Part shown: positions 1 through 53,183 of the stretch, piece after piece | Layout: every line of letters begins with the position of its first letter | Position numbering within the stretch: position 1 is the stretch's first letter | DNA from: a virus | IMG/VR virus record: IMGVR_UViG_3300017917_003089 | Coordinates: 1 to 53,183 of that record | Reading direction: 5' to 3' (one strand) | DNA length: 53,183 nucleotides | Position numbers and translations under genes: made by a program | Notes under the pieces: generated by a model | Database searches by the model: none | What the model saw: only the letters and a program-made list of their open reading frames with translations | What the model was told of the DNA's origin: nothing

Positions 1-72
1 AGTTGAGGTTATTAAGGAAGTTCCCGTGGAAAAGATAGTTGAGGTTATTAAGGAAGTTCCCGTGGAAAAGAT
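1..72 (+). repeat. 36-bp in-frame tandem repeat, two full copies
   Basis: Bases 1-36 and 37-72 are identical; a third, diverged copy begins at 73. The unit encodes 12 residues (VEVIKEVPVEKI), and looser copies lie near 109-140 and 230-300. This is a protein-coding repeat, not a CRISPR: there are no unique spacers. Confidence 0.85.
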
Positions 73-487
73 AGTTGAAGTTAAAGTCGTGGAATATGTT
101 GATAGAGAGGTGATTAAAGAGGTTCCCGTCGAGAAAATCGTCCCAAAAATAGTAAATAATTGGGACGAAACACAAGTAAACGAATTACTTGAAAAAATTA
201 AACAACTTGAAAATCAACCACCAAAAGTAGTTGAGGTTATTAAGGAAGTTCCTGTTGAAAAAGTTGTGGAAGTAGTTAAAGAAATCACCGTTGAAAAGGG
301 TGGAGATATAAAACCTAAATTAGATGCTCTCCAAAATACTCTACTAAAATTGAGACAGGAAATTTTAGAAAAAGATAAATTAATTAAAGACTATGAGAAA
401 ACTATAGAGGAAATACAAACTTTCAATCAAGAGAAAAAGGCGGTATTTCTTCGAGGTTCGAACTTAGATAATAAACTTTATAAATAA
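2..487 (+). CDS. Repeat-rich coiled-coil protein, 5' truncated
   Basis: The frame is open from base 2 to the stop at 485-487, so the gene begins upstream of the window. The visible 161 residues start with degenerate repeats of the type EVIKEVPVEKIV, broken by a short spacer and repeated again near residue 75. A Lys/Glu-rich heptad-like region at roughly residues 110-150 should form a coiled coil. Val-Pro-Val-Glu-Lys repeats of this kind occur in many long structural or surface proteins and say little about function. The next gene follows after 6 nt. A fibrous or scaffold role is a guess. Confidence 0.7.
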   Translation, partial: VEVIKEVPVEKIVEVIKEVPVEKIVEVKVVEYVDREVIKEVPVEKIVPKIVNNWDETQVNELLEKIKQLENQPPKVVEVIKEVPVEKVVEVVKEITVEKGGDIKPKLDALQNTLLKLRQEILEKDKLIKDYEKTIEEIQTFNQEKKAVFLRGSNLDNKLYK

Positions 488-493
488 AAAATT

Positions 494-847
494 ATGACAC
501 AATTAGTATTATGGATGATTATTGCTTACGGAGTAAGTAACATCCTCGTTTATGGTAGTATTTTTAATATTCCAAGAAATTACATCTTTAATGAAGCGGA
601 TCATGGAAATGGATTCTTTAGTGATTTCTTCAAGGTCCTTAAGGGAATATTATCGTGTATGATGTGTTTCGGATTCCATTGCGGATGGTTTTTATCTATC
701 TCAATATATTCACCTGTACATGAAATACTTGGAGTAACAAACATTATCTCGTGGTTCTTTGACGCTTTCTTGGCATCAGGTTCCGTATGGGCAATCAATT
801 CAATTATTGAATGGTTTGAACAAAACAGACCACAAAATCATAACTAA
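494..847 (+). CDS. Small membrane protein with CMMC motif
   Basis: Encodes 117 residues. A hydrophobic N-terminal segment (about 3-22) is followed by a polar loop, then a second hydrophobic stretch holding CMMCFGFHCGW (about 56-66) and further hydrophobic segments up to about 102. The Cys-x-x-Cys...Gly-x-Trp pattern resembles small phage and Bacillus membrane proteins of the DUF1360 type, but I cannot confirm the family. It starts 6 nt after the previous stop, and its own stop overlaps the next ATG by one base (TAATG), so it belongs to the 2-4156 operon. Confidence 0.7.
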   Translation: MTQLVLWMIIAYGVSNILVYGSIFNIPRNYIFNEADHGNGFFSDFFKVLKGILSCMMCFGFHCGWFLSISIYSPVHEILGVTNIISWFFDAFLASGSVWAINSIIEWFEQNRPQNHN

Positions 848-1050
848 TGAAAAAAGTAGGTGGTGAATATACCATAAAAGTTAAAGTTAGAGAGTCTTAT
901 GTATCTGATAAGATGACAGAACAAGAACTAAAAGACAGGATTAAAGAAGAAGGTCAAAGAATTATAATGGCGTATACTTCAGGACGTATGTTTGACCCAA
1001 CTAAAAAAGTAATCCAGGATAATGTTAAATTAGAAATAACAGGAGTATGA
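847..1050 (+). CDS. Hypothetical protein, 67 aa
   Basis: Encodes a small charged protein with a beta-like start (YTIKVKVRESY) and a central helix rich in Glu and Lys. The start codon overlaps the upstream stop in TAATG, and the end overlaps the next gene by 4 nt (ATGA). This tight coupling supports a real gene. No family recognised. Confidence 0.7.
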   Translation: MKKVGGEYTIKVKVRESYVSDKMTEQELKDRIKEEGQRIIMAYTSGRMFDPTKKVIQDNVKLEITGV

Positions 1051-1598
1051 GCAATTTAGGAGATACCGTTGTTAGATTTCTTGGTGATAAGAAAAAACAA
1101 CGATGGATAATTGAATCTAGTGACTTATTTGAATTATTAAATAATATGGGGATATTGAACGACCCCGAAGCATTAAATGTTGTTTTAGAGCATCTTGAAG
1201 ATAGTGGTATTGATGTTAATTTCAGAGATACTGATTCTGAATACTATAAGATATTCAAAGACATTGAAAGAAGGTTTAAGTTTCTAAAAGACATGAAATT
1301 TAAACGTCAAAATGTTACAGATTTAATTAAAAAAATGGATGATATTAATGTTAAACCTGATGATTCTTGGTTAGATTCATATCGAAATGATACTGAAGAG
1401 GATGAAAATCCAGTAGATACTGTAAGACCACCTGTTGAAGTTAATCCCGACATAGTTGCATTAAATGAGAGAATTATGAATGAAGTTACTGATAGAATTA
1501 TTCATAATATGAATCAAATGAGTGATGAACAAAGACTAGAACAGGCTATGAATCAATTAAATGATTTACATAATATAATAAACAACAACAATCAATAA
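1047..1598 (+). CDS. Hypothetical protein, 183 aa
   Basis: Acidic protein with helical character and no membrane segment. The N-terminal half has repeated Leu/Ile/Asp-rich helices. A linker rich in Asp, Glu and Pro (about 115-140) leads to a C-terminal helix ending in an Asn-rich tail. It is coupled to the previous gene by an ATGA overlap and lies in the operon that ends with the gp46-like ATPase, so a role in replication or recombination is possible but unsupported. Confidence 0.7.
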   Translation: MSNLGDTVVRFLGDKKKQRWIIESSDLFELLNNMGILNDPEALNVVLEHLEDSGIDVNFRDTDSEYYKIFKDIERRFKFLKDMKFKRQNVTDLIKKMDDINVKPDDSWLDSYRNDTEEDENPVDTVRPPVEVNPDIVALNERIMNEVTDRIIHNMNQMSDEQRLEQAMNQLNDLHNIINNNNQ

Positions 1599-1599
1599 A

Positions 1600-1782
1600 A
1601 TGGCAAAATCAAAAGTTAGGGGTGGAGCAAAAGCCCACAGAAAAAAAGTTCAGAGTAGAAATCAAAAATTGAAGGCAGAACAATCCGCTTTCCAAAAATT
1701 AATGAATGAATCTATGAAAACACAGATTGAAGAACTTAAGAAAAAATACGAACAAGAATCAGGTTCAACACAAAACCAATAA
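1600..1782 (+). CDS. Small basic protein, 60 aa
   Basis: Encodes a Lys/Arg-rich protein: the first 25 residues are strongly basic (MAKSKVRGGAKAHRKKVQSR), followed by a charged amphipathic helix and a Ser/Gln tail. The basic N-terminus suggests nucleic-acid binding, which is inference only. It is tightly packed, 1 nt after the previous stop and 1 nt before the ATG of the ATPase gene. Confidence 0.65.
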   Translation: MAKSKVRGGAKAHRKKVQSRNQKLKAEQSAFQKLMNESMKTQIEELKKKYEQESGSTQNQ

Positions 1783-1783
1783 A

Positions 1784-4156
1784 ATGACTTGGGATTTATT
1801 TAACCCAATACCGGAATTTAATTATTCAAATATGAAAATAGATGTATCAACTTTGGAAAATCCTTATATCCAAGTAATTTGGGAGGATTCTCCAGAAAAC
1901 TTTACACAAGAAAGAATCAAGTCAGTTAAGCAATACTTTCTTAAGAAATATAACTCAACAAACATTAATGTTATTACCAAAGTTAAAACAACAGATGAGA
2001 CAACTCAGACCGTTGATGTTTCGGTAAATATTATGGATAAGAACTATCAAAAAGAACTTATCAAATCTTTATTGGAATCCAAGGGTCAAGATGAACATTA
2101 TGAAAAAGTAATGAATATTGATCTTGCGGTTGAGAATCGGATGATGGCGAACGAAGTAGAGGTTAGTCCATTCAAAAGATGGTACATTAAAAAAATTGAA
2201 TTTAGTAATTTCTTATCTTATGGTGAGAACCAGGTTATTGATTTTGACAAATGTAACGGTATTACTGTGGTTGAGTCAGACCCACCTAATTTCGGAGGTA
2301 AGACAGTTTTAACTGTAGACCTATTATTATTCTTATTCTTCAACACAACAACAAAAACACAGAAAGCTGAAGAAATCTTCAACAGGTTTACAGATAAGAA
2401 TGTTGTAAGTGTTAAAGGTGATATCATTATCGATGGTGAGGAATATATTATTGCCCGCAAGATTGAAAGAAAAAAATCCAAAGCGGGTGAATGGAATGTT
2501 AAAACAGAGTTGGACTTCTTTAAGAAACTGGCTGATGGTCAATTACAGAACTTTACGGGAGAACAAAGAAGAGAGACAGAAGATTTTATTAAGAACTCTA
2601 TTGGAAACATGGATGATTTCTTAATGACGATTGTAACCACCGCATCTAACCTTGAGGATTTGTTGGAGGCAAAACCAACAGCTAGAGGACAGGTTTTAAG
2701 TAGATTCTTGGGCCTTGAGTTCTTGAAAAAGAAAGAGGAGACCGGAAAGGAAATCTACTCTGAATTCTCAAAAGGAATGATGTCTAATGTTTATAACACA
2801 GAATCTTTAAAACAAGATAATGAAACTTCAAAAGAAGAGATTAAACGTTTGGGAGACGAGGTGTTAGATGCTTCAAATAAAATTAAAGATGTTGATACCC
2901 GACTCCAAAAAGGGCAAGAATATAAGGACAATCTGCTTAAATCAAAATACACAGATTTAGATCAGGAACTCATTGTTCTAAATCCAATTAAACTTCAATC
3001 CGATATCACAGGACTTCAAGAGAACAGTGATAAAATCAAAGGGCAAATAACGGATATAAAGATTGTAGAACCAAAAGAGTTCTACCATGAAGACAAACAC
3101 GACGAGATTAAGGATTCGATGAAAACCGTTAATGGTGAATTGATTCTTGCTCAGAATAAGGTTGAAGAAATTGAGGGATTGATTAAGAAATTTGGAGACG
3201 GAATTCAATGTGAGCATTGTGGAATCAAATTGATGGAGGCGGCATTAACAAAGAAAAAAATCGATGAACTTGCCGATTGGGAAAAGAGCGTCGAAACACT
3301 TTCAAAAAAATGGAAAGACCTTGATAGAAAGGAAAAATCATACACGCAACTTAAAAAAGATTTTGATGAGTATGAGAGAAACAAACTCATCAAAGAGAAA
3401 TATGAAATATCTCTTGAATCTAACGAGTTAAAATTAACACAAGTTAAAGACAAACTTAAAAGATACGAGGAAGTTCAAGATAAGATTAAAAAGAATAATG
3501 AGATTGACGCTCAACTGGTAAAGGCTGGATTAAGAATAGATGAATTGATTAATGAGAAGAGAGGATATGAAAGAACACAGACATCAAATGGAATTCAGAT
3601 TAAAAACTTAGAAGGTCGTATTGAGAAGAATAATGATATTATCTTAAGAATTGCTGAGGAGTTTGAAAGGGAAAAGATTTACAAAATATATGTGGACATA
3701 TATGGTAAGAACGGTATATCAAAAATGATTATGAAGACAATGATGCCGTTGATTAACTCCGAACTTCAGAGGTTACTTCAGGACTCATGTTACTTCAACT
3801 TGGAGATTCGTATTAACGATAAGAATGAGGTTGAATTCATCATGGTTGATAACTCAACAGGTATCGAGAAACTAATGGTTTCAGGTTCAGGTTACGAAAG
3901 AACTATCGCGGCGATGGCGTTAAGAGCGGTTCTATCCAAAGTATGTTCACTACCAAAACCAAATATTATAGTTTGGGATGAGGTCTTCGGTAAGATATCA
4001 AACGATAACCTTGAAATGGTTGGGGAATTCTTTACGAAGATGAAAGAATATTTTGAAAAAATATTTGTAATTACTCACAACCCACTGGTTAATAACTGGG
4101 CAAACAATACGGTCAAGATTACAAAAACAGAGAATATTTCAAAAGTTTCACAATAG
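1784..4156 (+). CDS. SbcC/Rad50-like recombination ATPase (T4 gp46-like)
   Basis: A 790-residue SMC-type ATPase. The P-loop region reads NFGGKT near residue 170, after a typical FxNFLSYG strand. A long coiled coil is broken by a CEHC zinc hook near residue 475. The ABC signature is MVSGSGYERT near 698, Walker B is IIVWDE near 728, and a final VITHN supplies the H-loop histidine. In T4, gp46 pairs with the nuclease gp47 to process DNA ends for recombination-dependent replication; no gp47 gene lies in this window. I chose ATG 1784 because upstream codons in frame overlap the preceding gene. It ends its operon at a terminator. Confidence 0.9.
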   Translation: MTWDLFNPIPEFNYSNMKIDVSTLENPYIQVIWEDSPENFTQERIKSVKQYFLKKYNSTNINVITKVKTTDETTQTVDVSVNIMDKNYQKELIKSLLESKGQDEHYEKVMNIDLAVENRMMANEVEVSPFKRWYIKKIEFSNFLSYGENQVIDFDKCNGITVVESDPPNFGGKTVLTVDLLLFLFFNTTTKTQKAEEIFNRFTDKNVVSVKGDIIIDGEEYIIARKIERKKSKAGEWNVKTELDFFKKLADGQLQNFTGEQRRETEDFIKNSIGNMDDFLMTIVTTASNLEDLLEAKPTARGQVLSRFLGLEFLKKKEETGKEIYSEFSKGMMSNVYNTESLKQDNETSKEEIKRLGDEVLDASNKIKDVDTRLQKGQEYKDNLLKSKYTDLDQELIVLNPIKLQSDITGLQENSDKIKGQITDIKIVEPKEFYHEDKHDEIKDSMKTVNGELILAQNKVEEIEGLIKKFGDGIQCEHCGIKLMEAALTKKKIDELADWEKSVETLSKKWKDLDRKEKSYTQLKKDFDEYERNKLIKEKYEISLESNELKLTQVKDKLKRYEEVQDKIKKNNEIDAQLVKAGLRIDELINEKRGYERTQTSNGIQIKNLEGRIEKNNDIILRIAEEFEREKIYKIYVDIYGKNGISKMIMKTMMPLINSELQRLLQDSCYFNLEIRINDKNEVEFIMVDNSTGIEKLMVSGSGYERTIAAMALRAVLSKVCSLPKPNIIVWDEVFGKISNDNLEMVGEFFTKMKEYFEKIFVITHNPLVNNWANNTVKITKTENISKVSQ

Positions 4157-4161
4157 AAAAT

Positions 4162-4190
4162 AACCCCACTAATAAGTGGGGTTTTATTTT
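4162..4190 (+). terminator. Rho-independent terminator after gp46-like gene
   Basis: CCCCACT (4164-4170) pairs perfectly with AGTGGGG (4175-4181) across an AATA loop and is followed by a T-rich tail. It closes the operon ending at 4156. Confidence 0.85.
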
Positions 4191-4218
4191 GCTGTTATAA
4201 ATTATTTACATATCTTTG
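4188..4218 (+). promoter_or_regulatory. Bacteroidetes-type promoter
   Basis: TTTG (4188-4191), 19 nt, then TATCTTTG (4211-4218): a perfect match to the Bacteroidetes primary-sigma consensus TTTG-N19/20-TAnnTTTG. The box ends only 6 nt before the ATG at 4225, so the mRNA probably starts at or next to the start codon. Confidence 0.85.
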
Positions 4219-4224
4219 TGTAAT

Positions 4225-4698
4225 ATGGAACCAAAATTAAACGATAATCAATTGTCAAATATCCGAGAAACTTTAGAAGATTTTAAAGTTCTATTATCTC
4301 GTTATAGAAATATTAAAAATGATGAGATTAAATTAAAACAATTCTTTGTTAGAAATAGGAACCCTATTTGGGATATTACTAATTGTAAGTTTTTTAAAAC
4401 AGGGTTAATGTCCGATGAGTCTAAAAACTTACCAATAAATCAATTGGTTGACGACCATTATATTCAAAGAAGTAAGGCGATGAAATTTATATTCTCTGAA
4501 TTAGACACAGACGAAAATATGGAAGTAAGTAAATTTATTCTTCTTTTAAAAAAATATTGTTCAACAGTTAAATTAACCAAGGAAGAACACAATAAAGTTA
4601 CTATTATTGCAAAACAAAACCCAACATATTTGAACTACGAGAGTTACCTCGGATGTAAAATTAAAGTTAACGGATTATCAGATTTAATATTAAACTAA
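4225..4698 (+). CDS. Hypothetical protein, 157 aa
   Basis: Soluble, mixed-charge protein without recognised motifs. I start it at ATG 4225 (MEPKLND). A TTG three codons earlier lies inside the -7 promoter box and cannot be the start. It is the first gene after a strong host-type promoter and overlaps the next ATG by one base, so it is probably co-transcribed with the MSMEG_6728-like gene and expressed early. Confidence 0.7.
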   Translation: MEPKLNDNQLSNIRETLEDFKVLLSRYRNIKNDEIKLKQFFVRNRNPIWDITNCKFFKTGLMSDESKNLPINQLVDDHYIQRSKAMKFIFSELDTDENMEVSKFILLLKKYCSTVKLTKEEHNKVTIIAKQNPTYLNYESYLGCKIKVNGLSDLILN

Positions 4699-5186
4699 TG
4701 CAAACATTCCTACCACACTCAGACATTAACGAATCATTAAGGGTCCTTGATGACAAACGTTTAGGTAAACAAAGAGTTGAGACCTTTCAAATACTCAACG
4801 CAATACTCGGCAGACCAAAGTTAGATGGCACACCCTACAAGGGGTGGTTAAATCATCCGTGTTCAGTTATGTGGAGACAACACGTACCATTACTTAAGAT
4901 GTACTTGAATGCAAGTATCGATGAGTGGGTTAGACGTGGATTTAAGAACACTATGAACAAAGAAGTTATTGATGAACCAGTGACCTACCCAAATTGGTGG
5001 GGTAACCAAAAATTTCATGACTCACATAAGTCCAATCTATTAAAGAAAGATTTTGACTTCTATTCTCAATACAGATGGAAGGTAGACCCAACCAATCCGT
5101 ATGTTTGGCAAGATAAAGAAGGTAAGTGGTATGAACAACATTCAGGACAAAAAGGAAAAGTATATTATGAACCATTTACAATTTAA
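4698..5186 (+). CDS. MSMEG_6728-like protein (possible DNA glycosylase family)
   Basis: 162 residues. The opening (MQTFLPHSDINESLRVLDDK then RLGKQRVE), followed by a tryptophan/histidine-rich segment (GWLNHPCSVMWRQH) and EWVRRGFKNT, matches the MSMEG_6728 family found in actinobacteria and phages. I recall that family being linked to the pyrimidine-dimer glycosylase clan, but I cannot check this here and the activity is unproven. Its start overlaps the preceding stop (TAATG). Confidence 0.65.
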   Translation: MQTFLPHSDINESLRVLDDKRLGKQRVETFQILNAILGRPKLDGTPYKGWLNHPCSVMWRQHVPLLKMYLNASIDEWVRRGFKNTMNKEVIDEPVTYPNWWGNQKFHDSHKSNLLKKDFDFYSQYRWKVDPTNPYVWQDKEGKWYEQHSGQKGKVYYEPFTI

Positions 5187-5245
5187 ATTTTTGAAGTCAA
5201 AAAAATAATTTAACAAAAAAATTTTTATATATTATCTAAAATATT

Positions 5246-5761
5246 ATGTTTATGAAGAAGTATTTATTGGTGATTTTTGGGGATTTTACATCTAAAGAAC
5301 TATGTGAAGAAATTGCGTTAACAATTACACCTCTGGTTGATTCACCACAATTAAAGTTTCAACATACCAAAGGGTGTTTGATTTTTCATTTTGCATCAGA
5401 GGTTTCACATGAGGAGATTCATTATTATGTGGAGGGTAGTTTATCGGATATTACAAGTGCGTTCATTTTGTCAGAGGTTAATGACAAGATGTCAGTTTTT
5501 ATGCCTGAAGACATAAAAGAACACCTATTTGATTTGGAAAATGCTAGTGATGACGTATCTATCAACATAGATATTAGGAAATTAAAGTCTAATGATTATA
5601 TGGAAAATGATGAGGATTTCGTGGCATTACTTTTGAATGAAGTTAAAAAAAATGTTACAAAACCTACTTTAGATCAACTTTTGGAAAAAATTAAATCTAA
5701 AGGGATTGAATCTTTAACGCAATTTGAAAAAGATATTTTGGAAATTTATAGTAAAAATTAA
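5246..5761 (+). CDS. Hypothetical protein upstream of sigma factor
   Basis: 171 residues with an alternating strand/helix start (KKYLLVIFGDF) and an acidic middle. The C-terminus (DQLLEKIKSKGIESLTQFEK) resembles a short helical motif also seen at the end of many Bacteroidetes proteins, where it has no known function. ATG 5252 is an alternative start. The upstream 58 nt are very AT-rich and include TTTG near 5190. It ends 3 nt before the sigma-factor gene, so the two are likely co-expressed. Confidence 0.7.
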   Translation: MFMKKYLLVIFGDFTSKELCEEIALTITPLVDSPQLKFQHTKGCLIFHFASEVSHEEIHYYVEGSLSDITSAFILSEVNDKMSVFMPEDIKEHLFDLENASDDVSINIDIRKLKSNDYMENDEDFVALLLNEVKKNVTKPTLDQLLEKIKSKGIESLTQFEKDILEIYSKN

Positions 5762-5764
5762 TAT

Positions 5765-6562
5765 ATGAAGGAAAAATCAGTAATACCAATCAATCAAGAA
5801 GAAATCGCAAGTTATTTAAAAGACATTAGAAAACTAACCGTAATGACTCCTGAGAGGGAGAGAGAGTTGGCGGAAAGAATGCTTTCTAAAAATATCTCAG
5901 AAAAAGAAAAAAATGAAATAAAAAAAGAATTACTTGAAGGTAATCTACGTTTTGTGATTACCGTGAGTAAACAATATCAAAATCAGGGTCTTGATTTTCC
6001 TGACTTGGTTGCCGAGGGTAATTATGGATTAATGAAAGCAATTGAAAATTTCGATTGGTCAAAGAAATTGAGATTTATATCTTACGCTGTTTGGTGGGTT
6101 AGACAATCCATACTACAATCTTTAAATGAAAATGCAAGAACTATTCGTCTACCTGTAAATGTTGTTCAAGAACTTCAAAAAGCAAAAAAAGATTTAGATA
6201 AAGAAGGAATTGAATTACCTGAAAAATTTGTTAATCTACCATATACGATTGATTTAGATAGCCCATTAAATGAAGAAGGAGATACTCTAATGGATGTTTT
6301 AAATAATCCTAATGCGGAGTCCGCAGATTCAGGGTTATCAACGGAACAGACATTAAAAGATAAATTATTGGGACTACTCGACATACTTGATGAAAGAGAA
6401 AGAATAATAGTTGAAGATTATTTTGGTCTATCTGGGTCAACAAGAACATTAGAAGACATTGGTAATGATTTTGATTTAACTAAAGAAAGGGTCCGTCAAA
6501 TCAAAGAAAAGGCGTTGAGAAAGTTACGAAATGAGACAGGTAGTTTATTTGACTATATGTAA
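5765..6562 (+). CDS. Phage-encoded primary-type sigma-70 factor
   Basis: 265 residues with the full domain order of a short RpoD-like factor. Region 1.2 is at about 10-35 (SYLKDIRKLTVMTPERERE) and regions 2.1-2.4 at about 55-130, including the core-binding and melting segment FISYAVWWVRQSILQSLNEN. A shortened region 3 includes DSPLNEEGDTLMD, and region 4 at about 200-255 has the helix-turn-helix TLEDIGNDFDLTKERVRQIK. It would redirect host RNA polymerase. Region 4 is close to host type, so it could read TTTG/TAnnTTTG promoters; this is inference. It is not a T4 gp55-like late factor. A terminator follows. Confidence 0.9.
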   Translation: MKEKSVIPINQEEIASYLKDIRKLTVMTPERERELAERMLSKNISEKEKNEIKKELLEGNLRFVITVSKQYQNQGLDFPDLVAEGNYGLMKAIENFDWSKKLRFISYAVWWVRQSILQSLNENARTIRLPVNVVQELQKAKKDLDKEGIELPEKFVNLPYTIDLDSPLNEEGDTLMDVLNNPNAESADSGLSTEQTLKDKLLGLLDILDERERIIVEDYFGLSGSTRTLEDIGNDFDLTKERVRQIKEKALRKLRNETGSLFDYM

Positions 6563-6573
6563 ATTGATATAAA

Positions 6574-6600
6574 GAGTGTATTTATTTGATACACCTTTTA
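6574..6600 (+). terminator. Terminator after sigma-factor gene
   Basis: GTGTAT (6576-6581) pairs with ATACAC (6589-6594) across a 7-nt loop, followed by CTTTT. The stem is short but sits in the right place between the sigma gene and the next transcription unit. Confidence 0.6.
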
Positions 6601-6631
6601 TATTATTGGTGTAAATTAAAAATAAAAAAAT

Positions 6632-6916
6632 ATGAAAAAGTTTATACAAAACAACTTTACGGTTATTGTATTAGTGATTGCTCTTTTATCATTATTCAAA
6701 AGCTGTAGTGACTCAAGAGATTTGAGTAAAATTAAAAACGAAATAAATGCAATTAAGGACTCAACCTATACGAAAGGTGAGTTGGACAGAGAACTTAGAA
6801 TTTCAGGTCTTGAAGCGGAAAAAAGAATGATTCAAGCAACAGATAGAAAATTATTAGATGTTAGAAGACAAACTGAAATCGAAGAAGAGATAAAAAAATT
6901 AAATCATACTAAATAA
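6632..6916 (+). CDS. Small membrane-anchored coiled-coil protein
   Basis: 94 residues. One N-terminal hydrophobic segment (about 9-23, ending near LLSLFKSCS) is followed by a charged helical tail. A cysteine at the end of the hydrophobic run could be a lipobox, but the context LFKSC is atypical. It overlaps the next gene by one base (TAATG). As the first gene of the lysis region it might be an accessory membrane component; that is inferred from position only. Confidence 0.65.
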   Translation: MKKFIQNNFTVIVLVIALLSLFKSCSDSRDLSKIKNEINAIKDSTYTKGELDRELRISGLEAEKRMIQATDRKLLDVRRQTEIEEEIKKLNHTK

Positions 6917-7689
6917 TGAATTGGATACAAAGAAATCTAAAAACAATAATTTATATTGCATTCTTAGTTCCAATCATGACGGTTGCAGTTGTTTCTATAT
7001 CACATGTAACCAAATGGTATGGACTATCTAACCCTGTAAGTTGGGCAATTTACTTATCGGTAGGAGTTGAAATTGCGGCATTATCCGCATTAGCTGCGAT
7101 ATCCGCTCAAATGGGAAAAAAAGTTTATTTCCCATTCGGAGTCGTAACCTTAATCCAATTTATCGGTAATATATTTTTCGCATATCAATATATTGATATT
7201 AACTCACAGTCATTTAAAGATTGGGTTGATTTAGTTGACCCATTAATTAGTTTTCTTGGAGTAGAATCTGGTGACCCATTGGGGCATAAAAGATTCTTGG
7301 CACTTTTTGCTGGAGGTATGTTACCATTAATTTCGCTTTCATTTTTACATATGTTAGTTAAATTTGAAGAAGAAGAAAAGAAAAAAACTACAGAAGTTAC
7401 CTCACCTGAAAATTTTGATATTGAAGAATTAAGTATCGAAGCAGGAAAAAAAGAAGCTGAATTGGAACTTAAAGTAGAAAAAGAAAAATACACACCAACA
7501 GAACAAGAATTAATGGCGTTAGAGGAAGAGTTAAAGAAAATGAATGAACAGAAATTTGGTACTCTTGTTGAAGAATTAGAAACACCATCACCTCAACCAA
7601 CACAAGTTGTACCGGTTATTAGAGACGAAGAACCTAAAAAAGAAGGTTCAGGAATAAAAAGATTAAGTTATTCAAGACGAGATGGTTAA
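6916..7689 (+). CDS. Polytopic membrane protein with acidic tail (holin candidate)
   Basis: 257 residues. Hydrophobic segments lie at about 9-31, 41-63, 71-95 and 128-150. A long Glu/Lys-rich cytoplasmic tail ends in a basic stretch (IKRLSYSRRDG). It sits directly upstream of, and overlaps by 8 nt, the amidase gene, so a holin-like or lysis-control role is plausible. Four membrane segments and a 100-residue tail are unusual for holins, so another membrane function is equally possible. Confidence 0.6.
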   Translation: MNWIQRNLKTIIYIAFLVPIMTVAVVSISHVTKWYGLSNPVSWAIYLSVGVEIAALSALAAISAQMGKKVYFPFGVVTLIQFIGNIFFAYQYIDINSQSFKDWVDLVDPLISFLGVESGDPLGHKRFLALFAGGMLPLISLSFLHMLVKFEEEEKKKTTEVTSPENFDIEELSIEAGKKEAELELKVEKEKYTPTEQELMALEEELKKMNEQKFGTLVEELETPSPQPTQVVPVIRDEEPKKEGSGIKRLSYSRRDG

Positions 7690-8278
7690 TGTTGAGAAAT
7701 ACGGGAATTTTAAACCAACAGGGAAACAGAAAAAGAAAAGACAAATAATTTTATGTCACACATCAAGGGAGGTAGAGGAATACTTAACCTCCCTTACTTT
7801 TAGGTATAATGGAAAGTATGACAGAATACCTAATTACGTTATTAATAGAGGAGGAAATATTATACAATTACTTCCCGACAATGCTCACACTAATTTTTTT
7901 TCAGAGGATAATGTTAATAGAAATTCAATTATAATATCTTTAGAGAATTTAGGGTGGTTAGAAAAGAAACCATTAACCAATTATTATATTAACTGGAAAG
8001 GAAGTATTTATAATGAACAGGTATACGAAAAAAAGTGGAGAGATTTCTTTTTTTGGCAACCATACACAACAAGTCAATTAAAAGCAACGGCAGAATTGTG
8101 TAACCAATTAATTAAATCACTTCAAATAGAAAAAAGATGTATCGGACACAATACTAAAGTTGATGGAATAGAAAACTTTAGAGGTGTTGTAACGAGAAGT
8201 AACTTTGATGTTGGCTTCACAGACCTAAACCCATCTTTTAATTTCGAGACCTTTACAAAATTTTTTGAAAATGAGTAA
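7682..8278 (+). CDS. N-acetylmuramoyl-L-alanine amidase (endolysin)
   Basis: 198 residues of the Amidase_2/PGRP fold. Such enzymes cut the bond between N-acetylmuramic acid and L-alanine in peptidoglycan using zinc. Visible elements are the first ligand in ILCHTS near residue 25, the core strand NYVINRGGNIIQLLPD, the strand SIIISLENLGWLE, the second ligand in CIGHNT, and FTDLNPSF at the position of the third ligand. No signal peptide is seen, so export would need a holin. It overlaps the upstream membrane gene and the downstream gene by 8 nt each, a compact lysis operon. Confidence 0.8.
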   Translation: MVNVEKYGNFKPTGKQKKKRQIILCHTSREVEEYLTSLTFRYNGKYDRIPNYVINRGGNIIQLLPDNAHTNFFSEDNVNRNSIIISLENLGWLEKKPLTNYYINWKGSIYNEQVYEKKWRDFFFWQPYTTSQLKATAELCNQLIKSLQIEKRCIGHNTKVDGIENFRGVVTRSNFDVGFTDLNPSFNFETFTKFFENE

Positions 8279-8855
8279 TTTGCACAATGAAAGATATGAT
8301 GAGATAAAATCTCTAATTAAGAAATCCAGAATGTTGATGGAACAGAATGAAACTGACCATCAGATTAATGTTGCTAAAGATATTGAGTCTAAAATTAATC
8401 AGGACTATACGGAGTATGAAACCGCTCAGGACAATAATTCAGATGATAGTACAGAATCTCCGAAAGATAAAGTACAAAAATATAGGATTTCAGGGGGCAT
8501 ATTAGCTCTTCACGGAAAGAATAGAAGTGATTTGGATATTACGACTGACGATAAATTAGCTTTCCAAGAAACAATGGATGAATTTGTTCAGGAAGTTTCG
8601 GACTTAGTTGATTTTAATACTTTGAATGTATATCCAAACAATGTTGAATGGTCAGGTAAATTGATTGATGAGGATATTGAATTTATTTTTACTATAGGTG
8701 AGAATAGTGGAATATATATTAATGGAGATATGACTAAAGTCGATGAAGATTTTTTATCGTTAATTAATAAATTACAACAATATTATCAGAAATTTAAATC
8801 TAAATGGGGTAAAGTTTTAGCGAGCAGAAAGAAAACAAAAGAACAACCAGAATAA
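8271..8855 (+). CDS. Hypothetical protein, possible virion component
   Basis: 194 residues from ATG 8271, which overlaps the amidase stop. An N-terminal helix (IKSLIKKSRMLMEQNE) ends in hydrophobic-x-E, like the tag seen on several other proteins here. An acidic Ser/Asp linker at about 50-70 leads to an alpha/beta domain with SGGILALHG and later IFTIGENSGIYINGD. No family recognised. The tag and neighbours suggest a virion protein, as inference only. Confidence 0.65.
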   Translation: MSNLHNERYDEIKSLIKKSRMLMEQNETDHQINVAKDIESKINQDYTEYETAQDNNSDDSTESPKDKVQKYRISGGILALHGKNRSDLDITTDDKLAFQETMDEFVQEVSDLVDFNTLNVYPNNVEWSGKLIDEDIEFIFTIGENSGIYINGDMTKVDEDFLSLINKLQQYYQKFKSKWGKVLASRKKTKEQPE

Positions 8856-9229
8856 TGATACATTTAATTATGAAATTTTTTATAAAAAACTACAAGTCAA
8901 TTCTAAAAGGTATTTTTGGGTTGATAATATTGTATTGGTTAATCTTCTTCTTAACACCTAAAATTAGTATGTCATATGAAGAAAAGGGAAAGATAGATTC
9001 ACTAAACAATATAATTAAAAAAATATATAAAGACCAAAAAAAACTTGATAGTAGTATTAATAATATAAACTTGGAAATTAAATTAGTTGATAAAACTATA
9101 AATGACATTAAAGGTCAAAAAACAATAATTAGAGAAATATATCATGAAGAAATTAATCGTGTTTCTAACTATAGTGACACTCAACTTGACAGCTTTTTCA
9201 CAAACAGGTACGGATATAGACCACGTTAA
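8855..9229 (+). CDS. Inner-membrane spanin-like protein
   Basis: 124 residues. A hydrophobic segment (about 15-34) near the N-terminus precedes a long coiled coil (about 45-100). The C-terminal part (YHEEINRVSNYSDTQLDSFF) resembles one seen in lysis regions of Bacteroidetes phages. The last 86 nt overlap the next gene in another frame. Topology, location after the endolysin and the overlap all fit an Rz-like i-spanin. ATG 8870 is an alternative start. Confidence 0.6.
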   Translation: MIHLIMKFFIKNYKSILKGIFGLIILYWLIFFLTPKISMSYEEKGKIDSLNNIIKKIYKDQKKLDSSINNINLEIKLVDKTINDIKGQKTIIREIYHEEINRVSNYSDTQLDSFFTNRYGYRPR

Positions 9230-9557
9230 AACTTTTCCAGTTCCTGTTGTAAAATTAATAGTTAAAGATTTATTGAGTGGGGATTCCGCTAAGGCACAAC
9301 TTAAGTTAACTGAAGAACAACTTTATCATACAGAAAATAAGTTGATATTGAAAGATAGTATTATTAATACCATGAAATTAAAGGAATTAAATTATCAAAA
9401 TATAATTAATGCTCATACTGAAAAATATAGTGTTTTGGAAAATTACAGTAAAAAACTTGAATTTGATTTGAAGAAAGAAAAAGTAAAAGGAAAATTTAAA
9501 TCAGTATTAGGAACGGGATTTATTGCCGTATTAACATTTTTATTAATTACAAAATAA
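9144..9557 (+). CDS. Exported coiled-coil protein overlapping spanin-like gene
   Basis: 137 residues. The first 19 residues are a clear signal peptide with a Bacteroidetes-type end (LTAFSQ). Next come a Pro/Val strand (TFPVPVVKLIVKD), a coiled coil at about 45-115, and a C-terminal hydrophobic segment (FIAVLTFLLITK). It starts inside the preceding gene, as outer spanin genes often do, but it has no lipobox and ends in a membrane segment, so it is not a classical Rz1. It could be the partner of the 8855 protein. Confidence 0.6.
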   Translation: MKKLIVFLTIVTLNLTAFSQTGTDIDHVKTFPVPVVKLIVKDLLSGDSAKAQLKLTEEQLYHTENKLILKDSIINTMKLKELNYQNIINAHTEKYSVLENYSKKLEFDLKKEKVKGKFKSVLGTGFIAVLTFLLITK

Positions 9558-9802
9558 TGGCACTTACAAGTTCAGAAATAAAAGAAATAGAAACAATCAC
9601 CCGTAAGGAAATAAGGAGCTTTATGGAAAATAATACCATTAGACAATTCGAAGAAAAACTATTGGATAGAATTCAAAAAGAAATAAAGAGAGGCAAACTT
9701 GAAGGTGATATAAAAGACATAACCCTAAGAATGTTCCGTGAATTTTATCAATTCATGTGGATGAATAGAAGTTATTGGGAACCAAAACTAAGAAACGCTT
9801 AA
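9557..9802 (+). CDS. Hypothetical helical protein, 81 aa
   Basis: Entirely helical and highly charged, ending in an aromatic segment (FREFYQFMWMNRSYWEP). Its start overlaps the previous stop by one base and the next gene starts 1 nt after it. No family recognised. Its position between the lysis genes and the probable virion genes fits a small structural or chaperone-like protein, without proof. Confidence 0.6.
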   Translation: MALTSSEIKEIETITRKEIRSFMENNTIRQFEEKLLDRIQKEIKRGKLEGDIKDITLRMFREFYQFMWMNRSYWEPKLRNA

Positions 9803-9803
9803 T

Positions 9804-10925
9804 ATGACAAGCTCTGCAGAACAATTTAAAAATAATTTAAAAACAGAATTTACTAAAAATTTAGCAAAGAATAGTGAATCGGCAGGACAAACTATGATGG
9901 ACTTATCTAGTTATCTCTCATCAATGACTGAAGAAGAAGAGCATTGTGATAAATGTGATAAAATTAAATCTAAATGTGTTTGTAAAAAGAAAAAAGGAGA
10001 AGCTAAAGAAGCGACTGGTTCTGGTTCCTCTGGTGCATACTCCGCACCTGTTTTTGGTGGTAATGATGAGTTTTGGGAAAGAAGTAGATCTGAAATGAAA
10101 GAAGAGATGGAATCATTAGATGAGGGAGACAATAAACCCACAAATCCTGAACTTTGGTCTCGTGCAAAATCTATGGCGAAATCAAAATTTAAAGTATACC
10201 CAAGTGCATATGCAAATGGATGGGCGGCAAAATGGTATAAATCTAAAGGTGGAGGATGGAAGAAGAAATCTAAAAATGAATCAACCGATTCTAGTAATGT
10301 ATTGGATGAAGATTTAAGAAGATGGTTTAAAGAAAAATGGGTTGATGTTAGTAAAAAGGTTGATGGAAAACATCCTCCATGCGGTAGGAAAGACGCTGAT
10401 GGAAAATCATATCCTAAATGTAGACCATCTAAAAAAGTATCAAGAGATACTCCAAAAATCGCGTCATCATATAGTAAAGATGAGAAAGAAAAAATGACTC
10501 AACAAAAAAGAAGAGAAGAAAAAAAAGAACCAAAAATAGGGAAAGGAAATAAACCAACAATGACTCATTTTGATAAAAAATCAGTCAAAGAACAGGTTAA
10601 CAAAGTAGAAGCGACCGAGGCTACAGGTTCAGGTTCTGTTGGTGGATATCAAACACCCGCAATGTGGGCAAAATCGACTAAAAAGAAAGATTGGGGGCCC
10701 AGTAGAAAGACTCAATATAGTGGAGGTTCTTTTGTTAAGGTTAAGAAAAAATGTACCAAATTCCCTTATTGTAATCAAGGAGACATAAATGCATTGAAAC
10801 TAACAAAAAACGAATCTGTAAAAGAAGCGATTAAGAATGTGGCAAAAAAGATGAACGTTAGTGAAGATGTAATTAAAACAATTTTAGAACACGAGTACGA
10901 AAAGGTAAGTAAAAGACCTAAATAA
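9804..10925 (+). CDS. DUF5872-like, Lys-rich probable virion protein
   Basis: 373 residues. A Cys cluster (HCDKCDKIKSKCVCKKKKG) lies at about 48-66. A Gly/Ser motif of the form EATGSGSxGxY occurs twice, near 72 and 272. The segment MAKSKFKVYPSAYANGWAAK and a Cys-containing segment (KHPPCGRKDADGKSYPKC) resemble DUF5872-type sequences known from viruses. The protein is very basic overall. Related motifs occur in phage internal or core proteins, so a packaged DNA-binding role is possible. It runs into the next virion-type gene after 21 nt. Confidence 0.6.
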   Translation: MTSSAEQFKNNLKTEFTKNLAKNSESAGQTMMDLSSYLSSMTEEEEHCDKCDKIKSKCVCKKKKGEAKEATGSGSSGAYSAPVFGGNDEFWERSRSEMKEEMESLDEGDNKPTNPELWSRAKSMAKSKFKVYPSAYANGWAAKWYKSKGGGWKKKSKNESTDSSNVLDEDLRRWFKEKWVDVSKKVDGKHPPCGRKDADGKSYPKCRPSKKVSRDTPKIASSYSKDEKEKMTQQKRREEKKEPKIGKGNKPTMTHFDKKSVKEQVNKVEATEATGSGSVGGYQTPAMWAKSTKKKDWGPSRKTQYSGGSFVKVKKKCTKFPYCNQGDINALKLTKNESVKEAIKNVAKKMNVSEDVIKTILEHEYEKVSKRPK

Positions 10926-10928
10926 AGA

Positions 10929-10936
10929 TATTTATA
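10929..10936 (+). promoter_or_regulatory. TATTTATA box, candidate late promoter
   Basis: TATTTATA ends 10 nt before ATG 10947. The same TATTTAT core recurs at about 13-16 nt upstream of 17367, 25451 and 31662. It differs from the TAnnTTTG boxes of this window and resembles the reverse complement of the T4 late box TATAAATA. The promoter assignment is inference. Confidence 0.4.
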
Positions 10937-10946
10937 TAAAAAAATA

Positions 10947-12632
10947 ATGATGGATAATTTCAAAAAAAACATAGATAAATTGGTTTCTAAAATTCTTACT
11001 GAAGAAATTGAAAAGAAATCGCAACAATTATCAGAAGAACTTCACGGAAAACAGGAAAAATTGGACGTAGCTGAGCCAAAGGGTAAATTAACTGCCGCAG
11101 ACTTTAAAAAATTAAGCCAAGCTAAAAAACATAAGAAAGAGGTTGAGGAGTATTATTTTGAAGATGAGTTTTATGATGATGAAGATGAATCAATTCCTGG
11201 TGATTATGAAGGAGATGAATCGGCGGAAGATGAGGCAGAAGAATTGTCTGCGCAAGAACCTACATATGTTGGTAAAGGATTAAAAGATAATAAACCCGGT
11301 AAACTATTCGGTTCATTTGACGATGATCATGGTTGGTTCGATGAGCGTGATAGAGAACATACAGGTGATTTTGATTTCGATTTCGATGAAGAAGAATTTG
11401 ATGATTTTGACGACTTCTACTCTAAACATGGTGAAAATCAAATGTGGTTTGATAAAGGAGACGCAGGTAAAGTATGGTTTGATAGATATAAAAACAAATA
11501 CCAAAAACCATTTAGAGTTAGAATCGCTAAAGGATTGGAAGAATCTGAAACCGAGGAAGGAAATGCGTTTAGCGGTGCTTTAGTTGATGCTAAAAAACAA
11601 GGTAAAGATTCATTCGAGGTTGACGGAAAGAAATATCAAGTAAAAGAAGCAGAAGAAAAGTGGATTCAAAAAACAAAAATGAAAAAAGGTGCATTACATA
11701 AAAAACTAGGAATTCCTGAAGGAGATAAAATACCTAAATCTAAGTTAAATAAAATAAAAAAAGAATTAACCGCAAAGGCTGAAGGTAATAAAAAACTTTC
11801 TGCGGAAGACTCAAAATTATTAAAACAAGTTAATTTGGCGTTGACTTTAGGTGGAATTAAAGAAAGTAAAAATACTTTGAGGTTAACAGAAGATGAGTTA
11901 GTTGAGATGATCGAAAATATTGTAATGGAACAAGTTGCAAAAGAAACTAAAGAAGAAAAAACTAACATTGACAAAAAAATACCAACAGGATTAAAGAAAA
12001 CCGAAGATGCTCTAGGAAAAAGTAAAAAATTCAATGACAATTATTTAAAGTCATTGGTGGATAAAATGAAAGGGTATTTAAAAGATGGTTCAAAAGTTGA
12101 GTTTAGTGAAAACCCTACAGATTTTCCAAAAAGTAATTATCAAGGAGATAAAGATGCTAAAGCGATGAAATACACACCTTCAGAAGCTGTTGATGAATAT
12201 ATTGATGCGTTCTCTTATCCTGGACAGACTAATTTGAGATTTGATGAAATCAAACCAGATGATAAAAAAATCGATAAATATTTGAAAGGAGATAAAACAA
12301 CAGGTAATGCTGAAGTTGATGAAGATGGAAAGGCTTTAGGTAATGTTGTTCCAAGTAAAGTTGGTGATAAGTTTAAAAAGAACTATGATGAAAATCTTTT
12401 TGGGGCTGAACAGGCAGATGCATCATATAAAAGACAACCACAACCAGTTGATGTTGCGGGAGACGGACAATTGCCGGGAAACCTACCAAAGAAAGGGAAA
12501 AATAAGTCAACTGCAAAGGCTAGTAAAATTCTAAATCAATTAGAATCAACTGAAGATAAGAAAACAAATCGTATTAATGAAGATATGGAAAAAATGAAAA
12601 ATTTAATATCTTACAATAGAAAAACACAATAA
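10947..12632 (+). CDS. Large charged scaffold- or core-like protein
   Basis: 561 residues, almost all hydrophilic. The N-terminal helix contains KLVSKILTEEIEKK. A very acidic stretch (about 55-165) is rich in Asp, Glu and Phe. A block near 190-300 (SGALVDAKKQGKDSFEVDGK, then KKGALHKKLGIPEGDKIP) resembles domains found in phage virion proteins. The motif LRLTEDELVEMIENIVMEQV at about 313-332 and the tail MEKMKNLISYNRKTQ look like short recurring signals. A prohead scaffold or internal protein is the best guess. A terminator hairpin follows. Confidence 0.6.
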   Translation: MMDNFKKNIDKLVSKILTEEIEKKSQQLSEELHGKQEKLDVAEPKGKLTAADFKKLSQAKKHKKEVEEYYFEDEFYDDEDESIPGDYEGDESAEDEAEELSAQEPTYVGKGLKDNKPGKLFGSFDDDHGWFDERDREHTGDFDFDFDEEEFDDFDDFYSKHGENQMWFDKGDAGKVWFDRYKNKYQKPFRVRIAKGLEESETEEGNAFSGALVDAKKQGKDSFEVDGKKYQVKEAEEKWIQKTKMKKGALHKKLGIPEGDKIPKSKLNKIKKELTAKAEGNKKLSAEDSKLLKQVNLALTLGGIKESKNTLRLTEDELVEMIENIVMEQVAKETKEEKTNIDKKIPTGLKKTEDALGKSKKFNDNYLKSLVDKMKGYLKDGSKVEFSENPTDFPKSNYQGDKDAKAMKYTPSEAVDEYIDAFSYPGQTNLRFDEIKPDDKKIDKYLKGDKTTGNAEVDEDGKALGNVVPSKVGDKFKKNYDENLFGAEQADASYKRQPQPVDVAGDGQLPGNLPKKGKNKSTAKASKILNQLESTEDKKTNRINEDMEKMKNLISYNRKTQ

Positions 12633-12660
12633 AAATTCACATTCCAAATCAATTTATTAT

Positions 12661-12695
12661 ATTCTCCATAGATGAACTCTATGGAGAATTTTTTT
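12661..12695 (+). terminator. Terminator hairpin with the next ATG in its loop
   Basis: ATTCTCCATAG (12661-12671) pairs over 11 bp with CTATGGAGAAT (12679-12689) and is followed by six T residues. The loop contains the ATG at 12672, and a second in-frame ATG (12681) lies in the 3' arm. It can end the virion-gene transcript and could also hide the start of the next gene. Confidence 0.75.
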
Positions 12696-13139
12696 AATTG
12701 GATATCCAAGCCTGTACCTAAAGAAGAAGTGATAATTTGGTTTAATGTGCACAATATGGTTTATGAAAAAATTGAACTATATGGCGATATATTTAAATCT
12801 TTAAATTACATCGTAACCGATACTTATTTGGGTGATGATAGTAACGAAACTAAAATAATATTAAGTAAAGAAGATAACGAGTCTCATTTTGAGTGGTGTT
12901 GGAATAAAACTTTGGAAAACTATAAGAAAGAAAATATTATCATTAAACACGGAGGATTACACAAAGATTACTTAAAATCTTTTTTTATGGACACTTTTTA
13001 TAATCAAAAAGAAAAGAATATAAAAGAAGCTATACCAAATTTTTTGGTTGATGTTTTCGATGTCTCAAAACCATTCAGTAAATCTGATTTAGATATACTA
13101 ACTGAACTATATAAGTTGATGGAGAAAAATATAGAATGA
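12672..13139 (+). CDS. Hypothetical protein, 155 aa, start in a hairpin
   Basis: Soluble protein rich in aromatic residues near the N-terminus (MENFFNWISKPVPKEEVIIW). A second region (NESHFEWCWNKTLENYKKE) is followed by acidic helices. No family with a known function is recognised. Starts at 12672 or 12681 are both possible and both fall in the terminator hairpin, so expression probably depends on read-through or on unfolding of that stem. Confidence 0.65.
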   Translation: MNSMENFFNWISKPVPKEEVIIWFNVHNMVYEKIELYGDIFKSLNYIVTDTYLGDDSNETKIILSKEDNESHFEWCWNKTLENYKKENIIIKHGGLHKDYLKSFFMDTFYNQKEKNIKEAIPNFLVDVFDVSKPFSKSDLDILTELYKLMEKNIE

Positions 13140-13219
13140 AAAATCCTTATTCTATTTACACCGGTGAATAAAAATATTATGTTTCACATACAAATAAACG
13201 AATTTTAATTTTTTTAAAA

Positions 13220-13402
13220 ATGGATACTTTAGAACAAATTAAGGCGTTAACTGAAGTTCTTTCAGTTGATACAACAAAGTTCTTTAATGGAAATAAAAGT
13301 GCTGGTACAAGAGCAAGAAAAACATCCCAAGAACTAAAGGCTTTATTACAAAAGTTAAGAGGAGAAATCCTTGATCACAAAAAGACAGAAGAGAATGCTT
13401 AA
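13220..13402 (+). CDS. Histone H1-like Hc1 family protein
   Basis: 60 residues with the pattern of the small Hc1-type histone-H1-like proteins common in Bacteroidetes: an N-terminal helix (LEQIKALTEVLSVDTTKFF), then GNKSAGTRARKTSQELKALL, then LRGEI. The host proteins bind DNA through basic helices and help compact the nucleoid. A phage copy could coat phage DNA or disturb the host nucleoid. Its last 8 bases overlap the next gene. The upstream AT-rich leader (13180-13219) has no obvious Shine-Dalgarno site. Confidence 0.7.
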   Translation: MDTLEQIKALTEVLSVDTTKFFNGNKSAGTRARKTSQELKALLQKLRGEILDHKKTEENA

Positions 13403-13583
13403 TATTGAGTCGATATACTTTTTTATATTCGTATTTACAATATTAGTGTCATTGAAAAATGTCACAAAATTTATAGGAGCCCTGTTGCAAAGAGAACCAA
13501 AACCCTTGGTCTACAGCAACAGGGAGCTTATTATTATCGGATTATCGATAAGTTACATAATCACATACATAACATTCAGATGA
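13395..13583 (+). CDS. Small two-span membrane protein
   Basis: 62 residues from ATG 13395 with two hydrophobic segments (about 7-25 and 43-60) joined by a basic loop (LLQREPKPLVYSNRE). A TTG further upstream in frame would lie deeper in the Hc1 gene and is unlikely as start. It overlaps the next gene by 4 nt (ATGA). Function unknown. Confidence 0.65.
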   Translation: MLNIESIYFFIFVFTILVSLKNVTKFIGALLQREPKPLVYSNRELIIIGLSISYIITYITFR

Positions 13584-14020
13584 GTTTTTACAAAGAAATA
13601 GCACCATTTATTGAATACATCCACTCGGTGAGAAAATTAAAAGACTATTTAAGCTTCGATATGAAGTTCCCAACAAAATGGTCTATGCCAAAAAGTATTA
13701 TTGAAGAGGGGGAGGTTATTGGTTTTGAGATTGAAGATACTAATTATAGAGGAGTATCTTTTGTTTCACAAATAAATGAGGGTGAAATATCCAAAGTGAT
13801 GACTAAAATTGCTAAAATCATTAAACTTAATAAAGAAAGGGAGTTAAAAGAAAAATTATTCAAACAAACAATTGAACAATTAAAACAAACTTTTGAAAAA
13901 AATGATTTAGATAAACTTCAAAATTTATATTTTGATTTTGATAATGGTAACGAAGAACCTAATTTAGATATCGATGAGCAAGACGGACAGGAGCCAGCAA
14001 CTATTGAATTGGCTGAATAG
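13580..14020 (+). CDS. Hypothetical protein, 146 aa
   Basis: The N-terminal half looks globular (FYKEIAPFIEYIHSVRKLKD), followed by strands (GEVIGFEIEDTNYRGVSF), a Lys/Glu helix and a very acidic C-terminal tail. The start is coupled to the previous stop through ATGA, and 47 nt at the end overlap the next gene. No family recognised. Confidence 0.65.
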   Translation: MSFYKEIAPFIEYIHSVRKLKDYLSFDMKFPTKWSMPKSIIEEGEVIGFEIEDTNYRGVSFVSQINEGEISKVMTKIAKIIKLNKERELKEKLFKQTIEQLKQTFEKNDLDKLQNLYFDFDNGNEEPNLDIDEQDGQEPATIELAE

Positions 14021-14168
14021 TGAAAAAAAGAAAGATGAGAGAGAATTAGATTTTGGAAAGAAAAAAATAATTCGAGAAATCAAATCAATAAAAAAAGAAG
14101 GGATGTTCCCAAAACCTATTAAACTTACATTATGGCAGAGAATAAAAATAATGATTTGGGGGAATTAG
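13974..14168 (+). CDS. Small basic protein, 64 aa
   Basis: Basic, with a Lys/Glu helix and a C-terminal amphipathic segment (KLTLWQRIKIMIWGN) that could touch a membrane. It starts inside the upstream gene and overlaps the next gene by 37 nt. Long overlaps on both sides make the start less certain, although overlapping frames are common in this small-gene cluster. Function unknown. Confidence 0.5.
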   Translation: MSKTDRSQQLLNWLNSEKKKDERELDFGKKKIIREIKSIKKEGMFPKPIKLTLWQRIKIMIWGN

Positions 14169-14362
14169 AAAAATTAGCATTAATTGCGGAGTCTGCACAA
14201 ACCATGTTTAGTGGAAAGGCGACCATTGTATTCGAATTACCCAAAGGTGAGTACACTAGTGTAATTAATCATTTTAGAGAAGTAGATAGACACCACAAAC
14301 AATTTTCAATTGATATTTCAGGAACCGAATTTCATTTTATTTTGAACGAGGAAAAGTCGTAA
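14132..14362 (+). CDS. Hypothetical protein, 76 aa
   Basis: Mixed alpha/beta protein with a strand pattern (KATIVFELPKGEYTSVINHF then [14 protein letters not shown]). It starts within the preceding gene and converges on the minus-strand gene at 14337, overlapping its end by 26 nt. No known family recognised. Confidence 0.6.
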   Translation: MAENKNNDLGELEKLALIAESAQTMFSGKATIVFELPKGEYTSVINHFREVDRHHKQFSIDISGTEFHFILNEEKS

Positions 14363-14981
14363 ATTTTCTATACAATATTTTCTTATCAATTCCTTTAGAT
14401 TCTAATAAGTTAAATAAATATTTTCTTTGAGCGGATGAATAGTCTTTAATAAAAAGACAATCCGCTCTTTTTATTTTAAAAAAATATAGACTTAAACAAT
14501 CTATAAATCTGGATGATTCTTCTTCAGACTTTAAAGAAAACAAATACACAACATCATCTAATTGAATAATAATTTTATTATTTAGAACCGAAATCATTTT
14601 TAACCCGTCACCTTTAAGATATCTCTTGATTAAGGTGTTAGTATTTATTTTCTCTTTTTTCTGTATGTCATATATTAGCTCTTCTTTTTTATATGATTTG
14701 ATGTTGGTTAAAGTCATCCCACTATCCTCAAGTGTTACTTTTACATTTCGACCAAATTCATCCGTTTTATAAACTGGCGCGGATTGACTTGAAGTCATCT
14801 CAATAAGACCCAATTCAAAATTACAAATTTTACCATTTTCCATTTCAACATTAAAAATTACATCATCTGATTTTTTAATTAAATTATCATAAAAATTCTT
14901 TGCTTTTTTTAAAGTAATGAACTTCTTTATTATTCGTTTTCTTTTTTTATTCTTAAATAAGACTACAACATAGTTTACCAT
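14337..14981 (-). CDS. Hypothetical protein, 214 aa
   Basis: Minus-strand protein starting [20 protein letters not shown], with a basic N-terminal region, then strands around [19 protein letters not shown] and a C-terminal [18 protein letters not shown] start it at CAT 14979-14981; the frame stays open upstream but would run into dnaJ. The divergent dnaJ start is only 2 nt away, so each gene's promoter must lie inside the other's coding region. Function unknown. Confidence 0.7.
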
Positions 14982-14983
14982 AT

Positions 14984-15910
14984 ATGAAAGATTATTACAA
15001 AATTCTGGAAGTTGAAGAGAAAGCGTCAGAGGATGAGATAAAAAAAAGTTATAGGACTTTATCAAAAAAATATCATCCTGATGTTAATCCTGATGGTGCC
15101 GAACAATTTAAAGAAATTGCAGAGGCATATGAGGTTCTTAGTAATAAGGAAAAAAGAAATAACTACGATAATTCAAAAAATAATCCATACAACGGAACAC
15201 CATTTGAGGATATTTTTAATCAAATGTTTGGAGGAGGAGTACCTCCAGGATTTAGGCAACAAAGAAGAAAATCCGCTCCCGACAAGATAATTAAAGTTCA
15301 AATAACACCAATAGAATCATATCGAGGAGATGAGAAAGTAATTCAATATATGAAAGACAACCATTGTCATGTGTGTTCAGGTAGTGGGGGAGAACAACAA
15401 CAATGCACGACTTGTGGAGGGTCTGGATCTCAAGTTAAAACATTTGGTACAGGGTTTATGGTACAACAAATTAGAACCTCTTGTCAGACCTGTGGAGGTA
15501 GGGGATATACATTAGTACATAGATGTTATCATTGTGATGGAAAGGGGGTTAAATCGTCTGTAAATGAGGTTAAAATTAAATTACCTATTGGGGTTGATAA
15601 TGGTGAATATGTTAAGGTTTCGGATATTGGTGATTTTAGGAATGGTGAGTACGGTGATTTGGTGATTCAAATAGAATTAATCGGTAAAGATGGTTATGAA
15701 AAGATTGGTAATGATTTGATATATAATCTATTTCTAAATCTGGAAGAAATTCAAAAAGATAAATATATGATACCACATCCTGATGGGGACCTAAATATGG
15801 CCGCACCTAAAATATTTGACAGCTCAAAACCATTAAGATTGAGAGGTAAAGGATATAAAGGTGGGGACATGTATGTTAAATTACATGCTAGATTTGAGAG
15901 AACTATTTAA
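14984..15910 (+). CDS. dnaJ: DnaJ-like co-chaperone, short form
   Basis: 308 residues. A J domain (about 1-70) carries the HPD motif in KYHPDVNP, which stimulates the ATPase of Hsp70/DnaK. A Gly/Phe-rich linker contains [10 protein letters not shown]. Four CxxC motifs form the zinc-binding cysteine-rich region ([33 protein letters not shown]), followed by one C-terminal substrate-binding block. It is about 65 residues shorter than cellular DnaJ, at the C-terminal end. No DnaK lies in this window, so it would act with host DnaK, perhaps in replication or virion assembly. Confidence 0.9.
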
Positions 15911-16043
15911 ATAAATGAATAATGTTTTCTACGATTTTTAAAGTCCCATACCCTGCAGCACCTAAAAGATAAAACCCAACAATTATAGTCCCTATTTGTG
16001 TTTTAGAAACAGGTTTTTGATTACATTTTTTACATTCAGACAT
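15903..16043 (-). CDS. Tiny CxxC plus membrane-segment protein, 46 aa
   Basis: Minus-strand frame from ATG 16043 to the TAG at 15903. It opens with [14 protein letters not shown] (one CxxC), followed by a hydrophobic segment ([16 protein letters not shown]) and a short basic/amphipathic tail. Similar zinc-ribbon-plus-membrane microproteins are frequent in phages. It converges on dnaJ and overlaps its last 8 bases. Function unknown. Confidence 0.6.
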
Positions 16044-16053
16044 ACTTATAATT

Positions 16054-16230
16054 ATGTTAATTGAAGAAATTATTAGAAGAACTCTCTACAAATATCTTGA
16101 AGAGAAAGAACAATCTAATTTTAAGAAACCTCGTAAATATAGTCAATCCTATTGTAAATCTACACCTTGTAAAAAAATGGGATTCACACAAAAAGCATCT
16201 TGTAGACCTTACAAAAATTGTTATAAGTAA
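16054..16230 (+). CDS. Small Cys-rich basic protein, 58 aa
   Basis: From ATG 16054: an N-terminal helix (LIEEIIRRTLYKYLEEKEQ), then a basic Cys-rich tail (YCKSTPCKKMGFTQKASC, then RPYKNCY). The Cys/Lys tail pattern recurs in small proteins of large phages. Other frames over the same bases are less protein-like. It is divergent from the 46-aa gene at 16043, with 10 nt between starts. A zinc- or nucleic-acid-binding role is possible but not shown. Confidence 0.65.
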   Translation: MLIEEIIRRTLYKYLEEKEQSNFKKPRKYSQSYCKSTPCKKMGFTQKASCRPYKNCYK

Positions 16231-16295
16231 TTTATTTTTTAACGCACTTTTATTATGTTTTCTGATATATTATTTAATATGGGAAAAAATAAGAG

Positions 16296-16466
16296 GGACT
16301 GGTAAAAAAATATAGATTGATAAACTCGCAAGGAAATATTATGATTACTAATCATTTAAAATCTTTTTGTGATGAGAATAGATTAACCTATTCATCTATA
16401 TCTAATTTGAGTAGAGGTATTGGTAACTCATGTAAAGGATGGAAATGCGAATTAATAAAAAATTAA
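16296..16466 (+). pseudogene. NUMOD-type DNA-binding fragment of a homing endonuclease
   Basis: The frame is open from 16293 and has an ATG at 16341. It encodes a segment of the form KYRLINSQGN, then NHLKSFCDENRLTYSSISNL, then CKGWKCELI. This is the layout of the modular DNA-binding repeat (NUMOD) at the C-terminus of GIY-YIG and HNH homing endonucleases. No nuclease domain precedes it, so it is either a remnant or a stand-alone module. It sits directly upstream of a DNA methylase gene. Confidence 0.6.
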
Positions 16467-16477
16467 AATCATAACTA

Positions 16478-17323
16478 ATGGCAATCAGTTACATCGGAGG
16501 AAAGAAAAAACAACAATCTTGGATTACATCATTTATACCAAAAGATATTGAAATATATTGTGAACCATTCAGTGGTCAATTTTGGGTTTTTTTTGGTATG
16601 GATTTAAACGAGTATCCAAAATTAAAAACTATCGTTTATAACGATTATAACCCGCTTAACTATAATCTATACAAATGTATTAACAATCACCAAAGATTAT
16701 TGGAAGAGTGCGAAAAACTAACCGTCCAAGAAATTAATAAAACAACTAATCCGATTTGTGAAGAACAATTCAATCAGTTTCAATCTGAAATTTTTGCCAG
16801 CGGATTCACAATAAATTACCCGGACTATTCTATTGCAGCAAAATATGTCTACGTGTTGACACAAGTTTTTTCAGGGGCAAACCCAGCTAAATCAAAATTT
16901 ATTGACCTTAAAGGGAAATATCATTCAAAATTTACTTCATTTAAAAATAAATTGAAAAACGAAAAATGGCAGAAGATGTTTGAATCAATAACAAATGTTG
17001 ATAATTTGGATTTTGAGGAAGTTATTAAAAACTATGACTCTGAAAAAACATATTTTTATACGGACCCACCATATTTTATTGTCGGTGAAGGTAGTTATTA
17101 CTCTAATCACGATTTTGGCCGAGAAGACCACGAAAGGTTGGCGAATGTTCTTAATAATGTTAACGGTAAATTCAGTCTATCATATTATGATTTTCCGCAA
17201 TTACATGAGTGGTTTCCTGAAGATAGGTTCAGGTGGGAACGTAAAGAATTCGCAAAAGCGGCGGCGGCTAAAAAAAATACTAAACAAAATATGGGAGAAG
17301 AGCTGTTGATATTGAATTATTAG
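16478..17323 (+). CDS. DNA adenine N6-methyltransferase (Dam/D12 class)
   Basis: 281 residues. The N-terminal SAM-binding motif reads YIGGKKKQQSWITSFIP, followed by IYCEPFSGQFWVF (the usual EPFxG motif). The catalytic motif is DPPY at about residue 196, inside YFYTDPPYF. This fits the D12 class of adenine methylases, which transfer methyl from SAM to adenine N6. No partner nuclease is visible, so it likely protects phage DNA or marks it for regulation. The target site cannot be read from the sequence. Confidence 0.85.
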   Translation: MAISYIGGKKKQQSWITSFIPKDIEIYCEPFSGQFWVFFGMDLNEYPKLKTIVYNDYNPLNYNLYKCINNHQRLLEECEKLTVQEINKTTNPICEEQFNQFQSEIFASGFTINYPDYSIAAKYVYVLTQVFSGANPAKSKFIDLKGKYHSKFTSFKNKLKNEKWQKMFESITNVDNLDFEEVIKNYDSEKTYFYTDPPYFIVGEGSYYSNHDFGREDHERLANVLNNVNGKFSLSYYDFPQLHEWFPEDRFRWERKEFAKAAAAKKNTKQNMGEELLILNY

Positions 17324-17343
17324 TTATTTTTGCTGTAACAATA

Positions 17344-17350
17344 TATTTAT
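17344..17350 (+). promoter_or_regulatory. TATTTAT box, candidate late promoter
   Basis: TATTTAT lies 16 nt upstream of ATG 17367, at a spacing similar to the boxes before 10947, 25451 and 31662. Promoter activity is inferred from recurrence only. Confidence 0.35.
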
Positions 17351-17366
17351 TATTAAATTCTTTTAA

Positions 17367-18680
17367 ATGAAATTCACAAACATATTGAGGTCAATTATTG
17401 TAGAGCAGTCAAGATTTGAGGTTCTGTTTAACGCTTTAACAAAGCCAACCGAAGATAAAGAAGGTAAAAAGAGTAAACCAAAATTGAGTAAAGAAGAATT
17501 TATTCAATTAGTACAGGCAGACCCAACAACCAGACTAAATAATGTTGATATCAATACTGCGGATTCCAAAGAACTTGCAAAAGTTAAGGCGGGTAAATAT
17601 GTACAATGGTTAATTAAAAGTTACCTAAATCCAACTACAGAAAGACAACCAGGGGACAACGGATATGAAAGAGAAGTTAAGCAAGTTAAAGACACTTTCA
17701 TGGAAGACCTTTACAAGGTTACTGAAGATTTAACTAAATTTGATAGATTCAAAGGAAGAATTAAAGGAGAAAAAGATATTAACAAAATGACACCACGTCA
17801 GTTATATGATGCGGTTAAGGATTTTGATTTGACTTTAGCAACAACAACAAAGGCTGAAAGAAAATCTGCACCTGTTCACCCTGGATCTAAATTAGTGTAT
17901 GATGGTGATGAATGGAGAGTAATTGAAATTAAAGATAAGGGCGCTGTAGGTAAAGAAGCGGCTTGTTTTTATGGTGGTAACCAGAAAGAAACAAGATGGT
18001 GTACTTCAGGACCAGGTTTAACATATTTTGATACATACATTAAGAATGGTCCACTGTATGTTATTTATAGATCAAATGACCCTAATGTTGCACCAGCAAC
18101 AGGACTACCAATAGAAAGATATCAATTCCATTTCCCATCAAATCAGTTTATGGATAGACATGACCATCAACAAGATTTGGTTGCATTGTTGAACGGACCA
18201 ATGGCAGAATTAAAGAATTTTTTCAAACCTGAATTCGCAAAAGGATTGACAGTTGGTGGTGAAAAACTTGTTATCGATAGTTTTAGTCACGGAGCAGTTG
18301 GTAAATTTATTGCGTTATATGGTCTTGAAGATTTGATTGTAAGTCTTCCTGATACACTTAAAGAATTTCAAATCCAAAATAAAGACAAGAATGATATTTT
18401 GGTTCACATACCTGAAGAAATTGGTAGATTCAAAGATTTGAATATGATTTTACTTGATAATTGTATTGACAGTATTCCTGATTCAGTTTGTCAATTACCT
18501 AAATTAAGATTTTTGGCATTGATTAATAACCCAAAACTTAAAACTGTTCCTGAATGTGTTGCTGATTTACCAAACCTATATTTCTTAAATCTAAAAGGTA
18601 GTGAGAATGTTAAAGTACCTGAAAGAATTATGGCAAAAGCTAATGATTTAGGTAATGGTATGTTAGATTTACAAGACTAA
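17367..18680 (+). CDS. Tagged protein with WCT motif and leucine-rich repeats
   Basis: 437 residues. It opens with the tag FTNILRSIIVEQSRF, close to the tag of the protein at 22478. A middle domain has ETRWCTSGPGLTYFDTYI near residue 210, matching the WCTA block of the protein at 25451. The C-terminus (about 345-420) has leucine-rich repeats of the type IPEEIGRFKDLNMILLDNC and LPKLRFLALINNPKLKTVP. Leucine-rich repeats usually bind proteins. Tag, domain layout and TATTTAT box suggest a packaged virion protein or effector; that is inference. Confidence 0.65.
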   Translation: MKFTNILRSIIVEQSRFEVLFNALTKPTEDKEGKKSKPKLSKEEFIQLVQADPTTRLNNVDINTADSKELAKVKAGKYVQWLIKSYLNPTTERQPGDNGYEREVKQVKDTFMEDLYKVTEDLTKFDRFKGRIKGEKDINKMTPRQLYDAVKDFDLTLATTTKAERKSAPVHPGSKLVYDGDEWRVIEIKDKGAVGKEAACFYGGNQKETRWCTSGPGLTYFDTYIKNGPLYVIYRSNDPNVAPATGLPIERYQFHFPSNQFMDRHDHQQDLVALLNGPMAELKNFFKPEFAKGLTVGGEKLVIDSFSHGAVGKFIALYGLEDLIVSLPDTLKEFQIQNKDKNDILVHIPEEIGRFKDLNMILLDNCIDSIPDSVCQLPKLRFLALINNPKLKTVPECVADLPNLYFLNLKGSENVKVPERIMAKANDLGNGMLDLQD

Positions 18681-18704
18681 TTTTTAACTTTAAATTAATT
18701 GAAC

Positions 18705-18986
18705 ATGAGTGTTGATGTTGAAATATACATGAATAACATAGTCAAGTTTTTCAGAGAAAACCCTAAAGATCTCTTGAATTTAATTCCTCAAGAAAAAGAA
18801 GATGAATTTTATAAAAAAATTAGGGAAGTTGCATTAATTAATCATGAAAAAGGGGAAGAAGTTTCGCTCACACAAAAACAATTTATTGATATTTGTAGAG
18901 AACTTCACGGACAAACTTTAAATAAATCCGTGGTTTCTGATAATTTTTTTATTCAAACAAAATTCGGGGAAATCTGTCTAAACTAG
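18705..18986 (+). CDS. Hypothetical protein, 93 aa
   Basis: Soluble helical protein from ATG 18705 (a TTG two codons earlier is less likely). It has NNIVKFFRENPKDLLNLIP and, near residue 60, SLTQKQFIDICRELHG, a short conserved-looking segment. No known function is recognised. The 80-nt gap after it carries a perfect short palindrome at 18998-19010. Confidence 0.65.
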   Translation: MSVDVEIYMNNIVKFFRENPKDLLNLIPQEKEDEFYKKIREVALINHEKGEEVSLTQKQFIDICRELHGQTLNKSVVSDNFFIQTKFGEICLN

Positions 18987-18997
18987 GTTTGGTGGTT

Positions 18998-19010
18998 TAA
19001 GTCCGACTTA
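18998..19010. promoter_or_regulatory. Short palindrome, possible operator
   Basis: TAAGTC-C-GACTTA is a perfect 6-bp inverted repeat around one base, about 56 nt upstream of the start at 19067. It could be a regulator site or a small hairpin. The sequence alone gives no binding partner. Confidence 0.25.
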
Positions 19011-19066
19011 CTATCTTTTTATTCGTAAAGGTAGAGGATGATTATTGTTTTTATTATATTTGCACG

Positions 19067-20731
19067 ATGAAACAGGAGATATTTAAAAAAAGTTTTGAAA
19101 GGTTTTCAAATGCTAGTCATTTACCTTATTGTAATTTGGGGGATATAATTGAAAAAGAAACACCAACGTATCTATTTGGAGAATTGACTCAGGAAGATAA
19201 CCGTAATAGAAAAAAACCACTTTTTATTGGTGATAAAACAACCAATGACAAGGAAACCTTTGTAGAAAACTATGGTAATCCGCTTTATAGTGTTATGAAA
19301 GAACACATAATGGTGGTTGTTGAAAAAAATGAAGATAAGGTTACAATTAAGTTATTTAACGGATATCGACATAGACAGGCGGGAAATGTATGGTTTAAAG
19401 TATCAAAGAACCTTGATTATATTACAGTAAATACAAAGACAGGTGATGTTTATATAGGACATATCTACAACTACCAAAAGAAAAGAAAATGTGCTAAAAG
19501 GATGGTTAGAAATTATTTTGTTGGAGACCCCATAAATTTTTTAAAATCAAAGATTAAGAATCTTATGAATTCTTATACAAATAATTCATATGAATTGGCG
19601 ATAGACGCTATATCTACATTTATGTTTGAAATAGACCAACGAGAACAATTCCAAGATTTAGATTTTAGTAAAAGACTTTTTAGATTTTACCTTAAAAAAA
19701 GAGGAATAAAATATCCAAATAATTTCCATATATATTCACAACATTTAGTTGGTAAGGAAATAAGAAAAATCCTTAAAAAGAACGATAATAAATTGGTGGA
19801 CGCCTTTATGGTTTCAGAAAAACTATCAGGTAAAAAACTTAAAAGAGCTCTTCATCTTTGTAGTGGGTTGAATATTAATTTATACCAAAGCGCTAAAAAT
19901 TTATTTGGAGAGGATTGGTTAAACCAAGACGATGATGTTATAATGGGGTTGTTAAACTCTACAAACAATCCTAGTTATGTTAATAATGTGTTTGTTAGTT
20001 TATTATCAACAGAGGAATTAAGGAGGGTTTATGACCTATTTAAACAGGTATTTATTAATGGTACTTTAGATAGTTATACTTTCTATGACCACGTAAGAAT
20101 GTATACTGAATTAAAAATGTTTGGTGAACATGATTTAAAGTGGATGTCAGGTAAAGATAGTAAGAGCGACTTTCGTGATGAACACTTGGATTGGACGGAT
20201 AAATTACAATTTTATAAAAAAGGACATTATACTAGAATATATCCGCAATTTTTATATGATGTATTGAGTAACCCTATTGATGGATATTATCCTGTTCTAT
20301 TAAACTCTAGTACAAATTATAATGAGGAAAGTGCAACACAATCAAATTGTGTTAAAGGATATATCGGAAAACCTAGTTCAATAATCGTATCATTAAGGAA
20401 GGGTTCTGTGGATTCTGATGTGAGAGCAACTTTGGAATATAAAATAGAAAATGATTTTGAATATGGCATAATTTGTCACAGAGTACAATCGTTAGGTAAA
20501 TTTAATAGTCATCTTGGTGATGAGTGGACAGAAGTTCTATTTAAATTAGACGATATAATGTTATCTTCTATTCAGGATAAACGATTTGAACTTGTGAAAT
20601 TGACAAAGGAATGTAAGAATGGTGTAATACTTCATTCTGATTCTGAATGGAATGAAAACGGGCGTCTGACGTGGACACATAAAAATATTGACAATAGTCA
20701 GCCATTTTATTTTGACTTTATTTATGGATAA
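19067..20731 (+). CDS. PcfJ-like protein
   Basis: 554 residues. The C-terminal part holds a PcfJ-type core: NCVKGYIGKPSSIIVSLRKG followed by DVRATLEYKI, near residues 425-465. PcfJ-like proteins are widespread on plasmids and phages and have no settled function. The N-terminal 400 residues are mostly helical, with a beta-rich opening. TATATTTG at 19055-19062 ends 4 nt before the ATG, so a leaderless mRNA is likely, although no clear TTTG is seen at the -33 position. Confidence 0.65.
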   Translation: MKQEIFKKSFERFSNASHLPYCNLGDIIEKETPTYLFGELTQEDNRNRKKPLFIGDKTTNDKETFVENYGNPLYSVMKEHIMVVVEKNEDKVTIKLFNGYRHRQAGNVWFKVSKNLDYITVNTKTGDVYIGHIYNYQKKRKCAKRMVRNYFVGDPINFLKSKIKNLMNSYTNNSYELAIDAISTFMFEIDQREQFQDLDFSKRLFRFYLKKRGIKYPNNFHIYSQHLVGKEIRKILKKNDNKLVDAFMVSEKLSGKKLKRALHLCSGLNINLYQSAKNLFGEDWLNQDDDVIMGLLNSTNNPSYVNNVFVSLLSTEELRRVYDLFKQVFINGTLDSYTFYDHVRMYTELKMFGEHDLKWMSGKDSKSDFRDEHLDWTDKLQFYKKGHYTRIYPQFLYDVLSNPIDGYYPVLLNSSTNYNEESATQSNCVKGYIGKPSSIIVSLRKGSVDSDVRATLEYKIENDFEYGIICHRVQSLGKFNSHLGDEWTEVLFKLDDIMLSSIQDKRFELVKLTKECKNGVILHSDSEWNENGRLTWTHKNIDNSQPFYFDFIYG

Positions 20732-21071
20732 ACCAAAATTTATAAAAAAAATAGAAAAAAACGATGGAGTCTTTTCATCGATGATTATAGGTAGACAACC
20801 TATAGAATTTAAAGATTTTATTGGTAAGAAATTGGAAATTTCTTATGAAGAGACATATCTTGATGGTAAATCTGAAGTTAGATGGAAAGAAATAATTTAC
20901 AAGACCGCACAATCATTCTACATATATTTATCATTTAATGGAGATGGTTGGACTATAATGATTTATTATAAACCAAACCAGTTCAATGAACTTAAACTAT
21001 TCTTAATACAACTATTAAAACAATTTAAAAATGCAGCAACTAACAACAGCGGAACTACAAGAGAAAATTAA
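20724..21071 (+). CDS. Hypothetical protein, 115 aa
   Basis: Starts at ATG 20724, overlapping the PcfJ-like stop by 8 nt. It has a beta-rich body (LEISYEETYLDGKSEVRWKE then SFYIYLSFNGDGWTIMIYY) and a short Asn/Thr-rich tail. The last 41 nt overlap the thioredoxin gene. No family recognised; co-expression with the redox genes is likely. Confidence 0.65.
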   Translation: MDKPKFIKKIEKNDGVFSSMIIGRQPIEFKDFIGKKLEISYEETYLDGKSEVRWKEIIYKTAQSFYIYLSFNGDGWTIMIYYKPNQFNELKLFLIQLLKQFKNAATNNSGTTREN

Positions 21072-21354
21072 AAACGGTGAAAACTTTGTATTAGACTTAT
21101 TTGCAACTTGGTGCGGACCATGTAAAATAATGTTGAATAATCTCTCAAAGGTTAATGAGTCATTAATTAGTGAGTCTACAGATGCACCTAAATATGCCAT
21201 CTATAAATACGACATTGACACAGATAAAGAATTTGTGGTTAATGAATTGGGTATTAGAAGTGTACCAACTATAAAAATATTCAAGGAAGGTAGTGAGGTT
21301 TTCTCAAAACCTGGTGTTATGTCACCTAGCGAAGTCCTTGGCCTCCTTAAATAA
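21031..21354 (+). CDS. Thioredoxin-like protein
   Basis: 107 residues of the thioredoxin fold with active-site WCGPC at about residue 27 (LFATWCGPCKIM) and the cis-proline segment VPTIKIF near 79. It reduces disulfides. In phages such proteins often supply electrons to ribonucleotide reductase or act as DNA-polymerase factors; neither partner is in this window. The start overlaps the upstream gene by 41 nt, and a glutaredoxin follows 6 nt after the stop. Confidence 0.9.
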   Translation: MQQLTTAELQEKIKNGENFVLDLFATWCGPCKIMLNNLSKVNESLISESTDAPKYAIYKYDIDTDKEFVVNELGIRSVPTIKIFKEGSEVFSKPGVMSPSEVLGLLK

Positions 21355-21360
21355 TTTAAA

Positions 21361-21663
21361 ATGAAAGACTTATCAGTTATAGTTTATACGATGAAAGGAT
21401 GTCCATTTTGTGTGGACTTTAAAGAAATGTTAACAAAGGAAGGTATAGAATTTTTCGATAGAGATATCGATGAATTTAAAGAAGAATATGACCTATTCTC
21501 TGAAATAACAGATAATGATATGATTCCCGCATTATTACTGATTGAAGGTAATAATAAAGAACACGAATCATTCTTATATGCACCTGAAAGGAATTATAAC
21601 GAATTAACTGAAGCGGTTAATATTATTAAAGACCATCAGAAAAAGTTGGGTATTATTAAATAA
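21361..21663 (+). CDS. Glutaredoxin-like protein
   Basis: 100 residues with a dithiol active site CPFC (MKGCPFCVDFKEML), then EFFDRDIDE and a cis-proline segment MIPALLL in thioredoxin-fold order. It forms a redox pair with the preceding thioredoxin gene and probably supports nucleotide reduction or protein thiol repair. It converges on a minus-strand gene, overlapping its end by 8 nt. Confidence 0.85.
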   Translation: MKDLSVIVYTMKGCPFCVDFKEMLTKEGIEFFDRDIDEFKEEYDLFSEITDNDMIPALLLIEGNNKEHESFLYAPERNYNELTEAVNIIKDHQKKLGIIK

Positions 21664-22402
21664 TAATAAAATCTTTAATTTTTCTTTTTAAGAAGTCATA
21701 ATCTTCAAGTGGGTTGGTAATCTCAGAAAACCAATCCACTTTTTTTATTTCCATCTCCAACCAACTCATATCAAAATCAAAGAAATCTAAAATCGCCGAT
21801 TTTAAAAGTTCGCTCTCCTCGTTATCACAGATAACTGACAATTCTTGATCATTATTAATTTTATTGTTCGACAAATTAAGTGTCAATGATTCAAATGGTA
21901 ATGGAATGTTATATGTTATATGTTTACCATAATAATATAGTAATCTGGACTGACCTAAAGAATAACCATGAGGAAATTCTGAAATGAAAATTAAATTATC
22001 ATCATTAGATATATTCTTCAAATGATAATTAAAATCATATGATAATTTATCATTAGAAATATAACTATCAATTTGTTCTTTATTGTAAGAACAATTATCT
22101 GTGTTATGATATGTAAATGTTAGTATATCTTTCTTTTTAAGAGGCGAATTATATTCGATTAAATCTATGGTGTGAGATAATTTTAACCCTTCTAATTTAT
22201 GTTGAAATTTTTCAATAAATTCATCCTTTATTTTCATTAAATCAAGCGGGTCGTTATGTGTTGTCCTACCTTTAATTACGAAAAAATTGGAACAGTCAAT
22301 AACTTGGATTATACTTTCTTCTTGAGATGGAATTTTACTTAAAATAAAATCGGATAATAAATTTACAACCGACAATCTACTACCTACGGACTTTAAAATC
22401 AT
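21656..22402 (-). CDS. Hypothetical protein, 248 aa
   Basis: Minus-strand protein with a mixed fold. The N-terminal part (SIIQVIDCSNFFVIKGRTTH) looks like a beta-hairpin, the middle is acidic, and the C-terminus is rich in aromatic and acidic residues. No recognised motif. It is the last gene of the minus-strand cluster 21656-25363 and is separated from its neighbour by 75 nt. Confidence 0.65.
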   Translation of the reverse strand: MILKSVGSRLSVVNLLSDFILSKIPSQEESIIQVIDCSNFFVIKGRTTHNDPLDLMKIKDEFIEKFQHKLEGLKLSHTIDLIEYNSPLKKKDILTFTYHNTDNCSYNKEQIDSYISNDKLSYDFNYHLKNISNDDNLIFISEFPHGYSLGQSRLLYYYGKHITYNIPLPFESLTLNLSNNKINNDQELSVICDNEESELLKSAILDFFDFDMSWLEMEIKKVDWFSEITNPLEDYDFLKRKIKDFIII

Positions 22403-22477
22403 TTACTTGTCTTTAAATCTTTATTGTAGATTGAATTATAATAAATTTTACGAAAAACATAAATAAAACTGTGAAGA

Positions 22478-23338
22478 TTATTGTAAGATTTGAACACCTT
22501 TTTTGTTTATCAATCTTTTAATTTCTTCTGAAGTGTTATATAACATAGTTAGAAACCTTGGCCATATTTTAGGGTTATATTTCTTAATTAATTCTATGTA
22601 AGTTATATAATAAGGAACATCTTTTTTATCGTAAAATTCCGTAACACCTGGGTAATCAGTAGGAAAGTCTGAAACAATTACAGATGTTCTATTATCTAAA
22701 ACATTTTCATCGTTAATTCTATTAAAAATATCTAAAGATAATTTAGAAAGACGCTCTCCACTGGCAAAATAATTTAAAATATTTTTTAAAGACTTTAAAA
22801 GTAATTTTTTATTATCGAGATTTTTCAATCTACTTAATCTCCTTTCAAATTCTAAAACCAAACCTTCTAAAAACTCATTTGTAATCGCCCTAAATTCAAT
22901 TGGGTGACCCCAATACATTTCATCACGTTTTTCATTATAACTTGTGTTTAACTTAACACTTGTTTTTGTAGATTGAGATGGGTCGGTTGCGTGAAGCATC
23001 TCATGATAAATCGTTAAGAATAAATTCTTTTTTGAACCATATTCTTTTGGCTGAAGTTCCATAACAAAATCCATAGGGTCTCTAGAATCTTTAGGATTAG
23101 TATCCATGAATCCAATATATTTTAATTTTGGATTGACTACAATTTTCACATAACCATCAATACCATCAGAAGTCTTAAATAAAAACCCATCAACCAAAGT
23201 TTTATCTTTATATTTTTTATTCCTATTCTTCCAAAGATTATTTGTTAAATCGACCAAATGAGTGTATGTTTCAGGGTCAAATCTAAATCTTTTTTGTTCT
23301 GTTATTACCGTTGATAATATGTCGATAATCTTCATCAT
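22478..23338 (-). CDS. Tagged zincin-type metallopeptidase-like protein (I)
   Basis: 286 residues. The N-terminal tag IIDILSTVITEQKRF closely resembles the tag of the 17367 protein. The zinc motif HEMLHATD (residues 112-119) has the HExxHxxD spacing of zincins, and downstream YWGHPIEFRAITNEF may supply further ligands. Such proteins cleave peptide bonds. The ATG overlaps the stop of the next upstream gene by 4 nt, so both peptidase-like genes are co-translated. The substrate is unknown. Confidence 0.65.
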   Translation of the reverse strand: MMKIIDILSTVITEQKRFRFDPETYTHLVDLTNNLWKNRNKKYKDKTLVDGFLFKTSDGIDGYVKIVVNPKLKYIGFMDTNPKDSRDPMDFVMELQPKEYGSKKNLFLTIYHEMLHATDPSQSTKTSVKLNTSYNEKRDEMYWGHPIEFRAITNEFLEGLVLEFERRLSRLKNLDNKKLLLKSLKNILNYFASGERLSKLSLDIFNRINDENVLDNRTSVIVSDFPTDYPGVTEFYDKKDVPYYITYIELIKKYNPKIWPRFLTMLYNTSEEIKRLINKKGVQILQ

Positions 23339-24126
23339 CTATCTAAATCTGTGCTCCAGTCTATTTGGATTCTTTTTGGGTTAATTTTTCCTGAATATGA
23401 GTCAAATACTTTTTTAAATGGTATTTGAGTGGCTTTAATATCTTTAATTCTTGTCATATCATCTCCAATACCTGTTGATAAATATGCTTGAATTTCATCA
23501 TCTACTACATTCTCACCATAACCCATGCCGGTTATTTTCTTTGCAACAGAATGTCTAACTCTTTCATTCATATTCATAATGTTAGACATTTGTTTGTTTT
23601 TATATGAAGGAGTTGAGAACCAAAGTCCGTGTGCGATTTCGTGATATACGAGAGATAGGTCATCACCATTACTTTGGTCGATACCAATTAGATAATAGTT
23701 GTCACCCCCAATTATGTTTCTAATTGTATCAACAATACTAAACATAATTAAATCGTAGAAGTTAAGGTCAGGAATTAATTTAATACAAGACTCGATTGAA
23801 TCACAAGGAATATTATATCCTGCCCAATCTTCATGATAGGTGAAGATATCATTCTTAGTTTTTTCTTTGTAGTGTTTTGTATAGTCCTTCCACTTAAATC
23901 CTTTACCTCTAAATGAATCAGAATCAGACTCATAAAATTCTTGGTATCTCATGAATACCCTGGCTCTTAATCTGTTGTCTTTGATTACAACGGCAAAAAT
24001 CTTAGGATACATCTCAAACAATTCAATCTGACTTAAGATGTGTTTAATATTTTTAGGTGGATTCTTTGGCGGGGTAAAACCTCTTTGCTCCTCCAAAACT
24101 TTTTGTATTAATCTGTTAATATTCAT
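23335..24126 (-). CDS. Tagged zincin-type metallopeptidase-like protein (II)
   Basis: 263 residues. The start (MNINRLIQKVLEEQRGF) repeats the tag pattern ending in EQ and an aromatic residue. The zinc motif is HEIAH (residues 162-166), and VVDDEIQAYLS near 215 may offer the third Glu ligand. Its gene shares a base with the stop of the upstream gene (TAATG) and overlaps the next by 4 nt. Two different zincins side by side with the same tag suggest a set of delivered or packaged enzymes. Confidence 0.65.
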   Translation of the reverse strand: MNINRLIQKVLEEQRGFTPPKNPPKNIKHILSQIELFEMYPKIFAVVIKDNRLRARVFMRYQEFYESDSDSFRGKGFKWKDYTKHYKEKTKNDIFTYHEDWAGYNIPCDSIESCIKLIPDLNFYDLIMFSIVDTIRNIIGGDNYYLIGIDQSNGDDLSLVYHEIAHGLWFSTPSYKNKQMSNIMNMNERVRHSVAKKITGMGYGENVVDDEIQAYLSTGIGDDMTRIKDIKATQIPFKKVFDSYSGKINPKRIQIDWSTDLDR

Positions 24127-25127
24127 TAGATATAATCTCCAAAATATTCATTTATGTTTTTATCAAGTTTTCTACTATCTGGATAATCAGGAAATCTTGG
24201 GTTTAATAAATCACCCATTTCAGATAACATACCAATATAACTACCAATATATTCTAAGGTTCCTGAGTTTCCATAACTTTTATTATCGGTTAAATATGTA
24301 AGAACATTATCTTCAAAATTTTTAATCGGTATTTCAAATGTTTGAACAGTTGTATCTTTTTTGTATGAATGAGGTCTACTACTCCACTTCCCATCACCAA
24401 TAAAATATTCCTGTAGCTCACTCCAAATTTCATCCCGAATATCACTCTCATACGCTGAATTATATGCGCTAGAATGAACACTATATAATTCACTTTTCAA
24501 ATCAAATAATTCATCATCTAATAATTCTTTCATAGTTTCTTCATCATCCACAATTCTTTTTACATTTTCAAGAGTAACTTCAACGTACTCAGGATGACCC
24601 TGTTCTTCCGCAATTAACTCAAGTTCGTTGGTCTCAGGTGAAATTTGTTGTCCTTTTAATGTATCAACAATATATTCATATAATCTTTTTGTGTTTTCAG
24701 GTGTAAGTTCTTCAATAACGTCACGATATACATCATCTGTTGTGTCCCAAAAAGGTTCGTAAACATCACCATCACCTGATAATATTTGTTCAATAGTGTC
24801 TCTACTTGGACCATTTCTTCTATCATCATAAAACAAACTGGCCAACTCACCCCTATCATCCAAAGTTAAAATTGCTTGACCGTTTTCAAATTTAACGTCA
24901 TTAAAAAATTCCTCAACCCAATCATTAAATTTTTCCTTATCTTCATGATATAACCATATCATGAATTCATTTTGCCAATGCTCAGAACCAACACCATTTT
25001 TTGGGTCAATTTCACTCATTAACCCTCTTTTCTTTAATATTTTAAAAAATGTTTGATAATCATTAAAGTATTTTTCAACATCTAAATCATCATTATTAAA
25101 CATTTCTATAACATCATTCATATCCAT
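24126..25127 (-). CDS. Acidic hypothetical protein, 333 aa
   Basis: Strongly acidic, helical protein, for example IEMFNNDDLDVEKYFNDYQ and ELASLFYDDRRNGPSRDTIE. No membrane segment or recognised motif. It is the first gene of the minus-strand operon that continues with two metallopeptidase-like genes. A TATTTAT box (minus strand, plus coordinates 25133-25139) lies 5 nt before the ATG, suggesting a leaderless late transcript. The acidity recalls DNA-mimic or inhibitor proteins, but nothing supports that directly. Confidence 0.65.
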   Translation of the reverse strand: MDMNDVIEMFNNDDLDVEKYFNDYQTFFKILKKRGLMSEIDPKNGVGSEHWQNEFMIWLYHEDKEKFNDWVEEFFNDVKFENGQAILTLDDRGELASLFYDDRRNGPSRDTIEQILSGDGDVYEPFWDTTDDVYRDVIEELTPENTKRLYEYIVDTLKGQQISPETNELELIAEEQGHPEYVEVTLENVKRIVDDEETMKELLDDELFDLKSELYSVHSSAYNSAYESDIRDEIWSELQEYFIGDGKWSSRPHSYKKDTTVQTFEIPIKNFEDNVLTYLTDNKSYGNSGTLEYIGSYIGMLSEMGDLLNPRFPDYPDSRKLDKNINEYFGDYI

Positions 25128-25142
25128 AACTTATAAATATAA

Positions 25143-25171
25143 AAAAAGGGACATTTTTATTGTCCCTTTTA
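25143..25171 (-). terminator. Terminator between minus-strand genes
   Basis: A 10-bp stem (AAAAGGGACA with TGTCCCTTTT) spans about 25144-25170, with T-runs on both strands. It would end the transcript of the 56-aa gene at 25193 before the 24126-25127 gene. Confidence 0.8.
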
Positions 25172-25192
25172 AAATTCGTTTTTTAAATCTTA

Positions 25193-25363
25193 TTATCCTT
25201 TTATCCAACCATTAGTTTTGTTTGCAGTATAATACTTTTCAACAGTTTTTTTGATAGCGCTTTTAACGCTTTCTGCGGTTTGTTGTGTTTGAGCGGTTTG
25301 AACTTGCTGACTTGGTGGTGGAGGAGGAGTTTGATTTCCATTATTTTTGCATCCGCATGCCAT
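25193..25363 (-). CDS. Small Cys/Pro protein, 56 aa
   Basis: Minus-strand frame MACGCKNNGNQTPPPPPSQQ, then a Gln/Thr-rich linker and a helix (SVKSAIKKTVEKYY) with a basic end. Small proteins with an MxCGCK start occur in many Bacteroidetes phages, with unknown function. The stop is followed by a terminator on the same strand. An ATAAATA sequence (minus-strand TATTTAT) lies 28 nt upstream. Confidence 0.65.
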   Translation of the reverse strand: MACGCKNNGNQTPPPPPSQQVQTAQTQQTAESVKSAIKKTVEKYYTANKTNGWIKG

Positions 25364-25429
25364 GTAATTAATTTTAAATTAGTTTATTATTATAAATATA
25401 ATATTTGAAGAAATATAGGGATGGATTAA

Positions 25430-25436
25430 TATTTAT
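25430..25436 (+). promoter_or_regulatory. TATTTAT box, candidate late promoter
   Basis: TATTTAT lies 14 nt before ATG 25451, and a TTTG occurs at 25404-25407. Same class as the boxes before 10947, 17367 and 31662. Inference from recurrence. Confidence 0.35.
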
Positions 25437-25450
25437 CAATTAAAAGTGTA

Positions 25451-27208
25451 ATGGAATTTTTAGAATTAATACAAGAAGGAAGAAAGGACGATTTTATTCA
25501 GAGGTATTCGAAAAAGTTTAATCCTGAACAAATTAAAAAAATAACTACGGAGATTCAACCAAAATACTTGGACTGGGTTGGTAAAGTTATAGACCCAATC
25601 AATTTTGAAAGCAATTTTGCTAAGTTGGTGGTTGCATTAGAAGCGTTCGAGAGATTATCTTCAAACTTACCATTAACCGATATTAATCAGTATAAGAGTG
25701 TTGTTGAATTAATTAATGCGTTGGCAACATATGAGAATAGACAAAGAAGATCGGTTAGAAAAGTTGAGGGTGGAAATGTTGTTTATGAGGATGATAGATT
25801 CTTCATTGTTAACCCATTAACACATAGTTCTTCTTGTTATTATGGTAAAGGAACCAAATGGTGTACCGCGGCAGACTCGGATTATAATTTCAAAAAATAT
25901 AATGAAGACGGTAAATTGTTTTACATTTTAGATAAAACATTATCAACTTCAGACCCACTATATAAAGTTGCGATTCTTAAAAAATTTGATGGAGATACAA
26001 CTTATTGGAATGCTGTCGATGATAATATTAAATCTGGATGGATTTTCAACACAAATAAGTTAAAGGAGATATTATCTGCGATAGATGGATATATTAACAC
26101 CGAATACGCCGAACAAGTTAAGATTTTTAGCGATAAAGTTGCGGCTCAAAAAGAAAGAGAAAGATTACGTAAACTGGAGATTCAAAGAATTCAAAGAGAA
26201 AGAGAAAATGATGCACAGGAAAGAAGAGATGAAAATGAATGGGAACTTGGGCCTAATTGCCCTGATGAAGGGTTAAAGGCACATGCATTACTTGATTGGT
26301 TAGTGGATAATAATGATGTTGAAGTAAAAACAAATGAAGATATTATCGAAATACAAAGACTTAACGATGAGATAGAAAGACTTAATCAAGAATATAATAA
26401 TGATGAAGAAGTAAGACAGGATTTATTAGATGAAATAAGTATTCTAGAAGACGAATTAGAAGAGTTACAAAATAAAATAGATGTCTATAATATATTCCCG
26501 ACAGGTACTCACTATGATATGACAGAATTTGAAGTTTTATCCGATAATGTTTCAGGTAGAAGATATGCGGTCGGGGATGAGTCAGAAACAGAATCAAGTG
26601 CTAGAGATTATGTTGAACAATTAATTGATGACGTTGGATATGCAGGAATTAACGCTAACTTTGCAAAGAATTATATAGACAATGATGCCGTTGTGGATTA
26701 CGCTCAAGAGTTATATGATGATGATGTTAGAAGCAATCCTGAGGTATATTTTGATGATTCGGAAAGATTGTTAAGTGATGAACAAGAAGAAAAAATTGAG
26801 ATTTTAAAAATGAAAATAGGGAAAACAGAAGAAACTATTTCACATTTAGAATCTCAAATGGATGGTGATGAAGGAGATAATGATATCCAAGAAAAGATAG
26901 ATGAGTTTAACGATGTTATTCAAGAAATGAATGATGAAATTGAGGAAATTGAAGGAGACCCAGAAGGTGATTTCCCTGAAGATTTATTTGAAGATAAAGT
27001 TAGTGATTTAGTTGAAGATGTTAGAAGAAACCCTGAATGGTTCATGTCCGATTTTGGGTTAGAATGGGAAAATTATATAGATAAGGATGGGTTTATTCAA
27101 GGAGTTATAGATGAAGATGGTTATGGTCATACACTCAATAGTTATGACGGAACAATTGATGAAATATATGTTGAAAATAAACTATTTTATGTTATGAGAA
27201 TTGATTAG
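25451..27208 (+). CDS. Tagged protein with WCT domain and coiled coil
   Basis: 585 residues. The start MEFLELIQEGRKDDF resembles the T4 capsid-targeting peptide in layout: a short amphipathic run, then hydrophobic-x-E. A domain near 100-200 holds SSCYYGKGTKWCTAADSDYN followed by GKLFYILD, matching the WCT block of the 17367 protein. Two acidic coiled coils follow (about 225-340 and 435-510), then a C-terminal Trp/Asp-rich region. It has no enzymatic motif I can name. A packaged virion protein is my best reading. Confidence 0.65.
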   Translation: MEFLELIQEGRKDDFIQRYSKKFNPEQIKKITTEIQPKYLDWVGKVIDPINFESNFAKLVVALEAFERLSSNLPLTDINQYKSVVELINALATYENRQRRSVRKVEGGNVVYEDDRFFIVNPLTHSSSCYYGKGTKWCTAADSDYNFKKYNEDGKLFYILDKTLSTSDPLYKVAILKKFDGDTTYWNAVDDNIKSGWIFNTNKLKEILSAIDGYINTEYAEQVKIFSDKVAAQKERERLRKLEIQRIQRERENDAQERRDENEWELGPNCPDEGLKAHALLDWLVDNNDVEVKTNEDIIEIQRLNDEIERLNQEYNNDEEVRQDLLDEISILEDELEELQNKIDVYNIFPTGTHYDMTEFEVLSDNVSGRRYAVGDESETESSARDYVEQLIDDVGYAGINANFAKNYIDNDAVVDYAQELYDDDVRSNPEVYFDDSERLLSDEQEEKIEILKMKIGKTEETISHLESQMDGDEGDNDIQEKIDEFNDVIQEMNDEIEEIEGDPEGDFPEDLFEDKVSDLVEDVRRNPEWFMSDFGLEWENYIDKDGFIQGVIDEDGYGHTLNSYDGTIDEIYVENKLFYVMRID

Positions 27209-27234
27209 TAATGTTTGATGGTTTATAATTATTT

Positions 27235-28014
27235 ATGGCTAAAAAAAAGAAAATATCATTTAAATTAAATCCTGAATGGATGTTTAAAGAACCGCTGGAT
27301 TTTGAATATAACAAATACACTCTTTTAGACTATCTTCAAAAATGTGAAAAAAGATTTGATAATTTTGAGATATACCCTGATTTTGTTGAATTATCATTAC
27401 ATTTGGCCAATCTACAATCTTTGGCAAAAGAAAATATGTTATTACTAACTAAAAAGAAATTCGAATCTTGTGATGATGAAATTCTATTAAAAGAGCTGTA
27501 TCCAAAAAAACCGAGACAAATTAATTCTGAAGAAGAGATTGAGTTGGATAAAACAATAAGGTTTTCAGGTAATAAACTATTCGATGCATTCAACGTGGCA
27601 AAATCTATCTGGAATATTGCTTACGATAATGTTGAAATTTCTTTAAAGAAAAATAAAAATTCGTTAGGTTACGGGCAAGGATATGTTTTTCATTATTCAA
27701 AAGAAGACGAAAAACTTTATGTTTGGGAGTTCGAAATAAAAAAAATTAAGAAAGACCAATTTAATAATAAGACATATCTTAAATTAATATATGAAGGAGT
27801 ACCCGACACTCTAGCACTTTTAAATATAATTGACACATTCTCAACTTGGAACACATCCGTTATTTGTCATAACTTACCTATCTTTGAAATGAAAAGTACT
27901 CAAAAATTTCCAATGGATGCGACATTAATACCAATCATGAGAAGAAAAATTATGGCATATATTTTCCAAATTATTAATATGGAAAAGTTAAAAAATTTTG
28001 ACTCTGAACAATAA
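27235..28014 (+). CDS. Hypothetical protein, 259 aa
   Basis: Basic N-terminus (MAKKKKISFKLNPEWMFKEP), then helical and beta segments such as YGQGYVFHYSKEDEKLYVWE. No recognised motif. It follows the large tagged gene by 26 nt and begins a run of mostly small genes. Its own ATG overlaps an ATTATTTATG sequence, so a separate promoter is possible. Confidence 0.65.
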   Translation: MAKKKKISFKLNPEWMFKEPLDFEYNKYTLLDYLQKCEKRFDNFEIYPDFVELSLHLANLQSLAKENMLLLTKKKFESCDDEILLKELYPKKPRQINSEEEIELDKTIRFSGNKLFDAFNVAKSIWNIAYDNVEISLKKNKNSLGYGQGYVFHYSKEDEKLYVWEFEIKKIKKDQFNNKTYLKLIYEGVPDTLALLNIIDTFSTWNTSVICHNLPIFEMKSTQKFPMDATLIPIMRRKIMAYIFQIINMEKLKNFDSEQ

Positions 28015-28032
28015 AAGTGTTATTATTTTAAC

Positions 28033-28239
28033 ATGGGATTCAATAAACGATATGTTTTTTCAGTTTCAAGTGTTGAGGCACTTAAAAAAAATTCACTTAG
28101 AGAATATTACGGTGAGAGTGATGCTCTAATATTCATGGACCAAATTAGTGTGGATATTTATCATCATCATAAAGAAGGGAAAACAGACGAAGAAATTTTA
28201 TCTATTATAAAACAAAACATGGAGGAAAAAAACCTATGA
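28033..28239 (+). CDS. Hypothetical protein, 68 aa
   Basis: Small soluble protein with a His-rich patch (SVDIYHHHKEGKTDEEIL) and a C-terminal helix. It overlaps the next gene by 4 nt (ATGA), supporting co-translation. Function unknown. Confidence 0.6.
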   Translation: MGFNKRYVFSVSSVEALKKNSLREYYGESDALIFMDQISVDIYHHHKEGKTDEEILSIIKQNMEEKNL

Positions 28240-28475
28240 AATGTATTAAATCAATCAGAGCCACGAAAGATGTTGAGCTCGGTGAAATCAGAAGAATTGA
28301 CGATAAAACTGCCATGAGTATGGTTGGAAGTTCTTGGCAATATGTGTCAAAATCAGAGTGGAAAACTGCAACTCGTAAATCTAAACCCGTAGAAACTGAA
28401 GTTATTACGGAAAAATCAGAAGAAAAAGTTGAAAAGAAACCTTATAAAAAAGGAAGTAAACCTGAAAAAAAATAA
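28236..28475 (+). CDS. Hypothetical protein with Lys-rich tail, 79 aa
   Basis: The N-terminal 45 residues look like a small beta domain (CIKSIRATKDVELGEIRRID then SSWQYVSKSEWK). The remainder is a Lys/Glu/Pro-rich disordered tail. The start overlaps the previous stop through ATGA. No known function. Confidence 0.6.
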   Translation: MKCIKSIRATKDVELGEIRRIDDKTAMSMVGSSWQYVSKSEWKTATRKSKPVETEVITEKSEEKVEKKPYKKGSKPEKK

Positions 28476-28476
28476 T

Positions 28477-28611
28477 ATGAAAAAAATCTTAAGGAAATTA
28501 GATTGGTTGTTCGATTATTATATTGCTTGGATGTTTTATAATGGAAATAAACAACATCGATACATAGAGTATATGGAACAAAAATGGGGTAAGCAAAATG
28601 AAAACAAATGA
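28477..28611 (+). CDS. Small basic protein, 44 aa
   Basis: From ATG 28477: MKKILRKLDWLFDYYIAWMF, then NGNKQHRYIEYMEQKWG. A hydrophobic, aromatic N-terminal helix might associate with the membrane. It starts 1 nt after the preceding stop and overlaps the next gene by 14 nt. Function unknown. Confidence 0.55.
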   Translation: MKKILRKLDWLFDYYIAWMFYNGNKQHRYIEYMEQKWGKQNENK

Positions 28612-28834
28612 AAATTTAAAAGTTGCTGCTTTAGTTGTGTTATTTTTTACTATAATAATATTAATTAGTTTTTATACCACAAAACCAATAGAACCAAAAA
28701 CACCTTCAGTTGATAAACAAATTCAGTTGGCTAAGGATAGCATAACTAATCAAATAATTAAACAAGAATTGGATAGTACATATCCTTTCGACCATAGTAA
28801 AACACCAACAGATGATAGCAAAAGCGTTCGATGA
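28598..28834 (+). CDS. Single-span membrane protein, 78 aa
   Basis: One hydrophobic segment (about 8-27, AALVVLFFTIIILISFY) followed by a Thr/Pro-rich exposed region and a polar tail. It overlaps both neighbouring genes by short stretches. Function unknown. Confidence 0.55.
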   Translation: MKTNENLKVAALVVLFFTIIILISFYTTKPIEPKTPSVDKQIQLAKDSITNQIIKQELDSTYPFDHSKTPTDDSKSVR

Positions 28835-29054
28835 TAAAGAAATGGTATATAATCCCGAACATTATGGTGGGGCGGATAATCCATATGAAGTAATAAAAGT
28901 TTGTGAAGCTTGGGGTTTAGATAGAGATGCTTACTTATTCAACGTAGTAAAGTATGTGGCAAGGGCAGGGAAGAAAGACCCAGCTAAAGAATTGGAAGAC
29001 TTAAAGAAAGCGGCAGTTTATTTACAACACAGAATTAGAACTATTGAAAATTAG
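28812..29054 (+). CDS. DUF3310 family protein
   Basis: 80 residues with the DUF3310 pattern: YNPEHYGGADNPYEVIKVCE, then GLDRDAYLFNVVKYVARAGK and KELEDLKKAAVYLQHRI. The family is common in phages and often annotated near nucleotide metabolism, but its activity is not settled. ATG 28842 (MVYNPEHY) avoids the 23-nt overlap with the upstream gene and may be the true start. Confidence 0.8.
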   Translation: MIAKAFDDKEMVYNPEHYGGADNPYEVIKVCEAWGLDRDAYLFNVVKYVARAGKKDPAKELEDLKKAAVYLQHRIRTIEN

Positions 29055-29075
29055 TAAAACGCTTAAACTTAAAAA

Positions 29076-29516
29076 ATGGCAATAATTTGGTTAACAGGAC
29101 AACCTGGGGCGGGTAAAACAACGATTGCAAAAGAAATCATCAAATTACAAGATAATGAGGAATGGATAAATGTTGATGGGGACGACATAAGGGAAATTTT
29201 TGATAATAAAGATTATTCCGAACAAGGAAGAAGAAAAAATATTGAACTCGCACAACAGATTGCATTATTCTTACATAAGAAAGGTAAGAATGTTGTTGTT
29301 TCATTAGTCTCTCCATATAAAAATCAAAGAGAGGATTTTAAACTTAAAGTAGGAGACAATATTGTTGAGGCTTATGTCCACACAAATGAATTTAGAGGAA
29401 GAGAAAATTTTCATGTTCAAAATTATGAACCACCAACAGAATGGTTTGTTGATGTTTCAACTGACAATAAAACTGCGGAAGAATGTGCCAAACACATAAT
29501 AACTTATTTAATATGA
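29076..29516 (+). CDS. Adenylylsulfate-kinase-like P-loop kinase
   Basis: 146 residues. The Walker A motif is GQPGAGKTT at the N-terminus (IIWLTGQPGAGKTTIAK), followed by WINVDGDDIREIFDN, the pattern of APS kinases (CysC) that phosphorylate adenylyl sulfate. It is shorter than cellular CysC, and the C-terminal part is divergent. Phage homologues may phosphorylate another small molecule. The gene overlaps the following nucleotidyltransferase gene by 4 nt, suggesting a paired reaction. Confidence 0.75.
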   Translation: MAIIWLTGQPGAGKTTIAKEIIKLQDNEEWINVDGDDIREIFDNKDYSEQGRRKNIELAQQIALFLHKKGKNVVVSLVSPYKNQREDFKLKVGDNIVEAYVHTNEFRGRENFHVQNYEPPTEWFVDVSTDNKTAEECAKHIITYLI

Positions 29517-29902
29517 AAAAAATACATGTTGAAGGAGACCCTAAATTAAAAAATACTGGAGGTAAACAGTATTCCATGTTTGTGGGACGATTCCAACCAT
29601 TTCATGAAGGGCATATATGGTTGGTCAATCAATGTTTAGAAGATGGTAAAAATGTTTTAATTTGTATTAGAGATATTGAACCAGATGATAAGAACCCGTT
29701 TACCGCACAAGAAGTTGAGAGAAACATCCGAAATGAAATGTGGAAATATTTGACGGATGAAAGAATAAAAGTTATGATTATACCAGATATAGAATCTGTT
29801 AATTTTGGTAGAGGTGTCGGTTATGATATTATTGAACATATTCCACCACAAGAGATTAGTGATATTTCAGCAACTAAAATAAGAGAACAATTAAAACAAT
29901 AA
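29513..29902 (+). CDS. Cytidylyltransferase-like nucleotidyltransferase (NMNAT-type candidate)
   Basis: 129 residues from ATG 29513. It has the nucleotidyltransferase motifs GRFQPFHEGH (GxFxPxHxGH) near residue 25 and ISATKIREQL at the C-terminus. The family includes NMN adenylyltransferases such as NadM and NadR. With the NAMPT-like gene at 41679 it could complete NAD synthesis from nicotinamide, but cytidylyl or other adenylyl transfer fits as well. Coupled to the APS-kinase-like gene by an ATGA overlap. Confidence 0.75.
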   Translation: MKKIHVEGDPKLKNTGGKQYSMFVGRFQPFHEGHIWLVNQCLEDGKNVLICIRDIEPDDKNPFTAQEVERNIRNEMWKYLTDERIKVMIIPDIESVNFGRGVGYDIIEHIPPQEISDISATKIREQLKQ

Positions 29903-29946
29903 GGAAAATTATAAATAATAGTTGTATCTTTCTACACACTAACATA

Positions 29947-29953
29947 TATTTAT
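29947..29953 (+). promoter_or_regulatory. TATTTAT box close to an ATG
   Basis: TATTTAT ends 4 nt before ATG 29958 of the homing endonuclease. If this is a -10 box, the mRNA would start at the AUG. A TATCTTTC sequence slightly upstream may be a second box. Confidence 0.3.
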
Positions 29954-29957
29954 TAAT

Positions 29958-30818
29958 ATGGGAAATAGAATAGATATTGACTATCAATTAGTAATTGAAA
30001 GATACAATGAGTTAAAAAATTTAAAAAAAGTTGCAAAAAGTTTTGGGGTATCAGTTAGACCAATAAAAAGAATTCTTAAAAACAACAATACAGTATTAAC
30101 AAATCGTAAATATGGTGTTAAACATTCTTTTTTTGAGGTCATTGATACAGAAGAAAAGGCATATTGGCTTGGATTTTTATTTGCAGATGGATGTGTTAGG
30201 AAAAGTAAATCAGGTAGTCAGTTAGTGTTAAAATTATCAACCAAAGATGAAAACCATTTAAAATTATTTAAAACAATTATTGAATCGGAACATAAGATAA
30301 TTCGTTCCCTAAATAAAACTTTTTCTAAAAAAGGAACCCCATCAACATCTGAAAATTCTTCTATACGTATTAATAGTAGTAAATTAGTTGATGATTTAAT
30401 CAAACAAGGATGCGGACCAAGAAAAACCTTTATTATTGATAAACCAGACATAGATGAAAAGCTTTATAAAGATTTTATTAGAGGGTATTATGATGGAGAT
30501 GGTAATTTTTTCTTCAACGAAAAAACTAAAATGTCGGTAGTTACCATAGTTTGTGCATCCGAAAATTTTAGAAAATTTTTAATTGATGTATTATCTAAAA
30601 TACCTAACATAGGGAAAATTCATGAAGACAAGCAAAAGTATACGATTAAAATTGTGAATATCGTTGGAATTATTGAATTTTTATCATACATTTATAACGA
30701 CTCAAAAATAGAGTTGACGAGGAAAAAAGAATATTATGAAAGATATAGAAAATATAGAAAAAGTGTTGAATCAGGTTATCAACGGGGACTGTGTGGAAGT
30801 TATGTCAAAACTTCCTGA
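29958..30818 (+). CDS. LAGLIDADG homing endonuclease
   Basis: 286 residues. An N-terminal helix-turn-helix-like part (KKVAKSFGVSVRPIKRIL) precedes two LAGLIDADG-type motifs: AYWLGFLFADGCV near residue 70 and KDFIRGYYDGDGNFFF near 170. Such enzymes cut a long specific site and copy their gene into cut relatives. It is free-standing: no intron or intein surrounds it. Its 3' end overlaps the start of the methyltransferase gene by 83 nt, so that gene's 5' end is the likely insertion site. Confidence 0.85.
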   Translation: MGNRIDIDYQLVIERYNELKNLKKVAKSFGVSVRPIKRILKNNNTVLTNRKYGVKHSFFEVIDTEEKAYWLGFLFADGCVRKSKSGSQLVLKLSTKDENHLKLFKTIIESEHKIIRSLNKTFSKKGTPSTSENSSIRINSSKLVDDLIKQGCGPRKTFIIDKPDIDEKLYKDFIRGYYDGDGNFFFNEKTKMSVVTIVCASENFRKFLIDVLSKIPNIGKIHEDKQKYTIKIVNIVGIIEFLSYIYNDSKIELTRKKEYYERYRKYRKSVESGYQRGLCGSYVKTS

Positions 30819-31605
30819 AAATTCAATTGATATTATTATAACTAGCCCTCCATATTCGGTTAATATTAATTATGATGTTTACAATGATAATACAAGTATT
30901 GATGAATATTTAGATTTTTCTAAAAAATGGTTAACATCTGCATTCAGAGTATTAAAGGATGATGGTAGAATTTGTGTTAATGTGCCTTATGAGGTTAATT
31001 TAAAAGATAGAGGTGGTAGGGTTTTTATTGTTTCTGAAATTTGGAATATAATGAAAGAAATTGGATATAAATGGTTTGGGATTATTGATTTAGAAGAAAA
31101 GAGTCCGCATAGGAGTAAAACGACCGCTTGGGGGTCTTGGATGAGTTGTAGTCAACCATATATTTATAACCCGAAAGAATGCGTTATTATTGCTTATAAA
31201 AATTCACCTAAAAAACTAACAAAGAATGTACCTGAGTGGGTTGCAACTGAGATTACGGAGTCAGATTTGTTCGGTGAGGTAACAACTAAAAAAGTTTATA
31301 CTAATGAACAGAAAAAAGAATTCATGAGTTTGGTATACGGTCAGTGGGATTATTTCGCAGATACTAAAAGTCTAACAAAGGCAACCTTCTCTATGGATAT
31401 CCCAATGAAGGCAATTAAAATTTTATCATATAAAAATGATATTATATTAGATCCGTTTAATGGGTCAGGAACAACATGTGCAGCTGCTGAAATTTTAAAC
31501 AGAAGGTGGATCGGAATTGATTTGAGTGAAAATTATTGTAATATCGCAAGGGAAAGAGTTCAACATTTTGTGGATAGAAACAAACAAATGAAATTAGATT
31601 TATAG
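30736..31605 (+). CDS. DNA methyltransferase (SPPY, beta class)
   Basis: 289 residues in the order of beta-class enzymes: catalytic TSPPY near residue 36 first, SAM-binding DPFNGSGTT near 239 last, followed by RRWIGIDLSENYCNIARER. SPPY is typical of N4-cytosine enzymes but also of some N6-adenine enzymes. The methyl donor is SAM. A second methylase in the window (16478) is of another class. A terminator follows directly. The start lies inside the homing endonuclease gene. Confidence 0.85.
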   Translation: MKDIENIEKVLNQVINGDCVEVMSKLPENSIDIIITSPPYSVNINYDVYNDNTSIDEYLDFSKKWLTSAFRVLKDDGRICVNVPYEVNLKDRGGRVFIVSEIWNIMKEIGYKWFGIIDLEEKSPHRSKTTAWGSWMSCSQPYIYNPKECVIIAYKNSPKKLTKNVPEWVATEITESDLFGEVTTKKVYTNEQKKEFMSLVYGQWDYFADTKSLTKATFSMDIPMKAIKILSYKNDIILDPFNGSGTTCAAAEILNRRWIGIDLSENYCNIARERVQHFVDRNKQMKLDL

Positions 31606-31607
31606 TT

Positions 31608-31631
31608 AAAGGGTCAATGACCCTTTTTTTA
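31608..31631 (+). terminator. Terminator after methyltransferase
   Basis: AAAGGGTC pairs with GACCCTTT around an AAT loop (31608-31626) and is followed by a run of T residues. Confidence 0.85.
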
Positions 31632-31641
31632 TTTATAAGGA

Positions 31642-31648
31642 TATTTAT
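31642..31648 (+). promoter_or_regulatory. TATTTAT / TATAAATA box, candidate late promoter
   Basis: TATTTATAAATA (31642-31653) contains both TATTTAT and the exact T4 late-promoter octamer TATAAATA, shortly before ATG 31662. Promoter activity is inferred. Confidence 0.45.
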
Positions 31649-31661
31649 AAATAAAGTTGTA

Positions 31662-32777
31662 ATGGTGAATATACTCATAACTGAAGAACAATATAGGTCT
31701 ATTGAAGATAGATTATTGTTCGAAAACAAATTAAATTTAGCCAAAAAAAATTGGGAATCATTTTCAAATGAACAGAAAAAAATGGCAAAAAATGTTGCAG
31801 AAACATTTAACCCTGGAAGTTCAAAAATTTTAAATGAGGCTTCGTGGTATAACTTAGTTGGAGACGTACTAGGAATAGTCGACCCAACAGGTATTGTAGA
31901 CGTTGTAAACGGAATATCATATTTTGCTCAAGGGGATCATCTATTTGGATTACTTAGTATAATTTCCGCAATACCAATTGCCGGTGATTTTGTTGCAAAA
32001 CCTGTTATGGGTGCATTAAAAATTGGTGGAGATGCAACTAAAGGTTTAAAAGTTGCAATGAAAGCTGCGAATGTAGGTGAAATAGGAAAGGCTACTGAAA
32101 TGTTAACTAAATTATCAAAAGAACCTGGTGTTGTTGGTAAATTCTTACAATCTGCAAAATCGTGGGCACCTAAAGTTGCATCAAAAGTTGAACAATTACC
32201 TGGAGGTGTATTAAAAGGATTCAAAAAAACTATATTAGATTATCTTAAATTATTAGAAAATGCGGGGGTTAAAAGCACGAGATTCCAAAAAAATGTTAAA
32301 GCATTGTTGGCGGCACCAACAGCAAAAAACTTAAAGACATCGATCCCAATGTTACAGGATTTTTTAAAGAATGAAAAAGTGTTAAGTGGTTTAACTAAAA
32401 GAGGACCATTAAGTCAAATATTTTTAGGTGGTGCTCCAAGATTATTTGGTAATAGAAGAATGAGAATATTAATGAGACAAACAAAATGGTGGTTAGGATT
32501 TTTAGATTATATTGGATTAGCTAATTTTGTTGGACCTGAAGAACTATCTAAAACTATGAGTAATGAAGATATTCAAAAGAAAATGGCGGAATATAATCAA
32601 ACAAATGAGGCTAAGGAGTATGCGAAACAAGATTTTGGAGACACTCAATTTGATGGGCAATCACAATCAAATCAACAAACAACTTCACAACAACAGCAGG
32701 GTTCAGACCCATTACAATCATTCTTTAAAGATATTTTTACGGGTCAAGTAGGTAAAGCGGCTATAGCCGCACTTTAA
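31662..32777 (+). CDS. Tagged hydrophobic protein, possible ejection or pore protein
   Basis: 371 residues from ATG 31662. The start VNILITEEQYRSIEDRLLFE carries hydrophobic-x-E sites like the other tagged proteins. Residues about 55-125 form hydrophobic helices (DVLGIVDPTGIVDVVNGISY, then LLSIISAIPIAGDFVAK), reminiscent of membrane-inserting segments before toxin domains or in phage ejection proteins. The C-terminus is a Gln/Ser linker and a last helix. A role in membrane passage of DNA or proteins is inference. The upstream box looks late-type. Confidence 0.65.
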   Translation: MVNILITEEQYRSIEDRLLFENKLNLAKKNWESFSNEQKKMAKNVAETFNPGSSKILNEASWYNLVGDVLGIVDPTGIVDVVNGISYFAQGDHLFGLLSIISAIPIAGDFVAKPVMGALKIGGDATKGLKVAMKAANVGEIGKATEMLTKLSKEPGVVGKFLQSAKSWAPKVASKVEQLPGGVLKGFKKTILDYLKLLENAGVKSTRFQKNVKALLAAPTAKNLKTSIPMLQDFLKNEKVLSGLTKRGPLSQIFLGGAPRLFGNRRMRILMRQTKWWLGFLDYIGLANFVGPEELSKTMSNEDIQKKMAEYNQTNEAKEYAKQDFGDTQFDGQSQSNQQTTSQQQQGSDPLQSFFKDIFTGQVGKAAIAAL

Positions 32778-32819
32778 ATTAAAATTTGTGTCAAATTTAC
32801 AGTAAACAAATAATATAAT

Positions 32820-34235
32820 TTGAAAAAAATATTAAAAGAAACGGGTATAAGAGACATTTCGGTACTTAGGAAGAGATATCCTAAGGCTGAAATTTATTTC
32901 CATCAAGACCTTGATGGTGTTACAACTGCAATTGCAATGAAAAAATACCTTGAAGACAATGGTATCGATGTTGTTGGCGCTCATGTTATTCAATATGGGG
33001 ACAAAGAGTTTTCGGTTAAAAAGAATGATGCAACTGGAGACACAATGCCAGTTCTTGTTGATTTTGCACATGGAAAACCAATGTTTGTAATCCATACTGA
33101 CCATCACGATAGACAAGTAGGTTCCGAGAAAGGTACTTCAACATCCTTTAAACAAGCTCGTTCAAATGTTGAAACTATCTCACAAGTTGTTTCACCAAAA
33201 GATTTATTTCCATCTGCAGATATCTTATTAATTAATACTGTTGATTCTGCCGATTTTGCAAAACACGATATTACACCTGATGAGGTTGTAAATTATCTTT
33301 ATCGATTTGATAAAGAAAAACCATTACAAAAAAATAAAATGTTGTTAGGGTTGATAACCAACAAATTATTATTGGCGTTTAAAAACAAACCAGGATTCTT
33401 AGAAGGTTTAGTTATGGATTCAGAACCATCTCTTTTATCGATTTTAAGTAATATAAAAACTTGGATGAAAAGAACAAATGCGGCAAAACCAGAAGAACTA
33501 CAAAAAAATGCAGAAGAATATAGACAATCAATGAAGGACTTTCCGAGAGTCAGTGATAGCATTATTTTCCAATATGGTGGAGGTAGTATGTTTAAGCCTG
33601 GCTCTTATGACAGGTATACCCCATTTAGAAATAATCCTGAAGCAGACTTTCTTATTATGGCTTGGCCGATGGGATTGGTACAGGCATCATGTAATCCATT
33701 TAAAAAAGATAGAGAACTTAAAGGTGTTAACCTCGGTGAGATTGCCCAAGAAGTGTTGGGGAAATGGGAAGACCAATTAAAACAAAGAACAATTCCACTA
33801 TCAACAATTAAATGGGTTAGTGAAACAAGTGCTGGCCCTGAAAGTGTTGGATTTACATTTAAAGACTTTGACGCATTATATGGTGGAAAGTTTATGTTTA
33901 TGGATAACGGAGAACAAATCCTCAATCATATTAAAGATATGATGGAAACACCATTTAAAAACTTATCTGAAAAACACAAAGAAATGTTAGATAAGATCGG
34001 TATTAATGCTTGGGATTTAATTCAATCTAATTCAGGTGGGCATAAATGTATTACAAACATTTCGGGATTAAATTATCTTGGTAGAAGTAAAAGACCACCT
34101 AGTGGAGGTCATAGGTATAATGAATCTGACGATTCACCTTCGGTTAAATTTACAAAAATGATTGCAAATCAATTTGAAACTGTGTTGAAACAAAAGATTG
34201 CCGAGTCAAAGTCATCTGTTGAAAATATAGATTAA
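32820..34235 (+). CDS. DHH/DHHA1-type phosphoesterase, TTG start
   Basis: 471 residues. DHH-family motifs appear in order: FHQDLDGV near residue 27, HTDHHD near 92, INTVDSADFAKHD near 140, and a DHHA1-type SGGHKCITN near 404. Such enzymes hydrolyse phosphodiester bonds in short RNA, pAp or cyclic dinucleotides using Mn2+. No ATG precedes the first motif, so TTG 32820 is the likely start; it lies beside a TAATTTG sequence. The substrate could be nanoRNA or a defence signal; neither is shown. Confidence 0.75.
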   Translation: MKKILKETGIRDISVLRKRYPKAEIYFHQDLDGVTTAIAMKKYLEDNGIDVVGAHVIQYGDKEFSVKKNDATGDTMPVLVDFAHGKPMFVIHTDHHDRQVGSEKGTSTSFKQARSNVETISQVVSPKDLFPSADILLINTVDSADFAKHDITPDEVVNYLYRFDKEKPLQKNKMLLGLITNKLLLAFKNKPGFLEGLVMDSEPSLLSILSNIKTWMKRTNAAKPEELQKNAEEYRQSMKDFPRVSDSIIFQYGGGSMFKPGSYDRYTPFRNNPEADFLIMAWPMGLVQASCNPFKKDRELKGVNLGEIAQEVLGKWEDQLKQRTIPLSTIKWVSETSAGPESVGFTFKDFDALYGGKFMFMDNGEQILNHIKDMMETPFKNLSEKHKEMLDKIGINAWDLIQSNSGGHKCITNISGLNYLGRSKRPPSGGHRYNESDDSPSVKFTKMIANQFETVLKQKIAESKSSVENID

Positions 34236-34253
34236 TCTTTTTATATTTTGTGT

Positions 34254-34793
34254 ATGACACATAAAGTTTACACAAAAAAAGGTGACGATGGTACAACAAG
34301 TTTACTCTCAGGTAAAAGAATTTCAAAAACATCATCGGAGATAAAATCTGTTGGAGTGTTAGATGAGTTAAATTCATTTATAGGATTTTTAAGAAGTGAA
34401 ACCAATATTGCTAGCGAATTCCTCGAAGACGTTCAATGGAATTTATTTAATGCAGGTTCAATAGTAATTAATGACAATGGTTTAAATCTTCCTGAAGTTA
34501 CAGAAAGTGATATTAAATTATTGGAAGATAATATGGATACGATGAGTAAGGAATTACCCGAACTTAAAAATTTTATATTACCTAAAGGTAATAGAGCGGT
34601 ATCGACGGCACATATTTGTAGAACAATTGCGAGAAGAGCAGAAATACAAGTTCTTGAGTGTCATAGTTTACAAAACTACACAAGATTAAATCCAATCACA
34701 GTTTATCTGAACAGGTTGAGTGATTACTTTTTTGTTCTTGCAAGATATATTGGACACAGAGAAGAGGTTGGGGAGACTATTTGGAAAAATTAA
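34254..34793 (+). CDS. PduO-type ATP:cob(I)alamin adenosyltransferase
   Basis: 179 residues. The N-terminal ATP-binding motif is YTKKGDDGTTSLLSGKRISK, followed by VGVLDELNSFIGFLR, FILPKGNRA, CRTIARRAEI and the C-terminal YLNRLSDYFFVLARY. This is the full PduO/PF01923 pattern. The enzyme transfers adenosyl from ATP to cobalamin, making coenzyme B12. In a phage it could feed a B12-dependent ribonucleotide reductase. I chose ATG 34254; an upstream TTG is less likely. The end overlaps the convergent DUF192 gene by 4 nt. Confidence 0.9.
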   Translation: MTHKVYTKKGDDGTTSLLSGKRISKTSSEIKSVGVLDELNSFIGFLRSETNIASEFLEDVQWNLFNAGSIVINDNGLNLPEVTESDIKLLEDNMDTMSKELPELKNFILPKGNRAVSTAHICRTIARRAEIQVLECHSLQNYTRLNPITVYLNRLSDYFFVLARYIGHREEVGETIWKN

Positions 34794-35137
34794 AGGATGT
34801 ATTCAATTGAATCACCCGCCTGAATATTAAGGTCTTCACAAGTACCACCCTCAAGTTCTAAAACGATATTACCTCTACCACAATAAGAAGGACAAGGGTC
34901 CTCATTACATGGAGGACAGTTGTGGTGTATGTTTACAATCACATTATTTTTGATAATTAGAATATCTAATGGGATGATACAATTCTTCATCCAAAAACAT
35001 TGTTTCTTTCCACCCATCAAAAATAAAAGACCTTCGAAATTAGAATCAAATCTTTTACCCATCATCCCAATAGATTGGGATTTTTTATCAATTAGAACTT
35101 TGATTTTAAAAATATTTTGATTAATTTTAACTCTCAT
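34790..35137 (-). CDS. DUF192 family protein
   Basis: 115 residues from the minus-strand ATG at 35137. The DUF192 pattern is clear: IGMMGKRFDSNFEGLLFLMG, then FWMKNCIIPLDILII and GDSIEYIL at the end. A Cys-rich loop (CPPCNEDPCPSYCGRG) is inserted before the last strands. The family is widespread, and its function is unclear. The start lies 13 nt from the divergent Nudix start, with a TATTTAT box in between reading toward it. Confidence 0.8.
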   Translation of the reverse strand: MRVKINQNIFKIKVLIDKKSQSIGMMGKRFDSNFEGLLFLMGGKKQCFWMKNCIIPLDILIIKNNVIVNIHHNCPPCNEDPCPSYCGRGNIVLELEGGTCEDLNIQAGDSIEYIL

Positions 35138-35140
35138 AAT

Positions 35141-35148
35141 TATAAATA
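35141..35148. promoter_or_regulatory. TATAAATA between divergent starts
   Basis: The 13 nt between the divergent starts at 35137 and 35151 contain TATAAATA. It reads as a T4-late-like box on the plus strand and as TATTTAT, 4 nt from the ATG, on the minus strand. Confidence 0.35.
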
Positions 35149-35150
35149 CT

Positions 35151-35576
35151 ATGGATAAAAAAAGATACGCAGGAGTTGTCGTTAAATGTAATAATAAAGT
35201 TCTTTTATGTAAAAGAAATAACCAAGGGTCTTTTCCTGGCATGTGGTCAATTCCTGCGGGAAAGATTGAAGATAGTGAAGAATCTAAAGATGCTGCAAAG
35301 AGAGAATTCTTTGAAGAAACCGCAGTAGATATTGATAACCAAGAATTAACTTTTATTGGATTACTCCCAAGACATACAAGGGACGGAAAGAAAGTTAAAG
35401 GTTTTATGTATGTGTATTTGTTAAATGTCGAAAGTGAAATTGAGCCTGATTTTGAAAATGCTATTGACGGAGAAGAGCATACCGAATGGAAATACTTTTC
35501 TCTTAATGAAATAGAAGAAACTAAAACAGGTACGTATCTTTATAGATTACTAGAAATAATTTTAGAAAAAATTTGA
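35151..35576 (+). CDS. Nudix hydrolase
   Basis: 141 residues with a Nudix box of the form Gx5Ex7REx2EE (GKIEDSEESKDAAKREFFEE near residue 40), in which the usual Gly after EE is Ala. The N-terminal strand holds VLLCKRNNQGSFPGMWSIP, typical of MutT-like proteins that hydrolyse nucleoside diphosphates linked to another group. The substrate cannot be read from sequence; options include oxidised dNTPs, ADP-ribose or NADH. It is followed by the gene-free RNA block. Confidence 0.88.
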   Translation: MDKKRYAGVVVKCNNKVLLCKRNNQGSFPGMWSIPAGKIEDSEESKDAAKREFFEETAVDIDNQELTFIGLLPRHTRDGKKVKGFMYVYLLNVESEIEPDFENAIDGEEHTEWKYFSLNEIEETKTGTYLYRLLEIILEKI

Positions 35577-35602
35577 CTTTTTAATAATTAATACTATATT
35601 TA
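35572..35602 (+). promoter_or_regulatory. Candidate promoter of small RNA
   Basis: TTTG (35572-35575), 19 nt, then TATATTTA (35595-35602), one base off TAnnTTTG. It lies just before the hairpin-rich 35609-35779 segment. Confidence 0.5.
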
Positions 35603-35608
35603 TTAGTT

Positions 35609-35779
35609 CTTATCCGAAAGGATAAACATCCCCAAAAAATGTTTCACAATAAATGAAATAACGAGAGTTTTTTCACAAAAAGTGAAACAACTGAGACGAA
35701 TAAAATAGTAGTCTCAAAATTAAAGTCCCACAGATTAGGTTATTTGAGAAAATGTCCGTATATTTGTGGGGCTCTTTTT
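35609..35779 (+). ncRNA. Candidate small RNA, about 170 nt
   Basis: There is no coding frame on the plus strand. Successive hairpins are TTATCC-GAAA-GGATAA (35610-35625, GNRA loop), TTTCAC-AAAAA-GTGAAA (35671-35687), TGAGAC/GTCTCA (35692-35716) and a 9-bp stem AGTCCCACA/TGTGGGGCT (35724-35773) followed by TTTTT, which works as a terminator. A promoter-like pair lies just upstream. I do not recognise the family; 6S-like length is the only hint and is weak. Confidence 0.5.
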
Positions 35780-35803
35780 AGAAATTAGTTCTTTTAAATA
35801 TTT

Positions 35804-35870
35804 GATTACATCCGCAGGTACAACCAGCGCATGACGTGGATGGTGACTGTGGAGGAAGTGGGATGTAATC
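35804..35870. repeat. 10-bp perfect inverted repeat around a GC-rich loop
   Basis: GATTACATCC (35804-35813) pairs perfectly with GGATGTAATC (35861-35870) across 47 nt. It may be an RNA arm of the tRNA-containing transcript. On the minus strand, an open frame from an ATG at 35915 to a stop at 35778 runs through it. Confidence 0.55.
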
Positions 35871-35880
35871 TTTATTATAT

Positions 35881-35953
35881 GGCGGGCGGAGGGCAAGGTG
35901 TCCTGGGTGTCTCATAAGCACTTATAAGATTGGTTCAATTCCAAGGCGTCGCA
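35881..35953 (+). tRNA. Degenerate tRNA-Met(CAT)-like element
   Basis: A clover-leaf is partly visible: D-arm AGGG/TCCT, anticodon stem GGTGT/GCACT with loop CTCATAA (anticodon CAT at 35913-35915), and T-arm TTGG-TTCAATT-CCAA. The acceptor ends GGCGGGC and GCGTCGC pair poorly. The 3' end TCGCAACAATAAT resembles that of the following tRNA, suggesting duplication. It could be a pseudo-tRNA, a tRNA-like RNA domain or a chance fold. Confidence 0.4.
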
Positions 35954-35961
35954 ACAATAAT

Positions 35962-36069
35962 AGTGAGGTAGAGCAGCGGTAGCTCACAAGGCTCACGGTC
36001 TTTAAGTGACTAATTGTCAAGTAATACCGTATAACCTTGGGGTCGTAGGTTCGATTCCTACCCTCGCAA
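35962..36069 (+). tRNA. Initiator-like tRNA-Met(CAT) with 36-nt insertion in the anticodon loop
   Basis: Acceptor AGTGAGG/CCTCGCA with a mismatched A1-A72, TA at positions 8-9, D-arm GAGC-AGCGGTA-GCTC with an A11-T24 pair, anticodon stem CAAGG/CCTTG, variable GGGTC and T-arm GTAGG-TTCGATT-CCTAC are all canonical. Mismatched 1-72 and A11-T24 are initiator hallmarks. The anticodon loop reads CTCA, then 36 nt (35996-36031), then TAA; removing the insert gives CTCATAA, the initiator loop. The insert pairs internally (CGGT with ACCG, TGAC with GTCA). CCA is not encoded. Confidence 0.7.
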
Positions 36070-36106
36070 CAAATAATCTAAAATAATAAAGATTATTAAA
36101 AAAAGA

Positions 36107-36138
36107 TTTGACAAATTAAAAAACTTGTCTTATCTTTG
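36107..36138 (+). promoter_or_regulatory. Bacteroidetes-type promoter upstream of large RNA
   Basis: TTTG (36107-36110), 20 nt, TATCTTTG (36131-36138): a full consensus match, placed 37 nt after the tRNA and before a 1.2-kb gene-free stretch. Confidence 0.8.
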
Positions 36139-36258
36139 TAAAACAAACGATGAAAGTCGTTTAGTTCTTTGAAGAGATTATCGTTTGAACCTGTCCCATT
36201 AAGAGTGGGGGGTCACTGAATCAAATGAAAATCAAATCAAAAAAAAGTTTCACAAAAA

Positions 36259-36290
36259 CTTGTTTGTTTCCCAAAACTTACTTACCTTTG
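36259..36290 (+). promoter_or_regulatory. Second promoter of large RNA
   Basis: CTTG (36259-36262, one base off TTTG), 20 nt, TACCTTTG (36283-36290). The predicted start near 36297 lies just before the 11-bp stem that opens the large RNA. Confidence 0.65.
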
Positions 36291-36296
36291 TGAAAC

Positions 36297-37287
36297 AAAT
36301 TGAGAAAAGGTTGGCTATGGCTATAAAATCGAGGTTTCCTTTTCTCAATTATCTAAAAAGTTCTTTGAATTAAAATATTTCTTAACTATGAGAGTACTGC
36401 TTGTTGAACCTTCGGGGAATACGGTATACGTCATACTCATAGGAAAGATATTGGGCGGTCTATAGTCCATAAAATAAACCATGAAAGTGGTATAAAGTGA
36501 CTCTAAATGTTTAAAATAGGGTTGCGGCTTCTGAAAGGGAGCTCGAGTAGAAAAGCAAGATATCATTTAACCTTTATTACCGAGGGTAACACTGTAGGGA
36601 ACGTGGTTGGGTGACCAAGCGATGTGGGTCGTTTGGTTGAGGAGGGAACTCCAATAAGAATAACTTGTAGAACTGTTGTAAGAAGTGTGGTCATCCAACC
36701 GTATAATTACGGAGTTCAATATTAAAGTAGACTTAAAACCGAAAGGTAAATGAGTTCGTACAGGTGGTGCTGTTGTTCTCCTTACTCTTCACCTACCAAG
36801 GTAGGAGTTATGAAGTAGACTTAAAATATGGAGGTCGGGAGACTTCAGAGAGTTGTTTAGTATTTCCTCGTTCAAAAGATGGGGGAGCTGGTCGCTGAAC
36901 CGCAACTTTCATAATCCACAAAACATTACTCTGTTAAAGTAAAACTAAACAAAGGAAAAGTGTTCAGCAGTCGTGGTAGACAGGTCACTACTTAGTCATG
37001 AGATGTTCATGGCCGTAAAGGGTCCCAAGCCCGATACGATTTTTTTGAAAGTTTTCTAGTCCCGCAAGGACGAGTCAGGGAGGCATCTTTGAAGAGCAAC
37101 AAGTAAAAATAGAGTATATTACGACTTAAGGATTGGTTAATCTAATTGACCGTGACTGAGAGGTACTATTCAAAAGATAGTGGAAATCGGAGTAAACAAT
37201 AATCTCCTGTAAAGTCTCTCACAAAAAGGTGTATTCTCAACCTATTTTGCCAATAACCCTGTCAGTTTCTACTGATGGGGTTTTTTA
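36297..37287 (+). ncRNA. Large structured non-coding RNA, about 1 kb (GOLLD/ROOL-like candidate)
   Basis: No convincing coding frame exists on either strand, and base composition is less AT-rich than the genes. It opens with an 11-bp stem TTGAGAAAAGG/CCTTTTCTCAA (36300-36310, 36338-36348) and ends in a terminator. Between are many hairpins with stable loops: CC-TTCG-GG (near 36409), ACCAT-GAAA-GTGGT (36479-36492), TTGG-GTGA-CCAA (near 36607), GGAG-GGAA-CTCC (36641-36652), ACC-GAAA-GGT (near 36738), CATGA/TCATG (near 36997). AAGTAGACTTAAAA occurs twice (near 36725 and 36813). Giant phage RNAs next to tRNAs are known (GOLLD, ROOL); membership is unproven. Confidence 0.7.
37257..37287 (+). terminator. 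Terminator of large RNA
   Basis: CCCTGTCAGT (37257-37266) pairs with ACTGATGGGG (37271-37280) over 10 bp, including two G-T pairs, around TTCT and is followed by six T residues. Confidence 0.85.
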
Positions 37288-37299
37288 TTTGAAAAATAT

Positions 37300-37330
37300 T
37301 TTGTAGAATTAAAAAATATACTTATCTTTG
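37300..37330 (+). promoter_or_regulatory. Bacteroidetes-type promoter
   Basis: TTTG (37300-37303), 19 nt, TATCTTTG (37323-37330), upstream of the gene at 37349. Full consensus match. Confidence 0.8.
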
Positions 37331-37348
37331 TATTCAAAATAAAGAATT

Positions 37349-37630
37349 ATGAATATGAACCAACACAACATTAAAATCCAACATGAAACCTTCGGTATTT
37401 TATTGGACGAGACTTTTGTTAATGGGACACAGTTTAAATTATTTCTTAAAATGGTACAAGGTTGTATTGAACTTAAAAATGATTTAACGTTCTTTAACGG
37501 TACCGATTTTTTGATTCATGTACCATATAAACATTTAGTTGGTTCAATAATTACAACAGCTGTTGATAATTATTCATTAGCTGAACATTTAGTTAATAAA
37601 TCTAAAATTGAGGCATTAGAAACAAAATGA
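37349..37630 (+). CDS. Hypothetical protein, 93 aa
   Basis: Mixed alpha/beta protein, for example HNIKIQHETFGILLDETFVN, with no recognised family. ATG 37355 is an alternative start. It has its own host-type promoter just after the large RNA's terminator and overlaps the next gene by 4 nt (ATGA), so the pair forms a small early operon. Confidence 0.65.
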   Translation: MNMNQHNIKIQHETFGILLDETFVNGTQFKLFLKMVQGCIELKNDLTFFNGTDFLIHVPYKHLVGSIITTAVDNYSLAEHLVNKSKIEALETK

Positions 37631-37905
37631 GTAACGAAGGAATATTAGGAAAAATGCTTAAAATTGCGGGAGCCGCCGCAGTTGTATATGCCGCGTATAA
37701 AATAGGACAAAGTTCGGATAAAGATAAAAAAAATCCTCAAATAATCGATATCCAAAGAGAAGATGTGATTGAAAATGCGGAAGAGCGATATATTGTCGAT
37801 TTGATTGATGAGCTTAATTGTAAGAAAAATAAGACACAAAAAGATAAAATTAATATTGAGTTGTTAGAGGTTAAATTAAAACAATTAAGAGGAGTAAGTA
37901 ACTAA
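37627..37905 (+). CDS. Membrane-anchored protein, 92 aa
   Basis: A hydrophobic Ala-rich helix lies near the N-terminus (MLKIAGAAAVVYAAYKIG, about 9-26), followed by a charged helical region. It is probably an inner-membrane anchor with a cytoplasmic coiled coil. Function unknown. A shared terminator follows. Confidence 0.65.
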   Translation: MSNEGILGKMLKIAGAAAVVYAAYKIGQSSDKDKKNPQIIDIQREDVIENAEERYIVDLIDELNCKKNKTQKDKINIELLEVKLKQLRGVSN

Positions 37906-37913
37906 AAATTTTT

Positions 37914-37960
37914 CCAAGTTTATTAAACTTGGTGGTGGAGGTCCACTAACCAGTGCGGCC
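37914..37960 (+). other. Hairpin-rich intergenic segment
   Basis: CCAAGTTTATTAAACTTGG forms an 8-bp hairpin near 37914-37932, and CACTAACCAGTG forms a short one near 37944. Together with the following terminator this may be only the 3' untranslated region of the upstream operon. Confidence 0.35.
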
Positions 37961-37962
37961 CT

Positions 37963-37988
37963 AAAAGGAGACTTCGGTCTCCTTTTTT
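37963..37988. terminator. Bidirectional terminator between convergent genes
   Basis: AAAAGGAGAC-TTCG-GTCTCCTTTT (37963-37986) is a 10-bp stem with a stable TTCG loop and A/T runs on both sides. It separates the plus-strand pair from the minus-strand cluster 37987-39720. Confidence 0.9.
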
Positions 37989-38466
37989 ATTGTATCCAAA
38001 TACCGAAACCACAGTTAGTATGAATATATTGATAGATTTCTTGTTTTATCGATTCTTTTAGGTCATCATAATCACTCCACTCGCCCATATCAACTTCATC
38101 ACTAATTTGGTCTAAGGTTTTGTAGGTATCATTTCCTTCATCATCGGATGCCAAAATTTTGGAATCCAAAATTTTTATCGATGCAATTATATCTGCTGGA
38201 GATTCATCTTCATCGTAACCAATTATATTCACATCAATAATTACATATTCACCATGACCGAATTCGACTTTGATACCCTCATTACCCTCAAGTTTTTTAA
38301 TTGCTTGTTTACAAAACTTATCAACACCATCTTGTCCTAACTCGGCAAACAAATCAGGTAAGAATTCCTCTAAATCATAACTAACCATTTTTGATATGGA
38401 TTCAAGTTTGGGGTTTGGATATCCAACTTTACTTAATATTTTTAAAAATGTTTTTAATTCACTCAT
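37987..38466 (-). CDS. Hypothetical acidic protein, 159 aa
   Basis: Minus-strand protein with a helical N-terminus (MSELKTFLKILSKVGYPNP) and an acidic alpha/beta C-terminus. No motif recognised. It starts 3 nt after the stop of the zinc-finger-like gene and is probably co-transcribed with it. Confidence 0.65.
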   Translation of the reverse strand: MSELKTFLKILSKVGYPNPKLESISKMVSYDLEEFLPDLFAELGQDGVDKFCKQAIKKLEGNEGIKVEFGHGEYVIIDVNIIGYDEDESPADIIASIKILDSKILASDDEGNDTYKTLDQISDEVDMGEWSDYDDLKESIKQEIYQYIHTNCGFGIWIQ

Positions 38467-38469
38467 ATT

Positions 38470-39318
38470 TTATCTTAATAAAATTTCTGGTATACGGTTA
38501 CGGTGGTATGATTTATCTGTTATATACATGTTATTAATTTCGTAAAGTTGAGGGTCATCAGAATAACCAATGCAATACATTTTGTTCTCTTCGAAAATAC
38601 TATCAAAGATTGCATGACCATCTTCAATTGACAAAATAACATATTCATTTCTTAATCTGTCAAAATCAAATTCTGACATTGCAGGATCTGATGTATTTTC
38701 AGTTAATTCGCATATATCCTTTATTTGTTTATTCCAGGTGCAAATATAATAAATTAAATATTCTAATTCATCTGTGATGTTCTCACCATTACCCTCACAT
38801 TCACTACAATACGCCTCGCCATCACCACCACAATATTCACAAGAATCAACCTCACCTCCTCCACAATTAGAACAAGTAATATCACCTGTTCCACCACAAT
38901 TATCACAATTCTCTCCGTCAATCAAACCATCACCGTGGCAATAAGTACAGGGCTCGTTTCCTGACCCACGACATTCCCCACAAGCAACTTCACCTGAACC
39001 GTTACATTCAACACAATGAACAGCTCCATTACCACCACAAGAATCACAAGTTTCTACGTAATAATTACCCTCGGAAGTGAGCATATGAACAAAAATTAAA
39101 TTATCTAATATTTTATCTGCTAATTCAAATGAGCCAGTATCTTTTAACGAAAATATGTAAAAAATTAATTTTATTTTATCCGAAGCGGAGAAATGATTAA
39201 AATATTCTTTTTGTTGAAATATTATTGGTATTAATTTATCTAATGTTTCTTGCGGAGACGTTACTTCAGATAACAGTCCTTCCATTTTTTTAGCTAATTT
39301 TTTTAATTTTTCATTCAT
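38470..39318 (-). CDS. CxxCxGxG zinc-finger-repeat protein without J domain
   Basis: 282 residues. The centre (about 90-180) packs about nine CxxC motifs of the DnaJ cysteine-rich type, such as CDSCGGNGAVHC, CNGSGEVACGECRGSG and CEYCGGDGEAYC. There is no HPD-bearing J domain. The N-terminal helix (LKKLAKKMEGLLSEV) ends in hydrophobic-x-E. DnaJ zinc repeats bind unfolded proteins and zinc, so a chaperone or protein-binding role is plausible. Confidence 0.7.
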   Translation of the reverse strand: MNEKLKKLAKKMEGLLSEVTSPQETLDKLIPIIFQQKEYFNHFSASDKIKLIFYIFSLKDTGSFELADKILDNLIFVHMLTSEGNYYVETCDSCGGNGAVHCVECNGSGEVACGECRGSGNEPCTYCHGDGLIDGENCDNCGGTGDITCSNCGGGEVDSCEYCGGDGEAYCSECEGNGENITDELEYLIYYICTWNKQIKDICELTENTSDPAMSEFDFDRLRNEYVILSIEDGHAIFDSIFEENKMYCIGYSDDPQLYEINNMYITDKSYHRNRIPEILLR

Positions 39319-39333
39319 AAATTAATTACTTTA

Positions 39334-39720
39334 TTAACGATGATTTACTTTATACGTGACATTAAATGAGTGTGTTTCATCGACTCTATAAATTATATCC
39401 CAAATCATCGCTTCCAACACCCAAACATCGGCGTTATGTTGAATTTTACCTTCTTTACTTATACTCCATTCATTAAGAATTTTTTCAAATTCATAACACA
39501 TTCGATAAATATCCTTACCAAAATCTCCAACTTCACCATTTATCACACCTTGATATTCAAATTTAATATTAACATCATATTCGTTAATAACATCTGCATG
39601 TTCCAAAGAATCATACTCAAAATCAATAGTGAAAGATTCTATTTCAAATTTTTTCCCAGCCGCAGATATCACTAGGTATTTTAATTTTTCAGTTAATATT
39701 TCTTCATTAATCATATTCAT
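39334..39720 (-). CDS. Hypothetical protein, 128 aa
   Basis: A helical start (MNMINEEILTEKLKYLVISA) is followed by beta-rich segments. The start contains ILTE, in line with the hydrophobic-x-E tags. First gene of the minus-strand cluster; a divergent gene starts at 39773, and the 52 nt between them are very AT-rich. Function unknown. Confidence 0.6.
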   Translation of the reverse strand: MNMINEEILTEKLKYLVISAAGKKFEIESFTIDFEYDSLEHADVINEYDVNIKFEYQGVINGEVGDFGKDIYRMCYEFEKILNEWSISKEGKIQHNADVWVLEAMIWDIIYRVDETHSFNVTYKVNHR

Positions 39721-39772
39721 AAATAGATTTGTTTTTTAAAAATATTGTTTATGATTTAAAAAATTAAATTAT

Positions 39773-40150
39773 ATGGAAATTGTAATTAGATTAACTGAAG
39801 AAGAAATTTTAAATATACCTAATGATTCATTACTTGGAGAGTTTGTTAGAAACAAATATTGGCAAAAAAGAAGAAATCAAGAAAGTACACCAATCGATGA
39901 TGATGTTAAAAATACTATAAAACCTTTTACTTGTTCTATTTGTGGTAAAGACACCTCGGAAATAGAATATGATTATCTATCAGGTTATGACCACTTGAGT
40001 TGTCAATTAAAGGTGGAAATAGGGGATGAATATGACCATTGCGTTATTTGTAATAAGAAAACACCATACTTACGTTCAACCCACATAGATCAAAGAATTG
40101 GATACGTTGAAGGTGCTGGACAATTATGTCGTGATTGTTATCACAATTGA
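39773..40150 (+). CDS. Zinc-binding-like protein, 125 aa
   Basis: An N-terminal helical part (VIRLTEEEILNIPNDSLLGE) is followed by Cys/His clusters: CSICGKDTSEI, then DHLSCQ, CVICNKKTP and CRDCYH. The spacing suggests two treble-clef-like zinc sites. No family recognised; a nucleic-acid-binding role is a guess. Confidence 0.65.
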   Translation: MEIVIRLTEEEILNIPNDSLLGEFVRNKYWQKRRNQESTPIDDDVKNTIKPFTCSICGKDTSEIEYDYLSGYDHLSCQLKVEIGDEYDHCVICNKKTPYLRSTHIDQRIGYVEGAGQLCRDCYHN

Positions 40151-40204
40151 TTTTAATATATATTTAAAAGTTATTATATAACCATATTTTTTTAATAAAA
40201 TAAT

Positions 40205-40236
40205 TTTGGTGGTTAATTTAGAAAGTATTATCTTTG
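40205..40236 (+). promoter_or_regulatory. Bacteroidetes-type promoter, copy 1 of a duplicated leader
   Basis: TTTG (40205-40208), 20 nt, TATCTTTG (40229-40236). The 25 bases from 40237 to the ATG region are identical to those after the next promoter at 40546. Confidence 0.85.
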
Positions 40237-40256
40237 TATTCACAAAACACCACTAT

Positions 40257-40538
40257 ATGACCACTACATTTATTATCAAATTCATTTTTGTAATGTTAGC
40301 CATGATTTTGGCTGACGTTTGTTGGACTATGTATTTTATTGAAACCGAAAAGAGAAATTCAGTTAGGGCTGGTTTTTGGGGTGTCGCAATCCTTATCTTC
40401 GGTTCCGTGGTTACCATGAATTATGTTGAAGATAGTCGTTTTCTGATTGCTGCGGCGATCGGTTCATTTATTGGAATTTATGGTACAATCGAATATAAGA
40501 AAAAAAAGGAATCTAAACAATTCACTAATAAGGTTTAA
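40257..40538 (+). CDS. Three-span membrane protein, 93 aa
   Basis: From ATG 40257. Hydrophobic segments lie at about 4-25, 38-53 and 58-75, ending in a Lys-rich tail (EYKKKKESKQF). Topology suggests a small inner-membrane protein. It has its own strong promoter and a leader shared with the next gene, suggesting joint early expression. Function unknown. Confidence 0.65.
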   Translation: MTTTFIIKFIFVMLAMILADVCWTMYFIETEKRNSVRAGFWGVAILIFGSVVTMNYVEDSRFLIAAAIGSFIGIYGTIEYKKKKESKQFTNKV

Positions 40539-40545
40539 AAAAACT

Positions 40546-40577
40546 TTTGGTCGTTATTTAGAAATCCTTTATCTTTG
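40546..40577 (+). promoter_or_regulatory. Bacteroidetes-type promoter, copy 2 of a duplicated leader
   Basis: TTTG (40546-40549), 20 nt, TATCTTTG (40570-40577), followed by the same leader TATTCACAAAACACCACTAT as copy 1. Confidence 0.85.
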
Positions 40578-40597
40578 TATTCACAAAACACCACTAT

Positions 40598-41344
40598 ATG
40601 ACAACCACCACTACCACCGTTCAAGACAGAGTTCGTTACTATCAAGGTCAAAACCGTTTTATTTTAAAAATGAAAGATTCTCTCAATAAATGTGGTCAAT
40701 TGACGACAAGACAACTTGAAGCGTCCGAAAAATGTTTAAACTCGGAAGTTAAAAAGGTTGACATGGAAAATATTCCTGAAGATATAAAACGTATTATTGA
40801 ATATAAAGGTGAGAATACTTTTGTTAAAGATATCATCACTAAATTTAATAAATACGGTACTCTAACCTCTAAACAAATTGATGCATCTGTTAAGCAAATT
40901 CAAAAAGAGGAAGATAAAGAAAAGACTATCCGTATGAACTGGCCAACCGAGGGAGAAACCATTTTGATTGGTCGTAAGATTGGTCAACAACTGAAAAAAC
41001 AATATGGTTTGGAGTTTAATCCAACCCTTATTGATATTACTCGGTTGAAAGCGGTTTCTCTCAAAGCGGTTCAATTTATGGGTAAAATGACGGTTAAACG
41101 TGGTAAAGTGTGTATGTGTTGTAATAAAACTCTTACCGATGAGTTTTCTATGTTAACTAATATGGGTAAGATATGTGCTGGACATATGAAAGTTGAATAT
41201 ATTACCGATTCATCTCAAGCGGATGTATTCCGTGAAAGATACCTAAAACGTGTTGAAGAGATTGGTGAGATGGAATTCTGGGTTCCCAAATCTCAAATTA
41301 AGAAATGGGATGGTGCGACAGAAGCAATTATGAGAGCAATGTAA
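40598..41344 (+). CDS. Repeat-containing zinc-finger-like protein, 248 aa
   Basis: Two similar helical units lie near residues 19-48 and 70-99 (for example DSLNKCGQLTTRQLEAS versus TKFNKYGTLTSKQIDAS), pointing to internal duplication. A later CMCCNKTLTDEF...CAGH cluster (about 175-195) can bind zinc. Codon use and a strong host-type promoter suggest high expression. Nucleic-acid binding is plausible. A terminator follows. Confidence 0.7.
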   Translation: MTTTTTTVQDRVRYYQGQNRFILKMKDSLNKCGQLTTRQLEASEKCLNSEVKKVDMENIPEDIKRIIEYKGENTFVKDIITKFNKYGTLTSKQIDASVKQIQKEEDKEKTIRMNWPTEGETILIGRKIGQQLKKQYGLEFNPTLIDITRLKAVSLKAVQFMGKMTVKRGKVCMCCNKTLTDEFSMLTNMGKICAGHMKVEYITDSSQADVFRERYLKRVEEIGEMEFWVPKSQIKKWDGATEAIMRAM

Positions 41345-41350
41345 AAAATA

Positions 41351-41386
41351 AATCCCCAAGATTGATTGAAAGTCTTGGGGATTTTT
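41351..41386 (+). terminator. Terminator upstream of lipoprotein gene
   Basis: AATCCCCAAGA (41351-41361) pairs with TCTTGGGGATT (41373-41383) over 11 bp, followed by a T-rich tail. Confidence 0.88.
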
Positions 41387-41413
41387 AATATTTTTGTAAA
41401 ACAAATTAAAAAC

Positions 41414-41668
41414 ATGAAAAAAATACTCGTCGCGATTATCGCATTAACATTTGCAAGTTGTACAAGGAATCAAATGGCAAGACAATTTGGTGGCTCAGAA
41501 ACTATTGAATTAAAACCTGGAGAAAGACTTGTAAATCTAACTTGGAAAGAAACAAATTTGTGGATTTTGACAAAACAAGATACTACTAAACCAACCACAT
41601 ATTCCTTCAAGGAGAAATCCTCTTTTGGTATTGCTGAAGGTCAAGTTACAATTATTGAAACTAAATAA
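41414..41668 (+). CDS. Small lipoprotein
   Basis: 84 residues from ATG 41414. The signal sequence MKKILVAIIALTFASC ends in a lipobox-like FASC, so Cys16 should carry lipid. The mature part has a beta-rich pattern (ELKPGERLVNLTWKETNLWI). Small lipoproteins of this type recur in Bacteroidetes phages with unknown function; superinfection exclusion is one possibility. It starts 10 nt upstream of the NAD/ADP-ribose island and may share its transcript. Confidence 0.7.
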   Translation: MKKILVAIIALTFASCTRNQMARQFGGSETIELKPGERLVNLTWKETNLWILTKQDTTKPTTYSFKEKSSFGIAEGQVTIIETK

Positions 41669-41678
41669 ATTAAATTAT

Positions 41679-43214
41679 ATGAATCCACTATTAATGACTG
41701 ATGGGTACAAAACAGGCCATCACCAACAATATCCTAAAGGAACTACATTAGTATATTCAAACTTCACACCAAGAAGTAATAAATACGCACCTAAAGGATG
41801 TGATAAAGTAGTATCATTTGGTCAACAAATGATTATGAAACAAATTCACGAAGCGTTCAGAGATGAGTTCTTCTCTCGTCCTAAAGACGAGGTTTGTGGT
41901 GAAATGAAAAGTGAGCTTTCCCTCTATCTCAATACCGATTATGATGTAACTCACTTCGAGAAACTTCATGACTTGGGTTATTTACCAATCGCAGTTAAAG
42001 CGATTGAAGAAGGTACATTGGTTCCCATTAAGGTTCCTGTCCTTACAATCTATAACACTCACCCTGATTTCTATTGGGTAACAAACTATTTGGAAACTAT
42101 TATTTCAAATCTATTGTGGAAACCTATGACATCTGCAACAATTGCTCATACATACCGCAAGGTATTGACTAAATGGCAAGAAAAAACAGATGAGGAAAGG
42201 TCTTGGTTTATTGATTGGCAAGGACATGACTTTTCTATGAGAGGTATGGATAGTGTTGAGGCAACTATTGCTAGTGGATTGGGGCATCTTACATCATTTA
42301 GTGGGACTGATAGCTTACCTGCAATTGGCGGGGCAAGAAAGTTCTATGGTGAGGAAGGATTTGTTGGTGGTAGTGTTAATGCGACCGAACATAGTGTAAT
42401 GTGTGCTGGCGGTAAGGAAGATGAGATTGGTACATTCAGAAGATTATTAGAAACATATCCAACTGGTATCTTATCAGTTGTGTCAGATACTTGGGACTTA
42501 TGGAAGGTTTGTACTGAACACGTTGTTACGTTGAAAGATGAAATCATGGCTCGTGATGGTAAATTAGTTATTCGTCCTGATTCAGGTGACCCTGTTGATA
42601 TTCTTTGTGGTATTAATTCAAGACCATTATGGACTGATTCTGATGTAGAATCTAAAAAATCTGAACATCCTTCATATAAAGGTGTAATTGAATTACTTTG
42701 GGATGTATTCGGTGGAACTATTAACGAACAAGGATACAAAGTACTTGACCCGCACATTGGAGCAATTTATGGAGATTCAATTACAATCGATAGGGCCGAT
42801 GAGATTTGTAAGAGATTGGCAGAGAAAGGATTCGCATCAACAAACGTAGTTCTTGGTATCGGTTCATTTACATATCAATACAATACTCGTGATACATTTG
42901 GATTTGCTATGAAAGCAACCTATGTTGAATTAACACAAACAATTGGTGATAGTGGAATTGGAGAGACAGGTCTGATGGACAGGAAAGAAACGATAGGTAG
43001 AGAAATCTTCAAAGACCCAATTACAGATGATGGTACAAAGAAATCTGCAACTGGTTTATTATATGTTGGTAAAGGTGAAAAAAGTGGTGAATTGAAATTG
43101 TTTGACAAAGTTACTTGGGAAACCGAGGCAAAAGGACAATTACAAACCATTTACAAGGACGGTATGTTCTACAATCCAACAACATTAACTGAAATTCGTA
43201 ATCGTTTAAAATAA
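41679..43214 (+). CDS. nadV: NAMPT-like nicotinamide transferase (NadV / Namat-type)
   Basis: 511 residues. Motifs of nicotinamide phosphoribosyltransferase are present: MTDGYKTGHHQQYPKGT at the start, FSGTDSLPAIGGARKFYG, catalytic His near residue 238 in NATEHSVMCAGG, VIRPDSGDP and GDSITIDRADEI. NAMPT joins nicotinamide to PRPP. In the phage NARP1 pathway a homologue (Namat) instead joins nicotinamide to ADP-ribose pyrophosphate, making NAD+. The PRPP-synthetase-like gene follows after 5 nt, the gene pair expected for that pathway. Which substrate is used cannot be told from sequence. Confidence 0.9.
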   Translation: MNPLLMTDGYKTGHHQQYPKGTTLVYSNFTPRSNKYAPKGCDKVVSFGQQMIMKQIHEAFRDEFFSRPKDEVCGEMKSELSLYLNTDYDVTHFEKLHDLGYLPIAVKAIEEGTLVPIKVPVLTIYNTHPDFYWVTNYLETIISNLLWKPMTSATIAHTYRKVLTKWQEKTDEERSWFIDWQGHDFSMRGMDSVEATIASGLGHLTSFSGTDSLPAIGGARKFYGEEGFVGGSVNATEHSVMCAGGKEDEIGTFRRLLETYPTGILSVVSDTWDLWKVCTEHVVTLKDEIMARDGKLVIRPDSGDPVDILCGINSRPLWTDSDVESKKSEHPSYKGVIELLWDVFGGTINEQGYKVLDPHIGAIYGDSITIDRADEICKRLAEKGFASTNVVLGIGSFTYQYNTRDTFGFAMKATYVELTQTIGDSGIGETGLMDRKETIGREIFKDPITDDGTKKSATGLLYVGKGEKSGELKLFDKVTWETEAKGQLQTIYKDGMFYNPTTLTEIRNRLK

Positions 43215-43219
43215 TAAAA

Positions 43220-44095
43220 ATGACAACATTAAATTTAGCCTATCAAGAAAATAGTCAAATAAATTATACGGTATCGAAGTTTCCTGACGGACAACAATCG
43301 GTTACCATAATGAATTGGGTTTTTAAGAATGAAGAAGTTCTTATTAAATCACGATTAAATTCCTTCAAAGATTTAGAGTTGATTATATGTGCAACTCAAT
43401 GTTTAAGAGAGATGGGAGTTAAAGATATTTCACTTTATATCCCATACTGTATAGGTGGAAGAAGCGATAGAAAGTTTGTTGAAGGTGGTGTTAACTATAT
43501 TAAAAAAGTAATTGCCCCTATCATAAACTCACAAGACTATAGTCAAGTTACAATTCTTGACCCACATTCCGATGTGTTGGAGGCGTGTATTAATAACTTC
43601 AAGAAAAAAGATAACACAGAACTTGTTAAATTTGCTCTGACGAAGATAGACAATAAGAACGGAGCTCAGGAAAGAACAATGATTGTATCACCCGATGCGG
43701 GCGCAATGAAAAAGATTTATGATATTGCGAAAACATTTAAAATTAATAATGTTGTTACTGCAGGTAAGGTAAGAGATATCGTCACAGGTAACATTCTCAG
43801 AACTGAATTGCCAACAATGGATTTAGTTGATGTTGAACAGATTGTTATCATTGATGATATTTGCGATGGGGGAAGAACATTTATTGAACTTGCCAAAGAA
43901 ATTAAGAAACAAACAGATAAACCAATCTATTTGATTGTCACCCACGGTATTTTCAGCGGTGGAGTTGAAAAACTTAGTGATGAGTTAGATGGCATCTATT
44001 GTACCAACAGTATTAAAGATGTCCAAAAAGAAACTGTCAAAGTTCAAAGTAGACAGAATGACTCTGAATTTGTAAAACAATTAAATGTATTCTAA
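43220..44095 (+). CDS. PRPP-synthetase-like kinase (Prs / Adps-type)
   Basis: 291 residues with PRPP-synthetase motifs: FPDGQ, PYCIGGRSDRKF (where cellular enzymes have PYARQDR), LDPHSD and the PRPP-loop IIDDICDGGRTFIELAKE near 213. The family moves pyrophosphate from ATP to a ribose 5-phosphate. In NARP1 the homologue Adps acts on ADP-ribose. The altered GRSDRKF segment may reflect a changed substrate. It overlaps the macro-domain gene by one base, tying all three genes together. Confidence 0.88.
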   Translation: MTTLNLAYQENSQINYTVSKFPDGQQSVTIMNWVFKNEEVLIKSRLNSFKDLELIICATQCLREMGVKDISLYIPYCIGGRSDRKFVEGGVNYIKKVIAPIINSQDYSQVTILDPHSDVLEACINNFKKKDNTELVKFALTKIDNKNGAQERTMIVSPDAGAMKKIYDIAKTFKINNVVTAGKVRDIVTGNILRTELPTMDLVDVEQIVIIDDICDGGRTFIELAKEIKKQTDKPIYLIVTHGIFSGGVEKLSDELDGIYCTNSIKDVQKETVKVQSRQNDSEFVKQLNVF

Positions 44096-44613
44096 TGTAC
44101 CAAGAAATTGAAGGTAATTTAATTACATTGGCGAAGGAAGGTAAGTTTAATGTTATTACCCACGGTTGTAATTGCCTATCAAATATGGGGGCGGGAATTG
44201 CACCTCAGATAGCTAAAGAATTCGGGTGTGATGAATTCAAAATGGAAAAACTCGGACCAACCATAGATAAGCTAGGGTGTATTGATTACGAAACGCTCTA
44301 TTGGGAGGACGACAAACGATGGACCCAATACCCTGACGAGAATGGTAAGTGGGCGACGATTAAATTAACAGTTGTTAATTCTTACACTCAATACAAATAT
44401 GGTAGGAATCATTCTGATGGGGTTAACAGACCTTTGGACTACGAAGCCCTAACACTTTGTATGAGGAAGATTAATGAAACCTTCAAAGGGAAACACATCG
44501 GACTTCCCAAGATTGGTGCAGGTCTTGCGGGTGGCGATTGGAATCAAATCAAACAAATCATTCAAACAGAATTAAAAGATTGTAATATTACGGTAGTAAT
44601 CTTCAAACCATAA
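44095..44613 (+). CDS. Macro domain protein (ADP-ribose binding/hydrolysis)
   Basis: 172 residues forming one macro domain. The ligand loops are FNVITHGCNCLSNMGAGIAP near residue 20 and IGLPKIGAGLAGGDWNQI near 142. It is closest in pattern to the Poa1p/ADP-ribose-1''-phosphatase type. Macro domains bind or remove ADP-ribose from proteins, DNA or small molecules. Start shared with the Prs-like stop (TAATG). Next to NAD-synthesis genes it probably clears ADP-ribosyl products made by host defence. Confidence 0.88.
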   Translation: MYQEIEGNLITLAKEGKFNVITHGCNCLSNMGAGIAPQIAKEFGCDEFKMEKLGPTIDKLGCIDYETLYWEDDKRWTQYPDENGKWATIKLTVVNSYTQYKYGRNHSDGVNRPLDYEALTLCMRKINETFKGKHIGLPKIGAGLAGGDWNQIKQIIQTELKDCNITVVIFKP

Positions 44614-44616
44614 ATT

Positions 44617-44802
44617 ATGAAAAAATATAAAATAGATGTGTTGTTGTCGAGCGGAACCACTAGTTGGGCGGACACCTATACTCTGGAAAATGTTACAAGG
44701 TTCTTTGCGCATGAAGGTTATTATTACTTTGAAACTGAAGATGGATTAGGTCATTATTTTCCTATAAGTAAATCAATTGTTAGACAAATAAAAACAGATT
44801 AA
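44617..44802 (+). CDS. Hypothetical protein, 61 aa
   Basis: Small beta-rich protein (KIDVLLSSGTTSWADTYTLE then YYFETEDGLGHYFPIS). No family recognised. It sits between the macro-domain and NADAR genes with 3-nt and 0-nt gaps, so it is part of the same operon and may be functionally linked. Confidence 0.6.
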   Translation: MKKYKIDVLLSSGTTSWADTYTLENVTRFFAHEGYYYFETEDGLGHYFPISKSIVRQIKTD

Positions 44803-45276
44803 ATGAAAACAACTGACAAATATGTATTCTTTTGGAATGGTATCTATTCGCAATGGGCTTATAGTCCTTTTTTTGTGGATGGTAATCTTTACAACACAGC
44901 TGAAAAATATATGATGCACCAAAAGGCATTGTTCTTCGGTGATGAAGAGGTTGCCGCAAAGATAATGGCAACTGATAAACCTGACGAACAAAAGGCACTC
45001 GGAAGACAAGTTAAAGATTTTAATGCTGACAGATGGGCAAGAGTTTGTCTTGGTATTGTTTACAAAGGAAACCTTGCCAAGTTCACCCAAAATGAAGAAA
45101 TGAAAAAAGAATTAATGGAGACAGGTGATAGAATTCTTGTTGAAGCTTCACCATACGACCAAATTTGGGGAATTGGTATGGGAGAAAACGAAGAAGGTAT
45201 TGAAGACCCGATGAATTGGAAGGGGCAGAATCTTCTTGGTTGGGCAATCATGATGGTTAGACAACATTTAAAATAA
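44803..45276 (+). CDS. NADAR family protein (RibA/YbiA-like)
   Basis: 157 residues with the NADAR (DUF1768) pattern: FFWNGIYSQWAYSPFFVDG, YNTAEKYMMHQKALFFGD, DRWARVCLGIVYKGNLAKF and the C-terminal DQIWGIGMGENE...NLLGWAIMMVR. The family comprises N-glycosidases acting on riboflavin intermediates and, in some cases, on ADP-ribosylated guanine in DNA, reversing DarT-type toxins. Its neighbours make the ADP-ribose role the more likely one here. Confidence 0.88.
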   Translation: MKTTDKYVFFWNGIYSQWAYSPFFVDGNLYNTAEKYMMHQKALFFGDEEVAAKIMATDKPDEQKALGRQVKDFNADRWARVCLGIVYKGNLAKFTQNEEMKKELMETGDRILVEASPYDQIWGIGMGENEEGIEDPMNWKGQNLLGWAIMMVRQHLK

Positions 45277-45281
45277 AACAT

Positions 45282-45761
45282 ATGATTTATACACCACCTA
45301 ATAATATTGCGGTTAGAGATAACCACAAACCAAGTGTATTCTTGGCAGGGTCAATCGAAATGGGCACCGCTGAACCGTGGCAGGACGATGCAGGTAATCA
45401 ACTTTCGGAAGTCGGTTATAATGTTTTCAATCCAAGAAGAGCTGATTGGGATAGTTCTTGGACTCAGGAGATAACCAATCCACAATTCTATCAACAAGTT
45501 AATTGGGAGTTAAATGCTCTTGAAATTGCGGACCATATCATCATGTATTTTGACCCAAACACTAAGTCACCAATATCCCTACTTGAGTTAGGATTGTTCG
45601 CTCGTAAAGGTAATCTATTAGTCATTTGCCCTGAAGGTTTTTGGAGGAAAGGTAATGTTGATATTGTTTGTGACAAATATGGAGTAAGAATGTTTGAGGA
45701 TTTACAAAGCGCTATAAATTATCTTCACGGATTAATTGCAAGAAAATATTTGAAAGATTAA
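45282..45761 (+). CDS. Nucleoside 2-deoxyribosyltransferase-like protein
   Basis: 159 residues. The fold signature is SVFLAGSIEMGTAEPWQDD at the N-terminus and SPISLLELGLFARKGN near residue 90, with the Glu expected as catalytic nucleophile. Family members swap bases on deoxynucleosides; relatives hydrolyse N-glycosidic bonds. At the end of the NAD/ADP-ribose operon it may act on a related N-glycoside. The substrate is unknown. Confidence 0.8.
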   Translation: MIYTPPNNIAVRDNHKPSVFLAGSIEMGTAEPWQDDAGNQLSEVGYNVFNPRRADWDSSWTQEITNPQFYQQVNWELNALEIADHIIMYFDPNTKSPISLLELGLFARKGNLLVICPEGFWRKGNVDIVCDKYGVRMFEDLQSAINYLHGLIARKYLKD

Positions 45762-45796
45762 ATTATTTTTTGTATCTTTAATTAAAATTAAAAATT

Positions 45797-45844
45797 ATGA
45801 AAAATGGTAATTTAGTTGAGTGGGTAGTTCAACAAGACAATTAA
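45797..45844 (+). pseudogene. Truncated gene start before homing endonuclease
   Basis: A promoter-like TTTGTATCTTTA (about 45771-45782) and an AT-rich leader precede ATG 45797, which opens only 15 codons (MKNGNLVEWVVQQDN) before a stop at 45842-45844. That stop lies at the very end of the minus-strand GIY-YIG gene, overlapping its stop codon. This looks like the 5' stub of a gene broken by insertion of the endonuclease. The original product is unknown. Confidence 0.5.
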
Positions 45845-46470
45845 ATATTTTTCCAAGTAATTCTTTTAATTATTTTCCAAATACAAGGGGGATTAACCTT
45901 ATATTTTAGTGATAATTCTTTACATGTTATACCTTCACAGTATTCAATTCTAATTTGTTTTACTATTAATTCTGTTAGTTTGGAATTACTATTATTTTCA
46001 CCTTGGCGTCTTATTTTGAATTTTTCTATGGTGGATTTTGAATGTTTAATCCCCTCACGATTTATAGACATTTTTTCTTTACTAAGTTTTGTGTGTTTTT
46101 TTCCGAACATCGGGTTTTTTTCTCCTGACACATCATGGTGGTTTTGGGATATTTTTAATTTATGTTCATTTGTTAATTTTTTACCTAAGAAAAAATCATT
46201 AGTTGAACCTCCATCACCACCTTTAGTGATATTATAGCCAACATTTCTATCGGTTGAGTTATAGTAATTTATCCAAAATTTTTCTCTTTCTTTTAATTTA
46301 AATTTACAATCACAATATTCTATAATTTCTCTGATGAAATTATCTTTACCGTATTTTTTTATGGATTGTTTCAATATTTTTCCTGACCCTAAATATACTT
46401 TAGATTCTCTAACTAATTTACCTATGTAAATTTTACCATTAATTTTATTTGTTGTTTTATAAATGAACAT
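45841..46470 (-). CDS. GIY-YIG homing endonuclease
   Basis: 209 residues. The nuclease domain begins FIYKTTNKINGKIYIGKLV (GIY-YIG replaced by FIYK...KIYIGK) with the later KYGKDNF and EREKFWINYYN. NUMOD3-type repeats follow (GEKNPMFGKKHTKLSKEKMS), then a C-terminal helix-turn-helix (CKELSLKYKVNPPCIWKIIK). It is free-standing, on the strand opposite its neighbours, and probably interrupts the gene starting at 45797. Such genes spread by cutting lacking alleles. Confidence 0.88.
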   Translation of the reverse strand: MFIYKTTNKINGKIYIGKLVRESKVYLGSGKILKQSIKKYGKDNFIREIIEYCDCKFKLKEREKFWINYYNSTDRNVGYNITKGGDGGSTNDFFLGKKLTNEHKLKISQNHHDVSGEKNPMFGKKHTKLSKEKMSINREGIKHSKSTIEKFKIRRQGENNSNSKLTELIVKQIRIEYCEGITCKELSLKYKVNPPCIWKIIKRITWKNI

Positions 46471-46588
46471 AGTTAAACATGACTTAATAGAAGATTTATA
46501 TGTTATAAATATATTGAAAATTCTAAAAATTTATTTTTTTTCATCATTAAAATCCTTATCTTTATACTTTAATTAAAAATTACACAGA

Positions 46589-47140
46589 ATGGATAGTAAT
46601 TTAATGTCGTTAGAATCTGATATGTCGAACTACAATAAGGTTAAAGCAATTGTAGTTGGTAGAATTTGTAGCGAAGGGTATATGACACAAGATGAGGGTA
46701 ATGAGTTTATCGAAAGGAATCAAGTTTTGGTCTATAAGGGTAATTGGTTTTCTAAATGGTTTGAAAAAAATGTTTCAATAGAAAAAGGAGATAAGGAAAA
46801 ATACTACATTAGAGTAATTTCTATGAGTGATAAAGACCCCGACCTTGAAGATTCTGCAATGAGAAATCGTAGACTCAAGGCGGGAGTGTATCGGAATGTC
46901 TTTAAAAAGTTACTTACTAAAACATTCTCTGAGATAATGAATAAGAAGGAGCTTGATTTTAACGAAGTTGTATTTTACTACACAGATGACGAACTACTCG
47001 ACTGCATGAACATTATTTTCAAAGATCAGGAAATGATGGACAAATATAAGAAAGATTATCAAAACTTTTTAAATGAGGCTAATGATATTGCCAAAACAAT
47101 AGGTTTTAAAAATGGAACACAATTAACAATAGAAGATTAA
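46589..47140 (+). CDS. Hypothetical protein, 183 aa
   Basis: Soluble helical protein with basic and acidic patches, such as YNKVKAIVVGRICSEGYMTQ and KGNWFSKWFEKNV. The upstream sequence holds TATCTTTA near 46557. It resembles no family I know. It begins a small-gene operon extending to 48235. Confidence 0.65.
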   Translation: MDSNLMSLESDMSNYNKVKAIVVGRICSEGYMTQDEGNEFIERNQVLVYKGNWFSKWFEKNVSIEKGDKEKYYIRVISMSDKDPDLEDSAMRNRRLKAGVYRNVFKKLLTKTFSEIMNKKELDFNEVVFYYTDDELLDCMNIIFKDQEMMDKYKKDYQNFLNEANDIAKTIGFKNGTQLTIED

Positions 47141-47152
47141 AAAATAAATATT

Positions 47153-47353
47153 ATGGCACCCGAACTTAAACAAATGATCGAAGATGGCGTTATTAGTGAA
47201 ATTGAGATAATAAATTTCATTAGAACTCTGAAAAAATTATCTACGGATAATTTTATGGATAAAAAAAATGTCGATTTAGTTATAGAACATTTTGGAATGA
47301 AAAAGAAAAAAGGTTGGTTAAAAATTGAAAAGGGAGTTAAAGTAATGATATGA
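47153..47353 (+). CDS. Hypothetical protein, 66 aa
   Basis: Small helical protein with a basic C-terminal half (HFGMKKKKGWLKIEKGVKVM). It overlaps the next gene by 4 nt (ATGA). Function unknown. Confidence 0.6.
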   Translation: MAPELKQMIEDGVISEIEIINFIRTLKKLSTDNFMDKKNVDLVIEHFGMKKKKGWLKIEKGVKVMI

Positions 47354-47694
47354 ATAAAAGATTATCACCCAAAGAAACACATGAAAAAATGATTCAAGAT
47401 GTTCTTGATAATTTTGATTTTAAAAGATGTCGGAGGGCGATGATTGCACTTAATTGGACTTGGACACCTAATCCAACATCACCATCAATAGAAGAGCTTA
47501 AAATATCTGCACATAACAGATTAAGAAATGCAATAGATGGTATTTTAAATCGTAAAAATCATAACCACAATCAACCCTATTATGTTTCAAGTGGTGGATT
47601 AAAGGCAACTGCTTATATAAATAAATTCAAACAAATTGTATTTGTACAACTTGAATTTGTATTGACTGAATGGGAAAGTGATGGAGATTCTTAA
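47350..47694 (+). CDS. Conserved-looking phage protein, 114 aa
   Basis: The pattern DVLDNFDFKRCRRAMIALNW, then PSIEELKISAHNRLRNAIDG and YYVSSGGLKATAY, then a final strand, looks like a small family I have seen in phages and plasmids without assigned function. Start coupled to the preceding gene by ATGA. Confidence 0.65.
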   Translation: MNKRLSPKETHEKMIQDVLDNFDFKRCRRAMIALNWTWTPNPTSPSIEELKISAHNRLRNAIDGILNRKNHNHNQPYYVSSGGLKATAYINKFKQIVFVQLEFVLTEWESDGDS

Positions 47695-47700
47695 TGTAGG

Positions 47701-47763
47701 ATGAAACAAAAAAACCAATTATTATACTATAATTTAGATGGTGTGGTATTTGACTTTAAATAA
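47701..47763 (+). pseudogene. 5' fragment of a HAD-type phosphatase gene
   Basis: ATG 47701 opens only 20 codons: MKQKNQLLYYNLDGVVFDFK. The segment LLYYNLDGVVFDF matches the first motif of HAD-superfamily 5'-deoxynucleotidases (usually YxDxDGVxxDF), with the nucleophilic Asp replaced by Asn. The frame then stops and the rest is missing. This looks like a decayed remnant of a nucleotidase gene. Confidence 0.5.
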
Positions 47764-47794
47764 TTAAATTATTATCATTAAAAAAAAGAAAATT

Positions 47795-48235
47795 ATGACA
47801 ATCAAACAAGCGTTGAAATACAAAAACAAATTAGCATCAAAAATGAATGCTGAATTTACAAAAGCGTCCACCTACAATTCTATTGAAGAAGGATCAAATA
47901 GGGCTTATGATGTAAGAGAATCGATGGACAAATATCTTAAAATGTCTGCCGAATTAGTTGAACTTAAAACTAAAATTCATTTAGCAAATACAAAAGTATA
48001 TTCAAAGATATTCGAACTTTCTGAATTAAAGTCACAAATATCTAAAATACAATATATGGATTGTGGTGAAGGAAAACAATTAGATAGATATAGTAGAATG
48101 TCAGGAGAACCTCCTGTTATTAAAACAGCAATTATCGGTATTGTTGAACGAGATCAAATGGTTCAAGCTATTGAAGATAGAATTGAATTATTACAAGAAG
48201 AGTTGGATTTTCACAACGCAACAACAACTATATAA
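47795..48235 (+). CDS. Coiled-coil protein, 146 aa
   Basis: Helical, charged protein with a two-part pattern: an N-terminal ALKYKNKLASKMNAEFTKAS, then LVELKTKIHLANTKVYSKIF and ELSELKSQISKIQYMDCGEG, ending in a coiled coil. The layout resembles small DIP1984-like/DUF6847-like proteins of phages and bacteria, which have no assigned function. I am unsure of the family. Confidence 0.6.
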   Translation: MTIKQALKYKNKLASKMNAEFTKASTYNSIEEGSNRAYDVRESMDKYLKMSAELVELKTKIHLANTKVYSKIFELSELKSQISKIQYMDCGEGKQLDRYSRMSGEPPVIKTAIIGIVERDQMVQAIEDRIELLQEELDFHNATTTI

Positions 48236-48439
48236 GAACTTTGGGTTAAGTGTAAAAAAGGGATAATAAAATTTTTAACCATATTTGGTTAAACAACATT
48301 AATTATAAGAATGATGCACGATGAAGATTCGTATTCAACATTAAAACATCAAAAATTCAACACTCAACATTCTTTTTATTAAAACTCCTTGAAACTTTTT
48401 ATTTGAACTTTTTTCCTTAACCCTTTTATATTTATTGGT
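48236..48439. other. Intergenic region with hairpin and A/T-rich repeats
   Basis: 204 nt. TTAACCATATTTGGTTAA (48279-48296) is an imperfect palindrome. A short stretch (about 48341-48372) repeats CAACATT/CAACACT-like words. The end carries a TATTTAT box (48429-48435) 4 nt before ATG 48440. I see no gene longer than about 23 codons. Confidence 0.4.
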
Positions 48440-48844
48440 ATGAAAATTAAATTTATAGGTGCCAATAAATTACTCACACCAAGACAGATTGATGTTATAG
48501 AAAATTATTTGTCATTCCTACAAACTCAATTTAAATTATCAAAACCAATTAGAATACATTTTTTAGAAAAAAGAAATGTACCGATGACTACAGGAGTTAG
48601 AGAAAAACATGGTGAGATATATACATTAGCCAAAGATCGGCTTCTAATTGACATTATGAGAACTATAGGGCACGAATGGGTCCATGAATTCCAACACCAA
48701 AAAATGGGTCTTAAAGATACAGAAGATATACCTGATATTGGAGGAGAAGGTGAAAATATTCCTAATGTTTTATCAGGTATATTTGTTAAGAAATTTCAAA
48801 ACCAATTTCCACAGTTTGAAAAGGTTATGTATGGTGAAGAATAA
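48440..48844 (+). CDS. Small zincin-type metallopeptidase-like protein
   Basis: 134 residues. The zinc motif HEWVHEFQH covers residues 78-86 (HExxH plus a further His), and DIGGEGENIPN near residue 100 may supply a Glu or Asp ligand. There is no signal peptide and no tag. It is smaller than the two tagged zincins in this window and not clearly related to them. TATTTAT lies 4 nt upstream of the ATG, so it is likely leaderless. Confidence 0.65.
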   Translation: MKIKFIGANKLLTPRQIDVIENYLSFLQTQFKLSKPIRIHFLEKRNVPMTTGVREKHGEIYTLAKDRLLIDIMRTIGHEWVHEFQHQKMGLKDTEDIPDIGGEGENIPNVLSGIFVKKFQNQFPQFEKVMYGEE

Positions 48845-48851
48845 TAGAACA

Positions 48852-49097
48852 TTAATGTTTTATTGATTTACTATTAGCCCATTCTTGGAAGAGATCACTA
48901 AAATCTCCTTTATCCATATTAAAATATGATTCCACTTCATACGTTAACGATGATTTAACTGTCCACGTACTACACGAAGGACTATTAACTGTTATCATAT
49001 ATCCATCTTTATCAAATAATAAATTACCAAACACAGTAGATTTAAATAAAGTGGAGGGGTATTTTTCATCAAGAAACTCAAACACTAATTCTTTCAT
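48852..49097 (-). CDS. Small paralogous family protein (I), 81 aa
   Basis: Starts MKELVFEFLDEKYPSTLFKS. The same layout (MKxLxxEYLDxxYPxxxxK) opens the protein at 51798-52061, so the two are paralogues. The remainder is strand-rich with an acidic helix. The start overlaps the next upstream gene by 4 nt. Function unknown. Confidence 0.65.
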   Translation of the reverse strand: MKELVFEFLDEKYPSTLFKSTVFGNLLFDKDGYMITVNSPSCSTWTVKSSLTYEVESYFNMDKGDFSDLFQEWANSKSIKH

Positions 49098-49357
49098 ACA
49101 ACTTCTTTTACAGGTAACTTATAAATGTTTGTGAACCATTTAGAGACAACAAGAAATAATACTTTATCAATATATCCCCTACCATACTTTTTATACAGAT
49201 CCTGTTTAACAGTATCACTAACAAACATAGTTCCTGTTTTAATATCAAACAAGAAAAATTCACTACTCCAAGTTTGATCCTCTCGACTATAATCAAGATA
49301 CGGGAAACTATATTTATCATCAACGAACTTAACTATATGTTTTTCTAATGTAGTCAT
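49094..49357 (-). CDS. Hypothetical protein, 87 aa
   Basis: From the minus-strand ATG at 49357: MTTLEKHIVKFVDDKYSFPY, a strand-rich body and a C-terminal amphipathic segment. It has the size and rhythm of the small paralogous family in this area. TATCTTTG (minus strand, 49363-49370) ends 5 nt before the ATG. Function unknown. Confidence 0.6.
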   Translation of the reverse strand: MTTLEKHIVKFVDDKYSFPYLDYSREDQTWSSEFFLFDIKTGTMFVSDTVKQDLYKKYGRGYIDKVLFLVVSKWFTNIYKLPVKEVV

Positions 49358-49379
49358 AACGACAAAGATAAGAAATAAT

Positions 49380-49682
49380 TTAGAGTATATAACGAATATT
49401 AATTTTAAATCTATTATTAATATATCGAACCATAGATTTATTAAATTCATTTACTTGCAAGTTAAACATACACCATCCACCATTAAAATATTCTCCATTA
49501 ATATACCATATTGCAGCATTATTTGAAGGATAACCAACCAATAAGACAGAATTCCTGTTAGGTATTTTTTTAAATAAACCACTCCAAGAATCATACTCGG
49601 TTAATTCAGAATCATCAAAATGTAAATCCCAATATGGTTTTATTACTTTATCAATCTGATCTTCAGTAATAATATTATTCAT
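49380..49682 (-). CDS. Hypothetical protein, 100 aa
   Basis: From the minus-strand ATG at 49682: MNNIITEDQIDKVIKPYWDL, then strands (SVLLVGYPSNNAAIWYINGE) and a C-terminal helix. A perfect host-type promoter lies 4 nt upstream, so the mRNA is probably leaderless. No family recognised. Confidence 0.65.
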   Translation of the reverse strand: MNNIITEDQIDKVIKPYWDLHFDDSELTEYDSWSGLFKKIPNRNSVLLVGYPSNNAAIWYINGEYFNGGWCMFNLQVNEFNKSMVRYINNRFKINIRYIL

Positions 49683-49686
49683 TATA

Positions 49687-49718
49687 CAAAAATAGTTAAA
49701 ATAATTGATTGAGACAAA
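49687..49718 (-). promoter_or_regulatory. Bacteroidetes-type promoter (minus strand)
   Basis: On the minus strand, TTTG (49718-49715), 20 nt, TATTTTTG (49694-49687), which fits TAnnTTTG. Only 4 nt separate the box from the ATG at 49682. Confidence 0.75.
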
Positions 49719-49739
49719 AATTATATGTATCATTATAAT

Positions 49740-50024
49740 ATGAAAAAATTCCCAATCTTTAGAGTTGTCAAACATACATATTTCGAAAAATGTAATGTGA
49801 AACGAGAGCAGTTTACAATAGAATTTAAAAAGAAAATATTGTGGTGGGAGAGATGGGTATCGGTTAAAGAAGTTAATTATTGTGGTTGGAGTGATTGTTA
49901 TAAATCTGAAATAATATTTCAAACAGAATCGGAAGCAATATTTGCAATAAAGAATTTACAAAATGGTTACATTCCTGATGGGTGGACAAAAGAAATTAGT
50001 TCTGTTTTGGACTTAAATAGATAA
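49740..50024 (+). CDS. Hypothetical protein, 94 aa
   Basis: From ATG 49740 (ATG 49725 is an alternative). Basic and aromatic: FTIEFKKKILWWERWVSVKE, then FQTESEAIFAIKNLQNGYIP. The last part looks like a short helical unit often found after beta-sheets in small phage proteins. It lies 8 nt upstream of the secreted-protein gene at 50033. Function unknown. Confidence 0.6.
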   Translation: MKKFPIFRVVKHTYFEKCNVKREQFTIEFKKKILWWERWVSVKEVNYCGWSDCYKSEIIFQTESEAIFAIKNLQNGYIPDGWTKEISSVLDLNR

Positions 50025-50032
50025 TAAAAATT

Positions 50033-50527
50033 ATGCGAATTATATTAACCATTCTATTTGTTGTATTATCAATATCTTCAACTCATTCACAATTAAGAAT
50101 GAGATATAATATCGGGAGCATAGGGAATATGGGTGATATGGAAAGAAAATACAGCGGACCATATTACATACAAGGAAGTGAATGCTTGTGGGTTGCGAAT
50201 GGAGTTAAAACTTTATTTCGGACACCAAGAGGTTCTTTTCTTATAACATGTGAATTGCAAAGTGAATTATTATATGTCTTGGCATTTCCCAATCCTGCAA
50301 CGTCAGTCATTAATGTAAGAGCGGTATATAGCACAATGCCGATAAATACGGAACATGATGTTAGAATAATCGATATGAATGGTGAAGTGAGAATGAATGT
50401 TAAAACAAGTAATATAGGATTAAAAATCGGGATTAAGATACCAATCTATATGTTACCGAGGGGGTATTATGTGATTGTGATTAGCGCGTCAAAAATAATA
50501 AAGAGTATTCAATTTATGAAAAATTAA
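50033..50527 (+). CDS. Secreted protein with type IX secretion sorting domain
   Basis: 164 residues. Signal peptide MRIILTILFVVLSISSTHSQ, with the Ser-Gln end common in Bacteroidetes. A short middle part contains a Cys pair. The last 75 residues match the layout of the C-terminal sorting domain of the type IX secretion system: FPNPATSVINVRA, then VRIIDMNGEV and LPRGYYVIVI, ending KIIKSIQFMKN. Such domains direct proteins through the outer membrane and to the surface. In a phage this suggests surface remodelling of the infected cell. Confidence 0.7.
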   Translation: MRIILTILFVVLSISSTHSQLRMRYNIGSIGNMGDMERKYSGPYYIQGSECLWVANGVKTLFRTPRGSFLITCELQSELLYVLAFPNPATSVINVRAVYSTMPINTEHDVRIIDMNGEVRMNVKTSNIGLKIGIKIPIYMLPRGYYVIVISASKIIKSIQFMKN

Positions 50528-50533
50528 TAATAT

Positions 50534-50692
50534 ATGAAAAAATCAACTTTAAAATCAATTGTATTCTTTTATCTTGGATTTTCGTTAACCGCTTTCACAA
50601 ATCTTTCTTTCGACAATTGGAGATTTTATGTGATTATAATTCCCACCGCAATTTTATTTGCCGTTAGTGACGGTGTTGACGATGAAGAATAA
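50534..50692 (+). CDS. Two-span membrane protein, 52 aa
   Basis: ATG 50534 opens MKKSTLKSIVFFYLGFSLTA, then SFDNWRFYVIIIPTAILFA, ending in an acidic tail (DGVDDEE). Two hydrophobic segments are clear. This type of microprotein is common in phages. It follows the secreted-protein gene after 6 nt and is followed by a terminator. Function unknown. Confidence 0.6.
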   Translation: MKKSTLKSIVFFYLGFSLTAFTNLSFDNWRFYVIIIPTAILFAVSDGVDDEE

Positions 50693-50718
50693 GTTAGGAT
50701 TAAAACAATAATAATATT

Positions 50719-50747
50719 AAACCCTCACCATTACGGTGGGGTTTTTT
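50719..50747. terminator. Terminator between convergent genes
   Basis: ACCC-CACC / GGTG-GGGT with one bulged T (about 50721-50742) is followed by a T-run, and the stop of the minus-strand gene at 50746 lies at its edge. A partial copy (TTACGGTGGGGGTTTTATT) recurs near 51301. Confidence 0.75.
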
Positions 50748-51237
50748 ATGATTTATATTGTCGGGGTTCAACAAAAGACATATCATAGTTCGCAAGCTTT
50801 TCCTTATAATCAGAAAGGTTTTCACGAGTATAGATAGGTGGGAACAAATGTCTATTTTTAAAAGGAACATTATCACGATTATCCCATTCATCAAGCTCTT
50901 TCTCAATCTCGGAAATAAGACCCTTAATTATTTTATATTCATACCACTTCTCATAGTCCTCAACTGATTCAATATACATAAGGTCGCCATAGTTATATAC
51001 ACCACCAAGATGAGGATTGGTTGTATATACATCCACAATACCATTTTCACCATCATACTTATACATAAGGTCCTGAAGGGAGTGTTTATTCTTAATACCT
51101 TTCTCTTCCCAATTACGACCATATGACCTTACCTTACAGATGTATACATAACCATCCTCGTAGTTATAAATCATATCCATAATCTTATGGTTTAAAACGA
51201 TAAGTTCCTCAATAGTATAGGTAGATAAGTCAATCAT
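50746..51237 (-). CDS. Hypothetical protein, 163 aa
   Basis: Soluble protein with many Tyr and acidic residues (MIDLSTYTIEELIVLNHKIM, then NPHLGGVYNYGDLMYIESVE). No motif recognised. It has a full host-type promoter 16 nt upstream on the minus strand. Confidence 0.65.
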   Translation of the reverse strand: MIDLSTYTIEELIVLNHKIMDMIYNYEDGYVYICKVRSYGRNWEEKGIKNKHSLQDLMYKYDGENGIVDVYTTNPHLGGVYNYGDLMYIESVEDYEKWYEYKIIKGLISEIEKELDEWDNRDNVPFKNRHLFPPIYTRENLSDYKEKLANYDMSFVEPRQYKS

Positions 51238-51253
51238 AATAGTTAATTTTAAT

Positions 51254-51285
51254 CAAAGGTAATAAAATAAAACACCAATAACAAA
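51254..51285 (-). promoter_or_regulatory. Bacteroidetes-type promoter (minus strand)
   Basis: On the minus strand, TTTG (51285-51282), 20 nt, TACCTTTG (51261-51254), 16 nt before the ATG at 51237. Confidence 0.8.
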
Positions 51286-51338
51286 TAAATTAATCTTTAT
51301 TTACGGTGGGGGTTTTATTATTAGAAAATGTAGGAAAC

Positions 51339-51722
51339 TTATAAGTTAATTATTTTATAGTTTATTTTACTTTTACATACTTGTTTACCAACCTGATTTA
51401 AATTGGCGACAATAACGTTCATATAATCATAACGAATGTTAAAATGGTCTTGGTGTGAATTAAACCAATTAATGATTTCATGTTCGATATATGATCTATC
51501 AGTAATGGAAAACATATCATCAACCGAATAAAATAATGTTGGATCAACAATAATTCTTTTTCCAAAAGAAGGATTCATAAACATTATCTCATTTTTTTTA
51601 TTAAACCAACAAAACGAAATCAAATCATCATTATGATCACGATAAGGTATGAAATATATTGTATCACCAATATAATAGGTAATGTATTTCTGAATAAGGT
51701 TAGATAATCTATTTTTTATCAT
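51339..51722 (-). CDS. Hypothetical protein, 127 aa
   Basis: Minus-strand protein starting MIKNRLSNLIQKYITYYIGD, strand-rich with aromatic residues and a basic C-terminus. It resembles the other small minus-strand genes in size and composition. TATATTTG on the minus strand (51730-51737) ends 7 nt before the ATG. Function unknown. Confidence 0.6.
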   Translation of the reverse strand: MIKNRLSNLIQKYITYYIGDTIYFIPYRDHNDDLISFCWFNKKNEIMFMNPSFGKRIIVDPTLFYSVDDMFSITDRSYIEHEIINWFNSHQDHFNIRYDYMNVIVANLNQVGKQVCKSKINYKIINL

Positions 51723-51797
51723 ATGCTGACAAATATACCGAATAAATTAGTAACTAACAACATATGATAAATTATCTTCTGACATATAAATAAATGG

Positions 51798-52061
51798 TTA
51801 ATCAACCTGAATCAAAACATCGGGATTGGTTGCATTAGGAATGGTACTATAAACGGGGCGAGAGTCCAACCAAGAAGATAATACATTATCTGCAATATCA
51901 GGAGAACATCCAAATAATGCAACCAATTTCTCGTGGATTCCCACAATATAACGGACATTCATAAATGTATCATTATTGAGTAAAACCCTTCTGAAGTCAG
52001 TGTTTTTATAATACACATTAGGATATGCACCATCAAGATATTCCCACATAAGTTTTTTCAT
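51798..52061 (-). CDS. Small paralogous family protein (II), 87 aa
   Basis: From the minus-strand ATG at 52061: MKKLMWEYLDGAYPNVYYKN, clearly related to the start of the 48852-49097 protein. It continues with YIVGIHEKLVALFGCSPDIA and a Pro-rich end. TATCTTTG (minus strand, 52069-52076) lies 7 nt upstream. Function unknown. Confidence 0.65.
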   Translation of the reverse strand: MKKLMWEYLDGAYPNVYYKNTDFRRVLLNNDTFMNVRYIVGIHEKLVALFGCSPDIADNVLSSWLDSRPVYSTIPNATNPDVLIQVD

Positions 52062-52133
52062 AGTGGGGCAAAGATAAGATAAATAACCAAACAAAAAAAG
52101 TTATATAATCTTTTTATAATACTATTTATTATT

Positions 52134-52757
52134 ATGAATGCAGATAAACAATTTGGTGAAGTATATTATCGGTTTGAGCAATTGCCAAATAATTGGGTTA
52201 ACGACAAAGATAAAACTTTTTCTGATAAGTTTTTTATTGATAAAGATTATGAAGATTTTTATTTTGATAACTTTTATGACATGGATCAAATGGTCGGACA
52301 TGAAAATTCTCTTTTCGGAACAAGGGGGTTACCTGTCGGACATCCTGATAGAAGTTCACGGTCTTTCGATTCATATAACAAAAAGTATGGCCCTATAATA
52401 GTGAGGATTCTTAAAAACGAAAAATTACAAGAGAATATAAGTAGAATTAAGGAAGTGATGGGGATTATAAATGAGGGGGAAATAACATCATTTAAGAGAA
52501 GGTTAGGTGAATTACCCAAATATATTAATTCCACTTTAGAATGGTTAAATCCCAAAGCGTTTAATAGTTTTGATGAATTCTTGGAAAGAACAATATGGAC
52601 AACCACAAGGGACTTCGTGATTACGGAATTTAATTCGTACAATTACGAAGAGGTACATAAAATTAGAGAAGACCTACTACCATATGTACAATATTTTATA
52701 ATGAATCATTCCATAGATAAAATAAAAGAATATTATAAAAAGGGAACGGAGAGATAA
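52134..52757 (+). CDS. Chimeric protein with internal tag motif
   Basis: 207 residues. The first 95 (for example YDMDQMVGHENSLFGTRGLP) look like the C-terminal part of another protein. Near residue 99 comes LQENISRIKEVMGIINEGE, which in the gene at 53061 is the N-terminus itself. The rest is helical. The gene therefore looks like a fusion of an old 3' end to a complete tagged gene. TATTTAT lies 4 nt before the ATG. Function unknown. Confidence 0.6.
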   Translation: MNADKQFGEVYYRFEQLPNNWVNDKDKTFSDKFFIDKDYEDFYFDNFYDMDQMVGHENSLFGTRGLPVGHPDRSSRSFDSYNKKYGPIIVRILKNEKLQENISRIKEVMGIINEGEITSFKRRLGELPKYINSTLEWLNPKAFNSFDEFLERTIWTTTRDFVITEFNSYNYEEVHKIREDLLPYVQYFIMNHSIDKIKEYYKKGTER

Positions 52758-52763
52758 TATATT

Positions 52764-52940
52764 ATGTACGACTATCAATATGGTTATTGTCATTTCTTTG
52801 CTAATGTGATTATACATAAAGTCAGAGAACTTGTACCCGATAATGTTCCCGTAAATTATTATCTTATATTAGGAGAAAGATATGATAACGAAGGAGAAAC
52901 AATAGATAATGTTCTAATTCATGCCTATATCAATAATTGA
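52764..52940 (+). CDS. Truncated hypothetical protein, 58 aa
   Basis: Frame starting MYDYQYGYCHFFANVIIHKV, then VPVNYYLILGERYDNEGETI and ending HAYINN. The pattern GYCHFFA...NYYLILG...LIHAYI looks like the N-terminal part of a longer phage domain that has lost its continuation. It overlaps the next frame by 20 nt. Probably the 5' remnant of a deletion. Confidence 0.5.
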   Translation: MYDYQYGYCHFFANVIIHKVRELVPDNVPVNYYLILGERYDNEGETIDNVLIHAYINN

Positions 52941-53055
52941 CGGACACCACAGAGCACAAAAAGCGGTAAAGAAAGGAATGGACCATATTAAAGCCAAACT
53001 TATAAAAATAAATTCATTACCCAAAAATATTAAAAAAGTTTTTAATAATTATTAA
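52921..53055 (+). pseudogene. ParB/Srx-like 3' fragment, 44 aa
   Basis: ATG 52921 opens PISIIDGHHRAQKAVKKGMD, then IKAKLIKINSLPKNIKKVF. IIDGHHRAxxA is the core of the ParB/sulfiredoxin-like nuclease fold, but the preceding half of that domain is missing. Together with the truncated frame before it, this marks a deletion joint between two genes. Confidence 0.5.
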
Positions 53056-53060
53056 TAGCC

Positions 53061-53183
53061 ATGAATATACAAGAAGATATAAATAGAATTAAGGAAGTGA
53101 TGGGAATAATCTCCGAGAGGATGGATGATATACAAGGAACACCGTTGTATCATAAGACATCAACCAATCGTGGTATAGATATA
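53061..53183 (+). CDS. Tagged protein, 3' truncated by window end
   Basis: 41 residues are visible. It begins with the tag NIQEDINRIKEVMGIISERM, followed by GTPLYHKTSTNRGIDI. The LYHKTS segment resembles the first motif (His-x-Thr) of ADP-ribosyltransferase-fold proteins, where LYHGTS is common, but too little is visible to be sure. The tag is nearly identical to the internal one in the 52134 gene. Confidence 0.55.
   Translation, partial: MNIQEDINRIKEVMGIISERMDDIQGTPLYHKTSTNRGIDI

Follow-up and report, generated by a model that had tools for sequence, protein, structure and literature searches.

A GOLLD RNA of a probable Bacteroidota phage preceded by a boxA-like leader

GOLLD RNAs are among the largest RNA-only assemblies known. 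The GOLLD RNA env-38 has been solved as a 14-mer hollow cage (PMC12286853), and in Lactobacillus brevis, according to a statement in PMC7567579, a prophage GOLLD RNA accumulates during lytic growth and is dispensable for phage production. ROOL is likewise a large phage RNA found near tRNA genes. On the side of transcription, boxA has been shown to be necessary and sufficient for recruiting the antitermination complex in rRNA operons (PMC10250234), with GYTCTTTAANA as the gammaproteobacterial consensus (PMC5725501), and a boxA is also used by a phage in the nut sites of lambda.

The window analyzed here is the complete IMG/VR virus record IMGVR_UViG_3300017917_003089 (53,183 nucleotides), a 53-kb virus contig which carries a GOLLD locus. 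An initial annotation had read about 1 kb of it (36297–37287) as a giant phage RNA of the GOLLD/ROOL type, either a member from a Bacteroidetes phage or a new class, and had proposed an Infernal search with the Rfam models. In a scan of the window with Rfam 15 the only large-RNA match was GOLLD (RF02032) at 36848–37243, which covers the whole model and scores more than twice the gathering score of 150 bits. At the gathering threshold ROOL matched nowhere in the window, and at E ≤ 1 it matched nowhere between 35400 and 37500; in this respect the RNA differs from ROOL, with which it shares its size, its phage origin and its neighborhood to tRNA genes. Hits to "sar" and "mir-4524" were weak, fell under their own cut-offs and were taken as chance. 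That the RNA is a new member of the known GOLLD family is well supported, and of the two options offered initially membership was the right one. The other traits of the family are present as well: the locus belongs to an IMG/VR virus, two tRNA-Met genes lie upstream, as expected from the adjacency to tRNA genes claimed before, and a less conserved separate 5′ domain stands ahead of the 3′ domain.

35878–35955, + strand: tRNA-Met(CAT) (ARAGORN)
35962–36069, + strand: second tRNA-Met(CAT), its anticodon loop interrupted by an inserted 35-nt hairpin at about 35996–36030 (Rfam tRNA, 46.7 bits, 39 unaligned positions)
36447–36840, + strand: GOLLD 5′ domain (outside the Rfam model; profile matches in relatives, covariation)
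36848–37243, + strand: GOLLD 3′ domain (Rfam RF02032, model 1–416 of 416, 314.8 bits, E 2.3e-89)

With env-38, as described in its paper (PMC12286853), the RNA has in common the full-model 3′ domain, the layout of a 5′ and a 3′ domain, a variable A/U-rich linker, the site downstream of tRNA-Met and, within the 5′ domain, a hairpin whose GAAA loop is conserved; set against that description, the window has in addition a boxA-like leader with tandem promoters. Taking everything jointly, we consider it quite probable that the 1-kb stretch encodes a phage GOLLD RNA, roughly 0.95–1.1 kb long, which has a boxA-type leader and forms a cage.

The leader contains the following elements.

36131–36138, + strand: promoter 1, Bacteroidota-type −7 element TATCTTTG (sequence)
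36164–36172, + strand: boxA-like element 1, GTTCTTTGA (9-mer enrichment)
36283–36290, + strand: promoter 2, TACCTTTG (sequence; transcript start expected at about 36297)
36298–36350, + strand: leader hairpin (13-bp stem, −19 kcal/mol, z −4.3; not conserved in all relatives)
36360–36368, + strand: boxA-like element 2, GTTCTTTGA (the same 9-mer is the most frequent one in 16S leaders of Bacteroidota)

Both TAnnTTTG promoters were found exactly where the initial annotation had seen them, and the opening stem which it had reported with 11 bp has 13 bp. The two GTTCTTTGA elements had been missed. One of them follows each promoter, and the leader of the window is made up of two modules, 36131–36172 and 36283–36368. 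When 9-mers were ranked without a word chosen in advance, GTTCTTTGA showed the largest sense excess upstream of GOLLD (19 of 24 non-redundant loci, 0 antisense), and the same word was also the top sense-excess 9-mer upstream of Bacteroidota 16S rRNA genes (36 of 85 non-redundant regions, 0 antisense), where the variant G[AT]TC[AT]TTGA occurs in 62 of the 85 regions. The promoter motif TAnnTTTG is present in 20/24 non-redundant GOLLD upstream regions and in 77/85 16S upstream regions. With redundant loci included, the 109 kb upstream of GOLLD contain 180 copies of GTTCTTTGA and the remainder of the same phage loci (3.7 million strand-bases) contains 74, an 83-fold difference in density. From shuffling, about one sequence with the word or fewer would be expected. 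The word is shared by the window and the majority of some 180 relatives; nearly every locus has it ahead of the 5′ domain, as a rule following a TAnnTTTG promoter. The exact word is absent in five of the 24 non-redundant loci, three of which have near variants. Promoters and leader elements are of the Bacteroidota type, in keeping with the Bacteroidetes phage suggested initially, and point to Bacteroidota as the probable host.

Upstream of Bacteroidota 16S rRNA GTTCTTTGA occupies the place of boxA. From this position and from the likeness to the gammaproteobacterial consensus we infer that the 16S element is probably boxA. Like boxA of rRNA operons (PMC10250234, PMC5725501), the phage elements consist of a host rRNA-leader word which is found on the sense strand only and lies in the leader, past the promoter and ahead of a long untranslated structured RNA. 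Unlike boxA of rRNA operons, they precede a phage gene without rRNA and constitute candidate Nus sites. The difference to the lambda nut sites is that the window has no conserved boxB and no identified N protein.

A rival explanation accepts the RNA as GOLLD and takes GTTCTTTGA as part of the RNA structure or as an extended phage promoter element rather than as boxA. In most loci the word is indeed found near either the promoter or the 5′ domain, and it is nearly invariant so that covariation cannot test its pairing. However, the spacing is variable, with 10–95 nt from GTTCTTTGA to the RNA and 13–89 nt from the promoter to GTTCTTTGA, while the order promoter, boxA, RNA is constant. Furthermore, the same word dominates the 16S leaders of the presumed hosts, and extended copies (GTTCTTTGA[ACG]ATATTG) outside GOLLD precede tRNA arrays and not GOLLD (7 of 7 copies versus 133 of 1968 random sites, 6.8%). 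We judge this explanation to be unlikely and prefer the reading as boxA. The extended boxA GTTCTTTGACATATTG is located before arrays of 2–11 tRNAs in the loci L367, L385, L406, L410, L416, L439, and L450.

In phages of Acinetobacter, Mycobacterium, and Streptococcus, whose GOLLDs were confirmed with the covariance model, simple pattern searches found no boxA-like word near the RNA. We therefore rejected boxA as a universal feature of GOLLD and regard it as a kind of leader which some phages with GOLLD use and not as a part of GOLLD. In phage DSS3_MAL1 (L464:591–3025) the boxA-like GCTCTTTGACAATTTGG lies about 130 nt ahead of a tRNA–GOLLD–tmRNA array, and a tRNA is found inside the GOLLD.

If the elements act as boxA, the two tandem host-type promoters would start the GOLLD transcript and each nascent leader would display boxA (GUUCUUUGA) as in Bacteroidota rRNA leaders. 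This boxA could recruit the host Nus factors (NusB–S10 and partners) to RNA polymerase, and the Nus-modified polymerase, like that on rRNA operons, would resist Rho and may aid the folding of this long RNA, which is untranslated. The transcript would end at the intrinsic terminator, and the folded RNA would, by homology to GOLLD env-38, assemble by loop–loop contacts into a hollow multimeric cage. Stable RNAs of these phages would thus be candidates for Nus-factor antitermination. The boxA leader suggests how phages may transcribe such a long untranslated RNA, and it would link the cage RNA to ribosome-type transcription; a boxA of the host rRNA type ahead of most GOLLDs in a large group offers a concrete and cheap test of the escape of a 1-kb untranslated RNA from Rho. 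In a search of openly accessible literature no paper was found to mention boxA together with GOLLD or ROOL, and a boxA-like leader of GOLLD appears to be unreported.

The 3′ end of the transcript would be given by a terminator which had been noted before and which was confirmed.

37255–37282, + strand: intrinsic terminator (12-bp stem plus T-run, z −4.4)

The absence of a coding frame claimed initially was also borne out, as the sole open reading frame of at least 60 amino acids inside the stretch is antisense and codes for 73 amino acids (36345–36566), and no plausible frame spans the stretch. An open reading frame on the same strand starts at 37349, about 60 bases past the stretch, and it could be argued from this arrangement that the stretch, rather than being a separate RNA, belongs to this gene as a long regulatory leader. 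The terminator is, however, situated in between, another TATCTTTG is present at 37323–37330 right before the open reading frame, and homologous RNAs have other neighbors, for example tRNAs, which makes a regulatory leader very improbable.

The approximately 400 nt upstream of the Rfam match form a conserved 5′ domain present in more than 180 phage loci. In a blastn comparison with named phage records 36447–36775 was found in two huge phages (635 and 642 kb) with 67–71% identity, and in both the GOLLD 3′ domain follows. For the collection of relatives a 16-nt motif of the 5′ domain was used, which retrieved 106 IMG/VR stretches; with iterated profiles 95 loci were then seen to have the 5′ domain and 79 to have the 3′ domain, and most of the loci with the 5′ domain only are cut by contig ends. 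A second collection made with a pattern of the 3′ domain yielded 104 GOLLD loci, 96 of which share the 5′ domain; the remaining eight are truncated within the 3′ domain. A new giant-RNA class unrelated to GOLLD, to which one might resort since no Rfam model covers the leader and the 5′ domain, which together make up over half of the transcript, is rejected as next to impossible in view of the match of the 3′ domain to the whole GOLLD model, the 5′ domain shared by the loci collected with the 3′ domain and the weak similarity of this 5′ domain to that of an Acinetobacter phage GOLLD. No homologues were found in the plasmids searched, a stricter pattern for the 5′ motif gave no GOLLD in sequenced bacterial genomes, and none was found in six Bacteroidota genomes, a number which says little.

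The covariation analysis of homologous loci proposed initially was carried out on an alignment of 37 non-redundant sequences, of which the other 36 are 54–85% identical to the window. The RNAalifold consensus has 186 pairs, and compensatory changes on both sides were observed in 136 of them. Covariation calculated from the alignment only led to the same picture, with 39 of the 50 strongest column pairs falling within the RNAalifold structure. For validation we used 46 sequences which are less than 90% identical to any sequence used for prediction. In the 5′ domain 96.7% of the cells over 105 pairs and in the 3′ domain 92.4% of the cells over 79 pairs were standard pairs, values which possibly lean slightly towards the fixed alignment to which these sequences were added; in the control with slid partners 33–44% of the cells of the 46 sequences were paired. 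The earlier observation of a large structured RNA is confirmed, and the numerous small hairpins reported with it are present in the sequence. The validated alignment of the 5′ domain extends the covariation of GOLLD past the 3′ model of Rfam and can be laid directly on the cryo-EM structure.

36725–36738, + strand: AAGTAGACTTAAAA copy 1, 5′ strand of a helix (sequence, covariation)
36813–36826, + strand: AAGTAGACTTAAAA copy 2, 3′ strand of the same helix (sequence, covariation)

The initial annotation had described AAGTAGACTTAAAA as a 14-nt repeat used twice. The two copies exist, but the sequence is nearly self-complementary and alignment columns 337–345 pair with 485–493 with covariation. 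A functional direct repeat was therefore rejected; each copy supplies one strand of a single helix, and the relatives retain the pairing and not the repeat.

Several contacts of longer range are predicted in addition.

36458–36463, + strand: strand of a 5′-domain pseudoknot, pairs with 36547–36552 (6 bp)
36547–36552, + strand: pseudoknot partner strand, pairs with 36458–36463
36623–36629, + strand: 5′-domain loop TGTGGGT, pairs with 36914–36920 in a 7-bp helix tying the 5′ and 3′ domains
36914–36920, + strand: ATCCACA at the start of the 3′-domain linker, partner of 36623–36629
36954–36955, + strand: junction GG, kisses the hairpin-loop CC at 37025–37026; corresponds to published bridge B7
36983–36988, + strand: 3′-domain pseudoknot strand GGTCAC, pairs with 37152–37157 (covariation)
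37025–37026, + strand: loop CC, partner of 36954–36955
37064–37065, + strand: GC dinucleotide, self-complementary, in the loop equivalent to L21a of bridge B8 (covariation; B8 mapping by residue arithmetic)
37152–37157, + strand: partner of 36983–36988 (covariation)

The pseudoknot of the 5′ domain is paired to 100% in the 46 independent sequences, and two of its positions are changed on both sides. The predicted 7-bp helix joining both domains, in which alignment columns 231–237 pair with 589–595, is strongly supported by covariation: it ranks second among all non-nested six-pair stacks, 99.4% of its cells are paired in the independent sequences with four positions changed on both sides, and in L166 and L223 UCCGAGU/AUUCGGA replaces UGUGGGU/AUCCACA. 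A single-sequence complementarity test for this helix was applied to distant GOLLDs, a test in which the window itself does not stand out. The available text of the env-38 cryo-EM paper (PMC12286853) calls the domains separate and describes no 5′–3′ helix, whereas in the window such a helix covaries.

The B7-type kiss occurs as GG:CC, as UC:GA and in other compensated states and is paired to 100% in both the 37 and the 46 sequences. The L21a-type loop reads GC in 28 of 37 sequences and CG in nine, the latter being the huge-phage group; in the env-38 cage bridge B8 is likewise described to switch between GC and CG (PMC12286853). Hence the published inter-chain contacts of GOLLD, the L20–J13/15 kiss (B7) and the palindromic loop L21a (B8), are preserved, although covariation as such has no power to separate intra-chain from inter-chain contacts. 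Because these contacts are preserved, it is likely that the RNA of the window forms a multimeric hollow cage. Considering leader and cage together, we lean towards the view that Bacteroidota phages, and perhaps some alphaproteobacterial ones, place the host rRNA antitermination signal before GOLLD and tRNA arrays so that a host rRNA-type polymerase complex would transcribe and fold them. GOLLD cages would then be made by the machinery of ribosome production and could compete with it, and the 5′–3′ helix could serve as an extra lock between the cap and the ring of the cage.

The window also codes for the metabolic proteins nicotinamide phosphoribosyltransferase (41625–43214), a cobalamin adenosyltransferase (34248–34793) and a Nudix protein (35151–35576), and an SbcC-like protein is also among the genes of the record. 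Among the relatives, too, GOLLD is commonly preceded by a tRNA-Met(CAT). The second tRNA-Met gene has a normal loop, CTCATAA, when the insertion is removed, and the same tRNA is uninterrupted in many relatives (e.g., L027, L107, and L083). The 35-nt insertion might be either a very short intron or a change which has inactivated the tRNA. In the huge-phage-type GOLLD loci L002, L003, L010, L037, and L088 ARAGORN reports odd tRNAs, with undefined anticodons or predicted insertions of 28–41 nt.
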